Source: Bdellovibrio sp. BCCA | Lineage (GTDB): Bacteria > Bdellovibrionota > Bdellovibrionia > Bdellovibrionales > Bdellovibrionaceae | Length of the DNA: 64,000 nucleotides | Reading direction: 5' to 3' | NCBI RefSeq assembly: GCF_037996825.1 | Contig: NZ_JBBNAC010000001.1 | Span: 3,038,001 to 3,102,000, forward strand | In this document: positions 1-64,000 of the stretch, piece after piece | Numbering within the stretch: position 1 is the stretch's first letter | How the letters are laid out: every line of letters starts with the position of its first letter | Position numbers and translations under genes: made by a program | The notes under the pieces: model-generated | Told to the model about the DNA's origin: nothing | Database searches by the model: none | Seen by the model: the letters and a program-made list of their open reading frames with translations, nothing else

Positions 1-590
1 TCTGCGGTCATCATGGAATACACACTTGGTCCCATTTTTTTAACGGCGTAATAACTTTTCTCTGCAAGGAAGCGGAAGGCTTTAGCCGTTTTCGGACAGC
101 TCGCCAGATTTTGCAGATTGGATCTGAATTTATTAGCGAGTTCCGCCGCCATCGCCGGAAGTCCAAGACCTCCGTTTGTCAGCATGTACTTCTTAAGATC
201 TCCAGAACCGATTTCGATGACATCGATGTTTTTAACAACACCTTCAAAGATATTGCGAACGGCGTGATCAATACGGTGAGACACGCCAATTTCATGAGCC
301 AAGTCATTAGCAGTTCCCGAACGAACAATAGTGATCGGCGGAATTTGAGTGAGATCCTGACATTTCATCAGACATTGCAAGGCCACATTGATCGTGCCAT
401 CACCACCACAAATAATGATTGCATCCGTTTTTTGTTCTCTTTCCTCATGCAGGAAGTCACACATCTCCGTCAGCGTCTGCGGACGGCAGAAACGAAGGTC
501 ACAGCGGAATAAAGATTCACGCACCTTCGCTTCAATGAGTTCTGCATTCACAGAACCTGCTTTTGAGTTAATAAGAACGGACACTCTCAT
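1..590 (-). CDS. Diacylglycerol kinase-family lipid kinase, 3' part outside window
   Basis: The N-terminal 196 residues read without a stop from an ATG at 590 to the window edge. The start is MRVSVLINSKAG, and the nucleotide-binding motif GGDGTINVAL lies near residue 60, followed by RSGTANDLAHEIG. These are the ATP-binding signatures of the DAGK catalytic domain (the YegS/DgkB/sphingosine kinase group). Members phosphorylate a lipid hydroxyl at the inner membrane. The substrate cannot be told from this fragment. It is separated from the AraC gene upstream by about 200 bp, so it is probably transcribed on its own. The C-terminal lipid-binding domain lies off the window. Confidence 0.85.
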   Translation of the reverse strand, partial: MRVSVLINSKAGSVNAELIEAKVRESLFRCDLRFCRPQTLTEMCDFLHEEREQKTDAIIICGGDGTINVALQCLMKCQDLTQIPPITIVRSGTANDLAHEIGVSHRIDHAVRNIFEGVVKNIDVIEIGSGDLKKYMLTNGGLGLPAMAAELANKFRSNLQNLASCPKTAKAFRFLAEKSYYAVKKMGPSVYSMMTA

Positions 591-793
591 AAATTTTTTG
601 ACTCCGATAGTTCGGAAGAGCAAGTACCGTACCTACCACGACTCAGGATGAAACATGAACAAATTAGAACTGGCGCTCTAGAATGCTGCGTAAATCGTCA
701 CTTTGGCACCGCTGTCTAGGGAGTTGACGATTTGCAGTGACACCACACTCAGATCTTTTTCGAAGTCATTTACCAGGAAATATTGCGAAGTTT

Positions 794-1669
794 TTAAGTT
801 ACTTTCTTTGCGTATTGCCGAAACGCAGCGGGAGTTTTCTGCGTTTTCATTCGGAAAAACCGCGAAAAATAATTGGCGTCTTGATAACCCAATGCATCTG
901 CAATTTCGGTGATAGACAAATCCGAATAGGCTAAGAGCCGTTTGCTTTCCAAAATCAAACGCTCTTGAATCAAAGCACGCGCCGAACGCCCTGTCATTCG
1001 CGTTATCTTCATCGTTAAAGCTTTCGCAGTCATCCCCAGTTTCTTCGCATAGAATTCCACTTCATGCTCCACGCGATAGTTGTCTTCAACGAGATTTAAA
1101 TATTTTGTCGCGAATCCTTCCACTTGTGACATCGCAGATTCTTTTAATTCACTCCATCGCGAAAATTCGATCAGCAGCAAAAACAAAGATAGAGAAAGCG
1201 CCATTTCATAGTCGCGTTGTTTTTCTTCATATTCCTTAAGTAAGGACTCACAGTGATTTTGCAAGTTCAACAAATCCGTTTTGGATTTTACCAAAAAACT
1301 ATCCGACAGGTTTTTAAGCAGATGTTTTATCTTCGGTGCATAGACCGGTAACGAACTTAAAATATCCTCCTCAAATTCAATCACAAATCCCTTGGAGTTT
1401 TTATCTACGACCCACGAATGCACCTGAGCCGGTTTCATCAAAAATACGCGGCCTTTCTCGATGGGATATCTTTGAAAGTCGATCTCATGCCATCCGCGCC
1501 CTGCTGTCACGATGACCAAATGATAAAAACTGTGTTTGTGCGGAAATGGCACAAGAGGTTCAAAACGATCTTCAAATCTTTGAATTCGAAGTGGCGTTTG
1601 CAGATTTCCAACGACGCCAAAGGCGTGCATAGGGTGGAGTTTTAATTTGTTTGGATTCTGAACAGGCAT
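794..1669 (-). CDS. AraC-family transcriptional regulator with N-terminal cupin
   Basis: The protein has 291 residues. The N-terminal half reads as a cupin-type effector domain (HKHSFYHLVIVTAGRG, then GRVFLMKPAQVHSW). The C-terminal 100 residues carry two helix-turn-helix motifs, ending in the AraC signature ITEIADALGYQDANYFSRFF. The start at 1669 is chosen because AGGAG sits seven bases upstream of MPVQNP. The open frame runs 100 codons further upstream, but that stretch overlaps the divergent 51-residue gene and has no domain character. The effector and target genes are unknown. Confidence 0.9.
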   Translation of the reverse strand: MPVQNPNKLKLHPMHAFGVVGNLQTPLRIQRFEDRFEPLVPFPHKHSFYHLVIVTAGRGWHEIDFQRYPIEKGRVFLMKPAQVHSWVVDKNSKGFVIEFEEDILSSLPVYAPKIKHLLKNLSDSFLVKSKTDLLNLQNHCESLLKEYEEKQRDYEMALSLSLFLLLIEFSRWSELKESAMSQVEGFATKYLNLVEDNYRVEHEVEFYAKKLGMTAKALTMKITRMTGRSARALIQERLILESKRLLAYSDLSITEIADALGYQDANYFSRFFRMKTQKTPAAFRQYAKKVT

Positions 1670-1779
1670 GACTTTTCTCCTGCCCGATTCTAGCAATAAT
1701 TCTTCGTTTTGGAAATAAAATGGGAAGTTTGTGCTATCCTTCAAGAAGTGAGTCTCTACCCCTTTCACTATCTTCGCCT

Positions 1780-1785
1780 TATAAT
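1780..1785 (+). promoter_or_regulatory. Possible -10 box of the 51-residue membrane protein gene
   Basis: A perfect TATAAT lies 23 bases before the ATG at 1809, a suitable distance for a transcription start with a short leader. No good -35 hexamer is seen 17 bases upstream, so this is a weak prediction. Confidence 0.4.
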
Positions 1786-1808
1786 GAGCAGTGAAAGGCA
1801 GGTGACCT

Positions 1809-1964
1809 ATGGAAAGCTGGATCATCCTTGGTATTGGTGCCGTGTCGATTTTTTCTGTGATCGTGTATCTCTTCTTTATGTTTTTTCTTCCTGAATGGGT
1901 CGGTATTACGGGTACCGTGGCAAAGAAGGCCATTGAAAGCCACGTCGAAAAGTCTGACGAATAG
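1809..1964 (+). CDS. Small single-pass membrane protein (51 aa)
   Basis: A 51-codon frame begins MESWIILGIGAVSIF. It has one hydrophobic segment (about residues 4-27) rich in Ile, Phe and Leu, then a short polar tail ending ESHVEKSDE. A GGTGA ribosome-binding site precedes the ATG and a TATAAT box lies upstream, so it is a credible gene despite its size. It is divergent from the AraC regulator and could be its target, but nothing proves that. Function unknown. Confidence 0.65.
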   Translation: MESWIILGIGAVSIFSVIVYLFFMFFLPEWVGITGTVAKKAIESHVEKSDE

Positions 1965-2055
1965 TTCATATATTCATCTCAGCTTGAGAAGTTAACGCGC
2001 TTCCGGAACATGCCGGAAACAATAAAAATAGAGGGACCTCATAATAAGGCTCTCA

Positions 2056-2112
2056 ACTCTCTAGGGGTTCTCGCAATTTCCCGAAAAATTGTAAGAACCC
2101 GAACTAGAGAGT
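2056..2112. promoter_or_regulatory. Long stem-loop abutting the start codon of the NHL lipoprotein
   Basis: Arms 2056-2064 and 2104-2112 are perfectly complementary (ACTCTCTAG/CTAGAGAGT). After a short bulge an inner stem pairs 2065-2079 with 2086-2100, with 13 of 15 positions matching. The right arm ends four bases before the ATG at 2117, so in mRNA the hairpin would include any ribosome-binding region. There is no T-tract, which argues against a simple terminator. Confidence 0.6.
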
Positions 2113-2116
2113 ATGA

Positions 2117-3874
2117 ATGACTAACGGAACGTCGCTGAATTTCCTCACAATGATTATCCTTTCCTTCGCTTTATCTGCCTGCTCCATCAACGCAGAAATG
2201 TTCGGAGGATCTAAAAATCTCAACTCTGAATCGCCCGGTAAGACCACTCTCAAAGGCCAATTCCCTTTAGGCGATCCTGCCTTTACAGGTGAATTTAAAA
2301 ACTACATCACAGCGGGCCCTGCGGGTCGCTTCGTCTTTGTTTCTTTTAGCGATGAAATTTACGTCACGACAGATGCCGGAGTTCTTCTCAAAAGATTCAC
2401 TCCTACGGGTGTATCACAAATTACCGGACTCACAGTTGATAGCAACAGCATCATCTATATTACCGGCTCCTATGATCCGAATCCCAACGACACACGCTTT
2501 GTTAGAAAATTCGATATGAATGGTAATTTTCTTGGCGAAGTGATCACGTACACAGACGAAGGCGGCGGAGCCGTGGCATTCCCTGAAAATCCTTATGTTG
2601 CGGCTGATGGCTCTATCTATATTTCCGCATTCAGCCAGATTCGTAAATACAATGCTGCCGGAGTGCTACAAACGACGTATGGTTCTATTCAAGGATCTAA
2701 TGACGGAGAAATCAATGGCACACATTCCTTTTTTGTAGAAACGGATGGAACCGTTTATGTCGTAGACGTATGGACAAACCGTCTGCAAAAGTTTAACGCG
2801 AATGGCTCTTTTAATTCCAAATTCACTTGGCCCAGGAATATTGCCAATGGAATCGTCACTGGTCTCATGCGTGAAGCTGACGGAAGTTTTGTATTGACGG
2901 AGCGGATGGGTACTGAGGGACGGTTCACCGCCTTTGACGGAAGTGGCACTCCGAAATGGTCACGCGACGGAACAGAACGAGGATCAGCCCCGTACGATAG
3001 CAATACTATGTCCGTCACCAGGTACAACGGCTTTTACTATCTTGCATATCGCGACAGTTTAGTTCTTTACAACGCCGCCGACGGAGCTTTTCATAAAGAG
3101 TATAAAAAGCTGATTTCAAATCCTTTCAGTGTCACGCGGTCTCAGGATGGTTTTTTCTTTGTAAGTTCCGGCAATGGCATTCATAAGTTCAATGCCAAAG
3201 GTGAATGGCAAACGACATTTGGAAATACGTCAGGTTCCTACTACACAGCGATTGCTATTTCTAGCGACAACACCATCTACGTGACTGACTTCATGAACGG
3301 CGGCAAAGTTTTTAAATTTGATTTCAATGGAAATGCTCAGGGCTTTCTGGCTGTACCCTCGGCCACCACACCTTATGGTCTTTCCATTGATAAAGACGAC
3401 ACTCTTTTTATCGCCGACGCAGGCGGAGGAGGATTGATCAAACTTCCTCTTTCAACGGGAGTTCCCACTTCATTTGCGGCAGGACAATACACCATTCCTA
3501 TTGGGGTTTCCTGTCAACCTGACGGAAGTATTTTAATCATGGATTTTAACGGCGCAACTTCGATTGGAAAACGTCTCAATGCAAGTGGCACCGTGATTGA
3601 CACCTTTGGTGATGCAGGACCTGGAACTATTAGCGGAACGGCATTGGGAGTCACTGCCGACCCAAATACAGGGCGCATTTATGTTGCCAACGCCACAGGA
3701 AATAAAATCTTAGTTTATGAAAGTAACGGCGACTACATTTCTGAATTCACAAATGTAGACTTCCGCCAGCCCTTCGGAATCTACGCTGACAGCAACGGCG
3801 ACATCTTCGTCGCCGATCAGTTTAATAACAATGTAAAGAAATTTAAATCCGATGGAACAATGTCGCTCGAATAA
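2117..3874 (+). CDS. NHL/beta-propeller repeat lipoprotein
   Basis: The protein has 585 residues. A lipoprotein signal ends in the lipobox LSAC at about residue 22. The rest is a series of roughly 45-residue beta-propeller blades with the recurring pattern D-x-x-G-x-I/F-Y/F-V-A/S-D followed by V-x-K-F. A clear example is the last one, DSNGDIFVADQFNNNVKKF. NHL propellers usually bind proteins, glycans or RNA rather than catalyse. A lipidated propeller would sit on the outer membrane or the periplasmic face. A second gene of the same kind lies at 24455. The gene ends flush against the convergent permease gene. The start could also be ATG 2113 in another frame, but only 2117 is in frame. Confidence 0.8.
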   Translation: MTNGTSLNFLTMIILSFALSACSINAEMFGGSKNLNSESPGKTTLKGQFPLGDPAFTGEFKNYITAGPAGRFVFVSFSDEIYVTTDAGVLLKRFTPTGVSQITGLTVDSNSIIYITGSYDPNPNDTRFVRKFDMNGNFLGEVITYTDEGGGAVAFPENPYVAADGSIYISAFSQIRKYNAAGVLQTTYGSIQGSNDGEINGTHSFFVETDGTVYVVDVWTNRLQKFNANGSFNSKFTWPRNIANGIVTGLMREADGSFVLTERMGTEGRFTAFDGSGTPKWSRDGTERGSAPYDSNTMSVTRYNGFYYLAYRDSLVLYNAADGAFHKEYKKLISNPFSVTRSQDGFFFVSSGNGIHKFNAKGEWQTTFGNTSGSYYTAIAISSDNTIYVTDFMNGGKVFKFDFNGNAQGFLAVPSATTPYGLSIDKDDTLFIADAGGGGLIKLPLSTGVPTSFAAGQYTIPIGVSCQPDGSILIMDFNGATSIGKRLNASGTVIDTFGDAGPGTISGTALGVTADPNTGRIYVANATGNKILVYESNGDYISEFTNVDFRQPFGIYADSNGDIFVADQFNNNVKKFKSDGTMSLE

Positions 3875-5083
3875 CTAAGTCGAGCGCAGAAGTTCCGGAA
3901 TAGATTTTTTCAAAAGTTTGATTGTTGGATACAAACTCGCTAGCACCGTCGCGATCATAGGTAACAACAAGGCTTGAGTGTAGTGGCTTGGCATAATATC
4001 CAAGAACACGACAAACTGCCGCGTGATTCCCGGAGCTGGTGGCATCGGAATACCTTTCACCAGCAAGGTTTTATCGATCAAAACCGCAAGACAAATTCCC
4101 AAGAAGCCACCCAAAATTCCCAAAAGACTGTTTTCAACCAAAAGAATTCTAAAAAGACGGCTGCGTTTTTCACCGTTAGCTCGCAAAGCCCCCATCTCTC
4201 CCGCTCTTTCAAGAAGTCCCACAGAGATCACATTAAAGATTCCCATCGCAACGATCACGAGGATGATAGAACGAATGAAAGTGAATTGCGCATGCAGAAA
4301 ATCCACTGAGTTTTGATAATAGTTTTTATCAAGAATTTCAAAACGAATCGGATCTAGCTGAGGATTGGCCGTGCGAATTTCCTTTTCGGCTTTCTCCCAA
4401 ACTCCAACGCCTTTTGTTGCTAAAGAGAACATCTCAATACGGTTTGTATCTAAGAGTTGTTGCGCCTGTTTTAAATCCACACGATAGAAAGAGTCATCAA
4501 TCACTTTCTTTCCGGTAAAGAAAATCCCGGCCACAGTGAGATCCGCTCCGTTCAATTGCCCCTTCACTGTTTGTGTTAGCAACGTCACGGTGTCGCCAAC
4601 CTTCGCATCAATACTTTCTGCCAAACCTTTACCTAAAATAATCTGATCAGGATGTTGCAGATCGGTTCCCGCGATAAAGTTCATTGAAGTAAAGAACGTG
4701 TTTTCACGCTCAGGGATCACACCCTCCCCTTTACCACCCAGAGTGATGCCACCTTTAACGATGAAAGAATAAAAGCTCACGCGCGGGAAAACTTGCACGA
4801 CTTCGGAAGAAGAACGTATTTGTTCTTCCACGGTTTCAGGATTTTCAAACCAAAGTTTCCAAGGTTGCTCGTGCACCTTACCGTAGTAATTCGGTGGAAA
4901 CACTTGGCCGTGTCCATAATAACCGTGAATCACACCTTCACGATATTGATTCATAACTCCGGTATTAAATCCCTGATAAATCAAAAGACCAGCAGCTCCT
5001 AAAGCCACCGTGCAAAGACTTGCGAGCGTTCTGCGAGGATTTCTAAAAAGATTGCGCCACGCGATTTTGATAAGTTCCAACAT
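3875..5083 (-). CDS. ABC transporter permease, FtsX/LolC/MacB type
   Basis: The protein has 402 residues. The N-terminal membrane segment follows the typical IAWRNLFRNPRRT motif. A large periplasmic MacB-type core comes next (about residues 45-260), then three C-terminal helices with the FtsX-domain pattern GIFNVISVGLLERAGEMGALRANGEKRSR. That reads as type VII ABC architecture: the permease couples ATP use to mechanical work on periplasmic substrates such as lipoproteins or peptides. Its ATG overlaps the TAA of the upstream ATPase gene by one base (TAATG), so the two are translationally coupled. The substrate is not deducible. Confidence 0.88.
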   Translation of the reverse strand: MLELIKIAWRNLFRNPRRTLASLCTVALGAAGLLIYQGFNTGVMNQYREGVIHGYYGHGQVFPPNYYGKVHEQPWKLWFENPETVEEQIRSSSEVVQVFPRVSFYSFIVKGGITLGGKGEGVIPERENTFFTSMNFIAGTDLQHPDQIILGKGLAESIDAKVGDTVTLLTQTVKGQLNGADLTVAGIFFTGKKVIDDSFYRVDLKQAQQLLDTNRIEMFSLATKGVGVWEKAEKEIRTANPQLDPIRFEILDKNYYQNSVDFLHAQFTFIRSIILVIVAMGIFNVISVGLLERAGEMGALRANGEKRSRLFRILLVENSLLGILGGFLGICLAVLIDKTLLVKGIPMPPAPGITRQFVVFLDIMPSHYTQALLLPMIATVLASLYPTIKLLKKSIPELLRST

Positions 5084-5763
5084 TACGCTCTCCCCTCGAT
5101 TTGTCCGTCTTTCATGCGATAAACGGATTTTGCAAAACTGACCAGATGAGAATCGTGGGTCGAAAAAATAAAGCTGGTGTTTTCAGCTTTCTGCAATTCT
5201 TTAAAAGCATTAATGGTTTTCTCAGCCGTGACAGAATCCAAATTCGCCGTTGGTTCGTCCGCCAAAACCACTTCGGGTTTTTTTGCAATCGCACGGGCAA
5301 TTGCTACACGCTGACGTTGACCACCGGATAATTCCAAAGGTTTTTTCTTCGCATGATCTGCAAGACCTAAAAGATCCAAAGTCTCCATCGCCGTTTTTTG
5401 CGCGTTTGCGTGCGTGTACCCTAAAGAAGGCAAAAAGTACGACGTATTTTCTAAAACCGTCAAAGTCGGAATCAAATAAAAGGCCTGAAAGATAAATCCG
5501 ACTTTATGCAAACGAACTTGTTCTTTTTCATTTTCATTTAAGTGAGTGACGTCTTCGCCGGAAAATTCGATATGACCGCTGGAAGGAGTATCAATCAATC
5601 CTAAAAGATTTAAAAGAGTTGTCTTTCCAGTTCCGGAAGGACCGACGATGCAAGTGAAGCAGCCTTTTTCTAACTCAAGATCAATGCCTTTAAGAACGGG
5701 AACTTGTTGTTTATTCCAAAGATAAGAATATTCAAGCCCCTTCAGACGATACAAAACGCTCAT
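5083..5763 (-). CDS. ABC transporter ATP-binding protein, LolD/MacB type
   Basis: The protein has 226 residues. Walker A is GPSGTGKTTLLN, the signature is LSGGQRQRVAIARA, Walker B is VVLADEPTANLDS and the H-loop is STHDSHLV. This matches LolD/MacB/FtsE-type ATPases that partner an FtsX-like permease, which is the next gene. The ATG at 5763 is preferred over a GTG nine bases upstream because AAGGAG lies eight bases before it. The pair would form a type VII exporter or lipoprotein-handling complex at the inner membrane. Confidence 0.92.
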   Translation of the reverse strand: MSVLYRLKGLEYSYLWNKQQVPVLKGIDLELEKGCFTCIVGPSGTGKTTLLNLLGLIDTPSSGHIEFSGEDVTHLNENEKEQVRLHKVGFIFQAFYLIPTLTVLENTSYFLPSLGYTHANAQKTAMETLDLLGLADHAKKKPLELSGGQRQRVAIARAIAKKPEVVLADEPTANLDSVTAEKTINAFKELQKAENTSFIFSTHDSHLVSFAKSVYRMKDGQIEGRA

Positions 5764-5873
5764 GCTGGTCACTCCTTGAAGCTCAGCCAGGATATCTTAA
5801 TTTTGGTTTATTTTTGCGCACATTCTCGTCTGAAAGACTTTTGTCCAGGGGCTCAGACGGCCCCATTTGGACA

Positions 5874-6620
5874 CTACATATAGAAGCGAAATCCAATCGA
5901 GATGAATCCGCCGGAAAAATCCAAATCTCTTTGGTTACCCGAGGACGTCAGCACGGAATCTCCACTGGTTTTTGCACCAGAAAAAGTTGTGACATCTTTA
6001 GAGTATTTCAAATTGTCGATTTTCAATTGTCGATAACCAAACTCAACAACAACAGTTGTTGTGTCCGTCATGATGCCTTCATACCCCAAAGAAGCGGCCA
6101 ACAAAGTTCCTGATCCTTTGGCTTCCACACTGTGATCGGCCACTCCCGCATACGCGGCTTGCCCGGCTGCTGTCAGAACGTAATCATTTTTCATCGTGAC
6201 ACTGGCAGAGCCCGCCGTCAGAGAAATAAAAGAACGATTGTCGTTGGTTCCGTGTACGTTCACTTCTAAAGTGAGTTTGGGAACGTAACCCAAGATATCA
6301 CTTTTTGCAGAATACAAATCCGACGTTCCGTTGCTGGCTGTTGACTCCAGCGCTGACGGTTTTAAAATTTCAAATCCAAAACGAAGACTTGCAAAACGAC
6401 GAGAGTAAAGAAATCCGAACTCTCCGGTGTAATTGTATTTGGAGCCGCCACTGAAACTAATACCGCTGCCGCTTTCACCGTCCACGGCGGAAGTTCCGAT
6501 TTGGGAACCTCCACCAGAGACCGCGAAATACGCCGCGAATGTTTCTTTGTTGATATCAAAAACGCGCGCCTGAGCACTAGAAGAAATTAAAATCAGGAGC
6601 GGAAGCAAAAAGCGAAACAT
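5874..6620 (-). CDS. Putative outer-membrane beta-barrel protein
   Basis: The 248-residue protein has a signal peptide (MFRFLLPLLILISSSAQA-R). The remainder alternates short hydrophobic/aromatic strands with Gly/Ser/Asn-rich turns, as in small 8-10 strand barrels, and ends in aromatic residues (GFISIGFRFYM). No enzymatic motif is visible. It lies six bases after the AMIN-like gene, so both are likely one transcript. A structural or adhesin-like role is possible. Function unknown. Confidence 0.6.
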   Translation of the reverse strand: MFRFLLPLLILISSSAQARVFDINKETFAAYFAVSGGGSQIGTSAVDGESGSGISFSGGSKYNYTGEFGFLYSRRFASLRFGFEILKPSALESTASNGTSDLYSAKSDILGYVPKLTLEVNVHGTNDNRSFISLTAGSASVTMKNDYVLTAAGQAAYAGVADHSVEAKGSGTLLAASLGYEGIMTDTTTVVVEFGYRQLKIDNLKYSKDVTTFSGAKTSGDSVLTSSGNQRDLDFSGGFISIGFRFYM

Positions 6621-6626
6621 CGCCTT

Positions 6627-7142
6627 TTACTCCGTGATCAAATCAATAACGACTTTGCTCGTCGTTTTTTTGCCAGCCACTTGGTACATGCGCACTTTTG
6701 TGTTGGGTTTTAAATCCAAAGTCAGATTCAAAGAACTGTCGACAGGATCTAAGCTCATGGAAGACTTCATCACCGCCATCGAACCTTTGAAGCGAGATGC
6801 GATTTGCGTTTGATCAATGTTTGCATTTGGCATTTGTGCGAAATCAATAACCAGGCGCTGTGGATTCTTTTTTAGCTCCGCATAGTAGTATCCCGGCCAA
6901 CCGCGAACCAATCCGCCGTTCATGTCGCCGACATCAATCACCACACGCTCAATTTTTTTCTTTGTGTCCGCTGTGCGACGAAGATCCATCATTGTGAAAC
7001 CCGTTCCAGCAAGACCGCCAAAGCTCACACCTTCGCCAGAAAGAATTTTTGCAGCCGCTGTCGGCTTGTTTTTTTGTGCAGGCACCGCTGCGATTGCGGG
7101 CACGGCCAAAAGAAAGGCCATCAAACATCCCATGTACTTCAT
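6627..7142 (-). CDS. Exported protein with AMIN-like domain
   Basis: The protein has 171 residues and begins MKYMGCLMAFLLAVPAIA, a clear signal peptide. GGGAG lies six bases upstream of the ATG at 7142, so the 120-codon open extension is discarded. The mature part has the beta-rich repeated pattern RLVIDF ... KVVIDL seen in AMIN domains, which target envelope proteins to peptidoglycan or secretin complexes. The barrel protein follows immediately in the same direction. A periplasmic wall-binding role is inferred. Confidence 0.6.
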   Translation of the reverse strand: MKYMGCLMAFLLAVPAIAAVPAQKNKPTAAAKILSGEGVSFGGLAGTGFTMMDLRRTADTKKKIERVVIDVGDMNGGLVRGWPGYYYAELKKNPQRLVIDFAQMPNANIDQTQIASRFKGSMAVMKSSMSLDPVDSSLNLTLDLKPNTKVRMYQVAGKKTTSKVVIDLITE

Positions 7143-7389
7143 GATCGACTCCCTTCGAATCATACTCTTTAAGGGTAAAGACAAAGGTGCTGACTGCCAA
7201 CCCCTAAAAACTTCAAAATACGGTTTTCGCTGCCTATCCTTTTGCGGCGCAGGGTGACCAAAAGGGGCACCTCGAATGGAAAAATTGCCCTTGTTCTCGA
7301 ATATAAGGGCTCCAGGAGAATTCCTCATAAGGCATAGAACTTGGATTCTGTCTCTTTGTTGAATGATTTTTTTATGAAGGAGCCCCCCG

Positions 7390-7929
7390 ATGAAAAGGCT
7401 GGTGTTTTTCATTTTTGCGCTTTTCTTGGCAGCCTGCCAAGGGAATGACAATGGTGCGACGACAACCACGGTGACAACACCGCTGGGAATGAGTTGCATC
7501 AACGGTCAAGCGTATTGCAATAACACTGGGTACACCCAGTACTACGGTTTCATTCCTTATCCGGGAATGTATAACTACGCTTACGATTACACGAACTACT
7601 TCAATCAATATGGTTTCTGTAATTGTCCCGCGGGTTATCAACCGATTTACAATGCGACTATGGGACTTGGTTGCGTGAACACGCAACTTCTTCAGCCTTA
7701 CCAAGGCTGGTTCTTCACGTGGCAATATGGCTGGGGCTACACAACTGCCGCTCCACAAACCACGATCAATTATCCTCAATATTCAAACATTCCAGGTGGC
7801 ACTAACGGACAATGCTCGAGAACCCTCACTCAGAGCTGTTTGTTGGATCAGGGAAATACGTGCGGCGCAGGGGCGACGTGCCGTCCTGTCTTTTCCGGAT
7901 CAAATCTTGGAGTTTGCGTAAATTACTAA
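7390..7929 (+). CDS. Tyr/Cys-rich lipoprotein, unknown function
   Basis: The protein has 179 residues. The signal ends in the lipobox LAAC at residue 16. The mature part is unusual: very rich in Tyr, Asn and Gly (PYPGMYNYAYDYTNYFNQYG) with scattered Cys (CING, FCNCPAG, CSRTLTQSC, CRPVF) that suggest disulfides or a small EGF-like fold. AGGAG precedes the ATG. The gene is divergent from the AMIN-like gene and is followed by an intrinsic terminator. No family recognised. Confidence 0.7.
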   Translation: MKRLVFFIFALFLAACQGNDNGATTTTVTTPLGMSCINGQAYCNNTGYTQYYGFIPYPGMYNYAYDYTNYFNQYGFCNCPAGYQPIYNATMGLGCVNTQLLQPYQGWFFTWQYGWGYTTAAPQTTINYPQYSNIPGGTNGQCSRTLTQSCLLDQGNTCGAGATCRPVFSGSNLGVCVNY

Positions 7930-7988
7930 AAGAGCGAGAGCGGCTCTCCTCGACCGTCTTTTGACGGAATAATACGCCGCAATATCAC

Positions 7989-8030
7989 GGGCCCTTGGAC
8001 GGATAAAACCACCAAGGGCCCTTTCCTTTT
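7989..8030 (+). terminator. Intrinsic terminator after the Tyr/Cys-rich lipoprotein gene
   Basis: A perfect 10-bp stem (GGGCCCTTGG, 7989-7998, with CCAAGGGCCC, 8012-8021) has a 13-base loop and is followed by TTTCCTTTT. It is well placed 60 bases after the stop codon. Confidence 0.85.
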
Positions 8031-8102
8031 AGGTACCTGCTTCCCTTTGTGTCGATTCGGAAGCGACGCGCCCCGAATCGACACAAAGGGAAGCAGGTAC
8101 CT
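8031..8102. repeat. Perfect 30-bp inverted repeat with 12-base spacer
   Basis: Positions 8031-8060 are exactly complementary to 8073-8102. The spacer is AAGCGACGCGCC. Each arm begins or ends with AGGTACC and contains GAATCG and GTGTCG blocks. It stands directly after the terminator and 64 bases before the oligopeptidase gene. Its perfection and length go beyond a normal terminator, and it has no T-tract. Confidence 0.85.
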
Positions 8103-8165
8103 TTTGATTTTCCGGCGGGTTCATGAAAGAAAAGAAGAGTTGTTTAACTCTCTTGGAGGTCCCTC

Positions 8166-10205
8166 ATGAATACGACAAATCCTCTCTTAAAACCCTTCAC
8201 AAACAAAGACCAGGCGACACCCTTTGATTTGATCAAAGTGGAGCATTACGTTCCTGCTCTTGATGAAGCCATTAAGCTTGCCAAAGAAAACGTGGCAAAA
8301 ATCAAAAGCAATACGGCAGCCCCTGATTTTGAAAACACGATCGCGGCTTTAGAAGCGGCTTCCGAGCTTCCAGAAAGAATCGCCGGTATCTACGGCAATC
8401 TGGAAGTGGCCAATGCGGATGAGTCTTTGCAAGCTTTGGCGAAAGAAATTTATCCAAAGCTCACGGCTTTTGCTTCTGACGTTTCTTTGGATGATGAGAT
8501 CTTTAAACGCGTGAAAGCTGTTTACGATAAGCGTACTTCTTTGAACTTAAACAAAGAGCAAACTCGCTTGCTTGAAAAAACTTATTTATCTTTCACTCGC
8601 AACGGTGCGCTTTTGAATGAAAAAGACAAAGAGACTCTTCGTCACATCGACCAAGAGCTTTCTGTTCTTGGACCGAAGTTCTCTGAAAATGTTTTGAAAG
8701 CGACAAATGCTTTTGAAATGTTCTTGGATAAAAAAGAAGACGTCGAAGGTCTTCCAGAAAGCATCCTTGAAGGAGCGGCGGCGATGGCCGAAGCCAAAGG
8801 CCAAAAAGGCAAATGGCTCTTCACTCTTTCCATCCCAAGCTACCTGCCCTTCATGACTTATGCGAAAAGCCGTCCACTTCGCGAAAAAATGTGGAGAGCT
8901 TACGCTTCCCGTGCTTACAAAGGCGACTTTGACAACCAAGACACGGTTTTAAAGATCGTACAGCTTCGCGACAAACGCGCTAAACTTTTGGGTTTCAAAA
9001 CTCATGCTGATTTTGTTTTGGCAGAGCGTATGGCGAAAAATCCTGAAACAGTGACAGAGTTTTTGACAAAACTTTTGAAGGCTTCCAAAGACGCGGGAAA
9101 AAGAGATTTGGCAGAAGTCACTGAATTCGCAAAAAAATTAGATGGCGTGACTGATATCAAGCCTTGGGACTTCGGTTACTACTCTGAAAAACTCAAAGAA
9201 GAAAAATATTCTTTCAATGAAGAAGATCTTCGTCCGTACTTCCAACTTGAAAAAGTTGTGGATGGTGTTTTTGCTCACGCGAAAAAACTTTACGGTTTGA
9301 CGTTCAAAGAAAACAAAGAGATCCCGGTCTACCATCCAGAAGTAAAAGCGTATGAAATTTACGAAGAAGCTTCTGGCAAATACATGGGTCTTTTCTACAC
9401 AGACTTCTTCCCTCGCGAGACGAAAAAAGGCGGCGCATGGATGACTCAATTCCGTGGCCAGGGCCTGATCAACGGCGATATGAAGCGTCCCCACGTGAGC
9501 ATCGTATGTAACTTTACGAAGCCGACTCCAACGAAGCCTTCGCTTTTGACTTACGACGAAGTTCGCACTTTGTTCCATGAATTCGGCCACGCTTTGCACG
9601 GCATGCTTTCTGAGTGCACGTATCCGTCTTTGAGCGGTACGAATGTTTATTGGGATTTCGTAGAGCTTCCATCACAAATCATGGAAAACTGGGTGGGAGA
9701 AAAAGAAGGTTTGGATCTTTTTGCCCGTCACTATGAAACAAACGAAGCAATGCCTGCGGATTTGATTGCGAAGCTTAAAGCTTCACAAAAATTCCAAGCG
9801 GGTTACATGTCTTGCCGTCAGCTTCAATTCGGTATGATGGATATGGCATGGCACTCCACAGATCCTTCGACAATCAAAGACGTGGATGCGTTTGAGGAAA
9901 AGGCCACGGCCGAAACTCGTCTCTTCCCTAAGGTGGAAGGCGCAAATAACTCTTGCAGCTTCAGCCACATCTTTGCAGGTGGTTACTCTGCAGGTTATTA
10001 CTCTTACAAATGGGCGGAAGTTTTGGATGCTGATGCCTTTGAATACTTCAAAGAAAAAGGTCTCTTCAATCACGAAGTGGCTCAGAAGTTCAAAGACAAT
10101 ATCCTGAGCCGCGGCGGAACTGAGCACCCGATGGATCTTTACAAAAAGTTCCGTGGTCGTGAGCCAGATCCAAATGCACTTTTGAGACGTGACGGACTTA
10201 TTTAA
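8166..10205 (+). CDS. M3-family oligopeptidase / peptidyl-dipeptidase (Dcp/PrlC-like)
   Basis: The protein has 679 residues, the usual length for M3A peptidases. The zinc site HEFGHALHGM is at about residue 475 and the third ligand region WDFVELPSQIMENW follows about 25 residues later. The C-terminus FRGREPDPNALLRRDG resembles Dcp. Such thimet-type enzymes cleave short peptides, mostly in the cytoplasm. There is no signal peptide. In a predator they could finish the breakdown of imported prey peptides. GGAGG precedes the ATG. The gene overlaps nadK by one base (TAATG). Dcp versus oligopeptidase A is not resolved. Confidence 0.92.
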   Translation: MNTTNPLLKPFTNKDQATPFDLIKVEHYVPALDEAIKLAKENVAKIKSNTAAPDFENTIAALEAASELPERIAGIYGNLEVANADESLQALAKEIYPKLTAFASDVSLDDEIFKRVKAVYDKRTSLNLNKEQTRLLEKTYLSFTRNGALLNEKDKETLRHIDQELSVLGPKFSENVLKATNAFEMFLDKKEDVEGLPESILEGAAAMAEAKGQKGKWLFTLSIPSYLPFMTYAKSRPLREKMWRAYASRAYKGDFDNQDTVLKIVQLRDKRAKLLGFKTHADFVLAERMAKNPETVTEFLTKLLKASKDAGKRDLAEVTEFAKKLDGVTDIKPWDFGYYSEKLKEEKYSFNEEDLRPYFQLEKVVDGVFAHAKKLYGLTFKENKEIPVYHPEVKAYEIYEEASGKYMGLFYTDFFPRETKKGGAWMTQFRGQGLINGDMKRPHVSIVCNFTKPTPTKPSLLTYDEVRTLFHEFGHALHGMLSECTYPSLSGTNVYWDFVELPSQIMENWVGEKEGLDLFARHYETNEAMPADLIAKLKASQKFQAGYMSCRQLQFGMMDMAWHSTDPSTIKDVDAFEEKATAETRLFPKVEGANNSCSFSHIFAGGYSAGYYSYKWAEVLDADAFEYFKEKGLFNHEVAQKFKDNILSRGGTEHPMDLYKKFRGREPDPNALLRRDGLI

Positions 10206-11098
10206 TGGGCAAAATGGCAAAAGATAAACTAGTTCTCGAAGAAGGCAGCAGCATTGCTTTAGTTTATCGCTTAGAAACAGCTCAGGCTGTGACGATGGCT
10301 AAGAAAGTTGCTGACTACTTGAAGGATCACGGTTTTGCAGTCTATACGGCTCCAGAACAAAAAGTGATCCCTGGTACGAAGGCCGCTAAAACGAAAAAGC
10401 AAATGGACGAGATCAAACTTGTGATCGTCCTTGGCGGTGATGGAACTTACTTGCGCGGCGTTCGTTTGCTTGAGGGCCGCAGTGTTCCTTTGCTCGGTTT
10501 TAATATGGGCTTCTTGGGATTCTTGACAGCCCATAATGCCGAATCTGTTTTTGATATTCTTGAAAAAACTTTGGCCGGAAAAATGGTTCTTCGTCCGCGC
10601 TCCATGCTTTTCGCAAAAATTTTGCGTAAAGGAAAAGTCCGGGGCGAGTATCACGCTCTGAATGACTTTGTGATCGAAAGAGGCTCAATGAGCCAATTGA
10701 TCAACACAGCGATTTATTCAGAAAAGTTTTTAGTGAGTGAAGTTAAAGCCGACGGTTTTATCGTGGCAAGTCCTTCGGGATCAACAGCGTACAACCTGGC
10801 TGCGGGGGGACCGATTCTTCACCCTGAGTCTCCGGTGTTTGTCGTAACACCTGTGGCGCCGCACAGTTTGACGTCTCGTCCTTTGATCTTCCCTGATGAC
10901 CGCGAACTTTCGTTTAAGCTTGATGGAAAAACGCAAAAAGCGCATTTCATCATGGATGGACAAAAGGTTACAGAACTTACAGCAGATGACGAAGTGATTT
11001 TGACGCGTTCTTGCTACGATCATTGGATGGTGCGCGAGGCAAATCACAATTACTTCCATCTTCTTCGTGAGAAACTTAAATTTGGGGATCGAAATTAA
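10205..11098 (+). CDS. nadK: NAD kinase
   Basis: The 297-residue protein carries the NAD kinase motifs GGDGTYLRG (residues about 79-87), NMGFLGFL, NDFVIERG, and DGFIVASPSGSTAYNLAAGGPI. The enzyme phosphorylates NAD to NADP in the cytoplasm. The ATG overlaps the stop of the oligopeptidase gene, so it is translationally coupled. No separate Shine-Dalgarno is visible, and a second in-frame ATG three codons later is an alternative start. recN follows 49 bases downstream, an association seen in many bacteria. Confidence 0.96.
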   Translation: MGKMAKDKLVLEEGSSIALVYRLETAQAVTMAKKVADYLKDHGFAVYTAPEQKVIPGTKAAKTKKQMDEIKLVIVLGGDGTYLRGVRLLEGRSVPLLGFNMGFLGFLTAHNAESVFDILEKTLAGKMVLRPRSMLFAKILRKGKVRGEYHALNDFVIERGSMSQLINTAIYSEKFLVSEVKADGFIVASPSGSTAYNLAAGGPILHPESPVFVVTPVAPHSLTSRPLIFPDDRELSFKLDGKTQKAHFIMDGQKVTELTADDEVILTRSCYDHWMVREANHNYFHLLREKLKFGDRN

Positions 11099-11147
11099 TT
11101 TTGCGCTGCATTTCAAAAAGGTACGGCGTACCTTCTGAGGGGTTACT

Positions 11148-12845
11148 ATGTTGCTTGAGCTTAAGGTTTCGAATTTTGCGATTATCGAAAACTTGCACAT
11201 CACTTTCAAAGATGGTTTGAACATCTTGAGTGGTGAAACTGGTGCGGGAAAATCCGTTTTACTAAAAAGCTTGTCACTTTTAATGGGCGGTAAAGGTTCT
11301 AGCGATACGATTCGTACAGGCGCTTCTCAAGCGACGATTGAAGGTTCGTTTGATATCAGCCGCCGTCCTGACATTATGGAAAATCTTAAGGACATGGGCA
11401 TTGAAGTGGATGAAGACACTTTGATCGTTCGTCGCGTTTTAAGTGCTGGAGACAAATCGAAAGTTTATCTTAACGGCAGCTTAAGCACCTTGAATAGCTT
11501 ACGCGACATCGTGGCTCCTTTAGTAGAGTTAGCCGGTCACTCTGCACCGCTCATTGAAATGACGGGACAGCATGAAAACCGCAACTTGATGTCTAAAGCT
11601 TATCACTTGGATCTTTTGGATCAGTATTCAGGAACTTGGGATAAGCGTTTGTTGTTCACGGAAAAATACACGCGCTATTACGGTATCTTTGAAGAAATCA
11701 AAAAACTTGAAAGCGATGCCAAACAAAAAGCGCAGCGTTTGGATTTCTTGATTTATCAACGTGACGAGATTGCGAACTTGGATCTTTCTCCGGGGGAAGA
11801 CCAAGAACTTGAAGTTGAAGTGAAGAAACTTAAAAACTCTTCGCGCATTGGTTCTTTCGTGGACCAAGCCGAGGCCGCTCTTTACACAGATGACGATTCC
11901 GCGATCAGCCGTTTGAACGCTGTTCTTAAAAAAGGTCTTGAGCTTTCCGGTGTTGATCCGCAAATCGCAGCAAAACTTGATAACTTAGAACAAGCCAAAG
12001 CTTTGATTGATGAAAGTGTTTACGAACTTCGTCAGTACGCTTCGAAAATTGATTCAGATCCGCAACGTCTTGAAGAAGCCGAAGGACGCCTAAGCGATCT
12101 TCGTAAGCTGCAAAAGAAATACGGCACAAGCGTTGATGATATTTTGAAGGCTTTGATGGAGATGGAAATTGAAATCTCCAATTTGCAAAATTCAGAAACG
12201 AAGATCGAATCTTTGAAAAAAGAAGCAGCGGTTATCTTAAAAGAACTTGAAGCTTTGGGTGCAGATCTTCACAAACGCCGCATGAAAGGCGCTGACCTTC
12301 TAGCAGACAGCGTGAATGCAGAGCTTGCTGAACTGAACATGAAAGGTGTTACTTTCCACGTGAACGTTGAGAAAATGACAGAGCTTTCTTCAACAGGCAT
12401 TAGTGACGTTGAGTTCTTAAGCCAGACTTCTGCTAAAGACGTAAAACGTCCTTTGGCTAAGTTTGCTTCCGGTGGAGAGTTAAGCCGTATCTTGTTGTCA
12501 TTAAAACGTGTTGTCGGTTCTACAAATCAACCTCGCACGTATCTTTTTGACGAAGTCGATACAGGAGTTTCTGGTGAAACGGCTGAAAAAGTCGGAAGAA
12601 AATTAAAGACCATTGCTAAAGGACAACAAGTGGTTTGCGTCACGCATCTCCCACAAGTCGCGGCTTTTGGTGACATTCACTTCTTTATTCAGAAATCTCC
12701 GCAAAAAGATTCTGTGTCGATGCTTGTGTCAGAACTCAAAACCAAAGATCGCGTGCAAGAGATTGCGCGTTTAATCAGCGGTGAGAAGATTTCTAAAACA
12801 TCAGTTGCTCACGCAGAACAACTTTTGGCAGACGCCAAGGCGTAA
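11148..12845 (+). CDS. recN: DNA repair protein RecN
   Basis: The protein has 565 residues. It has an SMC-like ATPase head with Walker A GETGAGKSVLLKSL at residue ~29, a central coiled-coil (about 150-370), then the signature FASGGELSRILLSLK and Walker B YLFDEVDTGVSGETA, and the motif VCVTHLPQVAAF. RecN acts in double-strand break repair by recombination. GAGGGG lies upstream of the ATG. A small palindrome (AAGGTAC-N3-GTACCTT, 11118-11134) lies just before the ribosome-binding site. Confidence 0.96.
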   Translation: MLLELKVSNFAIIENLHITFKDGLNILSGETGAGKSVLLKSLSLLMGGKGSSDTIRTGASQATIEGSFDISRRPDIMENLKDMGIEVDEDTLIVRRVLSAGDKSKVYLNGSLSTLNSLRDIVAPLVELAGHSAPLIEMTGQHENRNLMSKAYHLDLLDQYSGTWDKRLLFTEKYTRYYGIFEEIKKLESDAKQKAQRLDFLIYQRDEIANLDLSPGEDQELEVEVKKLKNSSRIGSFVDQAEAALYTDDDSAISRLNAVLKKGLELSGVDPQIAAKLDNLEQAKALIDESVYELRQYASKIDSDPQRLEEAEGRLSDLRKLQKKYGTSVDDILKALMEMEIEISNLQNSETKIESLKKEAAVILKELEALGADLHKRRMKGADLLADSVNAELAELNMKGVTFHVNVEKMTELSSTGISDVEFLSQTSAKDVKRPLAKFASGGELSRILLSLKRVVGSTNQPRTYLFDEVDTGVSGETAEKVGRKLKTIAKGQQVVCVTHLPQVAAFGDIHFFIQKSPQKDSVSMLVSELKTKDRVQEIARLISGEKISKTSVAHAEQLLADAKA

Positions 12846-12873
12846 TCTTAAATTAATAAGTTGTAAGTACATG

Positions 12874-12916
12874 ACCTCCTTGCTTCAGTCCTACCATGGG
12901 AAGATCACAAGGAGGT
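12874..12916 (+). promoter_or_regulatory. Stem-loop that would sequester the ribosome-binding site of the NmrA-like gene
   Basis: ACCTCCTTG (12874-12882) is perfectly complementary to CAAGGAGGT (12908-12916), and the latter contains the Shine-Dalgarno AAGGAGG of the gene starting at 12923. CTTC (12883-12886) and GAAG (12900-12903) can extend the pairing. At DNA level the same palindrome could be an operator. Confidence 0.55.
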
Positions 12917-12922
12917 TTTTTT

Positions 12923-13861
12923 ATGATTCTCGTTATGGGGGCTACTGGCCATGTTGGCTCTAAAATCGTCAGTCACCTTTTAGCCAACGGACAAAAAGTT
13001 CGAGTCAACGCCAGACACTTTCCCAACAAAGAAGCCTTCCGAGGAGCCGAGTTTGTTGAGGGTGACGCCAACAGCGTGGCTGTTTTATCAGATGCCATGC
13101 GAGGCTGTTCCGCGGTTTTTACAATGATTCCACCCAATGTCAGCGCTCCCGAAGCGCGCTACTTCCAAAACAAATTCGGCGAAGTTATTGCCGAGGCCAT
13201 TGAGGAAGCTGGAGTTAAGAAAATCGTGAACCTCAGCAGCGTGGGCGCTGACCTTGAAAGCGGCACCGGACCCGTCTTAGGACTTCACGATCAAGAACAA
13301 CGCTTGGATGAAGTTACAAAGGCCGATATCGTGCATTTACGTCCCGCGTACTTTATGGAAAATCTTCTTACCGGAATCCCCACGATTCTTTCTACGAATC
13401 GTTTTTACGGCACCATTCCCGGAGACATTCCTCTTCCTATGGTGGCAACAAGAGACATTGCTGCGCGGGCGGCGTTCTTATTGATGAACCCGGATTTTAA
13501 AACTCGCAATATTGAGTACCTTTTAGGGGAGCGCGATTTGACGTTTGATGAAGTTATTCGCGTTCTGGGACAGACCATCAGAAAACCTGAATTGGAATAC
13601 GTCGAAGTTCCTCCGGCCGAAATGAGAAATTATTTTATCGGTGCGGGACTTTCGGAAGATTGGGCGGATGCTTATAATGAAATGTCCGAAGCCTTTACAA
13701 ATGGAACCATCGCGGGAACTTTACAAAGAGATAAAATCAACACCACGGCAACTTCGATTGAAGAGTTCGCAAGAACAACGTTCTTGGAAGAATTCAATAA
13801 AGCCACCTCCCAACAAGATAAAACAGCCCGTCCCTCTTCATCGCGCGAAGCCCGTCCTTAA
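12923..13861 (+). CDS. NmrA-like NAD(P)-binding reductase
   Basis: The protein has 312 residues. The Rossmann start is MILVMGATGHVGSKIVSHLL, followed by NLSSVGAD and the LRPAYFMENLL stretch typical of the NmrA/azoreductase-like atypical short-chain dehydrogenases. These bind NAD(P)H and act either as redox sensors or quinone/azo reductases. AAGGAGG precedes the ATG at 12923, and the nine-codon upstream extension is discarded. Expression may be controlled by the hairpin covering that ribosome-binding site. A strong hairpin ends the unit. Confidence 0.85.
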   Translation: MILVMGATGHVGSKIVSHLLANGQKVRVNARHFPNKEAFRGAEFVEGDANSVAVLSDAMRGCSAVFTMIPPNVSAPEARYFQNKFGEVIAEAIEEAGVKKIVNLSSVGADLESGTGPVLGLHDQEQRLDEVTKADIVHLRPAYFMENLLTGIPTILSTNRFYGTIPGDIPLPMVATRDIAARAAFLLMNPDFKTRNIEYLLGERDLTFDEVIRVLGQTIRKPELEYVEVPPAEMRNYFIGAGLSEDWADAYNEMSEAFTNGTIAGTLQRDKINTTATSIEEFARTTFLEEFNKATSQQDKTARPSSSREARP

Positions 13862-13873
13862 CTCGACCTAAGT

Positions 13874-13911
13874 CGCGGTCCCTCTTTAGTGTCAGGGACC
13901 GCGATTCGTGT
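13874..13911 (+). terminator. Hairpin terminator after the NmrA-like gene
   Basis: A perfect 10-bp GC-rich stem pairs CGCGGTCCCT (13874-13883) with AGGGACCGCG (13894-13903). It is followed by a weak T-bearing tail (ATTCGTGTT). It lies between two genes in the same direction and 21 bases before the next ATG. Confidence 0.6.
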
Positions 13912-13924
13912 TAGCCTTTCTCCC

Positions 13925-16012
13925 ATGAAAAGATTTATTTATGCTTTTTTATTTTTGGGAGTTTCTTGCATGCATAAGTTTCCACACGAGTATCCAAAGC
14001 CGCAAAAGAAAACAGTCACACTTAACAAACACGAAGACCTGCGCAAAGACGATTACTTCTGGTTGCGCGAAAGAGAAAATCCTCAAGTTATTGATTATCT
14101 AAACAAAGAAAATGCTTACACGGCCGAAGTGATGAAACCGGTTCAGTCTTTAGAAGAAAAACTTTTCCAAGAACTCAAATCTCGCGTAAAGGAAGATGAA
14201 TCCTCGGCTCCCGTTAAAGACGGTGATTATTACTATCAAGGTCGCTATGAAATCGGACAACAATATCCCCTCTTCACCCGTCGAAAAGGTTCTTTGCAAG
14301 GAACCGAAGAGATTCTGATCAATGTTCCTGAACTTGCGAAAGGTCACAGCTTTTACCAGTCCACGGGTCCTGTGGTAAGTCCAAATCAACAGCTGATGGC
14401 TTTCTCTGTCGATACGGTCGGTCGCCGTTTCTTTACGATATATTTTAAAGATTTAAAAACCGGCAAGATGCTTCCGAATAAAATTGAAAATGTTCGTCCG
14501 AATGTTGTGTGGGCCAATGACAGTGAAACTATTTTTTATTCTGAACAGCATCCAGAAACTTTGCGCTCAGAAAAGATTTATCGTTACAGCTTAAAAACGC
14601 ACAAGAAAGATCTGGTCTATTATGAAAAGGACGACACGTTCTCCACTTATGTTTATAAATCTCTTTCAGAAAAATACATCTATATCGGTACGCAAAGCAC
14701 ACTGACGACCGAAGTGATGTATCTGGATGCCAACAAACCTTATGATACATTTAAGGTGTTTGCTCCCCGAGAAAGAGAACACGAGTATTCTGTGACGGAC
14801 GGTGGCGACAAGTTCTATATCATTTCCAATAAAAATGCGAAGAACTACAAGTTGATGACAGCAGAAATCGGTCACACCCAAGTTAAGGACTGGAAAGAGC
14901 TGATTTCTCACCGCCCAGACACTTATTTGCAAGATGTCACAGTCTTTAAGAACTATCTCGTTCTTGAAGAAAGGAAAAACGGACTGACACAAATTCAGAT
15001 CACAGATCGCCAAGGACAACATTCTTATTATATTCCGTTTGCTGATGAAAGTTATTTAGCTTCCATTGGCGACAACCGTGAGTACGATACAGAGTGGGTG
15101 CGCTTTGATTATGAATCTATGCGCCGACCACCTTCGGTTTACGATATCAATATGAAGACACATCAGCAGGAGCTTAAGAAAACCCACGAAGTTCCGAACT
15201 ATGACGCCAACTTGTATCGCACTGAAAGAGTTTTCTTTACCGTTCGCGATGGCACGCAAGTTCCGGTGTCTTTAATTATGAAGAAAGATAAAAAGCTCGA
15301 TGGAACGGCACCGATGTTGATTTATGGTTACGGTTCCTACGGTGCAAATATGGACCCTTGGTTTAGCAGTGACGTCTTCAGTTTGGTGGATCGTGGATTT
15401 ATTTATGCAAAAGCGCACATTCGCGGGGGCTCGGAAATGGGTCGCGACTGGTATGACAACGGTCGCACTTTGAAAAAGAAAAATACGTTCTATGATTTCA
15501 TCGACTGCACAGATGCTCTGGTGAAAGCGAAATACGCCGATCCCAAACGCGTTTACGCTATGGGTGGAAGTGCTGGCGGTCTTTTGATGGGTGCGATCAT
15601 GAATATGCGTCCTGATCTTTACCACGGCATTGTGGCGCAAGTTCCGTTTGTTGATGTTATCACAACGATGCTTGATGAAAGTATTCCTCTCACGACTTCC
15701 GAATATGACGAATGGGGAAATCCGAACGACAAAACAGCTTATGACTATATCAAGTCTTACTCCCCTTACGACAACGTGAAGCCGCAAGCTTATCCGAATA
15801 CTTTAGTGACGACAGGCTTGCATGATTCTCAAGTTCAATACTGGGAACCGGCGAAATGGGTTTCTAAGCTGCGTGAGAACAACAAAGGTGACTCTGTGAT
15901 TTTATTAAAAACAGATATGGAATCAGGTCACGGCGGAGCTTCGGGAAGATTTGATCAGCTTAAAGATACAGCCACGGAATATGCGTTTATTTTGATGGTT
16001 AATGGCCAGTAG
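13925..16012 (+). CDS. Prolyl oligopeptidase-family serine peptidase, lipoprotein
   Basis: The protein has 695 residues. The N-terminus MKRFIYAFLFLGVSC looks like a lipoprotein signal (Cys at residue 15). The next 400 residues form the S9A beta-propeller (HEDLRKDDYFWLRERENPQV). The C-terminal alpha/beta hydrolase has the nucleophile motif GGSAGGLLMG, the region HDSQVQYWEP and the terminal His in SGHGGASGRF. It resembles oligopeptidase B / prolyl endopeptidase, but it is exported and probably membrane-anchored, while E. coli PtrB is cytosolic. No Shine-Dalgarno is visible. The in-frame extension upstream runs into the terminator hairpin and is rejected. A role in digesting prey peptides is inferred. 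Confidence 0.9.
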   Translation: MKRFIYAFLFLGVSCMHKFPHEYPKPQKKTVTLNKHEDLRKDDYFWLRERENPQVIDYLNKENAYTAEVMKPVQSLEEKLFQELKSRVKEDESSAPVKDGDYYYQGRYEIGQQYPLFTRRKGSLQGTEEILINVPELAKGHSFYQSTGPVVSPNQQLMAFSVDTVGRRFFTIYFKDLKTGKMLPNKIENVRPNVVWANDSETIFYSEQHPETLRSEKIYRYSLKTHKKDLVYYEKDDTFSTYVYKSLSEKYIYIGTQSTLTTEVMYLDANKPYDTFKVFAPREREHEYSVTDGGDKFYIISNKNAKNYKLMTAEIGHTQVKDWKELISHRPDTYLQDVTVFKNYLVLEERKNGLTQIQITDRQGQHSYYIPFADESYLASIGDNREYDTEWVRFDYESMRRPPSVYDINMKTHQQELKKTHEVPNYDANLYRTERVFFTVRDGTQVPVSLIMKKDKKLDGTAPMLIYGYGSYGANMDPWFSSDVFSLVDRGFIYAKAHIRGGSEMGRDWYDNGRTLKKKNTFYDFIDCTDALVKAKYADPKRVYAMGGSAGGLLMGAIMNMRPDLYHGIVAQVPFVDVITTMLDESIPLTTSEYDEWGNPNDKTAYDYIKSYSPYDNVKPQAYPNTLVTTGLHDSQVQYWEPAKWVSKLRENNKGDSVILLKTDMESGHGGASGRFDQLKDTATEYAFILMVNGQ

Positions 16013-16050
16013 AATAAAAAAGGGTCGCAAGTCTAAGAACCTGCGACCCT
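16011..16050 (-). terminator. Intrinsic terminator of the L,D-transpeptidase gene
   Basis: A 9-bp stem pairs AGGGTCGCA (16021-16029) with TGCGACCCT (16042-16050). In the minus direction it is followed by TTTTTATTC, so it serves the convergent minus-strand gene best. It may also slow the plus-strand transcript. Confidence 0.8.
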
Positions 16051-16074
16051 AAAACTAATTTCGTCTTTTTTCCG

Positions 16075-16875
16075 CTATTCTTTTACGTCTTCAACAATAA
16101 TCAAAGCGCTGAATGTATTAAACTTCACAGTTTCACCTGTGCGTGCGCTTGTCCAGAATTGTTGGTTCGCGTACTTCACTCGACCTTGTTCATCCAAAAC
16201 TGGAGTTCCATCGATATTCACCATTGGAACTGTTGCGCCTTCTGTCGCTTGAACACGTTCAAACATCGCAGCCGCTGTTTCCTTATCTTGACGGATGCAA
16301 CCGCCAGAAGCGCGGCTTCCCAAGTATTCTTTATACTTTGGATACACTTCGTGAAGAGCTAAGCCATTGTCGAGATCAAAGAAGATCGCAAATGGCATAT
16401 CAGAATCCCACGAGCTTGATTTGTGATCTTTAGAAAGATACTTCGGCGTGTAGAATCCCGTTGGTGTTTGTGACCAATAAGATTTTGGAGGTGCTCCCGT
16501 ACAAACTTTGTTTTTACGGCGCAGTTCTAAGTTCTCACGACCTGTAGAAACTTTCGTTTGATGAATCAAGAGACCGCTTTCATAAACGCGCATCGTTTGC
16601 GCCGTAGCTCCACGAGAAGCTTTGTTCACCACGATCACGTAGCGAAAGTCTTTCATCCAAGGTTTATCCGTGAAATCTTGTTCAGTGAAACGACCTGTGA
16701 AGTGTTCATCCAACTTCGCTGTAGTTTCTTTTTCAAATTGATAGACCTGTTGATATTCAGTCTCGTCATATTTGCAATCATTAAAGGCGTTTTTGACTTT
16801 ACCCCAAAAAGAGGCAGAGGCTGTTTGGCTCATCACCAAAGTCAACGCCAGGGCACCATACTTCACTACGTTCAT
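16075..16875 (-). CDS. L,D-transpeptidase (YkuD domain), exported
   Basis: The protein has 266 residues. The signal peptide is MNVVKYGALALTLVMSQTASA. The YkuD domain (about residues 75-215) contains the catalytic pair H in LALHEVYPKY and Cys in SRASGGCIRQ (consensus S-x-G-C-I-R). These enzymes form 3-3 peptidoglycan crosslinks or attach lipoproteins in the periplasm. In predators of this group they are known to remodel both self and prey wall. GGGAG lies five bases before the ATG at 16875. It has its own terminator. Confidence 0.92.
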   Translation of the reverse strand: MNVVKYGALALTLVMSQTASASFWGKVKNAFNDCKYDETEYQQVYQFEKETTAKLDEHFTGRFTEQDFTDKPWMKDFRYVIVVNKASRGATAQTMRVYESGLLIHQTKVSTGRENLELRRKNKVCTGAPPKSYWSQTPTGFYTPKYLSKDHKSSSWDSDMPFAIFFDLDNGLALHEVYPKYKEYLGSRASGGCIRQDKETAAAMFERVQATEGATVPMVNIDGTPVLDEQGRVKYANQQFWTSARTGETVKFNTFSALIIVEDVKE

Positions 16876-17078
16876 AAGAGCTCCCATATCGGTCATTAAT
16901 ATAAATAGACGAAATTCCTTGAGCAATTCTGTTGCCAAGTCCAAGCATGCTATTGGGAAAGCTAAGCGCTTTTTAGTTTAAAGAAATTCTTGAAAGAACC
17001 GGGAAGTGGCACTTCTGCTTAGAAGTTCGACAGAGACCAATCCTCCCCGGATGAGAGGAGGATTTGTGATTATTGCTG

Positions 17079-19763
17079 TTATGTTAACTTGCGTAGGACA
17101 TAGTGAAGAATGCCGCCGTTTTTGTAGTACTCCAGTTCGACGGCGGTGTCGATGCGCGAGCGCACGACAGCTTCTTCTTTTTGGCCATTGGCTCTTGTGA
17201 TCACGATTTTTAAATCTTGTTGTGGTTTCATTCCAGCTTCAATACCGGCAATACTGATTGTTTCAGTGCCATCCAAGTTTAAAGTTTTGCGATTGGTTCC
17301 CTCGTGGAATTGCAAAGGCAAGACGCCCATGCCGATCAAGTTGGAACGGTGAATACGCTCAAAGCTTTCTGCAATGACCGCTTTGACTCCCAAAAGGCGC
17401 GTGCCCTTGGCGGCCCAGTCACGAGACGACCCTGTTCCATATTCTTTACCCGCAACCACGACCAGAGGTGTGTTGGCTTGTTGATACTTCACAGAAGCAT
17501 CGTAAATGGAAAGCACTTCTCCGGAAGGAATATGCTTCGTCATTCCACCTTCCACACCCTGAAGCATTTCATTCTTGATACGAATGTTCGCAAAAGTTCC
17601 GCGCACCATCACGTCATCATTTCCACGGCGAGATCCATACGAATTGAAATCTTTTGGTTCCACACCGTGAGCCATAAGATATTTTCCAGCGGGAGAATCT
17701 TTTTTAATACTTCCGGCAGGAGAAATATGGTCCGTCGTGATCGAGTCACCCAGGATGGCCAAAATTCTTCCGTCACGCACGTCATGCAGTTTCTCAGGCG
17801 TTTTAGTCATACCCTCAAAGTACGGAGGATTTTTGATGTAAGTGCTCTGCTCCCACGAATAAGTTTGTGAGGAAGTTGTTTGGATTTTTTTCCAATCTTC
17901 GGTACCCGCAAAGACATTGCCATAACGAGAATCAAACATTTTTGTTTCAACCGTTTTATTCACCAAGTCTTGGATTTCTTGATTGGTCGGCCAAATATCT
18001 TTCAAATACACAGGCTTTCCATGGGTATCATTTCCCAAGGCCTCTTTCGTGATATCAATTTCCATGCTTCCTGCGAGTGCGTGAGCCACCACAAGCATTG
18101 GCGAGGCCAGATAATTTGCTTTCACATGAGGATTAATACGACCTTCAAAGTTTCTATTTCCAGAAAGAACTGAAGCGACAACTAAATTTCCTTTTTCAAC
18201 TGCATTTGCAATCGGCGTAGGAAGTGGTCCTGAGTTTCCGATACAAGTCGTGCAACCGTAGCCGACTAAATTAAAACCTAATTCATCAAGATATTTTTGC
18301 ATTCCCGATTTTTCTAAATAATCAGTCACGACTTGCGATCCTGGAGCCAAGGAGGTTTTAACCCAAGGTTTCACTTGCAAACCTTTTTCAACGGCTTTCT
18401 TTGCCACGAGGCCCGCACCGATCATCACGGAAGGATTCGATGTGTTCGTGCAACTTGTAATCGCTGCGATCACCACGTCACCGTGACCTACAGAATAGCT
18501 AGAACCTTCAACAGCAATAGAAGAGTGATCTTTTGCTGTTTTATCTCGGCCGACTTGAAATCCTGCGACCAATTGATTTTTAAAATCCTCTTTGGCGTTG
18601 CTCAAAAGCACGCGGTCTTGCGGGCGCTTCGGTCCTGCCAAGGAAGGCTCTACGGTAGAAAGATCTAAATGAAGAGTGTCATTGAAGGCGAAATGCTTTT
18701 CATCTTCTTCAGAGCGCCATAGGCCCGTTGTTTTCGCGTAATTTTCAACAAGAGAAACCGTGTCGGCATCTCGGCCCGAAAGACGAAGATACTTAAGCGT
18801 TTCTTCATCTACCGGGAAGAATCCGCAAGTCGCGCCATATTCTGGCGCCATGTTAGCGATTGTTGCACGATCCGCTAAAGCCATGGATCCTAAACCGGGT
18901 CCGTAGAATTCAACAAACTTACCTACCACGCCTTTTTTACGAAGCATTTGTGTGATCACTAAAACAAGATCTGTCGCAGTTGCGCCTTCTCTTAATTTTC
19001 CTTCAAGACGGAAGCCTACAACTTCAGGAATCAACATGCTCAAAGGTTGGCCCAACATCACCGCTTCTGCTTCGATACCACCAACACCCCAACCTAAAAC
19101 AGAAAGACCGTTGATCATCGTTGTATGACTGTCTGTACCGACAAGAGTATCCGGGAAAGCCATCTCACCTTGATCTGTTTTTGCATGCCACACTGTTTTT
19201 CCCAAGTATTCAAGATTGACCTGATGGCAAATGCCTGTACCCGGAGGAACGACTTTGAAATTTTGGAATGCGCTCTGCCCCCATTTAAGGAAGACATAAC
19301 GCTCGTGATTTCTTTCAAATTCCATCTTCACGTTTTCATCAAATGATTTTGGAGTGGCAAATGAATCGACCATGACGGAGTGGTCGATCACGAGATCCAC
19401 GGGAACCAGGGGATTGATTTTTTTCGGATCTCCGCCCAATGCTTTCATCGCGTCTCGCATCGCTGCAAGATCGACGACGGCGGGAACACCGGTGAAGTCT
19501 TGCATCAATACGCGCGCTGGAAAAAATGAAATTTCGCGGCTTAAGGATTTTTTATCAAGACTTAAAATAGCGTCGATATCTTCTTTCACAACATGAAGAC
19601 CATCTTCGTGCCGCAAAAGATTTTCTAAAAGAACTTTAAGTGAGATCGGGAGTTTTTTGATATTTGGATGCGAGATTTTCTGTAGGTTAAAGATTGAGTA
19701 ATTTTTATTTCCTACGTGAAGCTTTTCTTTCGTTCTGAAACTGTCTTTGGATTGAATGTGCAT
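17079..19763 (-). CDS. acnA: Aconitate hydratase A
   Basis: The protein has 894 residues, as expected for AcnA/IRP-type aconitase. The iron-sulfur cluster ligands are in [13 protein letters not shown] (one Cys) and [15 protein letters not shown] (C-x-x-C). Domain 4 has [15 protein letters not shown] with the active-site SRD. It interconverts citrate and isocitrate in the TCA cycle, in the cytoplasm. The start MHIQSKDSF is chosen because AAGGAG lies six bases upstream. It follows the Nudix gene by 17 bases and is likely cotranscribed with it. A possible weak hairpin lies at 17039-17064 downstream. Confidence 0.97.
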
Positions 19764-19780
19764 AAGAGGCTCCTTGCCTC

Positions 19781-20329
19781 TTAATTCCACTCCCCGCGCA
19801 GGATTTTATCAAGCCAAAAAGCCCCGATCTGGGTTTTCACATCGCTAACTTTTCCTTCACGAACATATTTCATAAGTTCATCGGGTTTTACTTCGACGAC
19901 CTCAATAAATTCGCCATGATCCAATTGCCGCTGAGCGAGAGTCAATTCACGCGCTAAGTACAAATCAATATGCTCATTAGAGTAACCAATCACCGGATGA
20001 ATTGTGGTCAGGAATTTCCAGTCCTTGGCTTCATATCCAGTTTCTTCTTTGAGCTCCCGCTGCGCCGTTAAAATCGTTTCCTCACCGTGATCGCGCTTTC
20101 CTGCAGGAAATTCTAAGAAGACCTGTTTTACAGCGTGACGATACTGATGAATCATCACGACGTTTCCATTCGGTAGAAGCGGAATCATCATTGCCGCGCC
20201 TGGATGCAAAATGTATTCGCGAACGTAGGTTTTTCCATCAGGAGCCTGCACCTGATCCTGTTCAACTTTTAAAAAGCGGCCTCGGAAGATTTGACGAGTG
20301 GAGAGTGTCTTTTCTACAAGATGTTTCAT
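19781..20329 (-). CDS. Nudix hydrolase, ADP-ribose pyrophosphatase-like
   Basis: The 182-residue protein has a full Nudix box, running from [14 protein letters not shown] to RELKEETGY (pattern G-x5-E-x7-REUXEEXGU). Flanking features EFPAGK and NEHIDLYLA match the ADP-ribose pyrophosphatase (NudF) group, which hydrolyse ADP-ribose to AMP and ribose-5-phosphate. It is in the cytoplasm. It is the first gene of a two-gene unit with acnA. The substrate is inferred from family only. Confidence 0.88.
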
Positions 20330-20412
20330 AAAAGCAGCATCCCATAGAGAGAATAAAATGTCTCATAATAAACCCACGACCAAAGAAGGTCCCGTCCTTT
20401 GTCCAAAAAGGT

Positions 20413-20418
20413 TATAAT
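20413..20418 (+). promoter_or_regulatory. Possible -10 box of the barrel protein gene at 20499
   Basis: A perfect TATAAT sits in the Nudix/barrel divergent gap, giving a leader of about 75 bases before the ATG. No strong -35 hexamer is present. Confidence 0.4.
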
Positions 20419-20498
20419 GAGTATTGAATACGAACCTTTATTACAGGACTCTAATAGAGAACGTAGGATGCGAGTCTATTTGGATCAGGAGGATTCTC

Positions 20499-21251
20499 AT
20501 GAGGACTTTTAATAAAGTAAGTCTTTTTCTTTCGACAGTTCTTCTTTTTTCTGTGCTCTCTGCACAAGATGCTCAAGCGCAAAGACGTTTTGGTGGCGGA
20601 CGCGGACTTTCTGGAGACATGGCATTAGGTATCGGTATCTCCACTGTTTCCGCGGGACAAAATGATTTAAATGGTGCGATTGATGATGCTGTGGCCGCCG
20701 GCGCCAATGTTAAAAATTTAGGTAGTGCTTGGGAATTTTACGCCAACTGGAGTTACCGTTTTAGCGGTACGATGTATGCGTTTGTATTCCGTCCTTCTTA
20801 CTTTATGCAGAAAACAGATGGCTCAGGCCCTGGTGGAAATTACGAATACAATCTAAACGGTTACACAGTCTTCCCTATTTTCCGTATTTATCCTCTTGAG
20901 AATTCATTCATTAAATTCTATATGCAAACAGGTCTTGGATACGGAAGCTTAAATGGCTCCATCACTGCTGGCTCTAAAAATCTCGACTTCAAAGGGAGTG
21001 CGTTTGGTGCGATGGGTGGTATCGGTGTGGATTTTTGCTTCACTGACTCTCACTGCTTAACTGTCGAAGGAAATCTTCGCTATCTACCAATTGAAAGAAA
21101 TATCTCTTCAGGTGGTAACTGTTCAACTGGCACCGATATTCCAGGTATTGATCAGTGTGGCGGCAGCAAAGAAGTTGAAAGAAACGGCACAGACTTAAGA
21201 ACAACAATGTCAGGCGTTCAAGGTCTTATTGGTTACACAATGAATTTCTAA
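20499..21251 (+). CDS. Outer-membrane beta-barrel protein
   Basis: The protein has 250 residues. A signal peptide ends near DAQAQ-RRF. The mature part has amphipathic strands (WEFYANWSYRFS, AFVFRPSYFMQK, FIKFYMQTGLGYG) and ends in Phe (LIGYTMNF), the classical BAM recognition end. It resembles OmpA/OmpW-type small barrels. A four-Cys loop (CSTG...CGG) is unusual. AGGAGG lies six bases before the ATG. An intrinsic terminator follows. Specific function unknown. Confidence 0.75.
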   Translation: MRTFNKVSLFLSTVLLFSVLSAQDAQAQRRFGGGRGLSGDMALGIGISTVSAGQNDLNGAIDDAVAAGANVKNLGSAWEFYANWSYRFSGTMYAFVFRPSYFMQKTDGSGPGGNYEYNLNGYTVFPIFRIYPLENSFIKFYMQTGLGYGSLNGSITAGSKNLDFKGSAFGAMGGIGVDFCFTDSHCLTVEGNLRYLPIERNISSGGNCSTGTDIPGIDQCGGSKEVERNGTDLRTTMSGVQGLIGYTMNF

Positions 21252-21279
21252 GCTCTTAATAAATTGTTTTGATCACCTA

Positions 21280-21317
21280 CAAAAGGCTCTCGATAAGAGA
21301 GCCTTTTGTTTTTCTGA
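21280..21317 (+). terminator. Intrinsic terminator of the barrel protein gene
   Basis: A 12-bp stem pairs CAAAAGGCTCTC (21280-21291) with GAGAGCCTTTTG (21297-21308). It has a 5-base loop and is followed by TTTTTCTG. Confidence 0.9.
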
Positions 21318-21402
21318 AGCCTTTCATGTTTTCAAGCACATCGACACGCTATCGGTTTACAAGTCTGAAACTCCGAATAAAATTAAATTGAAGGAGTTCT
21401 TT

Positions 21403-21594
21403 ATGGAAACCATTCCAGAAGACAAAAAAGACCAGGGTGAGGAAGAAGTTCCGGAGCCGATGAAGGTCTTCTTAAAATCCGTGATCATCCTGTTGGTTGC
21501 AGGATTGATCGCTGGAGTCATCGCCTATCTTCTCTTCTTCTCTGGCTGGTGGCACGTCGGTTCATTGACCTTCAAGAACTACGGTTTAGCGTAG
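21403..21594 (+). CDS. Small membrane protein (63 aa)
   Basis: The frame begins METIPEDKKDQGEEE, a strongly acidic head, and then has one membrane segment (about residues 27-47: VIILLVAGLIAGVIAYLLFF). AAGGAG lies seven bases upstream of the ATG at 21403. Its last 16 bases overlap the convergent serpin gene. No family recognised. Acidic N-terminal tail inside, short C-terminus outside is a guess. Confidence 0.7.
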   Translation: METIPEDKKDQGEEEVPEPMKVFLKSVIILLVAGLIAGVIAYLLFFSGWWHVGSLTFKNYGLA

Positions 21595-22766
21595 CGCCCG
21601 AGGAATAAAATAGATCCGGATTTTTTATGATAGATCGCGTACATAAATGGATGATCGGCGATAAATTCATAAACCTTCATGGGCAGCGCGGCTCCTAAGG
21701 TTGACATAACAACAGCCGTTGCCGCCGCCGCTTCAGTTCCTTTTTCATCCACCGCCACAAAAGCTTTGTGATAAACCTGATCGATGAAAAGAGACTCTCC
21801 AGGTTTCAGATCACGAATGGACGTAAAGTCTGCTTTTCGAGTGAACGCCAATGGCATACCCATTTTTTGCAGAACCGGTTTTAGTTCCAAACTTAATTCA
21901 TGCTTGAACTTTGGCAATGCCACAATCACGTCAGACGTCGGGCTGTCTGTGATCTTTTGTAAGATCTTCGCAAAATATTTGCTGTCAAACTTCGGCATAA
22001 GTTTATGAAGATCTTTTCCCTTGCGAGGTAAAAAGACCACCATCGAAACATCGCCACCTTCATAGGGCATTTCCAAAACCTGGAATTTCTCATCCTCCGC
22101 ATAATGAAAACGACTTTTGATATTCATAAAAGAAGTTTTCTGAGTCTCTTTAGCCGAAACGTGAAATTCACGGTCTGATGTGTTTTCTTTTTTAAACTTT
22201 GCTTGCCAATCTCCTTTAAAGTAAATTGCATTGGCAAGCACCAGACCCGTGTAATCCGTTTCTCCGCCTTTGATAGAGCCCGGAGGTAAAAGATCCTTGA
22301 TCTTATCTTGAGTTTTTTGCTCCACCCATTTGTTGATGATAAGGCGTGATGGATCTGGCTGATTTTTAAAGTCCAAAGCTTCAAAGTGAGCGTTGTATTT
22401 CGTTTTTACAATTTCTTGAAACGGCTCTTTGAAAGAGTCTGATTTTTCAACCCATACGCTATTTGCTACGGTGAGTTTGTAACCTTCTGCTGCATTGATA
22501 TCTTTTTCTAGAGACTGAAACTCATCGTGAGCCTTAGCCGACAGATACAAAACCTTGTTCATTTCTTGAAGTGTCTTGCCTTTAGCGCCAGCACTGGTCA
22601 TCGCCAACGCGGCGGAAATACTGTACGGCGAAAAGAACACATTTCCGTCTTTGGCTGCGACTTTTTTGTAGAGATCAAAAGCGAATTCGTTATTCCCATG
22701 AATAAGTTTATTCTGGGACCATCCAAAGCATGGGAGAGACAAAAGCAGCAAACACAGTTTCTTCAT
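21579..22766 (-). CDS. Serpin (serine-protease inhibitor), exported
   Basis: The protein has 395 residues, full serpin length. A signal peptide is MKKLCLLLLSLPCFGWS. Family motifs in order are NVFFSPYSISAALAMTSAGAKG, LANAIYFKGDWQAKF, MPYEGGDVSMVVFLP and the C-terminal HPFMYAIYHKKSGSILFLGR. The reactive-loop hinge EKGTEAAAATAVVM keeps the small residues required for inhibition. Aligning the hinge places P1 at about Leu in STLGAAL, implying a chymotrypsin- or elastase-like target. The protein would act in the periplasm or outside, possibly protecting the cell from its own or prey proteases. Serpins are uncommon in bacteria. Confidence 0.95.
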   Translation of the reverse strand: MKKLCLLLLSLPCFGWSQNKLIHGNNEFAFDLYKKVAAKDGNVFFSPYSISAALAMTSAGAKGKTLQEMNKVLYLSAKAHDEFQSLEKDINAAEGYKLTVANSVWVEKSDSFKEPFQEIVKTKYNAHFEALDFKNQPDPSRLIINKWVEQKTQDKIKDLLPPGSIKGGETDYTGLVLANAIYFKGDWQAKFKKENTSDREFHVSAKETQKTSFMNIKSRFHYAEDEKFQVLEMPYEGGDVSMVVFLPRKGKDLHKLMPKFDSKYFAKILQKITDSPTSDVIVALPKFKHELSLELKPVLQKMGMPLAFTRKADFTSIRDLKPGESLFIDQVYHKAFVAVDEKGTEAAAATAVVMSTLGAALPMKVYEFIADHPFMYAIYHKKSGSILFLGRYAKP

Positions 22767-22906
22767 AAGGCCTCCGAGAAATTATTTTAGAAAGCTCCTT
22801 CACTTAAGGACAACGACTATTTTAGACACAAGACCTTCATGGGAAAATAGTTGGCTCTAAGAGCAAAAACACGTGTAATAAAAAGATGTCCACAAGTGAG
22901 GTTCGT

Positions 22907-23545
22907 GTGTCGAAAATTTTATTTGCTATTACATGTTTTTCTTTAGTCGCTTGCGCTACAACGACGGAGTTTAAAGAACAACAATCCCAGTCCGATTTTG
23001 GATTTCGTCTTGAGGACACAAAGTATAACGACATGTTCTACGTTCACTCTAATATTAAAGAAGGCACCAAACCTCGTTATGTGATTTCTTATGTCGGTCG
23101 CGTGGTAGGTGAAACCTGCTTGAAGCGCGGATTTAAATACTTTGATAGCTCTACGGAATCAGCGCCGTCTCCCGATGGAAAAGTTCAAGCTTATCGTACG
23201 GTGGGATTTTGTTACCCTACGGCTCAAAGAAAAGACATCAATGTCCTTTTTGCTCCGTCTTTGACAGACCTTGCTGATGGTGCGGCTCTTGGTGTGGAAA
23301 ATGCCAAGAACACTAAAACTAAGGTTCGCGCTGGCGATGTTTTAAAGTTGGTCCGCGGTAAACGCGTGCACAGCATGCTGGATCTTAAGGAAGCCGTTCG
23401 CGAAGCGGCTCGTAAGAATGAAAAGACCATTGAAATGGTTTACTTGCGTAAAGGAAAAGTCTTGCGCATCAAGGAACCCTTACAAGACTCAAAATCCGTT
23501 TTGGATTCCGCTTCCCTTGAGAACTTCAAAAACTTCACAGAATAG
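22907..23545 (+). CDS. Lipoprotein with PDZ-like C-terminal domain
   Basis: The protein has 212 residues with a GTG start at 22907, preferred because GAGG lies five bases upstream. An ATG seven codons earlier has no such site. A lipobox LVAC follows the signal. The C-terminal 90 residues (RAGDVLKLVRGKRVHSMLDLKEAV ... TIEMVYLRKGKVLRI) follow the PDZ pattern of a hydrophobic groove plus strand-turn-strand. No protease domain is attached. It may present peptides or dock envelope partners. Function inferred only. Confidence 0.65.
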   Translation: MSKILFAITCFSLVACATTTEFKEQQSQSDFGFRLEDTKYNDMFYVHSNIKEGTKPRYVISYVGRVVGETCLKRGFKYFDSSTESAPSPDGKVQAYRTVGFCYPTAQRKDINVLFAPSLTDLADGAALGVENAKNTKTKVRAGDVLKLVRGKRVHSMLDLKEAVREAARKNEKTIEMVYLRKGKVLRIKEPLQDSKSVLDSASLENFKNFTE

Positions 23546-23617
23546 CTCTCAAAACGAATAAAATGCCTTTCAGGGAATAATGAAATCGATATTATTCCTT
23601 GAGAGAATATTATTTTT
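23546..23617 (+). terminator. Nested hairpin after the PDZ-like lipoprotein gene
   Basis: Outer arms CTCTCAA (23546-23552) and TTGAGAG (23599-23605) enclose an inner stem GGAATAAT/ATTATTCC (around 23574-23598). A T-rich run (TATTATTTTTTAT) follows. The outer arms are far apart, so the terminator function is plausible but not certain. Confidence 0.5.
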
Positions 23618-23665
23618 TATCAAGCCCATTTTGTTTTTGTGAAGATTTGCTATAAAAAGCTCTTC

Positions 23666-24373
23666 ATGAAAACACTTCTTCTTTCTTTTATTTTACTAGC
23701 TTCTTCACTTTCTTTTGCGGCTGTTGAAGGAAGTTCTATCTCTAACGCCCACATCATTTACAAATCTGGCGAGGCGCAAGTGATTCGCGGAAAAGCGCCA
23801 GCCAACCAAAAACAAATGCAAGAGCTGATCAGTCTTGGCGTCACCGAGTTTTTGATTTTTAAAACCGATACCAAAGGTGAAGTTTTAAAAGAACAAGAAG
23901 CTCTTCAAAAATTAGGAATCTCCCCACGCTCCATCACTCATGTTTCCTTTCCTTGGAAAGATCTGCACGATTTTAAAAGTGCCTGCACGATGACCATTCA
24001 AGCATTGCGCACCATTGAACAGGCCGTTCAAAAAAATAAAAGCTTGTACTTCCACTGCACTGTCGGCGAAGACCGCACTGGTTATCTTGCGGGCCTCTGG
24101 GGTTTGTGGGCCGGAACTTATTCTTCTGTGCCAGAGTCTGTTGAAAAAGAACTGTGCGCTCGTGGTTATGAAGCGGGAAATCCCGGCAAACCTTATCGCG
24201 ATGTCGTCCTTAAAATCCGCGAGACTCTTACTCCAACATATTTAAAAATGGTGATGGTGCTCAGTGATGCGCGCCTTCGCGGTCAAGCATTGAATGAATC
24301 CCTTTGTGAGAACGAACCTCAGTTAAAGGTCGCAATAAACAAGTACTACTGTGCAAAGGTGACAGAACGCTAA
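23666..24373 (+). CDS. Exported cysteine-dependent (tyrosine/dual-specificity-like) phosphatase
   Basis: The protein has 235 residues. The signal peptide MKTLLLSFILLASSLSFA is followed by a domain ending in the P-loop HCTVGEDRTG (C-x5-R, residues about 131-140), typical of protein-tyrosine and inositol-phosphate phosphatases. The ATG at 23666 starts the signal. A TATAAA at 23651-23656 lies only nine bases before it and there is no Shine-Dalgarno, so the transcript may be near-leaderless. The substrate is unknown. The export signal points to periplasmic or extracellular action. Confidence 0.8.
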   Translation: MKTLLLSFILLASSLSFAAVEGSSISNAHIIYKSGEAQVIRGKAPANQKQMQELISLGVTEFLIFKTDTKGEVLKEQEALQKLGISPRSITHVSFPWKDLHDFKSACTMTIQALRTIEQAVQKNKSLYFHCTVGEDRTGYLAGLWGLWAGTYSSVPESVEKELCARGYEAGNPGKPYRDVVLKIRETLTPTYLKMVMVLSDARLRGQALNESLCENEPQLKVAINKYYCAKVTER

Positions 24374-24380
24374 TATCCAG

Positions 24381-24396
24381 CGTCTCATTTTGAGAT
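24381..24396. repeat. Palindrome TCTCA-TTT-TGAGA, copy 1
   Basis: The block GCGTCTCATTTTGAGAT lies just after the phosphatase stop codon. A close relative (GCGTCTCAAAATGAGAC) lies at 34726-34743. The two share the flank TTCA after the palindrome, which suggests a repeated protein-binding site or repeat element. Confidence 0.5.
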
Positions 24397-24454
24397 TTCA
24401 TGCGGATTCTATTGGAATAGCTTTAGCCCAGCTTGTTAAAAACCGAAAAAGATC

Positions 24455-26317
24455 ATGAATAAACTTAGGGAATTCATGAACGTAGACAGGTTTTTCCAAT
24501 TGCTTTTCGGAATGCTCCTTCTTACGGGGTGCACTCTTGATATGAATCTAGCGGAGCTGCCGCTGGATTCTCTGGCTCCCATACAAGCTCCACCGAGTAA
24601 CGATCCAGGTCCCGTTGGTCCTCTTCCTGGACATTTCCCTTTAGCTAATAAAACGAAATATTCTTTCGCATTTCCCCTCAGTGTTGAGTTAACCCCAGAA
24701 GGTCATTTGCTTGTTACAAATGCGAATGAAACGAGTATGGGCGTTCAAGAGTATGATCCTGCCACGGATGAATTAGTTCTCGGTTTTGGGGCTAACGGAA
24801 CTGCTGACAACCAACTTCAAAATCCGGTGCGGGCTGTTCTTCACAACAATCTGATCTATGTCCTCGCCGGGAATTCTTATAAAGTTTTCGACCGTAATGG
24901 AAACTTTCAAAGCAAAGTCGGCTCTTCAGGGTTCGCCAATGGACAATTGGATTCACCTACAGATCTCACCATAGATAAGAACGGACTTATTTATATTGCC
25001 GATTGCGGTAACAACCGCGTACAAGTTTTTAATCCCAATGGCACATTCAACAAAAATATTGGCTTAGGCTGGGGCACGGGTGACGGTCAAATAAAGTGTC
25101 CCTATGGGTTGTATGTTGATGACAGTTTGAATGTTTTTGTAACCGATTATAATAATCACCGCGTGCAAAAATTTAATTCTTCCGGAACCTTCTCTATGAA
25201 ATTTGGAGTCGCGGGAAACGGTGTCGGCCAATTACAACAACCAGCCCGCGTGAGTGTCGATTCCTTAGGAAACATTTATATCTCCGAAGCCTCACGTAAA
25301 GAAATTATTAAATTTTCTTCCACTGGCACATATATAGCGACATATAAAGGTGATACCGGTGGACATGATGCCATTGGAGTTGCTTATTCTATTTTCTTTG
25401 ATGCGAATGATTCAATTTACATTGCTGACGGTGATAAAAAACGTATTGAACTTTGGGATAAAAACGGTGTCTATCAAAAATCATTTGCCGATTATCCAGA
25501 GTCTGAAAAAGTTTTGGCTCAGCCGACGGGACTCTGGATTGATTCACAAAATAATTTCTACGTCGCACAGTCCCCCGACAACACCAAACCTCAAGGAGTT
25601 GTGAAGTTTGACCCTCAAGGAAATTACCTGACGACAGTTGGCAGTAATGCCGCCGGTCCTGGACAACTGCAATATGCATTTGATTCAGCCGTTGATTCTG
25701 ACGGCAATATTTTTGTGGTAGATACCAATCAAAATAAGATTTTGAAATTTTCCGCCGATGGCACTTACCTTCTGACCCTTGCCACTGTAGGAAGTGGACC
25801 GGGACAGCTCGATGGTCCCGGCGGCATTCATATCGACAAAGATGACAACATCTACGTCGTGGAGATCAACAATCACCGGGTGCAGAAGATGGATAAAACA
25901 GGTGCTTTCATAAAAGAGATCGGAAATTCCGGAGGCCCCGGACAACTCTCTCAACCTGTGAACCTTTTCGTTGATAAAGACGGAAATATTTTTGTGGCCG
26001 ATGTCTCGCTCAGTAAAATTTTAAAATACGATGCCGCAGGCAACTTCCTTTTTAGCTTTGGAAATGGCCCGAGCTATGGTGTTTACGCCAATGAAGCAGG
26101 TTTCATCTTTGCAACCAATTATAGCACCAACCAAGTAGACAAATACGACAGCGGCGGCAATTACATCACAAGCTTCGGCCAGCTAGGATCCGCCATCGGC
26201 CAATTCACAGTTCCCGTCGACATTGCGGGCGATTCCTACGGAAATATTTACGTCGTAGATCTCTACAACCGTCGCGTTCAAAAATTCAACGACCTCGGCA
26301 TTCCTCTTTTAGAGTAG
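24455..26317 (+). CDS. NHL-repeat beta-propeller lipoprotein
   Basis: The protein has 620 residues. The lipobox is LLTGC at about residue 26. After a Pro-rich linker (PPSNDPGPVGPLPG) there are about ten NHL blades of roughly 50 residues, each with the pattern G-x-L-x-x-P-x-G-I/L-x-V/I-D ... I-Y-V-A/V-D-x-x-N-x-R-V-Q-K-F. It is the paralogue of the gene at 2117. A start at ATG 24476, eight codons later, has a better AGGGA site and remains possible. The lipid anchor and propeller point to a surface or periplasmic binding role. Confidence 0.85.
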   Translation: MNKLREFMNVDRFFQLLFGMLLLTGCTLDMNLAELPLDSLAPIQAPPSNDPGPVGPLPGHFPLANKTKYSFAFPLSVELTPEGHLLVTNANETSMGVQEYDPATDELVLGFGANGTADNQLQNPVRAVLHNNLIYVLAGNSYKVFDRNGNFQSKVGSSGFANGQLDSPTDLTIDKNGLIYIADCGNNRVQVFNPNGTFNKNIGLGWGTGDGQIKCPYGLYVDDSLNVFVTDYNNHRVQKFNSSGTFSMKFGVAGNGVGQLQQPARVSVDSLGNIYISEASRKEIIKFSSTGTYIATYKGDTGGHDAIGVAYSIFFDANDSIYIADGDKKRIELWDKNGVYQKSFADYPESEKVLAQPTGLWIDSQNNFYVAQSPDNTKPQGVVKFDPQGNYLTTVGSNAAGPGQLQYAFDSAVDSDGNIFVVDTNQNKILKFSADGTYLLTLATVGSGPGQLDGPGGIHIDKDDNIYVVEINNHRVQKMDKTGAFIKEIGNSGGPGQLSQPVNLFVDKDGNIFVADVSLSKILKYDAAGNFLFSFGNGPSYGVYANEAGFIFATNYSTNQVDKYDSGGNYITSFGQLGSAIGQFTVPVDIAGDSYGNIYVVDLYNRRVQKFNDLGIPLLE

Positions 26318-26328
26318 ATCAAAAATAA

Positions 26329-27072
26329 TTAGATATAGACCCATTCCCCGTGGCCGTGGCGGATGCAGAAGACTTTGACCTTCTCTTCAAACCATGAGCC
26401 GAGGTTGATCGAACGAACCTTGTGTCCATCCACTTCGACAACGTGATCATCAAACACGTGCATGTGCCCTGAGATGATCATATCAAAAGGTTTTTCTTTA
26501 TAAGCCTTGATCGCATGGGAACGAACCATTTCAATCAACGGTCCTTCATTGGAAACGCGGTAGTGACCGCTGCGTGCGCGGCTTTTCTTGCTCGCTTTGT
26601 TCCCGATATGATCCCAAAACTGACCTGGAAGAATGTTTCCAAGGGGTTTAATGAATGGATTACGAATGATGCTGCGATACTTCAAGTACTTTTCATCATT
26701 GAGGTTAATCAGATCTCCGTGCTCTAAACGCACGCGCAGGCCGTCGATCAGATAATATTGAGCTTCGACAAAAACTTCGATGCCCAACTTTTTTTGAAAG
26801 AACCCTTCAACGTGCACATCATGATTGCCTTCAATGTAAGTGATCTTCGCACCGGCTTGTTTGAGATCACGAAGCGCATCCATGAGGGGTTGAAATTTTC
26901 TGGCAAAATAAGTGTGGCCTCCGACCCAAAGATCGAAGATGTCACCTAAAAGGAAAAGATGAATGTCCTGCGGATTTTTCTCCCGCAAAGAACGCAAAAA
27001 GCGCAACAGGATTTGTCCGTTGCGCTCTTCTGCGGTTTTTAAGTGAATGTCGGATAAGAACCAGGCTTCCAC
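26329..27072 (-). CDS. lpxH: UDP-2,3-diacylglucosamine diphosphatase-like phosphoesterase
   Basis: The 247-residue protein is a calcineurin-like metallophosphoesterase with motifs FLSDIHL, LLGDIFDLWVG, YIEGNHDVHV, RLEHGDLIN and ISGHMHV in the LpxH arrangement. LpxH cleaves UDP-2,3-diacylglucosamine to lipid X in lipid A synthesis at the inner membrane. Its GTG start shares one base with the ftsZ stop (TAGTG), so it is coupled to ftsZ. The match to LpxH rather than another paralogue is likely but not proved. Confidence 0.82.
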   Translation of the reverse strand: MEAWFLSDIHLKTAEERNGQILLRFLRSLREKNPQDIHLFLLGDIFDLWVGGHTYFARKFQPLMDALRDLKQAGAKITYIEGNHDVHVEGFFQKKLGIEVFVEAQYYLIDGLRVRLEHGDLINLNDEKYLKYRSIIRNPFIKPLGNILPGQFWDHIGNKASKKSRARSGHYRVSNEGPLIEMVRSHAIKAYKEKPFDMIISGHMHVFDDHVVEVDGHKVRSINLGSWFEEKVKVFCIRHGHGEWVYI

Positions 27073-28703
27073 TAGTCTTGTTTCAAATCAAAACCTTGTT
27101 TCTTGCGGATGAAGGCAGGAACTTCCAAGTTTTGAGAAGAGAATGGAGAGCTAAGAACCTCGCGCGCCATACGACGAGCCTCTTCCAAAGATTGTTGTTC
27201 ATGATCTACGTTCATGGACAATTGCTCTGGATTGTTGTGGCGAGCTTTCAACTCTTGGCTTTCTTTGAAAGCACGAGCTTTAGCCAGCAACAAATCACGA
27301 GGAGAAGCTGCTTCAACTTGCGGTTGAATTGGTGTTGCAACTTCTGGAGTCGATTGTTGAACCGGAGCTTGTGGCATCACGTTTTGTGCTGCTTGTTGCG
27401 CCATTTGCGGAGTCACTGGAGCTACTGGTGGAACAACAACAGTCTCAGTTACCTGGGGTACCTCCTGTTGTGGAGGTTGGGTAAAATTCATCACTTGAGA
27501 TTGCACAGCCGCGATCGGTGGCAATTCAACAGGTGCCATTTGTGGCATCTGAGGCATTGTCGGCATCGCTGGCATTTGTGGGTACTGAGGCATTTGCGGC
27601 ATCACAGGCATCTGTGGCATTTGAGGCATCTGCGGCATTTGCATCATTTGTTGTTGCATATTCATACCACCAAACTGAGCCGCTTGTTGGTTTAAGAAAT
27701 TTTGCATTTGATTTACTTGTGCCATGTCGTTCACAAGTTTCACGTCGTGAGAATCAAAACCCGTTGCGATCACAGTTACTCGAACTTCATCACCCATGTT
27801 GTCGTCGATAACTGCACCGAAGATGATTTCTGCATCTTCATGAGCCGCTTCCGTGATCAAAGTTGTTGCTTCGTTCACTTCGTACAATGACAAGCTTGAG
27901 CTTGCAGTCACGTTGATGATGATGCCGGTCGCGCCATCGATTTTTACGTTCTCAAGAAGAGGAGAAGAAATCGCTGCCGTTGCTGCTTCTACCGCACGGT
28001 TGTCACCTTTTGCAGAACCAGTCCCCATGATCGCGATACCTTTAGAAGACATCACCGTACGGATATCCGCAAAGTCCAAGTTGATCAAACCACGGATATT
28101 GATAAGGTCAGAGATCCCTTTTACCGCTTGCAAAAGAACTTCGTCCGCTTTCTTGAATGTCTCAAGAAGAGGAGTTTTCTCTGCCGCTACAGAAAGAAGT
28201 TTTTGGTTCGGGATCACGATCAATGTATCAACATTGTCTTTAAGTTCAGACAAACCGCCTTCAGCGTGCTTGCCGCGTTTTTTACCTTCAAACAGGAAGG
28301 GCTTAGTGACTACACCGATTGTCAATGCGCCAAGTTCGCGCGCAATCTTCGCAACAATCGGAGCGCCACCTGTCCCTGTTCCGCCACCCATACCCGCAGT
28401 GACGAACACCATGTCCGCGCCTTCCAATTTCTCAACAATTTCATTGTAAGATTCAATCGCAGCTCTGCGGCCCACATCTGGGTTTGCACCTGCGCCAAGA
28501 CCTTTTGTCAAATCAAGGCCCAACTGAATTTTGTTAGACGCTTTATTTGCATTCAAAGCTTGGATGTCTGTATTTGCTACGATGAATTCAACACCAGCCA
28601 TGTTGGATTCGATCATTGTTGAAACAGCATTACTTCCGCCGCCGCCAACGCCAACTACCTTAATGTTTGCACCTATATTGATATTTTCTTCTAATTCAAA
28701 CAT
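27072..28703 (-). CDS. ftsZ: Cell division GTPase FtsZ with long Met/Pro/Gln linker
   Basis: The protein has 543 residues, against 380-390 in most bacteria. The GTPase core is complete: [11 protein letters not shown] and the tubulin signature [12 protein letters not shown]. The extra length is in the linker (about residues 330-515), which includes a Met-Pro-Gln tract and Pro/Gln-rich stretches. The conserved C-terminal peptide [11 protein letters not shown] binds FtsA and other partners. It polymerises into the Z-ring at midcell, or along the filament during multiple fission in predators. GGGGAGGA precedes the ATG. It lies downstream of ftsA. Confidence 0.97.
27535..27665 (-). repeat. MPQ triplet repeat region within the ftsZ linker
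   Basis: About 40 codons encode a run of Met-Pro-Gln units ([19 protein letters not shown] and similar) with GGCAT/CTGAGG/CATTTG units visible in the DNA. Imperfect repetition suggests slippage-driven variation in length. Confidence 0.75.
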
Positions 28704-28751
28704 TCGATCCTCCCCACAGAATCAAGGGCCTCCAGCCCTCACCGAGTAAAA

Positions 28752-30005
28752 TTAAAAAATCTGTCCAAAAAAATCTTTGATCTTCTTAGTGATACCGTCG
28801 AGCGACTCACCAATATTGACTTCTTGTTGTTGATTGTGATGAAGCAAATCTTTCTTTTGCCCCAAAGCGTACAACAACAATCCAACAGCTGCTGAGAATT
28901 CTCCAGACTTCACAACATCCGTAAGCCCTCCGATTTCACGAGGCGCACCTCTGCGAACCGGAATATCAAAAATAAACTCACCCATCTCCACCAAGCCATC
29001 AAGTTGACTCGCGCCACCTGTAAGAACAATTCCCGATCCCAACATCGGCATCACGCCACTCATGCGAATGTCATTGGCAACCAAGTTCAGAGTTTCCTCT
29101 GCACGGGCCTCAATAACATCGGCCAAGTCTTTACGAGGAATCACGCGGGCTTTTCTGCCGCCGACACCTTCGACTTCGATAGTTTCGTTTTCATTCACCA
29201 TGGAAGCCATTGCGCAACCATGTTTAATTTTTAAAGACTCTGCCGCAAACTGTGGAGTTCTAAGTCCTACAGCCACGTCATGAGTGAAGTGTTGACCGCC
29301 CACCGGAATTGTCGATGAATGCGCCACACTTCCGTTCACAAAATACAAAGCGTTGCAAGCGCCGCCGCCCATGTCGACAACACACACGCCGAGATTTTTT
29401 TCGTCGTTAGAAATAACGGCTGTTGCAGAAGCCAATTGACCCAGCACAAGGCCGGCAATTTTAAGACCTGCTTTTTCTACGCATTTAACTGTGTTGTTGA
29501 TGGCACTTTGACTGCCTGTCACGATGTGCACGTTGGCTTCTAGACGAATGCCCGACATGCCGATAGGATCTGTGATCCCATCTTGTCCGTCGACTTTGAA
29601 TTCTCTTGGAAGAACGTGAAGAACTGTGCGATCCGCAGGAACTGCCACCGCTTTTGCTGCTTCAATCACGCGATCAATTTCAGAAGCAGTGACTTCGCGA
29701 TTCTTAATTGCGACCATGCCTTTGGAATCGAAAGAGGAAATATGTGTCCCAGCAACTCCCACCCATACTTCAGAGATGGAGTAGCCTGACATCAGTTCTG
29801 CTTCTTCTTTTGCTTTTTTAATAGACTCGGTTGTGGCTTCAATATTGACCACAACGCCTTGGCGAATGCCTGTGTTTGGGGCTCTGCCCACGCCGGCAAC
29901 TTCGATTTTTCCGTCGGGATTGACTGTTCCAATAACGAATGAAACTTTGGTAGAACCAATGTCCAAGCCAGCCAATACCGGTGCTTTCGGTTTTGATGTA
30001 CTCAT
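28752..30005 (-). CDS. ftsA: Cell division protein FtsA
   Basis: The protein has 417 residues with actin-like ATPase motifs. It begins with GLDIGSTKVSFVIG and later has VVDMGGGACNALYFV and GSGIVLTGGASQLDG. The C-terminal amphipathic helix GITKKIKDFFGQIF tethers it to the membrane. It anchors FtsZ filaments. It lies 46 bases upstream of ftsZ and 113 bases after ftsQ, the gap that holds a long structured stretch. Confidence 0.97.
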   Translation of the reverse strand: MSTSKPKAPVLAGLDIGSTKVSFVIGTVNPDGKIEVAGVGRAPNTGIRQGVVVNIEATTESIKKAKEEAELMSGYSISEVWVGVAGTHISSFDSKGMVAIKNREVTASEIDRVIEAAKAVAVPADRTVLHVLPREFKVDGQDGITDPIGMSGIRLEANVHIVTGSQSAINNTVKCVEKAGLKIAGLVLGQLASATAVISNDEKNLGVCVVDMGGGACNALYFVNGSVAHSSTIPVGGQHFTHDVAVGLRTPQFAAESLKIKHGCAMASMVNENETIEVEGVGGRKARVIPRKDLADVIEARAEETLNLVANDIRMSGVMPMLGSGIVLTGGASQLDGLVEMGEFIFDIPVRRGAPREIGGLTDVVKSGEFSAAVGLLLYALGQKKDLLHHNQQQEVNIGESLDGITKKIKDFFGQIF

Positions 30006-30039
30006 CCTTAAGTCCTCACGGATGCTTAAACTTATGTTG

Positions 30040-30117
30040 TAGGACCACCAATTAAAATCATTTTAAAAGGTATTCGAGCCAAATGTGCTCGACTTTAATC
30101 GGTCCTCCAGACTTAAG
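30040..30117 (-). promoter_or_regulatory. Long imperfect stem-loop between ftsQ and ftsA
   Basis: On the minus strand, AGGACCGATTAAA near 30107 can pair with TTTAATTGG...GGTCCT near 30045. An inner hairpin is GTCGAGC-N7-GCTCGA. It lies after the ftsQ stop and ends before the ftsA ribosome-binding site. It might be an attenuator or an RNA processing site. Pairing is imperfect. Confidence 0.35.
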
Positions 30118-30118
30118 C

Positions 30119-30865
30119 TTAGGGATCCTTACGCAACCTGACAAGGACTTTCTTTGACAGATTCGCATCTATGACGCGAGCGTCAAACTGGCGGGAGTCG
30201 AGATAATCTACGACCTGACTTACACGTGCAGCCTTTAGTGCCACTTGATCTTCACCCATTTTTACTTGCACACCGGTTTTGATCAAGGTCATCCAAAAAC
30301 CTTCTTTGTTGTCATAACGAATTTCAGAAATTGTTTTTTTACTGAACGATCCTTCAGCAGGAATTTGTTCAATCACATCCACTGCTTTTTTTCTGAGCTC
30401 TGTTTTCTTCAGAAAAGTTTCACCTTCTAACAGAGCCACATCGGGAGCTTCTTTGGATTCAATCGGATCTAAAAAACTTCCATCTTTAATAATAGGAACT
30501 AATTTTCCATTCTTCGACATGAAGAGAAGTTTCACTTCATGCGGGCGCACGCGCACAGACAAAGTTGCAGGCCAACTGCGTTTGATGTTCAAACCTTCAA
30601 CCCAATTTTGTGAAGAAACTTCGCGCGAGATTTGTTTAAGCTTGATATTCCAAAGAGAAATCCCTTTGTACTTTGCAAGTGCCACCTCAAGAGCATCGAC
30701 ATTTGGTTTTAAAAATTGCTCTTGGCCCACAGGAGGATTTTCTAAAATGACTTCGACTTTGCTGATATTAAAGAATCCGTTTTTGTTCAGATAATAAAGA
30801 GTTCCCGCTACAGAAACAGGAAGAACAATAAATCCAAAGATGAGTTGTAAAACGAGCTTCTTCAC
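30119..30865 (-). CDS. ftsQ: Cell division protein FtsQ
   Basis: The protein has 248 residues. It has a short cytoplasmic head, a membrane helix (LQLIFGFIVLPVSVAGTLYYL) and a POTRA-type domain beginning FFNISKVEVILENP, then the beta domain with SWPATLSVRVRPHEV. FtsQ links the early ring to FtsB/FtsL. The start is a GTG. Gene order ftsQ-ftsA-ftsZ matches the usual dcw end. No ddlB or murB lies between it and murC, which is 5.8 kb upstream. Confidence 0.9.
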   Translation of the reverse strand: MKKLVLQLIFGFIVLPVSVAGTLYYLNKNGFFNISKVEVILENPPVGQEQFLKPNVDALEVALAKYKGISLWNIKLKQISREVSSQNWVEGLNIKRSWPATLSVRVRPHEVKLLFMSKNGKLVPIIKDGSFLDPIESKEAPDVALLEGETFLKKTELRKKAVDVIEQIPAEGSFSKKTISEIRYDNKEGFWMTLIKTGVQVKMGEDQVALKAARVSQVVDYLDSRQFDARVIDANLSKKVLVRLRKDP

Positions 30866-31202
30866 TGAATATCTTTCCGCAAATCCTTTGCTGCCGTGAA
30901 TTTTAGACTATCAAGATCCGAACAAACTTTGAAATGGTGTCCGCAAAACAAGACCAAAGTCGTTCGAAAATAAGAGTTTATAAACAGAAACTGCATTAAA
31001 ACTTATTCATTTTCTTGATCCAGAAAAATTACGAAGTCCTCGGCCTGTCATTTTATTTTCAATTATTTTTTATTTTAGACTCCAAATCACTCGTTTGGCC
31101 GATGAAGACTCATAAATACCGCTCCGACAATTGCACCATTATAACGAATGTATCACGAACACAGGTTCGATAAGAGATACATCAATAAGGAGCGTTAACA
31201 TT
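30866..31202. other. Divergent intergenic region between ftsQ and the chemoreceptor gene
   Basis: 337 bp with no open frame or RNA gene seen. It must hold the promoters of ftsQAZ-lpxH (minus) and of the chemoreceptor (plus). GCCGATGA at 31098-31105 resembles a flagellar sigma-28 -10 element, but no well-spaced -35 TAAA is present. The stretch around 31050-31080 is very T-rich. Confidence 0.5.
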
Positions 31203-32870
31203 ATGAAGTTCAACACGAAAGTTATGGCGAGCATTGTTTTCGCCTGTGTTATTTGTACCGCAGCCGCAGTCTTTGTCTCTTCTGCACGTATCTCTGGGCA
31301 AGGCGAACAACAACTCATTGAAAAATCAAGAGCCATTCTTTCTCGTTTGGAAGCTGTTCGTTCTTACATAGCTTCCCAAGGTGGCCTCGAAGCCAGCATT
31401 GAAAAAGCAACAACAACACATCCTGACGGAAATCTCCCCAAAGAAGCGAAGCTCACTATCTTAAAACAAGTCCCTATCTTTGCCGCGATGAAAGTGGGCG
31501 CAGAGGGCGCAAAGGAAGAAGGCTACACTTTCCGCATCTTCTCTGACGAGCCACGCAACCCTAACAATCGCGCGACAGCCCAAGAATTAGAAATTCTTAA
31601 AAAGTTTGAAGCCGATCCAAAACTGCAAGAGCAAATGGTGTCCACAGACACTGAAACAATTGTGTATCGTCCGGTCCGTCTAACGGCCTCGCAAGGTTGC
31701 TTTAGTTGCCATGGTGATCCAGCGACGTCTCCTTGGAAGAATGGCAAAGACATTCTAGGTTATCCGATGGAAAATTGGTCTGATGGAAAACTGCACGGCG
31801 GTTTTGCCGTGATCTCTAGCAAAGCAGAAGTAAAAGCCGCAGCCATGAATGCCACTTGGTACATTATCGGTTGGTCCACAGGTCTTTCATTCATCGCTTT
31901 ATTTCTAGCGTTTATGTTCTTGAGTAAACCAATGAGAGCTCTTTCTGGTATTGCAGAAAAGCTGCAAGACACTGGAACTGGCGTTGCACACGCAAGTGTC
32001 GAGATCACGAAATCATCTCAAGATCTTAATAATGCCGCAGCTACTGCCGCTGCCTCAATTCAACAAACGACTTCAGCAACAGAAGAAATGTCGAGCATGA
32101 TTAAGCTCAATGCTGAACACACGAACGAAGCAAGAAACCTTGCAGAACGCGCCCAAGGAAAAGCCCGCACAGGCAAAGAGGAAGTTGAGAAACTGATTCT
32201 TTCCATGGACGAAATCGCAAAAAGTTCTAAAAAAATCGAAGAAATCATCACCGTTATCGACGATATCGCCTTTCAAACAAATCTTTTGGCTTTAAATGCT
32301 GCAGTTGAAGCGGCTCGCGCCGGAGAACAAGGCAAAGGATTCGCGGTTGTTGCCGAAGCCGTCCGCGCTTTGGCGCAACGAAGTGCAACCTCAGCCAAAG
32401 AAATTTCGGGTCTTATCAAAGACAGCGTAGATAAAATTGAAAATGGCCATGAAGTTGTGCAAGCAAGCGGCGCGATGCTTAATGAAATCGTTCAGCAAAT
32501 CGAAAAACTGACAGCGTTGAATATCGAAATTTCAACGGCAAGCTCCGAGCAAGCTCAAGGTGTTAATTCGATCAATATGTCGATCAATGAATTAGATCGC
32601 GTGACACAAAACAATGCTTCGGCTGCTGGCGAATGTGCTTCGAATGCGGAAGTTCTTTCAGAGCGCTCACAACAAATGCACTCGATGGTTCAAGATTTGA
32701 TTTTGATTGTTGAAGGCAAACGCAGTGACAACAACGAAGTCGCCACAAAAACAGCTACCAAAATGACGCCGAAGACGAAAACCCCTCCACCTTCAATTCC
32801 GAAAGTGCAGGCGCAAAACCGTCCTTCGACAAATCATGAAGACCTCTTACCACTGAATGATGCATCGTAA
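31203..32870 (+). CDS. Methyl-accepting chemotaxis protein with c-type haem sensor domain
   Basis: The protein has 555 residues. Membrane helix 1 (about residues 8-26) is followed by a periplasmic sensor of the DUF3365/Tll0287 type (about 30-210), with the haem motif C166-F-S-C169-H170. Helix 2 is at about 219-239. The C-terminal receptor signalling domain has the hairpin signature [20 protein letters not shown]. There is no C-terminal NWETF pentapeptide. The periplasmic c-haem suggests redox or gas (O2/NO/CO) sensing. AGGAG lies ten bases before the ATG. An intrinsic terminator follows. Confidence 0.92.
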
Positions 32871-32891
32871 GCTTTACGTATGAATTAAAAT

Positions 32892-32925
32892 AAAAAGGCC
32901 GGGTTTTCACTCGGCCTTTTTTGTT
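32892..32925. terminator. Bidirectional intrinsic terminator
   Basis: A 10-bp stem pairs AAAAAGGCCG (32892-32901) with CGGCCTTTTT (32912-32921). It has T-tracts on both sides and serves the plus chemoreceptor gene and the minus gamma-glutamyltranspeptidase gene. Confidence 0.9.
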
Positions 32926-32930
32926 TTGAT

Positions 32931-34661
32931 TTATTTTGCAATACTGATTCCGATATCTCTCGGGTCTGCGACACCATGAAGCTTATCGCCTTCTTTGGCT
33001 ACTGCCATCACATAACACGGAACAGGTTCAATTTTTACGTCATAACCCATTTCTTTAAGTCCTTTTAAAACTTCCGCGGAAGGTCCCGGCGGATCGATGT
33101 AAAGAACATCCGGTTGCCATTGATGATGATAGCGGATTGCTGTCACCGCATCGTAAAGAGGTAATTTGAATTCGACGTAGTTTAAGATCGTCTGCGCTAC
33201 ACAGCTGATAATGCGTGTTCCACCCGGCGCACCCACAGCCATGAAAGGCTTGTTGTCTTTCATCAAAATTGTTGGCGACATGCTACTAAGTGGAGTTTTC
33301 CTTGGAGCAATGGCATTGGGTTTTCCACCAATGGCACCAAACAAGTTCGAACTTCCCTCTTGGGCTGAGAAATCATCCATTTCATTGTTAAGCACAACAC
33401 CTGTTCCAGGAGCCACAACGCCCGAACCCATCCAGCCATTGATCGTTTGAGTTGTGCTTACAGCATTTCCTTTGTCATCCATCAGTGAAATATGCGTTGT
33501 CTCTGTGGATTCATAAGGAGCCGGATTTCCCGCTTCGACTTCTGAAAGTTTTCTTGCGTGATCCAAGCGCACTTCTTTGCGACGTGATTCAATATATTTC
33601 GGAGAAATCAAACCCTGCACAGGAACTTTTGTGAAATCCGGATCACCCAAATATTTTGCGCGATCTGCGAATGACGATTGCAAAGCAGAGGATGCCAGGT
33701 GAATGGAGTTTTTAGATAAAAAACCTTGTTTTGCGAGATGATCGTTTTCAAGAAAATCCAAAAATTGAATAACATGCACTCCACCCGAACTTGGAGGCGG
33801 CATTGAAATGACTTCGTAGCCGTCGAAGTTTCCTTCAACGGGTTTACGCCATTTCACTTGGTATGAAGAAAGATCTTTGTAAGAGATTAAACCTTTTTCC
33901 TTTTTAGAAAGATCGACGATGGATTTCGCCACGAAACCCTTGTAAAAACCGTCTTTTCCTTTTTTAGCGATAAGCTGCAAAGTCTTCGCTAGGTCTTTTT
34001 GCACAAGCACAGTTCCAATAGCCGGAACATTGCCTGAAGCATCGAGGAAGATCGCTTTTGCTGAAGGGTCTTTACGAATTTGTTCGACACGATTTTCCAA
34101 GGCTTTATGAAATTCTTCATAAATGGGAAATCCATTTTCCGCCAAATGAATCGCGGGCTGCACGACTTTTTCAAGAGGTAAGGACCCAAACTTTTTATGA
34201 ATTTCGATAAGTCCTGCCACCATTCCTGGAACTGCAACAGCTAAGACACCGTTCTGTGATAGATCTGTATTGGCCTTGCCATCTTTTCCCACGTACATGT
34301 TTTTAGTCGCACGCAGCGGGGCCCTTTCGCGAAAATCAATCGCGTAAGTCTTTCCTGTTTTTGCTTCATGGAAAAGCAGAAATCCGCCGCCGCCAATTCC
34401 TGTAGACTGCGGTCTTTCAACAGACACCGTAAATGAAGCCGCCACCGTGGCATCAATAATATTTCCACCTTGAGCAAAAATTTCTTCGGCCGCTTTACTA
34501 GCGTAGCGACCTTGTGTGGAGATCGCGAATTGAGTCCCAAAGGCCTCTGCCGTGCTATGATCGTCACGCTCTTTCGCCGTACGAATCACCGACGAACTTT
34601 CTTTCGGTGTTTGACAACTTGTCAGAAATAAAAGACCCGCAACTAAAACAAATTTTTTCAT
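32931..34661 (-). CDS. ggt: Gamma-glutamyltranspeptidase, lipoprotein
   Basis: The 576-residue protein has the lipobox FLTSC at residue ~16. The precursor is autocleaved before the catalytic Thr in ESTETTHISLMDDKGN, and later conserved blocks are GSGVVAPGTGVVLNNEMDDFS and PLSSMSPTILMKD. GGT transfers or hydrolyses the gamma-glutamyl group of glutathione outside the inner membrane. It could help scavenge Glu/Cys from prey glutathione. It is the only minus-strand gene in the island between ftsQ and murC. Confidence 0.95.
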   Translation of the reverse strand: MKKFVLVAGLLFLTSCQTPKESSSVIRTAKERDDHSTAEAFGTQFAISTQGRYASKAAEEIFAQGGNIIDATVAASFTVSVERPQSTGIGGGGFLLFHEAKTGKTYAIDFRERAPLRATKNMYVGKDGKANTDLSQNGVLAVAVPGMVAGLIEIHKKFGSLPLEKVVQPAIHLAENGFPIYEEFHKALENRVEQIRKDPSAKAIFLDASGNVPAIGTVLVQKDLAKTLQLIAKKGKDGFYKGFVAKSIVDLSKKEKGLISYKDLSSYQVKWRKPVEGNFDGYEVISMPPPSSGGVHVIQFLDFLENDHLAKQGFLSKNSIHLASSALQSSFADRAKYLGDPDFTKVPVQGLISPKYIESRRKEVRLDHARKLSEVEAGNPAPYESTETTHISLMDDKGNAVSTTQTINGWMGSGVVAPGTGVVLNNEMDDFSAQEGSSNLFGAIGGKPNAIAPRKTPLSSMSPTILMKDNKPFMAVGAPGGTRIISCVAQTILNYVEFKLPLYDAVTAIRYHHQWQPDVLYIDPPGPSAEVLKGLKEMGYDVKIEPVPCYVMAVAKEGDKLHGVADPRDIGISIAK

Positions 34662-34725
34662 CCTTAAAATCCTTCTTTGTTTGTTAGTATTCTAAAAAGC
34701 ATTCAAAGGTGAAGTCCAGACAAAG

Positions 34726-34743
34726 GCGTCTCAAAATGAGACT
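34726..34743. repeat. Palindrome GTCTCA-AAA-TGAGAC, copy 2
   Basis: It lies within a larger inverted repeat, AGGTGAAGTC (34707-34716) with GACTTCACCT (34740-34749), in the divergent gap between ggt and the CHAT-like gene. It is nearly the same as the element at 24381-24396. It is probably an operator or a repeat element, and the larger arms followed by GCCTTTTTC could also act as a terminator-like stem. Confidence 0.55.
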
Positions 34744-34837
34744 TCACCTGCCTTTTTCGTCACGTGTTAAAGGAATGGATCACCAACTGCGCTCTACAAT
34801 TCACTAGCGTGGATACGAACTTGCACTAAAGAAGACT

Positions 34838-36652
34838 ATGATCAGACTCATGGCTTCGATTTTAGGACTTCTCATTTTTACAGCTCTTTCCGCTGGGGCT
34901 GCGCCGAAGCGCATTTGCACGATGACTTTAAACTCCAGTGATGAAAAAGAAGTTCTTAAAAATATGTATGGTGGTCAGGATGTAGAGATCACGGAACTTG
35001 TTCCAGAGAACAAGGATCCTTCATGGCTCGCTCGCGCTTGCCAGTCTGGAATTCAATGTGACGTCCTGCTTGTCTCCGGTCATTTTGGTGGTGTGTTTTT
35101 TGGTGAAGGCGTTAGCACCACTTTGGATTTAAAAGAAATTGAGAAATTGAGCTGCGAAAATTCTTGTCCAGGAATTTTAAGTCATCCTAAAGATGTTTTT
35201 CTTATGGGCTGCAACACTCTGTCTACCAAAGCTCCAGACAAAAGATCTATCGAAGAATACGTCGAAGTTCTTATCCACAATGGTTTCCCCCGTGACCTCG
35301 CCGAGCGCGTGGCTTTTGCTCGATACTCGGAATATGGAATGAGCATCAGTCAGATTTTTTCTTCCGCCTTTCAAGGTGTAGAAAGACTGCATGGCTTTTC
35401 AAGCACGGGCCCGTTGGGCAAAGTCGCTGCTCCCCTGCTTCGCCAATCGTTAAAGAACACAAGCAAAGATGTGTTTTTTAATAAAGGCCCCGATACGAAT
35501 CGATTGAAACAAGTTTTTGCTGGAACAAGTTACCGCATGGTTCAGCCAGCTAAAGATGTTGATCCCAACTATCGCGCTTTAACTTGTAAGACGTATTCAC
35601 AAAATCAGGATCAAAACAAAGAAGCCATCGTCTTTTTATCCAAGAAAACAAATTTAAAAAAATATTACGAGCCTTTATTAGAAGCGACCAAAAACCCTTC
35701 ATTTCTTCACCTGCTTCAGGAAGCTGTCACAACATCAACCGAAGCTCGACAAAATTTTCAAAGCTTCTTCGAAGAAATTGGCGTGGCTAAATCTTTGCCG
35801 CTAAAAATGAAATTTCAGTTTTTAGATTTACAAGCAAGCCTTGGGCTTATTCCGTCGGTCGTGAAACAAGACCAACAAGAAAGACTTCTGCGTCAAAGGC
35901 TTGCTTCGGGTCTAAACTTCATAGTGACGGATCAATTTTGTGCGATGAAAGATCTTCTGCAAAACACGGAACTTCATGGCGCTTGGATTCGTGCCTCTGC
36001 AGAAGGAAATCCGTTTCTTCCACGACTCAGTCAATGTTTTGGAAGTTACGATGAAGACATAGAAAACGTTCTAAAGTCTATGACTGCAAGTCAGGACTCA
36101 TCATTGCGTCGTGAAGCTATTCGCGCTTTATCTTCACGTATCAGCTGGAATGACAAAATCACAATCGCCAATATGTCAGCTTCATGGCCCCGCCGGGATC
36201 GCATAGATATGGCTTACTTCTTAAAGCTACCCCTTTCTTCGGAAAGATTGAGCCCTCGGGTACAGACATGTTTGTACGAAGCTAAACAGAAATCGACAGC
36301 AGAAGGTCGCGATGGATACCGTTGGTATTGCCACAATGAATTTGAAACGGAGATTGATTCGCCCTTAAAATGCCATCAGATCGCGCGCGAATTTGAAACG
36401 CAAAGTGTAACTGGAATGGATTGGCAGTGTTTGACCCGCTTTACTGGCGAAATTCATTTAGGGGCATGCCTTGAAGCCGCCGATAGAAATATCGATCCTG
36501 AAAACTCCGATGATGTTCGGTGGTATTGTTGGAGTAAGCTTGCAAATCAAAGCCAGCTCAGTCGCTCTGAATGTCTGGCTCTTGCTTCTTCGATGAAAAT
36601 TCAAGGCAATAGATTTAAGGCCAACTGGAACTGCATGAACAGAATCCAGTAG
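34838..36652 (+). CDS. Secreted protein with caspase/CHAT-like His-Cys signature and Cys-rich repeats
   Basis: The protein has 604 residues. A signal peptide spans about residues 1-21. Residues 73-130 show CDVLLVSGHFGG (His82) and later DVFLMGCNTLS (Cys125), separated by about 43 residues including DLKEIEKLS. Hydrophobic strand-His-Gly and strand-Gly/Ala-Cys-Asn-Thr is the active-site arrangement of clan CD peptidases such as CHAT and caspases. Residues 440-470 resemble HEAT-like helices. Residues 478-599 contain four 32-35 residue repeats, each C-x(18-19)-C with a Trp two before the second Cys, suggesting disulfides. Catalysis is not proven. A weak TACAAT box lies at 34795-34800. Confidence 0.7.
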   Translation: MIRLMASILGLLIFTALSAGAAPKRICTMTLNSSDEKEVLKNMYGGQDVEITELVPENKDPSWLARACQSGIQCDVLLVSGHFGGVFFGEGVSTTLDLKEIEKLSCENSCPGILSHPKDVFLMGCNTLSTKAPDKRSIEEYVEVLIHNGFPRDLAERVAFARYSEYGMSISQIFSSAFQGVERLHGFSSTGPLGKVAAPLLRQSLKNTSKDVFFNKGPDTNRLKQVFAGTSYRMVQPAKDVDPNYRALTCKTYSQNQDQNKEAIVFLSKKTNLKKYYEPLLEATKNPSFLHLLQEAVTTSTEARQNFQSFFEEIGVAKSLPLKMKFQFLDLQASLGLIPSVVKQDQQERLLRQRLASGLNFIVTDQFCAMKDLLQNTELHGAWIRASAEGNPFLPRLSQCFGSYDEDIENVLKSMTASQDSSLRREAIRALSSRISWNDKITIANMSASWPRRDRIDMAYFLKLPLSSERLSPRVQTCLYEAKQKSTAEGRDGYRWYCHNEFETEIDSPLKCHQIAREFETQSVTGMDWQCLTRFTGEIHLGACLEAADRNIDPENSDDVRWYCWSKLANQSQLSRSECLALASSMKIQGNRFKANWNCMNRIQ

Positions 36653-36657
36653 CCCTT

Positions 36658-38019
36658 TTATAATTGATTTAAAACATCAAGGCCGAGCTTCCAGCCGTCT
36701 CCTGCGCCGAGGGTGACAAACACATCGCCCTCTTTAAGCAAACCCAAAACTTTTTGAGTCGCTTTGTCGTCACGCAAGAAATACTGTGCACGCTCGTGCT
36801 TCATCTCTTGGGCAAGCTTTTCGCTGCTCACTCCAGGAATTGGAGCTTCTCCGGCCGCGTAAATATCTGTGAGCAAAACTTCATCCGCTTCTTTGAAAGC
36901 CGTTGTGAAATCATGCCAGCAATGTTGAGTTCTGGAATAACGATGCGGTTGGAAGAAAACCACCAAACGCTGTTTTGGATATTTTTCTCGAAACGCCTGA
37001 AGAACTGCGCGCACTTCTGTGGGATGGTGCCCGTAGTCGTCATAAACTTTGATACCGCGTTTTTCACCTTTAAAGTGGAAGCGACGGTCAACGCCTTCAA
37101 AGCGTTGCAAACCTTTAGCGCATGTTGCAAATGGAATTCCTGCGGCAACACCGGCGCAAATGGCAGCCACCGCATTCAAAGCATTGTGACGGCCAGGAAC
37201 TTTAAGCTGGAATTCACCCACAAGATGTCTTGTGCCCAACAAACGGTCACTGCGATACAAAGAATAACTTCCTTGCTCACCGCTAAGAACTAAATCATTC
37301 TTTTCATCAAATCCGTAGAATAAAATACGCTTAGGGAAATTTTCAAAAATTTGGCGAATGATCGGATCATCGCCGCACGCAATCACTTTGCCATAGAATG
37401 GAACTTTCAAAGCAAAGTCATAGAAGTTCTTTTGCAGGTTTTCAAAAGTTTTAAAGTGATCTAAGTGATCAGAGTCCACGTTGGTGATGATGGCAATTTC
37501 TGGAGAAAGTTTATGGAAACTTCCATCAGATTCATCGGCTTCAGCAACAAGCCATTCTCCGGAACCCAACATCGCTGTGGATTTAATAAGTTCAAAACGA
37601 CCACCGACGACGATTGTTGGACTTAAACCCGCCTCCAAGAAAATCGCTGAAGTCATGGATGTTGTCGTTGTTTTTCCGTGAGTTCCCGCCACCGCGATAC
37701 CGCGTTTAATGCGCATAATTTCCGCCAGCGCTTCTGCACGAGGGATCAAGGGGATTTGTCTTGCGCGAGCTTCAGAGATTTCCGGATTTCCGTATTGAAT
37801 CGCACTTGAGTAAACAACGACGTCGGCATCACCGACATTGGAAGAGGCGTGACCTTTAAAAACTTTAACGCCCAACTCTTTCAGTCGTTCCGTATTTGCA
37901 TTTTCAGAGATGTCACTGCCAGAAACTTTTGCGCCGATATTGTGAAGCAGTTCCGCAAGACCACACATACCGATACCGCCGATACCTACGAAATGAAATT
38001 TGGCGTGTTGTAATTTCAT
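36658..38019 (-). CDS. murC: UDP-N-acetylmuramate--L-alanine ligase
   Basis: The 453-residue protein begins HFVGIGGIGMCGLAELL, the Rossmann motif of Mur ligases. The ATP motif is GIAVAGTHGKTTTTSM at ~residue 108, then EADESDGSFHKL and the C-terminal DYGHHPTEV and FQPHRYSRT motifs. It adds L-Ala to UDP-MurNAc in the cytoplasm. The ATG overlaps the murG stop by four bases. It is the last gene of this dcw block, and convergent to the CHAT-like gene five bases away. Confidence 0.97.
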   Translation of the reverse strand: MKLQHAKFHFVGIGGIGMCGLAELLHNIGAKVSGSDISENANTERLKELGVKVFKGHASSNVGDADVVVYSSAIQYGNPEISEARARQIPLIPRAEALAEIMRIKRGIAVAGTHGKTTTTSMTSAIFLEAGLSPTIVVGGRFELIKSTAMLGSGEWLVAEADESDGSFHKLSPEIAIITNVDSDHLDHFKTFENLQKNFYDFALKVPFYGKVIACGDDPIIRQIFENFPKRILFYGFDEKNDLVLSGEQGSYSLYRSDRLLGTRHLVGEFQLKVPGRHNALNAVAAICAGVAAGIPFATCAKGLQRFEGVDRRFHFKGEKRGIKVYDDYGHHPTEVRAVLQAFREKYPKQRLVVFFQPHRYSRTQHCWHDFTTAFKEADEVLLTDIYAAGEAPIPGVSSEKLAQEMKHERAQYFLRDDKATQKVLGLLKEGDVFVTLGAGDGWKLGLDVLNQL

Positions 38020-39086
38020 TGCAATATTTCCTTTGCGATTGTTGTCGCCGCTTGAGGAATATAAAAAGACTTTATATTTTTGACCATCTGCTCACGCAAT
38101 TCTTTATCATTGCGCAGCGATTGGATCTCAGAGATCAACCTAGCCGGAGTTAAATCTTTCTGCAAGATCATGCGCCCTGCATTTTTCGCAACCAAACTCT
38201 CCGCATTCTTTTGCTGATGATTGTCAGCTGCCGGAAGAGGAATGATGATCGGAATGATACCAAAAGCGGCGGCCTCGGCAATAGAACTAGCCCCCCCCCG
38301 ACTGACGATGATATCCGCCCATTTATAGTACTTTGGCATGTCATAAATGAACTCATGAGGCTCGACCTCGCAAGGCGCCCCTTGATATTTGGCAGTCACA
38401 GTTTCGTAATCCCACTTGCCTAACTGATGAACAACAGAAAGATCTTTAACCCAATCACCACCAGACATAATGGCTTCGTTCAAACAGTAATTGATAACGC
38501 GAGATCCTTGGCTGCCGCCAAAAGACAAAAGATGAAATTTCTCATCTTTATGGGACTCGTGAACTGCATTTTCAATTTCTTCACGCACGGGCATTCCGAC
38601 TTGAGTCACCTGATCATTTTTAAGATATTTTTTAGCTTCTGCAAAAACCACAAAACACTTATCAACGAAGCGAGCTAAAAGACGATTTGCCATTCCCGGC
38701 ATGGCGTTGGGTTCCCAGATCGCTGTGTTAAAACCAATGGTGCTGGCTGCCAACACAAAAGGCCCCGAGGCATAACCTCCAACACCAATTACGTAAAGCG
38801 GCTTTAATTGCCCTAACAAACGGACAGACTGCCAAAGACCCACAGGAATTTTTAAAAGAGTTTTGATTCTTTCGATAGGACTTTTGACATTGAGCTTTCC
38901 GGATTCGATCAAGTGCAAAGGGAAACCTTCGCGAGGCACGATCTTGGATTCTAGGCCCATGGCCGTTCCAACAAAATGGACTTCAACAGTAGGATCTACT
39001 TTTTGAATCGCACGGGCAATCGCTATGCCCGGATAAATGTGTCCGCCGGTACCTCCACCTGCGATCACAATTGTTCTTTTAATCAT
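38016..39086 (-). CDS. murG: UDP-GlcNAc transferase MurG
   Basis: The 356-residue protein begins MIKRTIVIAGGGTGGHIYPGIAIA, the MurG N-terminal motif. Later there is GVGGYASGP, SFGGSQGSRVIN and RGGASSIAEAAAFGIIPIIIPLP for the GT-B acceptor and donor sites. It makes lipid II at the inner face of the membrane. The start at 39086 overlaps the ftsW stop by four bases (ATGA), and the nine-codon extension upstream is rejected. Confidence 0.97.
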   Translation of the reverse strand: MIKRTIVIAGGGTGGHIYPGIAIARAIQKVDPTVEVHFVGTAMGLESKIVPREGFPLHLIESGKLNVKSPIERIKTLLKIPVGLWQSVRLLGQLKPLYVIGVGGYASGPFVLAASTIGFNTAIWEPNAMPGMANRLLARFVDKCFVVFAEAKKYLKNDQVTQVGMPVREEIENAVHESHKDEKFHLLSFGGSQGSRVINYCLNEAIMSGGDWVKDLSVVHQLGKWDYETVTAKYQGAPCEVEPHEFIYDMPKYYKWADIIVSRGGASSIAEAAAFGIIPIIIPLPAADNHQQKNAESLVAKNAGRMILQKDLTPARLISEIQSLRNDKELREQMVKNIKSFYIPQAATTIAKEILQ

Positions 39087-40228
39087 GAATTCTTCACCTT
39101 CGATGTTGTCCAACGCGAGCCGAAGCGGCGGGAAAACTTATCTTCCTCAAATGAATTTTCAATATTGAGGATCAAACCAAACATAAAACAAAGTGAAACC
39201 AAAGAGCTTCCGCCGTAACTGAGAAAAGGCAGTGTTAAACCTTTCGTTGGCAGAAGTCCCATCACCACACCTGCATTGATAAAGACACTCAGACCAAAAG
39301 TCACTGACAAACCCAAAGCCATTGCTTTTTTAAAAGGCTCCTCAGCTTTCACTGCGATTTGAATTCCACGGAAAACGACAAAACCATAAAGAGCCAGTAA
39401 CATCATAAAACCGATGAAACCCATCTCTTCACCGAATACTGCCAACGTAAAATCCGTGTGTGCCTCTGGAAGAAAGAACAACTTTCCTTGGCCTTGCCCT
39501 AGGCCCACACCTGTCAATCCACCCGAGTGAAAGCTCAGCATACTTTGAATCACTTGAAAGCCTTTTTGTGCGGGATCAGACCATGGATCTAAGAACGCAA
39601 GAACACGCGCACGACGATAAGGAACTGTCATGACCAAGAAATAAAATGCAGGAATCAAAACACCAAGAGCCGCAATGATATATTTCCACTGAAGACCAAA
39701 AGCGAAAAGCAAAGTCACGCCAACCATCAGGATGATTGCGAAAGTTCCGAAGTCAGGTTGTTTTAACAAAAGCCCCAGTGGTGCCACCATTGCAATAAGC
39801 AGCCAATGCCACTTCAATTTGGAAAGAAGATTTTCTCTTCTTACCAAGAGACTTGCAAACCACACACTGAAAGAAATTTTAAGAAGTTCACCGGGCTCAA
39901 AACGGATTCCCAGAGGAAGTTGAATCCAGCGCAATGCTCCCCCAACTCGTACACCCAAGCCAGGAACATACGTCGCAAGCACACCGAGTGTCGCTACAAA
40001 CCACAAAGCCCATCCGTATTTTTCGATATAACGAAACGGGATGTGAATCGTACCGATCAAAACCGCAAACGCTACTAACGCAAAAATCAATTGTCGCTTA
40101 AAAAAGAAAAGTCCATCACCGTAGGACTCAATCGCGAAAATAAAACTGGAAGAGTAAACTTGAACGAGGCCGATCCCTAAAAGAGTGATGATGGCTAAAA
40201 ACAAGCTGCTAGACAAATATCTCAACAT
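39083..40228 (-). CDS. ftsW: FtsW, SEDS glycosyltransferase of the divisome
   Basis: The 381-residue protein has about ten membrane helices. SEDS motifs include QPDFGTFAII, RRARVLAFLDPWSDP, QSMLSFHSGGLTGVGLGQGQ and TDFTLAVFGEEMGFIG. It polymerises lipid II together with FtsI. GGGAG lies before the ATG. It forms a tightly overlapped run with murG and murC. Confidence 0.95.
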   Translation of the reverse strand: MLRYLSSSLFLAIITLLGIGLVQVYSSSFIFAIESYGDGLFFFKRQLIFALVAFAVLIGTIHIPFRYIEKYGWALWFVATLGVLATYVPGLGVRVGGALRWIQLPLGIRFEPGELLKISFSVWFASLLVRRENLLSKLKWHWLLIAMVAPLGLLLKQPDFGTFAIILMVGVTLLFAFGLQWKYIIAALGVLIPAFYFLVMTVPYRRARVLAFLDPWSDPAQKGFQVIQSMLSFHSGGLTGVGLGQGQGKLFFLPEAHTDFTLAVFGEEMGFIGFMMLLALYGFVVFRGIQIAVKAEEPFKKAMALGLSVTFGLSVFINAGVVMGLLPTKGLTLPFLSYGGSSLVSLCFMFGLILNIENSFEEDKFSRRFGSRWTTSKVKNS

Positions 40229-40297
40229 AGTAGGACTCCCGAACTTTAGTATATTCAGAAGTCCTTTTTATCGTCCAATGCTACTGACAAGACTGGA

Positions 40298-40666
40298 CTA
40301 TTCGGAAATCACTTCTGCATCTGCATCTTGAGTCACTTCAGGCTTGTTTACTGGTGTCATCGGCTTCTTCGGAGCCACTGCTGCACGACGTCCCGCTGTT
40401 GAGCAGCAGTAAATCACGCCGGTTTGATCCGAAGAGTTCTTGTAGTTTGTGATAGAAAAGTTTTTGTTCGAGTCACAGCGACGAGCCATCTGCATGTTCA
40501 ACTCAACATCCAAATCCGGAAAAAGATCTCCGCTAACAAACTCACAGTACATGCCTGTGCTAGCTGCCAATTTTTCACGTTGTTCTTGGCGAGCTTTAAA
40601 CGCAGAAGAACATCCGGAAAGCAAAAGAACAGAAGATGTTAAAAGAATAAAAAGACGTTGAGACAC
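40298..40666 (-). CDS. Small Cys-containing lipoprotein inside the dcw cluster
   Basis: The protein has 122 residues. A lipoprotein signal ends in LLLSGC. The start is taken as GTG 40666 because AGGAGG lies seven bases upstream. An ATG at 40684 would put that site inside the gene. The mature part has MYCEFVSGD, RRCDSNKNF and VIYCCSTAGRR, then a Pro/Lys tail. No family recognised. It is placed between murD and ftsW and preceded by an intrinsic terminator, which is unusual. Confidence 0.7.
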   Translation of the reverse strand: MSQRLFILLTSSVLLLSGCSSAFKARQEQREKLAASTGMYCEFVSGDLFPDLDVELNMQMARRCDSNKNFSITNYKNSSDQTGVIYCCSTAGRRAAVAPKKPMTPVNKPEVTQDADAEVISE

Positions 40667-40684
40667 GGGAGGCCCTCCTGGCAT

Positions 40685-40713
40685 TGAAAAAGACCGCCCC
40701 TCTTGGGCGGTCT
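40685..40713 (-). terminator. Intrinsic terminator within the dcw cluster, after murD
   Basis: A 9-bp stem pairs AGACCGCCC (40691-40699) with GGGCGGTCT (40705-40713). In the minus direction it is followed by TTTTC. It sits between the murD stop and the lipoprotein ribosome-binding site, so it should stop or attenuate transcription from mraY-murD into ftsW-murG-murC. Confidence 0.8.
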
Positions 40714-40734
40714 GATTGGACCGGCTTTCGCCGA

Positions 40735-42123
40735 TCAATGAAACTTTCTCACGATTTCTTTAAAATAATCGCCGCGTTCTTCGAAACTGTCAAACATGTC
40801 AAAAGACGAACAACCTGGAGACAACAAAACTGTGTCACCGATTCTCGACTTTTGGTAAGCGATCAAGACCGCTTCTTCAAAAGTTCCGATCAAGAACGTT
40901 TCAGAGAAATCACCAAGGTCGCGGTTGATTCTCTCTTTCGCTTCCCCGACTAAGATCAAGGTCTTGACCTTTCTCTTAACGGCGTTGCGAAGAGGTTCGT
41001 AGTTCAAGTTCGTGTCTTTACCACCGGCGATCAAAATCACGTTTTCATCGAAAGTGTCCAATGCGCGAAGAACTGCGTGCACGTTTGTCGCCTTAGAGTC
41101 GTTGTAGAACAAAACTCCGCCGACTTTGCGCACGTATTCAATACGATGAGGAAGACCTGTGAAAGTATCGATCACTTTCTGAACCGCTTCACGAGTCGCA
41201 CCGTGCTCGCGTGATGCCAAGATCGCTGCCATCACGTTTTCAACAGAATGCTTACCGCGCATTTTCATGTTCTTGATTGTGAAGCTTTCAATCTCTGGAC
41301 CTGTGCGCACGCGGATTTCGTCTCCGATATTCACGGCACCACCGATGTTCATGATTTGTGGTTCCAAAGCTGGCTTGCGGGAGAAGTAGAAAATACGTCC
41401 ACGTTGAACCGCTGGATCACGCGCCAATTCAACAACCGCGTTGTCATCAGCATTCAAGATGCTTGTTGTCGCTTGGTTTGTGTTTTTGAAGATACGTCTT
41501 TTTGCATTCACGTATTCTTCCATTGAGCGATAACGATCCAAATGGTTTTCAGCCAAGTTTGTGAAAACGATATTCATTGGATTGAAAGTATCGCAATGCT
41601 CAAGCATGAAGCTTGAAACTTCCGCGATCACCACTTGCGCTTTTTCATCTGAACGCAAGTAATCAACCAATGGCTTTTCATTCGCGCCACCGACCCAAGT
41701 TTTAATACCGGATTCTTTCAGGATCGCCTCTGTGATTTTCGCCACAGTCGTTTTGCCGTTTGTTCCAGTAAGACCAATGATCGGCTCTTTAATGAATCCC
41801 GCAGAGAATTCAAACTCTCCCGTGATTTTGATTCCTTGAGAACGTGCGTAATCAAAGATTTTCAAATTGCTTGGAACACCCGGAGACAAAATCACCAAGT
41901 CTTGAGCAATGAAAGTTTTTGGACTGTGACCACCCAATTCAAACTTGATTGGCAAATCACCTAATTGCTCCAACTGAGTTGAAAGCTCTGGCTTGGATTT
42001 GTGATCCGTCACCGTCACTTGAGCGCCGTGCTTAGTAAGAAAGTGCGCCAAAGACGCACCTGTTTTACCAAGACCGACGACAAGAATTCTTTTATCTTTT
42101 AATTCACTAAACTCTTTATACAT
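40735..42123 (-). CDS. murD: UDP-N-acetylmuramoylalanine--D-glutamate ligase
   Basis: The 462-residue protein has VVGLGKTGASLAHFL, the ATP motif GLTGTNGKTTVAKI, AEVSSFMLE and NDSKATNVHAVLRAL (C-terminal domain). It adds D-Glu to UDP-MurNAc-L-Ala. It follows mraY by three bases and is followed by the terminator at 40685-40713. Confidence 0.97.
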   Translation of the reverse strand: MYKEFSELKDKRILVVGLGKTGASLAHFLTKHGAQVTVTDHKSKPELSTQLEQLGDLPIKFELGGHSPKTFIAQDLVILSPGVPSNLKIFDYARSQGIKITGEFEFSAGFIKEPIIGLTGTNGKTTVAKITEAILKESGIKTWVGGANEKPLVDYLRSDEKAQVVIAEVSSFMLEHCDTFNPMNIVFTNLAENHLDRYRSMEEYVNAKRRIFKNTNQATTSILNADDNAVVELARDPAVQRGRIFYFSRKPALEPQIMNIGGAVNIGDEIRVRTGPEIESFTIKNMKMRGKHSVENVMAAILASREHGATREAVQKVIDTFTGLPHRIEYVRKVGGVLFYNDSKATNVHAVLRALDTFDENVILIAGGKDTNLNYEPLRNAVKRKVKTLILVGEAKERINRDLGDFSETFLIGTFEEAVLIAYQKSRIGDTVLLSPGCSSFDMFDSFEERGDYFKEIVRKFH

Positions 42124-42126
42124 TTG

Positions 42127-43203
42127 TTACCTCAACTTCAGAGTCGCAAGACTTAATACAGCTAATAAAATAGAAATAATCCAGAAACGCACAATGATCT
42201 TTGTTTCTGTTAAACCGCCTAATTCAAAGTGGTGATGAATCGGCGCCATTTTAAAGACCCTTTTCCCCGTCATTTTAAACGAAATCACCTGTGTGATAAC
42301 GGACAATGCTTCCACCACGAAAACACCGCCTAAGACAACCATCAAAAGTTCATTTTGAGTGATCACCGCCATCGTTCCTAGAAATCCACCCAAGGAAAGT
42401 GAACCGACGTCCCCCATGAACACTTGCGCGGGATAGGCATTAAACCATAAGAACCCCATACCTGCGGCAACAATGGTTGCTGCGACTGGAGTTAACTCTC
42501 CCGCACCGACGACGTGAGGAATTTGCAAGTAAGAGGCGATCGAATAGTGACCTGTCACATAAGCAAAAAGTCCCAAGGTCGCAGCCGAGATCATCACTGG
42601 CACAATTGCGAGACCGTCCAAACCGTCTGTCAAATTCACGGCGTTGGCGGTTCCAACAACAACAAGAGCACCGAATAGAATATAGAAGTAACCGATATCC
42701 AAAGACACCGACTTCACAAATGGAATTGTCACAGCAGTGCTAAGTCCGTGGAAATGAACAAGGTATCCGATCACAGCTCCACTGATAAGAAACTCTCCAG
42801 CCAAACGGATTTTTCCGGAAAGTCCTTTGGAATTTTTCTTACTCACTTTGAGCCAGTCATCCATGTAACCGATCAAACCAAACCCCCAAGTGATGATGAG
42901 CACTGCCCACACCAAAGGATTCATCATATCCACCCACAACAAACATGGGATCAAAGTGGAAAGAAGAATCAGACCTCCACCCATTGTTGGCGTTCCGGCT
43001 TTTTTCTTGTGAGTTTGAGGGCCGTCATCACGAATACTTTGACCAAAGTGTTTCATCTGCAAACGTTTAATGAAGTGAGGACCCCACATCCAGCACAACA
43101 AAAACGCTGTGAAAAATGAGATGAAAGTACGAACGGTGATGTACCGAAAAACGTTCAGTGGCGAAAACTGATCCGCCATCGAATAAAGCCATTGATAAAG
43201 CAT
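42127..43203 (-). CDS. mraY: Phospho-N-acetylmuramoyl-pentapeptide transferase
   Basis: The 358-residue protein has ten membrane helices and the family motifs [25 protein letters not shown] and [11 protein letters not shown]. It ends with [21 protein letters not shown]. It makes lipid I at the inner membrane. The promoter should be in the 199-bp gap to the CBS gene, the start of this dcw block. Confidence 0.97.
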
Positions 43204-43402
43204 GCTGCGATGATCCCCTGTTGTGACCTATAAATTTAAATTTGCTAGGAACTTAAAGGGTTTAGCACATCTGCTTTTGTAAATGCAAGGAAAAGTTAAT
43301 AAGTCATTGATTTTATTAAGTATTTTTGAAAATTGTGAGATATGACAGAGGTCATGTTCAGCCTCTCGCAAAGTGGTAGAATCACAGTGTAAAGGAGGCT
43401 CC

Positions 43403-43870
43403 ATGAAAATGGCTCTTAAAGATCATATGACTCGAAAAATTGTAACCGTCAGTCAGGATGCGACGGCAGCTGAGGCTTATCGTTTGATGACGAATTATTG
43501 GATTCGTCATTTGCCGGTGATGGATGCAGAGGAAGAGTATATCGTCGGAATGCTTTCAGACAGAGACTTGCTTAGAACTCCGGGACCAGAAACAAAGGTT
43601 CAGCAGTTGATGAGCTCGCCCATAAAAACTTTCAGCATCGAAACGCCTATTCGAGATGTTGTCGACGCAATGATTGAAGAAAAAGTTTCGGCCTTCTTGA
43701 TTACGAAAAATGACGAAGTTGTCGGTATTGTTACTTCGGAAGATTTGTTGGTTCTTTTAGATCAAATCTTAAAACGTGATGACGACACGATGACTTGGAG
43801 TTTGAGCGAGATCTTTACCAATCCCGCTTTGCAACGAGCCGCCTACTTGGTTGGCCAAGCCGGAATTTAG
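43403..43870 (+). CDS. CBS-domain protein
   Basis: The 155-residue protein consists of two CBS motifs: about residues 5-58 (MTRKIVTVSQDATAAEAYRLM ... HLPVMD) and about 67-120 (LMSSPIKTFSIETPIRDVVDAMIEEKVSAFLITKNDEVVGIVTSEDLL). Such stand-alone pairs bind adenosyl nucleotides and often regulate enzymes or transporters. AAGGAGG lies just upstream. A TAGAAT at 43377 is a possible -10. It converges on and overlaps the barrel gene by four bases. Confidence 0.9.
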   Translation: MKMALKDHMTRKIVTVSQDATAAEAYRLMTNYWIRHLPVMDAEEEYIVGMLSDRDLLRTPGPETKVQQLMSSPIKTFSIETPIRDVVDAMIEEKVSAFLITKNDEVVGIVTSEDLLVLLDQILKRDDDTMTWSLSEIFTNPALQRAAYLVGQAGI

Positions 43871-44445
43871 TAACCCACTCCGACAGAGACGGTATTTTGA
43901 TAGTCATTCTTTGACATATCAGCGCCGTCTCTGAAAATCACAGTCGAGCTGACATTCACTGAGATAGGCCCCAACTTCACACCAAGAGACGCACCTGCAT
44001 AAGGATTGTATTTAACGGGTTCTTCTTTGGTGGTCTCAACTCCACCTGAAGTTTCTTTGCGGATTTCTTTTGTCGCTTGTCCACCAAGTCGCCCCGTCGC
44101 GAAGAAAAAATTATTAAATCGATATGTCGAGCGCACACCGAGTTTTAATTTTTCATCTTCCGTTCTGATTTTTTCAGGAGCTGTTGAGAAGTCCTCCGTG
44201 TCAGAGGCTTTCGTGTATTCAAGTTCCCCGGAAATCAAATCCGTTCCCGCCGTGAGACGCGCACCGTACATCAAGCGTGTATTGAGATGCGGAGATGGAT
44301 AATCGCGATAGACAGTTTCATAACCATAAAGAGGTTCAAGCTGATAGCCCGCACCTTTAGAAAGAGTGAACGAAGCTGCAGAGGAAATACTTCCGGAAAT
44401 CAAAAATAAACCTACAACGAACCACTTTGCGTTTTTGAACTGCAC
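43867..44445 (-). CDS. Putative outer-membrane protein
   Basis: The 192-residue protein has a signal peptide (WFVVGLFLISGSISSA). The mature region alternates strands and charged turns (GYQLEPLYGYETVYRDYPSPHL, TRLMYGARLTAGTDLISGELEYTK) and ends VSVGVGY, an aromatic C-terminus typical of barrels. It may be an 8-strand barrel. No function is recognised. Confidence 0.6.
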   Translation of the reverse strand: MQFKNAKWFVVGLFLISGSISSAASFTLSKGAGYQLEPLYGYETVYRDYPSPHLNTRLMYGARLTAGTDLISGELEYTKASDTEDFSTAPEKIRTEDEKLKLGVRSTYRFNNFFFATGRLGGQATKEIRKETSGGVETTKEEPVKYNPYAGASLGVKLGPISVNVSSTVIFRDGADMSKNDYQNTVSVGVGY

Positions 44446-44517
44446 ACGCCCTCCTACGAACTAAATATATTGTTATTTTACATCGAGTCAGCCATTGGAG
44501 CAACGTGAGCGCAATTG

Positions 44518-44547
44518 TTGGACCTTAGCCTTATATTTTCATATAAT
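44518..44547 (+). promoter_or_regulatory. Strong sigma-70-like promoter with start point at the ATG
   Basis: TTGGAC (44518-44523), an 18-base spacer and TATAAT (44542-44547) precede the EcsC-family gene. The start point would fall about seven bases later at 44554-44555, the A of the ATG. No ribosome-binding site is present, so a leaderless transcript is predicted. Confidence 0.6.
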
Positions 44548-44554
44548 AAAGCTT

Positions 44555-45334
44555 ATGGATGCAGTAGATCTTCAATTTTTGCGAATGGCGAATGAGCTTC
44601 TTGAGAAGCCGAGTCTCACGGCGCGGATTGCGGCGAAGGTGGGAGCTCCGGTTGAGAAGGGTCTGACTCTTTTGCCTAAGAAAATTCAGTCAACTGTTCA
44701 TAAGGCGACGGAGAAATCTATTCATGTGGCTTTTGAAGTCGCTGCTTCTACGATGGAAAAAAACCATGGCAAAGAGTCGAACAACTTTGCGCACAAGGCG
44801 ATGGTGGCTGGCACTGGCGGGCTTGGTGGATTTTTTGGGCCGTTAGCTTTGGCCGTAGAACTTCCAATTTCTACAACACTGATCATGCGTTCGATTATTG
44901 ATATTGCGCAAAGTGAAGGTGAAGACATCAGCGATCCCGAAACAAAGTTTGCTTGCCTGGAAGTTTTTGCCTTTGGTGGATATTCGACCTCGGATGACGC
45001 GGCAGGATCGGGATATCTGATGACTCGCGCGGCTTTAGCAAAAACGTTTACGGATGCCGCAAAAGTTTTTATTGAAAGAGGTATTGCCAATGAAAGCGCG
45101 CCTCTTCTTGTCCGGCTTCTTGCGAGCATTGCTTCTCGATTTCAATTGGTCGTTACGGAAAAAGTGGCGGCACAGATGATGCCTTTCATCGGCGCATTGG
45201 GTGGCGCTGGTATTAACGTTATCTTTATGAATCACTTTCAAGATATGGCACGAGGGCACTTTATCGTGCGCCGACTTGAGCGCAAGTATGGCGTTGCGGA
45301 AGTTCAACGCCAGTACTTGGAAATCAAAATCTAA
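44555..45334 (+). CDS. EcsC-family protein, probably leaderless
   Basis: The 259-residue protein has the EcsC-family glycine-rich segment GTGGLGGFFGPLALAVELPISTTLIMRSI, then NYV-like acidic patch DISDPETKFACLEVFAFGG and helical C-terminus. EcsC-family members are poorly characterised membrane-associated proteins, originally tied to an ABC transporter. The 20-codon upstream extension has no coding character. A strong promoter sits right at the ATG. It converges with the LysR gene, overlapping by four bases. Confidence 0.82.
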   Translation: MDAVDLQFLRMANELLEKPSLTARIAAKVGAPVEKGLTLLPKKIQSTVHKATEKSIHVAFEVAASTMEKNHGKESNNFAHKAMVAGTGGLGGFFGPLALAVELPISTTLIMRSIIDIAQSEGEDISDPETKFACLEVFAFGGYSTSDDAAGSGYLMTRAALAKTFTDAAKVFIERGIANESAPLLVRLLASIASRFQLVVTEKVAAQMMPFIGALGGAGINVIFMNHFQDMARGHFIVRRLERKYGVAEVQRQYLEIKI

Positions 45335-46245
45335 TTTCTTTTCCCAGATTTCTTAGAATTCTTCAAAGTCGCATTCTGTAAAAGCTGTTCCCACACGGCG
45401 CGCGCCATAGGCCCCATAGGTTTGTGCTTAATGCGCATGATATGTAGATCCAACGTAAAAGGTTTTATATTTTCGTCGCGAATCTCTACCAAATGACCTT
45501 TTTTTAGATCGGTTTCAACTTCATTGCGTGCAAGCCGTCCCCAACCAAAACCATTGACGATCATTTTGTGTTTCAAACTGTGATCCGTCACAAAACATTT
45601 TTTGGAATCCGCCACGAAACCTTTTGCATCCTTAAGAAGACTGCTCTTATCACCTTGCGAAAGAACGATCACTTGAGGACAGGTCTTTAAAGATTTGTAC
45701 GTCAGGCCCGGATGCTTTTTTGCCAAAGTTTTTGCAATCACCGGAATCATTTCAATTCGATCAAAAGGCACACTCTCAATTTTGTCGTTATCAGAGGACT
45801 TTGTAGAGATGGAAAAATCTGCCTCACCAGAAAGCAACAACTCTTCTCCGACGGTCATGATCTCAGAACGAAAAGTCATTTCGGTGGGATGCTTGCTTAA
45901 AACTGTCTCTTGAAAAATCCCTGTTAAAACTTCAAAACGGACTAACGGATCTAAAACAATCGTTAAAAAGGGTTCAACTTTTTTGGATCCCAATTCTGTT
46001 CCGACGGTCTTGAGTTCTCGAAACGAATAAAGACATTGCTTCGCCCAGTTGTAAAAAACCAAACCTTCCGGAGTAAGCTTTGGCCGATACTCTTCGCGGT
46101 TAAAAAGCTGCAGATCAAATTCTTCTTCGAGCTTTTTAATAGCGACACTCAAACTTGGCTGCGTCTTGTGTAAATGTTCCGAGGCCGCCTTAAAACTGCC
46201 CTTTTCTACGATCATTTCTAACGTCTCAAGCTGATCTATGGTCAA
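45331..46245 (-). CDS. LysR-family transcriptional regulator
   Basis: The 304-residue protein has an N-terminal winged helix-turn-helix (MTIDQLETLEMIVEKGSFKAASEHLHKTQPSLSVAIKKLEEEF) and a LysR substrate-binding domain. It is divergent from the pirin gene, and a T-N11-A palindrome sits in the shared promoter region. That makes pirin its likely target, and self-control probable. The inducer is unknown. Regions such as FVADSKKCFVTDHSLKH show the effector domain. Confidence 0.92.
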   Translation of the reverse strand: MTIDQLETLEMIVEKGSFKAASEHLHKTQPSLSVAIKKLEEEFDLQLFNREEYRPKLTPEGLVFYNWAKQCLYSFRELKTVGTELGSKKVEPFLTIVLDPLVRFEVLTGIFQETVLSKHPTEMTFRSEIMTVGEELLLSGEADFSISTKSSDNDKIESVPFDRIEMIPVIAKTLAKKHPGLTYKSLKTCPQVIVLSQGDKSSLLKDAKGFVADSKKCFVTDHSLKHKMIVNGFGWGRLARNEVETDLKKGHLVEIRDENIKPFTLDLHIMRIKHKPMGPMARAVWEQLLQNATLKNSKKSGKRN

Positions 46246-46273
46246 AACAGACCTCCCTCTGAAAACCCTTAAA

Positions 46274-46296
46274 CTATATTAATATAATTTATATAG
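46274..46296. promoter_or_regulatory. LysR-type operator (T-N11-A palindrome)
   Basis: CTATAT (46274-46279) and ATATAG (46291-46296) are inverted repeats with the T and A eleven bases apart, the classic LysR box geometry. It lies 29 bases from the LysR start and 68 bases from the pirin start, in a very AT-rich gap. Confidence 0.65.
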
Positions 46297-46363
46297 AACA
46301 TAGAAACTAAATAATTTCTTTCAATACGGAAAAAGCCGATACTAGATTCATCAGGAGGCTTTT

Positions 46364-47065
46364 ATGCTTACAATCAGAAAATCCAACGACAGAGGCCTTG
46401 CGGAACATGGATGGCTTAAATCCCGCCACACTTTTTCTTTCGCTGAGTATTACGATCCCCAACACATGGGCTTTGGCCCTTTGCGTGTGATCAATGAAGA
46501 CCGCATCGCCGGCGGCACGGGATTCGACACTCATCCACATAGAGATATGGAAATCATTTCTTATGTGATCTCCGGTGGCCTTCGCCATAGAGACTCCATG
46601 GGAAATGTCACGGTGATTAAACCGGGTGAAGTGCAACGCATGAGTGCCGGTACAGGAGTCATGCACTCGGAGTACAACGATCAAGATAAGGATGAAACGC
46701 ATTTCTTCCAAATCTGGATCACGCCGGAAAAACGCGGAGTGAAACCTGGCTATGGTCAGAAGTCCTTCGAGAAAGAATTAAACTCGCAAAAGCTTGTGCA
46801 TGTGATTTCTAAAGACGGAGTGAATGGTTCCATTGATATCAACCAAGATGCCAATGTGTATATTTCCCGTCTTAAAAAATCCGAAGATTTAGACTTTAAA
46901 GTTCCTGCAGGTCGTAAGCTTTGGCTGCAACTTGTGAAGGGCTCTGTGCAAGTCAATGGTGAGGCAATTCAAACCGGTGATGCGATCGCAGCTACTGACA
47001 TCTCAACTGCCGCTATCACTGCTTCAGAAGATTCAGAAATGATTCTTTTTGATCTTCCAGCTTAA
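46364..47065 (+). CDS. Pirin-family protein
   Basis: The 233-residue protein is a bicupin. The N-terminal cupin holds the metal ligand set in DTHPHRDMEIISYVISG (His, His) and GTGVMHSEYN (His/Glu). YhhW-like pirins can act as quercetin dioxygenases or redox-linked regulators. AGGAGG precedes the ATG. The divergent LysR regulator probably controls it. A terminator follows directly. Confidence 0.92.
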   Translation: MLTIRKSNDRGLAEHGWLKSRHTFSFAEYYDPQHMGFGPLRVINEDRIAGGTGFDTHPHRDMEIISYVISGGLRHRDSMGNVTVIKPGEVQRMSAGTGVMHSEYNDQDKDETHFFQIWITPEKRGVKPGYGQKSFEKELNSQKLVHVISKDGVNGSIDINQDANVYISRLKKSEDLDFKVPAGRKLWLQLVKGSVQVNGEAIQTGDAIAATDISTAAITASEDSEMILFDLPA

Positions 47066-47076
47066 TTTCTTCAATC

Positions 47077-47107
47077 AGCGCGGGTGACAAGCCCGCGCTT
47101 TCTTTAC
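47077..47107 (+). terminator. Intrinsic terminator of the pirin gene
   Basis: An 8-bp GC-rich stem pairs AGCGCGGG (47077-47084) with CCCGCGCT (47092-47099), followed by TTCTTT. It overlaps the end of the convergent histidine kinase gene. Confidence 0.8.
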
Positions 47108-48444
47108 TCTAATGGTAAATGAATTGTGAACTCAGAGCCTTGGCCTATTTGGCTTGTCGCAAAGATATGGCCGCCGTGAGCCTCAACAATTGTTTTTGCA
47201 ATCGCAAGTCCTAATCCAAACCCTGATTTTCCAGGCGATCTCGCAGCATCAGCGCGATAGAAAGGCTCAAAGATGTGCGGCAAATCTTTTTCGGCAATAC
47301 CGACACCGTCGTCTTTCACTCTTAGAACGCAGTCGCCTTTTTCTAAATTCAACGTCACGACAATCGGTGCAGATTGAGGTTTTGCATATTTAATCGCATT
47401 CTCAATTAAATTTCTTAGCACACGCTCGATTTGCATTGGATCAATCACGATCGACACATTTTCAGGATTTTCTAGACGAACTCCAGGAGCGGAGTCTTTA
47501 TAATCCTCCACCACGTGAGTCACAAGTTCCGTTAAATCTGTCGGAGATTTTTTTAATGACGAAGCTCCCTCACGCAAGCGGTAGGATTCCAAAATTTCCG
47601 AAACAAGTTCGTCCATCTTTTTAAGGTCATCTTTAATAGATCCCTTGATTGTTTCGTCTTTTAATAAATCAACGGCCACACCCACGCGAGTTAAGGGACT
47701 GCGCAGCTCGTGACTGACGTCTCTTAGAAGCTGTTCTTTCGCGGCAACCATTTTCTCAAGTCCGTCAGCCATATTATTAAATGCTTCACCAAGAACTTGG
47801 AACTCCCCGCCCTGGCGAGTTTTAATGCGGTATTTTAAATCCCCCATCGAGATTCTCTTTACACCTGTCATAAGAACTTTGATCGGCGACATCATCCAAC
47901 GAATCGTCAAAAAGCTCATGATCAGAATTAAGAAAATAAATCCAGCCACAGCCACGAATGGAAACGCAAAACCGCGAGGGATTTCTTTGGCTGAGACAAA
48001 CCACGCTGTACGTGGCGACGCCCCTTTAAGTTCCGCAAAGAAATATTCGTGATGTTTTCCAACGGCCACCTTGGGAGAATAATGTTCATCTTCTTTTTCT
48101 ATCTCAGAAAAACTAGGAAGTCCTTTTTGATCTGCTAAGTTTTCAAATCCTTCGACACGGACATAAAGATTTAGATCTTTATACAGATCTTCGATGCCTT
48201 TTTCATTCAGCGAAGAATTTAACTTTTGCTGAAGAGCTGAAAGATAAAAAACCGCATTCTTTTCTGCCACTGGAGAAAAACCATGATCGGGTTTTAAAGA
48301 ATGAACCAACCAGCCAAGGCCGCCAATGATAAGAACAGCCGTCAGCATAAACGTAAAGAAGATCCGGAAAAGAAGCTTTTTCTTTAGGCGATGTTTCTTA
48401 TGATGGTGTTTGTAAGCGTCACGATGACGATGATGTGTTCTCAC
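47104..48444 (-). CDS. Sensor histidine kinase, CpxA-like, His-rich N-terminus
   Basis: The 446-residue protein starts MRTHHRHRDAYKHHHKKHR, a His-rich cytoplasmic tail, then membrane helix 1 (about 26-48), a periplasmic sensor, helix 2 (about 160-180), HAMP, the phosphoacceptor motif DVSHELRSPLTRVG, and ATPase boxes NLIENAIKYA, VKDDGVGIAEKDL, GFGLGLAIA. Its start overlaps the response-regulator stop by four bases. A CpxP-like gene with its own His tail lies on the other side, so envelope stress or metal sensing is inferred. Confidence 0.92.
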   Translation of the reverse strand: MRTHHRHRDAYKHHHKKHRLKKKLLFRIFFTFMLTAVLIIGGLGWLVHSLKPDHGFSPVAEKNAVFYLSALQQKLNSSLNEKGIEDLYKDLNLYVRVEGFENLADQKGLPSFSEIEKEDEHYSPKVAVGKHHEYFFAELKGASPRTAWFVSAKEIPRGFAFPFVAVAGFIFLILIMSFLTIRWMMSPIKVLMTGVKRISMGDLKYRIKTRQGGEFQVLGEAFNNMADGLEKMVAAKEQLLRDVSHELRSPLTRVGVAVDLLKDETIKGSIKDDLKKMDELVSEILESYRLREGASSLKKSPTDLTELVTHVVEDYKDSAPGVRLENPENVSIVIDPMQIERVLRNLIENAIKYAKPQSAPIVVTLNLEKGDCVLRVKDDGVGIAEKDLPHIFEPFYRADAARSPGKSGFGLGLAIAKTIVEAHGGHIFATSQIGQGSEFTIHLPLE

Positions 48445-49139
48445 AGAACTTCCTCCACAGGAGCAATAAAGCAGTATCCTTCACCCCATACGGTTCTTAA
48501 AAACACAGGCAACCTCGCTGGGTCTTTAAGTTTTTGACGAAGACGACTGATCGCCACATCGATACTGCGATTGTAAGCTTCCCAATCCACGCCGCGCAGA
48601 TCATCCATAATACGATCGCGAGAAAGACTTTGCCCGGGATGCGACATCAGCAGTTTTAAAAGTTCATACTCATGGGTACTGAGATTTAAATTCTGACCCT
48701 CAAGGAAAGCCGCTCGCAACTGCGTATCTAAAAGCAGACTGCCTGATTTTAATTTTCCTGAAGAAGACGAAGAGGATTTTTTTGAACGACGAATCAGGCT
48801 TTTAATTCTTGCAACCAACTCGCGAGCTTCAAAAGGTTTTGGTAGATAATCGTCAACACCCAACTCAAGACCAAGAACCTTGTCGGAAGTTTCTCCACGC
48901 GCTGTGAGCATTAAGATCGGCACTTCACTAAAACTGCGAATTTTTTTACAAACCTCAAAGCCGTCCATCTCCGGCAACATCACATCCAAAATAATCGCAT
49001 CGATTTTATCTTTCTTAAGAAGTTGCAAACCTTCTGATGGCAATATTGATTGCACGATCTGCAGTTCAAACTGATTGAAATACTGCTTTAGAAGTTCACC
49101 TAATTTTTGATCGTCATCGATCAGAAGTATGCGATTCAT
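48441..49139 (-). CDS. OmpR-family response regulator
   Basis: The 232-residue protein has a receiver domain starting MNRILLIDDDQKLGELL, with the phosphorylated Asp in IDAIILDVMLPEMDG and the Lys in YLPKPFEAREL. A winged-helix DNA-binding domain ends in LRTVWGEGYCFI. CpxR/RstA-like. It is cotranscribed with the kinase that follows. An alternative ATG six codons upstream (49157) cannot be excluded. Confidence 0.94.
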   Translation of the reverse strand: MNRILLIDDDQKLGELLKQYFNQFELQIVQSILPSEGLQLLKKDKIDAIILDVMLPEMDGFEVCKKIRSFSEVPILMLTARGETSDKVLGLELGVDDYLPKPFEARELVARIKSLIRRSKKSSSSSSGKLKSGSLLLDTQLRAAFLEGQNLNLSTHEYELLKLLMSHPGQSLSRDRIMDDLRGVDWEAYNRSIDVAISRLRQKLKDPARLPVFLRTVWGEGYCFIAPVEEVL

Positions 49140-49297
49140 AGGCCCATCATAATCCAAAAGCTCTTGGCGCTAAAGGCTTTTTCCCAAGATAATCAAGCAG
49201 TTACAATTTGTTACAATCATTAACACCTCAGAAACCACCTTGGCTCCCAAATCACCTACACTGATTTCAGAAATCAACCACTACGGAGGATATAATT

Positions 49298-49753
49298 ATG
49301 AGACATCATCACCATCACCACCATCATTACAGAAGAAGATGGCCCAAGGTTTTAGGAATTCTTTTTGCGATTGGCAGTGTCGGCTTCCTAGCTGGTTGCC
49401 ATAAAAGTCCTGAAGAACGCATGACCGCGATCAGTGAGAAAATCGCTGATAAACTTGATTTTAATGCTCAACAAAAAGCTTTGCTCACAGATATCACTTC
49501 AGAACTTAAGAAAGATTTTGCTGAAGAAAAAAATCTGCGCAAGTCGATGAAAGACGATTTCAAAAGCATGATTCTGGCCGACGATCTTGATAAAGCCAAA
49601 ATCAAAGAGCACATCAAAGCTCGCCAAGAACGTATGAATTCTAAAATCGATAAATATCTGAATAAGGTGGCAGCTCTTCATAAGACTCTGACACCGGAAC
49701 AGAAAAAAGAATTGATTGATAAGATCGAAAAATTCCAACACAGATGGGAGTAG
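49298..49753 (+). CDS. CpxP/Spy-like protein with a natural octahistidine N-terminus
   Basis: The 151-residue protein starts MR then eight His, YRRRW, then a signal-type hydrophobic segment ending in the lipobox FLAGC at about residue 33. The mature part is helical with LDFNAQQKALLTDI and LTPEQKKELIDKI, the LTxxQ motif of CpxP/Spy/CnrX-like chaperones or sensors. It is divergent from the OmpR-type regulator, and Cpx systems control CpxP. GGAGG lies eight bases before the ATG. The His run would stay at the cytoplasmic end of the signal peptide. Metal response is a guess. Confidence 0.78.
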   Translation: MRHHHHHHHHYRRRWPKVLGILFAIGSVGFLAGCHKSPEERMTAISEKIADKLDFNAQQKALLTDITSELKKDFAEEKNLRKSMKDDFKSMILADDLDKAKIKEHIKARQERMNSKIDKYLNKVAALHKTLTPEQKKELIDKIEKFQHRWE

Positions 49754-49777
49754 GCTTATGTACCTAGCTCTCTTTGC

Positions 49778-49812
49778 AAGTACGCCGGAGTCTTTTAAAA
49801 CTCCGCGTACTT
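49778..49812. terminator. Hairpin between the CpxP-like gene and murF
   Basis: AAGTACGCCGGAGT (49778-49791) pairs with ACTCCGCGTACTT (49800-49812) with one bulged base. It lies in the 65-bp gap between convergent genes and is probably a shared transcription end. No clear T-tract follows on either side. Confidence 0.55.
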
Positions 49813-49818
49813 CGACAT

Positions 49819-51240
49819 CTACTGTTTCTCCGAAAAGTCCAAAGGCTCACAAGGAAAAACGAAGCGTTCAAGCTTTGTCCCTCGTGAGGCTTTTACCACC
49901 GCAATATCCCCCGCTTTCAGATATTGTGCTAGATCCTGTCCGGAAGCGTCCTTAAAGTCTTTTTCGATCAAAGTGGGATTTTGATATCCCACTTTGCTCA
50001 AACCGCGAGAGAACGCTTCATAGTCATCACCGATAAAATAAACTTTATCAAAACCCGCAGCGCCGACCCACGTTCCCAGTTCTTCATGCAAAGATGCGGA
50101 AGCAGAACCCAGTTCACGCATTTGCCCAAAAACACCGACTTTACGACCAGACACTGTGAGAAGTTTCATATTGTCGATCAAAGCTTTCATACTGTCGGGA
50201 TTGGCATTGTAAGCATCAAAGATCATCTGTGCGCCGGATTTTAGATGCACAAGCTGATTGCGTCCCCAATTTGTTTTACATTCAGGAAGGCCTTTCCAGA
50301 TTTCCTCTGGAGTCATTCCTGCCGCAAGCCCCAAAGACGCCGCCGCCATAAGATTCGTTAAGTTTTGTGAACCAAACACTTGCACGACGGCAGCACCTTC
50401 TTTACCGCCGATCTTTCCTTTCACGGAAAGTTCACTCATCGTCATGGAACTGATCATCAAGTGCACATCGGCACGAGGATCTTCGGAAGAAAACGTCATG
50501 AGTTTTGAATGATCATACTTTTCACAAGCCTTCACATACATATTATGAGTTTGCTCATTGTCGAGATTATAGATGCGAATGGTGTTTGGACCAGCTGCTT
50601 CGTAAATTTCTTCTTTGGCTTCAGCGACTTTTTCAATCGTGCCAAAAAATTCCATGTGTGCGCGTCCCACCATCGTGCAGACAACAACGTCAGGCTCTGC
50701 AATGTGAACCAACTCTGTGAGCTCGCCCGCATGATTCATTCCCATTTCAACAATCGCCACATCTTTAGTTGGTGGCAGTTGCAAAAGTGTAAACGGAACA
50801 CCCCAATGATTGTTAAAGCTTCCTTTGTTGTAGTGAACGTTCAATGTCGTTCCTAACAAAGCAGCTGTAAACTCTTTTGTCGTGGTTTTTCCGTTAGAAC
50901 CTGTGATTCCTAAAACTTTTGCGTGAGATTCACGACGAGCCCAAGTCCCCAAACGCTGCAAAGCTTTCAAAGTATCAGGCACTTTCAGAATCGTGACTTG
51001 GCCCTTCAGCTTTTGCACTTGCTCGTTTTCTTCGTGCACAAGAAGACCTGTGGCCCCTTGTTGAACTGCCTTTTCTAAAAACTGATGCGCATCAAAAGCG
51101 TCCCCTTTTAGAGGAATAAAAAGCTGTCCTTTTAAATCCGCGCGTGTATCTGTTCCGATTCCCGCAAAATTCTTTTCAACAAGGCTGAGCGTTTGTGCTC
51201 CCGTGGCCCTGACAATGGTTTGCACGTCCATGGCTCTCAT
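49819..51240 (-). CDS. murF: UDP-MurNAc-tripeptide--D-Ala-D-Ala ligase
   Basis: The 473-residue protein has the DTRADLKGQLFIPLKGDAFD N-terminal domain, the ATP motif GITGSNGKTTTKEF, EMGMNHAGEL and the C-terminal DAYNANPDSM. It adds D-Ala-D-Ala to the UDP-MurNAc tripeptide. The start ATG 51240 has GGGAG nine bases upstream. It follows murE by five bases. Confidence 0.96.
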   Translation of the reverse strand: MRAMDVQTIVRATGAQTLSLVEKNFAGIGTDTRADLKGQLFIPLKGDAFDAHQFLEKAVQQGATGLLVHEENEQVQKLKGQVTILKVPDTLKALQRLGTWARRESHAKVLGITGSNGKTTTKEFTAALLGTTLNVHYNKGSFNNHWGVPFTLLQLPPTKDVAIVEMGMNHAGELTELVHIAEPDVVVCTMVGRAHMEFFGTIEKVAEAKEEIYEAAGPNTIRIYNLDNEQTHNMYVKACEKYDHSKLMTFSSEDPRADVHLMISSMTMSELSVKGKIGGKEGAAVVQVFGSQNLTNLMAAASLGLAAGMTPEEIWKGLPECKTNWGRNQLVHLKSGAQMIFDAYNANPDSMKALIDNMKLLTVSGRKVGVFGQMRELGSASASLHEELGTWVGAAGFDKVYFIGDDYEAFSRGLSKVGYQNPTLIEKDFKDASGQDLAQYLKAGDIAVVKASRGTKLERFVFPCEPLDFSEKQ

Positions 51241-51245
51241 TGTTT

Positions 51246-52739
51246 TTATCTCCCTTGCAAAGCCTCTTCTGCCACTTTCACGTCGCTAAAAGGAAATTTG
51301 TCTTTGCCTATAATCTGATAATCTTCGTGCCCTTTGCCTGCGATGAGAATGACATCGCCAGGTTGAGCTTTTTGAATAGTTTGATGAATGGCTTCCTTGC
51401 GATCCACGATCACGGAAGTCTTGGCTTTATCAGCCCCCGCGACTCCAACCAAAATATCTTTGATAATCGCTTGCGGATCTTCGGTGCGCGGATTGTCCGA
51501 AGTGATCACGACTTGGTCAGAGTATTTTAAAGACATCTGTGCCATCAAAGGACGCTTGCCTTTATCGCGATCTCCGCCGCAACCAAAGATTGTCCAGATG
51601 CGTGCAGAAGATTTTAAATTCTCACGCACAGTGCGAATCGCCGTTAGAACATTTTCCAGAGCATCCGGAGAATGCGCATAATCCACAAAAATAGAAAGAT
51701 TTTGATCGTTCGGAACAGACTGCAAACGTCCTGGCACTCCGGTGAATTTATTAAGCGCCGAAATACAAACTGACAAAGGCAATCCCGCAGAAAGCCCTGC
51801 GCCCAAAGCCGCTAATGCATTCATCACGTTGTGAATTCCTGACATCGGCAGATGAACTTCACCTTCTCCCAAGGGAGTTTGCACTTTAAAATGCGTCAGC
51901 GCGAAATCCATTTTTAGAATTTCATAGCGAATGTCAGAATCACTGGCTCCATAAGTCCAAAGAACTGCCGGGTCTGCCACGCGCAATCGGCGGCCATATT
52001 TATCTGCCGTGTTGATTATGGCGTAACAAGGACGCTTTTCCGTCTTCCACAAAAGATCCGTGAAAAGCCTTTGCTTGGCTTCAAGATAGTGATCCATGGT
52101 GCCGTGATAATCGAGATGATCGCGTGTGAGATTTGTAAAGATCACGGTGTTAAAGGGAACACTATCAACGCGCTTCTGATCCAAAGCGTGTGAGGAGACT
52201 TCCATCGCCACGGCCAGTGCTCCCTCAGAACGAAACTCACGTAAACGCTTTTGCAAAAAGATGGGATCCGGTGTTGTCATCTCCGAAGGCCAAACTTTAT
52301 CGCCTAAATGATGATTCACAGTTCCGATCACTCCGGTAGGAATACGGCCCTCGTTTAAAATCGCTTCTGTCATGTAAGTCACAGAAGTTTTTCCGTTGGT
52401 TCCCGTCACACCGACACAGAAAAGTTCCTGGCCTGGATCGAGATAAAACCGACTCGCTAAAATATCCAAAGCCTCGCGCGTATTAGGAACTTGCAAAACA
52501 AAACCAGAAAACTCTGTAGGAACCGTAGTGCGATCTTCGACAACAAGAGCTGCCGCTCCTTTGGCGATCGCATCGTGAATAAAACTATGTCCATCAAGCT
52601 TGCTGCCGCGAATTGCAACAAAAACCGATCCCGGCACAACCATGCGCGCATCGTTAAAAATCCCAGAGAGCTCTACATCTTGCGGAAGAGACTCTTCAGG
52701 AAGGCCAGAAAAGACAGAAAATAATTGGTTTAGCTTCAT
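51246..52739 (-). CDS. murE: UDP-MurNAc-L-Ala-D-Glu--2,6-diaminopimelate (or lysine) ligase
   Basis: The 497-residue protein has the ATP motif GVTGTNGKTSVTYM, EVSSHALDQKR and the C-terminal DYAHSPDALE, GCGGDRDKGKRP, TSDNPRTEDP. The DNPR motif is typical of the meso-diaminopimelate-specific enzyme. It is the first gene of this two-gene dcw block. It is divergent from the esterase at 52774, with 34 bases between them. Confidence 0.96.
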   Translation of the reverse strand: MKLNQLFSVFSGLPEESLPQDVELSGIFNDARMVVPGSVFVAIRGSKLDGHSFIHDAIAKGAAALVVEDRTTVPTEFSGFVLQVPNTREALDILASRFYLDPGQELFCVGVTGTNGKTSVTYMTEAILNEGRIPTGVIGTVNHHLGDKVWPSEMTTPDPIFLQKRLREFRSEGALAVAMEVSSHALDQKRVDSVPFNTVIFTNLTRDHLDYHGTMDHYLEAKQRLFTDLLWKTEKRPCYAIINTADKYGRRLRVADPAVLWTYGASDSDIRYEILKMDFALTHFKVQTPLGEGEVHLPMSGIHNVMNALAALGAGLSAGLPLSVCISALNKFTGVPGRLQSVPNDQNLSIFVDYAHSPDALENVLTAIRTVRENLKSSARIWTIFGCGGDRDKGKRPLMAQMSLKYSDQVVITSDNPRTEDPQAIIKDILVGVAGADKAKTSVIVDRKEAIHQTIQKAQPGDVILIAGKGHEDYQIIGKDKFPFSDVKVAEEALQGR

Positions 52740-52773
52740 AGACTCGCTAGAAAGAATAGCGTATGACTGAGTT

Positions 52774-53451
52774 ATGAGACAACTCGGAAAGATACATTGC
52801 CAAGAAATAAATAATGACGATAACGCGCCTTGGGTGCTCTTTTTTCACGGCTTTGGCGCCGACTGCAATGACCTGTTTTCTTTAGGAGAAATGATCTCCA
52901 CCAAGCAAACATACAACTGGCTTTTCCCGAATGGAATTTTGGAAGTTCCTATTGGCCCCGCTTGGATGGGACGCGCATGGTGGACGATTGATATGATGGA
53001 AATCCAGCGAGCTGCAGAGCGTGGGGAACACCGCGACTTCAGCAATGATACGCCGAAAGGTCTTCCGAAAGCTTACGATGCTGCCATGGAAATGATCCGT
53101 CAGCTTAAAGTTCCTTGGAATCAAATTGTTTTAGGCGGTTTTAGTCAGGGAGCCATGCTCGCCACAGAACTTTATTTGCGTGCACCGGAAACTCCCAAAG
53201 GTCTTGTGATTATGTCGGGAACTCTTTTGCACCAAGAAGAGTGGAAAAAATTAGCTCCAAATCGCGCTGGCCAACGTTTCTTCCAAAGTCATGGCGAAAT
53301 GGACCCTGTTTTAGGAATCAAACAAGCTCGCCAGCTTGAAACTTTGCTCACGCAAGCCGGAATGAAAGGCTCTTTGCAAAGTTTCCGTGGAGGACACGAA
53401 ATCCCCACGCAAACTATTATGAAAATCGGCGAATACTTAAATAATATTTAA
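52774..53451 (+). CDS. Alpha/beta hydrolase, phospholipase/carboxylesterase family
   Basis: The 225-residue protein has the oxyanion region VLFFHGFGADCNDL, nucleophile motif LGGFSQGAM (Ser), Asp in SHGEMDPVL and His in RGGHEIPT. This matches the acyl-protein thioesterase/YpfH-type esterase family. There is no signal peptide. It acts in the cytoplasm on short acyl esters, substrate unknown. It converges with the epimerase gene, overlapping by four bases. Confidence 0.87.
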   Translation: MRQLGKIHCQEINNDDNAPWVLFFHGFGADCNDLFSLGEMISTKQTYNWLFPNGILEVPIGPAWMGRAWWTIDMMEIQRAAERGEHRDFSNDTPKGLPKAYDAAMEMIRQLKVPWNQIVLGGFSQGAMLATELYLRAPETPKGLVIMSGTLLHQEEWKKLAPNRAGQRFFQSHGEMDPVLGIKQARQLETLLTQAGMKGSLQSFRGGHEIPTQTIMKIGEYLNNI

Positions 53452-54311
53452 TTCATTTTCTGCAGAAGCGGCCCCATCCACTCTTTGAGGGGCTTTGCTT
53501 GAAATCCTTCGGCTTTGGCTTTCTCGACGTTCATAAACCAATCCGAAGGAATGCCAAACGGAGACCAAGCTTCTTCTGAGGGTTCCTTTAAAAGGTTGGC
53601 TTTTTTACCAGTCATCTTTTCAATCATTCCAACGAGATCACCGAGTTTTAAAACATCTTCTGATGCAAAATTGAAAATTCCTTCGCGTCTTCCATGAATC
53701 AACCACAGCAAAGATCTTGCGGCATCTTCAGAAGTGATAAATGAAAAACGCGCTTCTAAGTTCGGATAATAAATTGGAGAACCCTCTTTGACTCTCTTCA
53801 CTTGATTATACAATCGCAAAGTATAGTCGTCTTCGCCGACAACGACAGGGAAACGCGCAAAGGCCCATTTAAAAAAGTTTTGATTCGCGAAAACATTTTC
53901 TGCGGATCTTTTTCCTTCGGCGTATTCTTCCATCGGGTTTTTTGGAGTTTGCGCGTGGTACATGAACGGATTCACTTCTTCTTCACGAAGATTTGCGCCC
54001 CAATTGTAAACGGACATTGTCGAAGTCATAATGTAGAACGGAGTCTTCTCCGCAAAGATCTCAACAGCGGCCTTCGCTTGTTCCGCATTCATGCACACTT
54101 GATCAACCACGACATCGAACTTAAGTCTGTCGACAGCTTTAACAAGCTCTGACTTATTGTTACGATCTGCCTTTAGACGATGCACTTTGGCGCCGAAATC
54201 GTCTTCCACTTGCCCGCGAGAGACTATCCAGATTTCATGTCCTTCGTTGATTAAAGAATGAACCAATCTTTTTCCAAAATATCTTGTGCCACCGATAACG
54301 AGAACTTTCAT
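53448..54311 (-). CDS. NAD-dependent epimerase/dehydratase-like protein
   Basis: The 287-residue protein starts MKVLVIGGTRYFGKRLVHSL, an extended SDR Rossmann fold. YNWGANLREEEVNPFMY replaces the usual catalytic YxxxK region, and EEYAEGKRSAENVF gives the Tyr/Lys pair. It resembles plant/bacterial sugar-nucleotide or mRNA-binding (CSP41-like) SDRs. The substrate is unknown. It lies three bases after the nucleotidyltransferase gene and is likely cotranscribed with it. Confidence 0.83.
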   Translation of the reverse strand: MKVLVIGGTRYFGKRLVHSLINEGHEIWIVSRGQVEDDFGAKVHRLKADRNNKSELVKAVDRLKFDVVVDQVCMNAEQAKAAVEIFAEKTPFYIMTSTMSVYNWGANLREEEVNPFMYHAQTPKNPMEEYAEGKRSAENVFANQNFFKWAFARFPVVVGEDDYTLRLYNQVKRVKEGSPIYYPNLEARFSFITSEDAARSLLWLIHGRREGIFNFASEDVLKLGDLVGMIEKMTGKKANLLKEPSEEAWSPFGIPSDWFMNVEKAKAEGFQAKPLKEWMGPLLQKMN

Positions 54312-54314
54312 TTT

Positions 54315-55076
54315 TTACAATCCTTGTTCTTTTTGCAGAGTTAAAACACGTGCCCGAATATCCGCCGCCTGCTCTTTGAAGGTTTTGATATCTGTTCCTT
54401 GCAAATACTTTTCAATCAGTTTTGCTTCTGACAATTCAAAATCACGATAGATATAGCGCATGCCAAAATCATGCTTCTGTGGAGTTTTCAAATGCCTTTG
54501 CAGTTGCACCCACATCGTCACCAAACGCTGATAAAAAATAAAACTATCGATGAATTTTCCGCGCTCCGCTTCTTTCAAAAAAGTGCGGTACAGGACTTCA
54601 AAACGGGCGATCCAGTTTTTAAAATCCAGGTTCTTAGGCGTTTCATATTTGGGCGCCTTCGAAGCCTCTTTTAAAATATTCTTTTTATCAAAAAGAATGA
54701 CGGGGTCTCCGTGCCGATCCGTATTGAAAAACTCCTGATAGTCTTGAGGATTCAAACTTTGAAAAACACCGGCATCGATATAGTAAGTTTCAGGCCCCTC
54801 ATCAAAAACATAAAATTTTTGCGCAAAGTTTTTCCAAGGGGAATCTTCGACTTTCCAAACATGGCTCACGGAGGAAATAACAGGCAGTGCCTTTTCAATT
54901 TGCTGAAAAACGATGCCAGGATTTTCACAAATCGCAACGATGTCCGTATCGGAAAGATCGTCTTCAAATCCGGTTGCCGTAGAACCACCAAGCCAAGCTG
55001 CTTGGATTTGCGGATGCGCTTCCAGCGCTTCTTTCAGGGTTTTGACAATATGGTCTTTAGAGAAAAGAGTTTCCAT
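54315..55076 (-). CDS. Nucleotidyltransferase-superfamily protein
   Basis: The 253-residue protein has the polymerase-beta-like motif WLGGSTATGFEDDLSDTDIVAI near residue 28, the G-S ... D-x-D pattern of nucleotidyl and kanamycin-type transferases. The rest is helical with Trp/Tyr residues (NWIARFEVLYRTFLKEAERG). No antibiotic-resistance paralogue signature is clear. It may be a small-molecule or tRNA-like adenylyltransferase. Function uncertain. Confidence 0.72.
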   Translation of the reverse strand: METLFSKDHIVKTLKEALEAHPQIQAAWLGGSTATGFEDDLSDTDIVAICENPGIVFQQIEKALPVISSVSHVWKVEDSPWKNFAQKFYVFDEGPETYYIDAGVFQSLNPQDYQEFFNTDRHGDPVILFDKKNILKEASKAPKYETPKNLDFKNWIARFEVLYRTFLKEAERGKFIDSFIFYQRLVTMWVQLQRHLKTPQKHDFGMRYIYRDFELSEAKLIEKYLQGTDIKTFKEQAADIRARVLTLQKEQGL

Positions 55077-55250
55077 AAAAGAATTATGTCAGCCATCCGA
55101 CAACTTGGTACTTGTCTTTTAAAGTATCAATTCGTGAGACCGAAAGTGATATATAACAATCCGTTTGCTCGTTTACACCGAACAGAAAAACCTTTTACGT
55201 TGAAGAACGGGACTTGATGTTTGGCCGCATTGGGGACGAAAATTGCTCCG

Positions 55251-55562
55251 ATGGTAAAGCTATTTCGTTCTGTTTTTAAGTCTGACAAAGAAAACTATAA
55301 AGCCACCAACTTACCTGCATCCCTGGAGTTTGGAAATGGCGTGATCTTTGGCCATATTTATAAAATTTCGGAAAAAGGTTTTGTGATGTTCACGCCGTTT
55401 TCAGTCGCGGATCTTCCTGCAAAGATTGCAGTGCTTATCAAAATTCAGGATCAGTATCTGCCCGCCACCGTTTTAAAAGTCAGCAAAAGTGCTATCGTCT
55501 GTGAGTTTATTGAAAACCTTCAGCCCGAGAAACTGACTTCTTTGCTTTCTAAAAAGGCTTAA
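55251..55562 (+). CDS. Small PilZ-like domain protein
   Basis: The 103-residue protein MVKLFRSVFKSD has a beta-barrel-like pattern: SLEFGNGVIFGHIYKISEKGFVMF, LPAKIAVLIKIQDQYLPATVLKVSK, AIVCEFIENLQPEKL. That shape resembles PilZ domains, which bind cyclic di-GMP. The usual RxxxR motif is absent, so binding is doubtful. The start is uncertain, as no ribosome-binding site is visible and a TTG start at 55221 is possible. It converges on recQ with a four-base overlap. Confidence 0.5.
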   Translation: MVKLFRSVFKSDKENYKATNLPASLEFGNGVIFGHIYKISEKGFVMFTPFSVADLPAKIAVLIKIQDQYLPATVLKVSKSAIVCEFIENLQPEKLTSLLSKKA

Positions 55563-57130
55563 GTCAGTTCGGCCAAAACATCCCAGCCAAACTTTTCAAG
55601 CTTGGCATCACCAATGCCGTACACGGAGCGCATTTCATCAAGACTGCGTGGATTTTTAATCGCCAGATGTTTTAAAGTCTGATCACTGAAAACCACAAAG
55701 GCCGGAGCATCGAGCTCTTTGGCTTTTTCTTTGCGCCATTTTTTAAGCTTCTCAAAACGCTCTTCTTGAACATCATCAAGCTCAAGATCAGAAGCCTTGG
55801 ACTTTTTCGTTTTCTTTAAAGTGGATTTGATCACTTCCAAAGTTTGATCCAGCTTCACAAACGGTGTGATCGGCTTTAAAACACGACGAGATGATTTCGG
55901 ATCGCAAGAATCACAATGCCCACAGCGCTCGATGCGTTGGGAATCTTTATAATACGTCAAGATCTCTGCGTGACGGCACTCGCCGCCCTCAGCATAGTTC
56001 ACTAAAGCATCGAGGTTGCGCCAACGGGCACTTTTGATTTCTTCAGGTGCTTCGGAATTATGAATGAAATAAGACTGCAAACCTTTGTCTTTTTTCGAAT
56101 ACAAGGTCAGACATGTGGACTCATCACCGTCACGACCACCGCGCCCCATCTCTTGATAAAGAGCATCAATGTTTGCAGGAATTTGGTAATGCACCACCAA
56201 ACGCACATCCGGTTGGTCAATGCCCATACCGAATGCATTTGTCGCCACAAGAATTCTTAAGTCACCATGGGCATAAGCATCTTGAGTTTGCGCTCTTGTT
56301 TCAGCAGAAAGTCCTGCGTGATAAAAACCCACTTGCGCAAATTTCTTTTCTAACAAAACCGCTATCGACTCTGTGATCTTCCGAGTTCCGCAGTAAACGA
56401 TGATTCTTCCTGACGGTGTGTTCTTAATACTTTGTAAAAGAAAATCCACTTTCGCGTCTTCGTTTTCACAAAGCTCTACTTGATAATACAAATTAGAACG
56501 ATAAAACCCGTGGACCATGCGCTCAGGCTTTTGCAGGTTTAACTGTTTGGAAATATCGTCCAACACCGTAGGAGTCGCCGACGCCGTCAAAGCCAGAACC
56601 GGAACATGCGGACACAGTTTTTTAAGAATGCTTAACTGCGCATACTCTTCACGGAAGTCATGACCCCATTGCGAAACACAGTGCGCTTCATCGACAGCAA
56701 ACAAACCGATTTGGCGTTGCTGAATCCATTTTTGGAAGCCTTCTTTTTGCGCACGCTCTGGAGATAAATACAAAACAAAGGCACCGCCTTTATTGAGCTC
56801 TGCAAAGACTTCTCTTTTTTCATCGTCGGATTGGCCGGAGTGCAAACAGCCCGCAGGAATACCGTGTCTTTGCAGTGCCATCACTTGATCTTTCATCAAA
56901 GCGATCAATGGTGAAATCACGACAACCAATTTTTGCAAATGAACTGCGGGATACTGATAACACAAAGACTTTCCGCCTCCGGTAGGCAAAACGGCAAGAA
57001 CGTCTTTTTTAGCAAGAACAGCGTCGATGATTTCCTTTTGTCCGCGACGAAACTGCGACAAATTGAAATACTTTTTAAGAATATCCGTATCAGGAACCAC
57101 AACGTCTGCTTGCATACCAGCCACTTTCAT
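55559..57130 (-). CDS. recQ: ATP-dependent DNA helicase RecQ, short form
   Basis: The 523-residue protein has Walker A LPTGGGKSLCYQYP, DEAH box AVDEAHCVSQWGHDFR, motif V/VI (AFGMGIDQPDVR, QEMGRGGRDG) and a four-Cys zinc site (CRHAEI ... ERCGHCDSC). After a Lys-rich helical linker it ends in an HRDC domain (DQTLKHLAIKNPRSLDEMRSVYGIGDAKLEKFG). The winged-helix part of the RQC domain appears to be missing. It unwinds DNA in recombination. A small leader frame with a good ribosome-binding site overlaps its start. Confidence 0.92.
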   Translation of the reverse strand: MKVAGMQADVVVPDTDILKKYFNLSQFRRGQKEIIDAVLAKKDVLAVLPTGGGKSLCYQYPAVHLQKLVVVISPLIALMKDQVMALQRHGIPAGCLHSGQSDDEKREVFAELNKGGAFVLYLSPERAQKEGFQKWIQQRQIGLFAVDEAHCVSQWGHDFREEYAQLSILKKLCPHVPVLALTASATPTVLDDISKQLNLQKPERMVHGFYRSNLYYQVELCENEDAKVDFLLQSIKNTPSGRIIVYCGTRKITESIAVLLEKKFAQVGFYHAGLSAETRAQTQDAYAHGDLRILVATNAFGMGIDQPDVRLVVHYQIPANIDALYQEMGRGGRDGDESTCLTLYSKKDKGLQSYFIHNSEAPEEIKSARWRNLDALVNYAEGGECRHAEILTYYKDSQRIERCGHCDSCDPKSSRRVLKPITPFVKLDQTLEVIKSTLKKTKKSKASDLELDDVQEERFEKLKKWRKEKAKELDAPAFVVFSDQTLKHLAIKNPRSLDEMRSVYGIGDAKLEKFGWDVLAELT

Positions 57131-57173
57131 TCAAGGTTGCAAAGAGAGCAATAAGAATCCCGGCGAGGATCAT
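57090..57173 (-). CDS. Possible 27-residue leader peptide overlapping recQ start
   Basis: The frame MILAGILIALFATLNES... (27 codons, ending at TGA 57090) has AAGGAG seven bases upstream of its ATG at 57173. The recQ ATG at 57130 itself has no ribosome-binding site and lies in another frame. Translation of the small frame could feed ribosomes to recQ, or RecQ could be made by frameshift. It is hydrophobic, like a small membrane peptide. Confidence 0.4.
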   Translation of the reverse strand: MILAGILIALFATLNESGWYASRRCGS

Positions 57174-57291
57174 CTTATCGCTCCTTGGCAATTTCAATTT
57201 CAACTTAGAAGAGGCTTTGCAAGCGTGTGACCAGAGTTAAAAACCTTGCGAACCCCTTGACTTCTTACCTCGGGGTCCGAATCGCGAATTT

Positions 57292-59271
57292 TTATTTTAA
57301 AATGACGGTGACTTCTTTGCTCTCTGGAAGTGGAGAACCGACATTCGGAGAGACTTCATTGACTGTGCCCTGACCGATAAATTTCACTTTGATATCTTGG
57401 CCATTGATACGACGAAGAACTTCACGTGTGGTCATGTTCATAAAGTTAGGAACTGTTTCTCCCGTTGCAACCGCAGTGACCTTGTCCAACTCTGCCGCAG
57501 TTAAAACTTCTTTCGGTTGAACTTTTGGAATTGGTTTTGTTTCCGCGGCGATCTTACGGAGTTTTGGATTCACCGTAGATTCTTCAGCCATCGGAAGTGG
57601 CGCAATACCTTCTTTACGAACAGCGTATGAGGCCATGCGCGAAAATAGAGGAGCCGCTACCGTCGCACCGTAATAAGCTTTTCTTGGAGAATCGACTGCG
57701 ATGTAAATCACAAACTTCGGATCATTAGCTGGAATAAATCCACCGAAGCTAGAAACATAAGCGCCTTTAAGATAACCACGTCCATTCGGATTTACCTTTT
57801 GCGCCGTTCCTGTTTTACCACCGACCATAAATCCATCAACACGCGCATTTCCACCAGTTCCGCCTTTCGTCGTCACACCGACAAGCATCGCGCGCATTTG
57901 TGCTGCTTGCTCTGGAGTTAACACACGACGGATCGGCTTCACAGGAGTTTCCGTTAGGATTCCCGTTTCCGCATCACGAACTGATTGAACGATGTAGGGC
58001 GTATTTAAAACGCCACCGTTGGCGATCGCTGCAAACGCATTGGCCATCTGCAAAGGAGTGACAGAGATACCATGACCAAAAGAAATATTACTTAATAAAT
58101 GCTGACGCCAAGGAAGAGCTTGCACCATACCGCGCGCTTCCCCCGGAAGATCCGCACCCAATCTTTGACCGAAACCAAAATCCAAAAGACCTTGGCGCAG
58201 ACGATCGGCTCCCATTTTGAAAGCGATCTTGGTTGTTCCGACATTCGATGACACAGCAAGAATTTCTGAAACTGTAAGGTCTTCAAATTTTTCTTTGGTT
58301 TCGGCCTCTCTGATAATACGGTCGCCGACTTTAAAGCTTCCTTTTTCACAGTAGAACTTTGTGTTTGGTTGCACCAAGGAATCGCGAAGAGCCGATGCAA
58401 TCACAAAGGTCTTCATTGTCGAACCTGGCTCAAAAGCATCTGTCACAATTTTATTACGACGGTACTCTGCCTGAGCTTTACCCGCTTTATTTACATCGAA
58501 CGTAGGTGCTGAAGCCAAAGCTAAAACCGCCGAAGTCTTTGCATCTAAAATAACGCCAACCGCATGATCGGCTTCAAACGTCGAAACCGCGTTTGCAAGT
58601 TCACTTTCAAGACGGTATTGCAGTTCTGAATCCACTGTCAGACGCAGTTCATTTCCCTCAGGATTTTCAATGAACATAAGCCCGTCGTTGATCAGAGGTC
58701 TTCCACGCGCATCACGTTTCACGGAAACTTTCTTTTGGTTGCCCGCAAGAATTTGATTGTAACCAAGTTCCAAGCCTTCAAGTCCTTGGCCTTCACTGCC
58801 TAAGAATCCCAAAGTCTGCGCAAGCAAAGTTTCATTCGGGTAAACGCGGCGCCACTCTTCAACAAAAGAAAGACCGCGCATGTCCCAAGATTTGATTTCA
58901 TCAGCTTTGTCTTGTTCCAACATTCTTTGAATCCACACAAAACGACGGCTGCCGTCTTTGATTTTTGTGTAAACGGATTCATAAGATTGGTTTAAAACTT
59001 TGGACAATTTTTTTGCCGCGAGTTTTTTATTCTCTAAAATTTTTGGATCGGCATACAACGAGTACGCCGTTGTCGACATCGCTAGATCACGACCATTGCT
59101 ATCCACAATCGCTCCCCGGCGGGCTTGCAAGGTTACTTTGGTTTGAAACTGGCGATTCTGCAAAGAGTTCAAACGATCATTCGGCAAGAATTGCAAATAA
59201 CCGGCACGCAAGATCAGCATCGACCACAGAGCTAAAATACCTACAAAGATAACAACAATACGTGATTTCAA
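57292..59271 (-). CDS. ftsI: Penicillin-binding protein FtsI (PBP3-like) with PASTA domain
   Basis: The 659-residue protein starts with a TTG codon immediately after the ftsL TAA, with AAGGA nine bases upstream. It has a membrane anchor (about residues 4-24), a dimerisation domain, then the transpeptidase with SxxK in FEPGSTMKTFV, SxN in VSSNVGTT and KTG in VGGKTGTAQK. A PASTA domain (VPNFMNMTTREVLRRINGQD ... VILK) ends the protein, which is common in Gram-positive but rare in proteobacterial FtsI. It crosslinks septal peptidoglycan. Confidence 0.96.
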   Translation of the reverse strand: MKSRIVVIFVGILALWSMLILRAGYLQFLPNDRLNSLQNRQFQTKVTLQARRGAIVDSNGRDLAMSTTAYSLYADPKILENKKLAAKKLSKVLNQSYESVYTKIKDGSRRFVWIQRMLEQDKADEIKSWDMRGLSFVEEWRRVYPNETLLAQTLGFLGSEGQGLEGLELGYNQILAGNQKKVSVKRDARGRPLINDGLMFIENPEGNELRLTVDSELQYRLESELANAVSTFEADHAVGVILDAKTSAVLALASAPTFDVNKAGKAQAEYRRNKIVTDAFEPGSTMKTFVIASALRDSLVQPNTKFYCEKGSFKVGDRIIREAETKEKFEDLTVSEILAVSSNVGTTKIAFKMGADRLRQGLLDFGFGQRLGADLPGEARGMVQALPWRQHLLSNISFGHGISVTPLQMANAFAAIANGGVLNTPYIVQSVRDAETGILTETPVKPIRRVLTPEQAAQMRAMLVGVTTKGGTGGNARVDGFMVGGKTGTAQKVNPNGRGYLKGAYVSSFGGFIPANDPKFVIYIAVDSPRKAYYGATVAAPLFSRMASYAVRKEGIAPLPMAEESTVNPKLRKIAAETKPIPKVQPKEVLTAAELDKVTAVATGETVPNFMNMTTREVLRRINGQDIKVKFIGQGTVNEVSPNVGSPLPESKEVTVILK

Positions 59272-59607
59272 TTACAGATCCTTTTTCGCAATACCTTTGT
59301 TCACAACTTTATCCACTTCTTCCGAAAGGGCTCCGCTCAGATGAATGATCTGATTGGCCTGAACTTTTTTAAGAGTGAACTTTTGTTGAGCGACGCTGTC
59401 CAAAAGCTGCGGGCGCGTGATTTTCGCTAAGGCGATTTCTTTCACGCGTTTTTCTTCCCACACTTTTTTATGTTCGCGAGTGAGTTTAAGAACGCTGTAA
59501 CCCATGCGACGTTCTTCCATCTGCAAGAAGACGATAGAAAACAAAGTTGCGATGATAAGTAGAATACTGAAAAAAGGCTTTAACTGCCTAAAGTTTTCCG
59601 AGCTCAT
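59272..59607 (-). CDS. ftsL: FtsL-like division protein
   Basis: The 111-residue protein has one membrane helix (about residues 12-28) and a coiled-coil tail with TREHKKVWEEKRVKEIALAK and LSEEVDKVVNKG. Sequence is weakly conserved in this family. Position between rsmH and ftsI is the main evidence. The ATG at 59607 is preferred because AGGAG lies eight bases upstream. The start overlaps rsmH by 20 bases. Confidence 0.75.
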   Translation of the reverse strand: MSSENFRQLKPFFSILLIIATLFSIVFLQMEERRMGYSVLKLTREHKKVWEEKRVKEIALAKITRPQLLDSVAQQKFTLKKVQANQIIHLSGALSEEVDKVVNKGIAKKDL

Positions 59608-60574
59608 CCTGAGCACTCCTCTCGAAGATTCTTAGCTTCGCCGAACGCGAGCGAGAATTTCTGTCACACTCTTCCTGAGTGGGAACAATTACTTTTTTAT
59701 TCACAGCTCTTCCAAGATTCTCCGAACCTTTGAAGATGTTTTTCACGATACGGTCTTCCAGCGAATGAAACGAGATCACAGCCAAACGACCGCCGGGATT
59801 CAAAGCGTTGATCATCGCAGGGATCGCCTGCTCAACCACTTCCAGCTCTGAATTCACTGCCAATCGCAATGCCATAAAATATTTCGTCGCGGGATGAAAG
59901 CCTTTGATTTGCCATCCATCCACGCGCTCAATAAGACCCGCAAGTTGTTTCGTTGATTGAAATGCCTTTTCTTTACGATCATGAACGATCGCGCGCACGA
60001 CACGAGCCGGGCGATGGACTTCGCCGTACTCTTTGAAGATTCGAATGAGTTCTTCCTCAGAAGCCGTATTAATTAGCATCTCAGCCGTCAATCCTTGTTG
60101 CTGATTCATTCGCATATCTAAGGGGCCATCGTGATAAAAACTAAAGCCTCGGTCCGCCTGGTCCAATTGCGGCGAACTCACACCTAGATCTAAGAGCATC
60201 ATATCAAAGTTTTTTAGATTATGTTCTGAAAACTGCGAGAAGTTTCCATGTATTACGTTTAACTGGCCCTTCTCGACATCAGTCTGGAATTTCGTTTTTG
60301 CGTGATTGATGGCGGCTAGATCTTGGTCCATGACCGTGGCTTTCATCTGGGGAATCACGTATCTCATTGCCGAGTAGTGACCACCGCGCCCAAAAGTCCC
60401 ATCAAAGTAAGTTGTATTTTCTTTTTGTCGATAGGGATAAAACGCCGCGAGCACTTCTTGAAGCAAAACAGGGTAATGTTCAGGTGAAAACTCGAAGGGA
60501 AGCTCGACCTTTGGCGGGATAAAGTCTTCAACAATTTCAATTCTCTCACCTGATTTCGGTTTGTACTTCTTCAT
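59588..60574 (-). CDS. rsmH: 16S rRNA (cytosine1402-N4)-methyltransferase RsmH
   Basis: The 328-residue protein has YFDGTFGRGGHYSAMRYVIP (SAM motif I), LDLGVSSPQLDQADRGFSF, LRLAVNSELEVVEQAIP and VISFHSLEDRIVKNIFK. RsmH methylates the ribosomal P site. AAGGA lies before the ATG at 60574. It opens the dcw cluster. The usual mraZ gene is absent upstream. Confidence 0.96.
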   Translation of the reverse strand: MKKYKPKSGERIEIVEDFIPPKVELPFEFSPEHYPVLLQEVLAAFYPYRQKENTTYFDGTFGRGGHYSAMRYVIPQMKATVMDQDLAAINHAKTKFQTDVEKGQLNVIHGNFSQFSEHNLKNFDMMLLDLGVSSPQLDQADRGFSFYHDGPLDMRMNQQQGLTAEMLINTASEEELIRIFKEYGEVHRPARVVRAIVHDRKEKAFQSTKQLAGLIERVDGWQIKGFHPATKYFMALRLAVNSELEVVEQAIPAMINALNPGGRLAVISFHSLEDRIVKNIFKGSENLGRAVNKKVIVPTQEECDRNSRSRSAKLRIFERSAQDELGKL

Positions 60575-60686
60575 CTCGATCCTTATCCGCTGATTCACAC
60601 TATGAATTATTCTATTGAGCGTCAAGTCGCTTTGCCTTAACCTATTTCTAAGGCTTTTTCGAATATTTAAAAGGATTTGAATTTCG

Positions 60687-61721
60687 ATGTTAATTAACTG
60701 TCCACGTTGTGGTTTTCAACAACCTAAAGACAAATACTGCGCGCAGTGTGGCGTTGACATGGAAAACTTCAAACCTACCACTCCTCCGGCTTGGAAACGA
60801 ATCGTCGGCAACCCGCTTGTTCAGCTTTCTGTTTTAGTTATCGTTGCCGGCGGCGTTGGAATCACTCTTTATCAAAAAGGCCAACAAAATCTTGAGCGCC
60901 GTGTGAGTTACCTTAAATCCACGGTGCAAATCAATTCCACAAATAATTCGGCTCTGGCGGAAGTTGCGGAGTCTGCGACTTCAGAAGAAACGCCAACGGA
61001 TCAAGCCTCACAAACACCTCAGCAAGACGCCGCAGACGGTGTTGTCACAGCTTACAAAGTGGCAGCCCCCGCTGCAGCTCCGACGGCGGGACCTTCCCCG
61101 ACATCGGCGGCACTGGACGATAAAAACAAAGACACAAGATCTTTGGCAAAAACCGGCAGCCCGCATTTGGTGGTTTATTATGCGGAAGTTTCTCGCGGAA
61201 GTTTGAACGGCCTTTATGCTGCCAGCCGCAGCACAGGTCAGTTTATGAATTTTAATGATTATTCGGCGGGAATTGTTCCAAGCATTCGCCGTGCATTGTC
61301 GGCAGCGCAAACCAAAATTCTTCACAAGGAAGACCGTCCTTTAGAAAATTCAAAAACGCTGCAATGGTCTTACGGCTTGAAAGATCGCAGAGACCCTTCA
61401 GTAGAAATTGGTCTGACAACATTCTTTGAGCTGAGCGAGATCGACAACAACAACTTGCGTGGGAACTTAGAAATTCAAAGAACCTGGAAAGAACCTTCGG
61501 TTTCAGGAACTTTAGAGATTCAAAGAAAATCCTTCCCCGCAATTTTTGAAATCGGTGGCGACACTGGTTTTTTCATGGCCGGCGTTTTACCTCCGCAATC
61601 AAATTTGGAAAATGAAGACGAACTCACCGCTATTGATGTTTTTAAGATCTTACGCTCTCCTCAATTCAGATCTGGAGACAGCGAGCTTGTGATCTTTGTC
61701 GAATTCGAAAAAGGCAACTAA
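60687..61721 (+). CDS. Zinc-ribbon membrane protein, unknown function
   Basis: The 344-residue protein opens with a zinc ribbon (CPRCGFQQPKDKYCAQCG), then one membrane helix at about residues 46-65 (LVQLSVLVIVAGGVGITLYQ) and a low-complexity Ser/Thr/Pro/Ala linker to about residue 150. The C-terminal half has a beta-rich globular pattern with no recognised motif. It is divergent from rsmH. Confidence 0.7.
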   Translation: MLINCPRCGFQQPKDKYCAQCGVDMENFKPTTPPAWKRIVGNPLVQLSVLVIVAGGVGITLYQKGQQNLERRVSYLKSTVQINSTNNSALAEVAESATSEETPTDQASQTPQQDAADGVVTAYKVAAPAAAPTAGPSPTSAALDDKNKDTRSLAKTGSPHLVVYYAEVSRGSLNGLYAASRSTGQFMNFNDYSAGIVPSIRRALSAAQTKILHKEDRPLENSKTLQWSYGLKDRRDPSVEIGLTTFFELSEIDNNNLRGNLEIQRTWKEPSVSGTLEIQRKSFPAIFEIGGDTGFFMAGVLPPQSNLENEDELTAIDVFKILRSPQFRSGDSELVIFVEFEKGN

Positions 61722-61742
61722 GACATAACCAAAGGTATTCCC

Positions 61743-62531
61743 ATGGCATTTCAACAAGAGTTGAGTCACCTCTATGGGCCTCAAGTGCATATCATCGACA
61801 ATCCGTTTTTAAGCGGACTGCTGGCGCGTTTGTGTTCGCCAGGTTGTTATCAACCTGAAATCAATCGCATCGTGGAAGTTCTTTACACGCATTTGATTTC
61901 AGTCACCGTGAACAATGAATTTGATATTGAGCACTTCGAAGAATCCACTCGCATGACAGAGACTCATCCCGATAAGAAACTCAAAGGCAAGCGCATTGCT
62001 TCTCATCAAAAAGCCGTCAGTATTAACCTTGCGCGTGCCGGGACTTATCCGAGTCATATTTGTTATAACTTTCTGCATTTTGCTCTGCCCGCTCAGAACG
62101 TTCGCCAAGATCATATTTTTGCAGCTCGGGTGACGAACAACAAAGACATGGTCACTGGAGCTGAGTTTGGCGGAATGAAAATCGGGGGCGACGTGCAAGG
62201 GGCTCATGTGATTTTCCCGGACCCTATGGGGGCTACGGGGAACACCATGGTGACCGCCGTTTCCCACTATAAAACGCATATTCAGGGGCCTGCTAAGAAA
62301 TTTATCGCCTTAAACCTGATCGTCACCCCTGAGTATTTGAAGAATGTTCTCACTGTGCACCCTGACGTCGTGATCTATGCCTTAAGACTTGACCGAGGGC
62401 TATCGCCTCAGGCAGTTTTAGATGCAACTCCGGGCCAATATTGGGATCAAGAACGCGGTTTGAACGACAAACACTATATCGTTCCAGGCGGCGGTGGTTT
62501 CGGTGAAATCATGAACAACTCTTTTGTGTAG
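61743..62531 (+). CDS. Uracil phosphoribosyltransferase-like protein, diverged uracil site
   Basis: The 262-residue protein is related to UPRT. The PRPP-binding motif FPDPMGATGNTM matches the DPMxATGxx signature. The uracil-binding end, normally Y-x-x-P-G-x-G-D-x-G-D, reads YIVPGGGGFGEIM, so the acidic residues are lost. The N-terminal 80 residues are extended compared with bacterial Upp. It is followed directly by hpt. It probably binds PRPP, but the base it uses is uncertain. Confidence 0.68.
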   Translation: MAFQQELSHLYGPQVHIIDNPFLSGLLARLCSPGCYQPEINRIVEVLYTHLISVTVNNEFDIEHFEESTRMTETHPDKKLKGKRIASHQKAVSINLARAGTYPSHICYNFLHFALPAQNVRQDHIFAARVTNNKDMVTGAEFGGMKIGGDVQGAHVIFPDPMGATGNTMVTAVSHYKTHIQGPAKKFIALNLIVTPEYLKNVLTVHPDVVIYALRLDRGLSPQAVLDATPGQYWDQERGLNDKHYIVPGGGGFGEIMNNSFV

Positions 62532-62547
62532 AGATGGAGACGTTACT

Positions 62548-63078
62548 ATGACAAATCTTTCACTTAAACCCTACATCACTGAAGAAAAAATTCAGCAAAA
62601 GGTTAAAGAGTTGGGCGCGACTCTTTCAAAGAAATTTAAAAATGAAAAAGTCGTTGCAGTGTGCGTGCTGAAAGGCTCGTTCATGTTCTACTCTGATTTG
62701 ATCCGCAACATCGACGCTGACATCACTTGCGAATTCTTCGGCGTTTCTTCTTACCACGGTGGAACTTCTTCTTCCGGCGAAGTGAAAGTGACTTTGGATT
62801 TGGCAAGCCCGGTTGAAGGTTGCCACGTGATTCTTGTTGAAGACATCGTAGATACGGGTCTTACAATGAACTACCTAAAAAATTCTATCTTGTCTCGTAA
62901 ACCTAAGAGCCTTACAACAATCGCTTTGCTTGAAAAGCCAGATGCTTTGAAAGTGAAATGCGATCTTGATCACGTGGGTTTCAAAATCCAAAATGAATTC
63001 GTAGTTGGTTACGGTTTGGATTACCAAGGTTACTACAGAAATCTTCCTTACATCGCGCAGGTTCAGAACTTCCAATAG
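62548..63078 (+). CDS. hpt: Hypoxanthine phosphoribosyltransferase
   Basis: The 176-residue protein has VAVCVLKGSFMFYSDLIR, FFGVSSYHGGTSSSGEVKV, the PRPP motif VILVEDIVDTGLTM and the purine-binding KPDALKVKCDLDHVGFKI. It salvages hypoxanthine and guanine in the cytoplasm. The ATG at 62548 has GGAG eight bases upstream, so the eight-codon extension is rejected. A predator that consumes prey nucleotides would gain from salvage. A terminator follows. Confidence 0.95.
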   Translation: MTNLSLKPYITEEKIQQKVKELGATLSKKFKNEKVVAVCVLKGSFMFYSDLIRNIDADITCEFFGVSSYHGGTSSSGEVKVTLDLASPVEGCHVILVEDIVDTGLTMNYLKNSILSRKPKSLTTIALLEKPDALKVKCDLDHVGFKIQNEFVVGYGLDYQGYYRNLPYIAQVQNFQ

Positions 63079-63114
63079 TTCGATCGCTGCATTAGAAAAC
63101 TATTATCCAATAAC

Positions 63115-63148
63115 AAAAAACCGCTGCTTTAGAAGTCAGCGGTTTTTT
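63115..63148 (+). terminator. Intrinsic terminator of hpt
   Basis: A 12-bp stem pairs AAAAAACCGCTG (63115-63126) with CAGCGGTTTTTT (63137-63148), with a 10-base loop and the T-tract built into the right arm. It works in either direction. Confidence 0.9.
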
Positions 63149-63201
63149 AACATTCTTCTGGCTAGTTATTTTTCAAATCATTCCGTAGGAACTAAATCAG
63201 C

Positions 63202-63744
63202 TTAATTTTCAGAATTTTTGCTTACGTTTTTGAGCTGTTCTTTCAAGGATAAGTTGCACGTATTTATTAATTCGACTAGTTCTTTTGAATTAATTTTTTC
63301 TAAATTTTTGAGACGATATTCTAATAAACTCTTTGTTCTTTTTTTGTATTCTCCTTCTGACATAGACTGATTTGCATAAGTTTCGATACTGGATTCGCAG
63401 ATTTTCTGAATAATTTTTATCGCCTCGGTCTTATCAATCCAACCGTCCAATATAATTTTAAGAGATTTATCTGGATTCTTTTCAATTGCGCTAGCGTATG
63501 CGATATCTAACTCGCTAGTCGGGCCAGCATCGCTAACCTTACGCAGGTTAACCCATGTTTTAAGCCAATTTATCTTACCTTGAGAGATATTACTAATATA
63601 CGTATTCCATCTTGTTGGATCCGAATACAAATATTCAAGGCACTTTTTTGGATTGGACAGCTTTGGTTTAACCTCACCAAGAGTCAAAGCCTCAGATGTT
63701 AAAGAGGCCGACATGATCAGCACTAAAACTAAATTTCTCAACAT
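63202..63744 (-). CDS. Exported protein of unknown function, AT-rich
   Basis: The 180-residue protein has a signal peptide (MLRNLVLVLIMSASLTSEA) and a mostly helical, charged body (Lys/Glu/Ser/Ile-rich). Three Cys (PKKCLEYLY, IQKICESSIE, LINTCNLSLK) may form disulfides. Codon use and base composition are clearly more AT-rich than in the neighbours, suggesting recent acquisition. No family recognised. AGGAAT upstream is a modest ribosome-binding site. Confidence 0.75.
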   Translation of the reverse strand: MLRNLVLVLIMSASLTSEALTLGEVKPKLSNPKKCLEYLYSDPTRWNTYISNISQGKINWLKTWVNLRKVSDAGPTSELDIAYASAIEKNPDKSLKIILDGWIDKTEAIKIIQKICESSIETYANQSMSEGEYKKRTKSLLEYRLKNLEKINSKELVELINTCNLSLKEQLKNVSKNSEN

Positions 63745-63832
63745 ATAATTCCTTTAAACCTACGGAGATAAGATTATCGTTTGCAATAACTCCTCAATAA
63801 GTATTGAAACATGCTAGCTCATGACAGCCTCG

Positions 63833-64000
63833 TCACATTTTTGATTCAGAACTTTTGCAAGTGGCAGTGTAAGTCACGGATTTACCATTCTCTACATGAA
63901 CTAACTCTGCCGATCTAACCAATCTAAAATCGGCATAAAGTTTTTCTTTTTTAAATAATTTACGAAAGAAACGTTCTAAGCCAAAGAACACATCGCCGAT
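63833..64000 (-). CDS. C-terminal end of an unidentified protein, 5' part outside window
   Basis: A reading frame with no stop runs from the window edge to TGA at 63833-63835 (55 codons: IGDVFFGLERFFRKLFKKEK ... CKSSESKM). It has no recognisable motif. It lies 88 bases upstream of the AT-rich gene and may be transcribed with it. Base composition is low in GC, like its neighbour. Confidence 0.55.
   Translation of the reverse strand: MGDVFFGLERFFRKLFKKEKLYADFRLVRSAELVHVENGKSVTYTATCKSSESKM

Follow-up and report, generated by a model that had tools for sequence, protein, structure and literature searches.

A predicted exported caspase-type protein with its own alpha-solenoid in Bdellovibrio

Bacterial caspase-type proteases have been studied mainly as intracellular proteins, in defence, CRISPR and cell death. 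One gene in the 64,000-nucleotide stretch of Bdellovibrio sp. BCCA DNA that we analysed (the window) raises the question of whether such an enzyme might also act outside the cytoplasm, as a first-pass annotation described its product as a secreted caspase- or CHAT-like candidate. Literature queries on this gene, which used guessed Bd numbers, found nothing, and promoter and terminator scans gave signals at chance level only. We think it likely that the product is an exported, probably periplasmic, clan CD cysteine peptidase whose family is absent from the databases searched. Its parts are listed in Table 1.

Table 1. The gene and the predicted features of its product, in window coordinates
Feature	Position	Strand	Basis
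Whole gene, 604 aa, ATG start	34838..36652	+	ORF call
Signal-peptide-like segment, residues 1-22	34838..34903	+	Sequence; homologue hydropathy
Caspase-like catalytic domain, residues 23-240	34904..35557	+	AlphaFold2 models, structural matches, conservation
Cys68, predicted disulfide partner of Cys110	35039..35041	+	Joint loss across homologues
His82, predicted catalytic histidine	35081..35083	+	Present in 150/151 homologues
Cys110, predicted disulfide partner of Cys68	35165..35167	+	Joint loss across homologues
Cys125, predicted catalytic nucleophile	35210..35212	+	Present in 152/152 homologues
Alpha-solenoid, residues 241-470, probable recognition/regulatory part	35558..36247	+	All-helical in model; HEAT_2 in homologues
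C-terminal Cys/Trp-rich helical repeats, residues 471-604	36248..36649	+	Module comparison

Predicted fold and family searches

Because a Foldseek search with the AlphaFold2 model of the whole protein (pLDDT 93.2, pTM 0.88) gave mainly unrelated repeat proteins, the catalytic domain was modelled separately (residues 21-244; pLDDT 93.7, pTM 0.90). For this domain, Foldseek alone placed caspase-9, Craspase and CED-3 on top. VIA-align, which was run on the best 1000 Foldseek chains and in which a Z below 8 can reflect a common arrangement, gave SAVED-CHAT (8tl0) as the top match (Z 12.5, 162 residues, 3.2 Å), followed by legumain (Z 10.9), iotapain (Z 10.5), caspases (about 9-10), clostripain (9.1) and gingipain R, scores that lie above this mark. 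CHAT also reached Z 12.1 in a separate structural comparison. The 50 VIA-align matches listed are all caspase-type enzymes except Tce1, a T6SS effector of unchecked class; separase, though expected as a relative, is not among the structural matches listed.

The strand-helix order, the models and the Z scores point to the caspase-hemoglobinase alpha/beta fold, and model and alignment together place a conserved His after strand 3 and a conserved Cys after strand 4, the arrangement of clan CD. Given these predicted structures, a caspase-type fold and membership in clan CD are very probable, in line with the annotation, and a non-caspase fold was not seen. It is important to emphasize that common descent with clan CD rests on fold and motif, and that a fold match by itself says nothing on function.

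Pfam, NCBIfam and PADLOC scans assigned no family to the protein, PADLOC matching no defence family, and the Pfam and NCBIfam scans of the domain were likewise empty; its description as a protein of no recognised family therefore holds. The HMM check that had been suggested for CHAT (PF12770) and Peptidase_C14 (PF00656) matched neither: PF12770 had no match in the window protein or the window genome and is absent from the families listed for 60 homologues. The Peptidase C11 model (PF03415) also had no match in the window protein, and none in the window genome. With phmmer, the best PDB match is a caspase-3, over residues 74-126 and with Cys125 on the caspase cysteine, but at E 0.017 it is suggestive only. 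A sequence search of the PDB with a 34-sequence profile of the domain picked up no caspase, and hhalign gave no significant result against CHAT (one sequence), C14 (one) or C11 (four), for which the profiles are thin. By predicted fold and dyad, then, the protein is of the caspase-type clan and a member of no named family among those tested; the family is an unnamed one of clan CD, unrecognised in the databases searched, and not a CHAT member by HMM. Separately, a weak match to Bromo_TP_like and one to the superantigen-like SSL8 (E 0.0017, residues 203-317; PDB 3r2t, E 0.14) fall in the linker/solenoid region and were rejected as chance.

A divergent CHAT protein would account for the best structural Z scores, for the similarity of GCNT to CHAT motifs and for a helical scaffold on the same chain. 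However, apart from the missing PF12770 match, the solenoid lies at the opposite side and is HEAT-like, and the protein looks exported, so that we consider this reading quite improbable.

The His82-Cys125 dyad

As the annotation had read them, and as ORF and model confirm, His82 lies in VLLVSGHFGG right after modelled strand 76-80, Cys125 lies in VFLMGCNT right after modelled strand 119-123, and 43 residues separate the two (39-49 across homologues). In an alignment of 152 sequences, in which some genes are represented twice, once from each of two collections, Gly124, Cys125 and Thr127 are each unchanged throughout, and His82 is kept in 150 of the 151 sequences with a residue there, the sole exception being a natural Glu in the divergent homologue L123. 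Asn32, Glu36, Asp75 and Ser80 are near-invariant as well. The species-genome scan was keyed on exact short His/Cys motifs and is therefore biased to conserved residues and misses distant lineages; however, a set of 44 rows from a full-length similarity search is free of this motif bias, and both members of the dyad are present in every row, L044 and L045 among them despite their strong divergence. His82 and Cys125 are also among the 19 invariant columns of a catalytic-domain alignment (68 sequences, mean column identity 39%), and mean pairwise identity among nine orthologues is 81% for residues 23-205 versus 57% for the solenoid. The conservation of the dyad exceeds chance.

This conservation bears on the annotation's alternative of a dead relative, which here would be an exported pseudo-protease or sensor that binds partners or peptides without cutting and uses the solenoid as a scaffold. 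Dead orthocaspases are documented, with a changed dyad in 862 of about 11,100 bacterial sequences (PMC6426788), and the transmembrane anti-sigma factor DdvA is a fair structural match (Z 8.8). The lost His of L123 suggests that inactive forms may occur within the family itself. However, pseudo-forms usually lose the dyad, which here persists in lineages that have diverged widely and in both members of the tandem Burkholderiales copies. Because the dyad is conserved, the window protein is unlikely to be a dead relative; sequence and model argue that it is probably an active protease. Of the annotated "secreted cysteine peptidase", the exported-looking N-terminus, the clan CD fold and the conserved dyad stand, and peptidase activity itself is what we infer from them.

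Export and the C-terminal half

The N-terminus, MIRLMASILGLLIFTALSAGAA followed by PKR, looks by eye like the signal peptide that had been annotated, with a brief run of basic and hydrophobic residues and a probable cleavage near the junction of AGAA and PK. A simple hydropathy rule agrees, detecting a hydrophobic N-terminal segment in 118 of 124 homologue rows, in which the same gene from two collections is sometimes counted twice. Cys68 and Cys110 are jointly missing in 8 sequences of the 152-sequence alignment, whereas no complete row lacks only one of them, which suggests that they form a disulfide. The double losses map to at least three tree positions: L044/L045, a Piscinibacter/Rhodoferax group within one tandem copy, and the L114 copy. 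In the L017/L049-L053/L056 group, Cys106 is missing while the others are kept. Such a disulfide fits an oxidising compartment, i.e., one outside the cytoplasm, and the protein is probably exported to the periplasm. Export had been thought unusual for such an enzyme. However, the C11 enzyme iotapain is secreted. A signal peptide or N-terminal helix is also common among prokaryotic metacaspases and caspase homologues (PMC3501461), which speaks against that view.

Residues 241-604 are almost entirely helix in the AlphaFold2 model. For the window protein no repeat family gave a match; among 60 full-length homologues, HEAT_2 matches 15, HEAT matches 10 and a TPR model weakly matches one. The annotation remarked on the lack of a partner TPR protein, but the scaffold is built in: the C-terminal half of the protein is itself an alpha-solenoid, which in many homologues is HEAT-like, and being part of the enzyme it answers that remark. 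The last 130 residues form a Cys/Trp-rich repeat that also occurs in separate small exported-looking proteins of several Bdellovibrio genomes (149-165 aa; L135-L139, L141 and L142). Such small proteins are present in genomes without the caspase-like gene too.

We propose that the protein would be exported, probably to the periplasm, and that its N-terminal domain would cut selected proteins, Cys125 serving as the nucleophile and His82 as the base. The solenoid that follows on the same chain might hold the substrate or gate the active site, as in separase and TPR-CHAT; that cleavage is guided or gated in this way is an analogy, which we put forward tentatively.

Distribution and possible roles

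Scanning 84,980 species genomes yielded 118 relatives, and the 79 loci kept come from Bdellovibrionota and from Betaproteobacteria, chiefly Burkholderiales, plus a few MAGs with odd labels. Searches of plasmids (with a Ramlibacter copy as query) and of viral contigs found no homologue. The window protein has matches in 42 of 100 related genomes, some to the C-terminal module alone, and the N-terminal domain profile matches about a quarter of the sampled Bdellovibrionota genomes (96 of 369). Two or three tandem copies are found at 27 of the 79 loci (among L087-L124, e.g., L118), which are Betaproteobacterial, with one MAG labelled Alphaproteobacteria. These copies fall mostly in two tree groups, and because each group contains the same genera, the tandem pair is, on this phylogeny, an old duplication. 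In this tree, a quick one with SH-aLRT support only, a midpoint root and long branches, the Betaproteobacterial rows cluster together with full support inside the Bdellovibrionota rows; one transfer between the two phyla is possible, and we suggest it tentatively.

Two loci have neighbouring features of their own. At 2939-4435 (minus strand) and about 4737-5816 (plus strand) of L045 (genome G067), a distant family member and a C11 clostripain-type gene adjoin in divergent orientation, so that two clan CD genes lie side by side. L034 (2983-4605, plus strand) is a second family member within one genome, with 43% identity across the N-terminal domain; small exported-looking ORFs surround it, and a putative regulator ORF lies upstream.

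A role in predation, in which the enzyme is released into prey and degrades prey proteins, would suit the export-like signal, the occurrence in 96 Bdellovibrionota genomes and in 17 of the 24 genomes of the genus (the window genome included), and the site beside murC. This gene is convergent with the caspase-like gene, their ends separated by 5 bases, and the arrangement is common to B. bacteriovorus relatives. However, the family is missing from 7 of the 24 genus genomes, and Burkholderiales (Ramlibacter, Piscinibacter) carry it, often as tandem pairs, which weakens the annotated link to a predator. Apart from local synteny and tandem copies the family gene has no conserved neighbours, and no predation-linked ones were found. 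We regard this role as unlikely. Elsewhere in the window, beside the cell-division genes, the product of 31131-32870 (plus strand) resembles a chemoreceptor and carries, in its sensor part, the haem-binding motif CFSCH (CxxCH); upstream of its family gene, the relative L046 matches this protein twice.

The exported peptidase, if real, would add regulated caspase-type proteolysis to the bacterial envelope. What stands out is the combination, in one family shared by predators and Burkholderiales, of an export-like signal, an own solenoid and near-invariant catalytic residues. It is a speculative step further, and one we doubt, to see here an undescribed exported caspase-solenoid protease family that serves as an envelope proteolytic switch, with an old two-subunit pair in Burkholderiales and use by some predators.

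Among known systems, CHAT proteins (SAVED-CHAT 8tl0, TPR-CHAT/Csx29) are alike in the top structural match and in the His-then-Cys order, and TPR-CHAT has, as the window protein does, a helical-repeat scaffold within one chain. In contrast to CHAT, the window protein looks exported and lacks a PF12770 match, and in place of TPR association it carries its own C-terminal, HEAT-like solenoid. Clostripain and iotapain (C11, PF03415) are alike in fold and in being secreted, and legumain (C13) and caspases (C14A) in fold and catalytic order. The window protein differs from the former in lacking an Asp two before the Cys, which most C11 sequences aligned here have, and from the latter in having no Pfam match and no caspase QACRG; it differs from all of these in its solenoid. 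Orthocaspases (C14B) and metacaspases also have an Asp two before the catalytic Cys, e.g., Asp211 of TbMC2, in a basic P1 pocket (PMC6426788). In the window family this position (residue 123) is occupied by Phe in 117 sequences and by Met in 31, together 148 of 152, the rest being Gln (2), Leu (1) and Tyr (1), and because it is not acidic, no Arg/Lys preference is expected by that route. A NACHT-HEAT_PBS-metacaspase of cytoplasmic type is known from Trichodesmium (PMC3501461). Finally, separase (C50) joins a caspase-like domain and an alpha-solenoid in one chain, and TPR-CHAT, which resembles it, is gated by its own complex (PMC9729208). In separase the solenoid precedes a C-terminal protease domain, whereas the window protein has the reverse order, is bacterial and looks exported.
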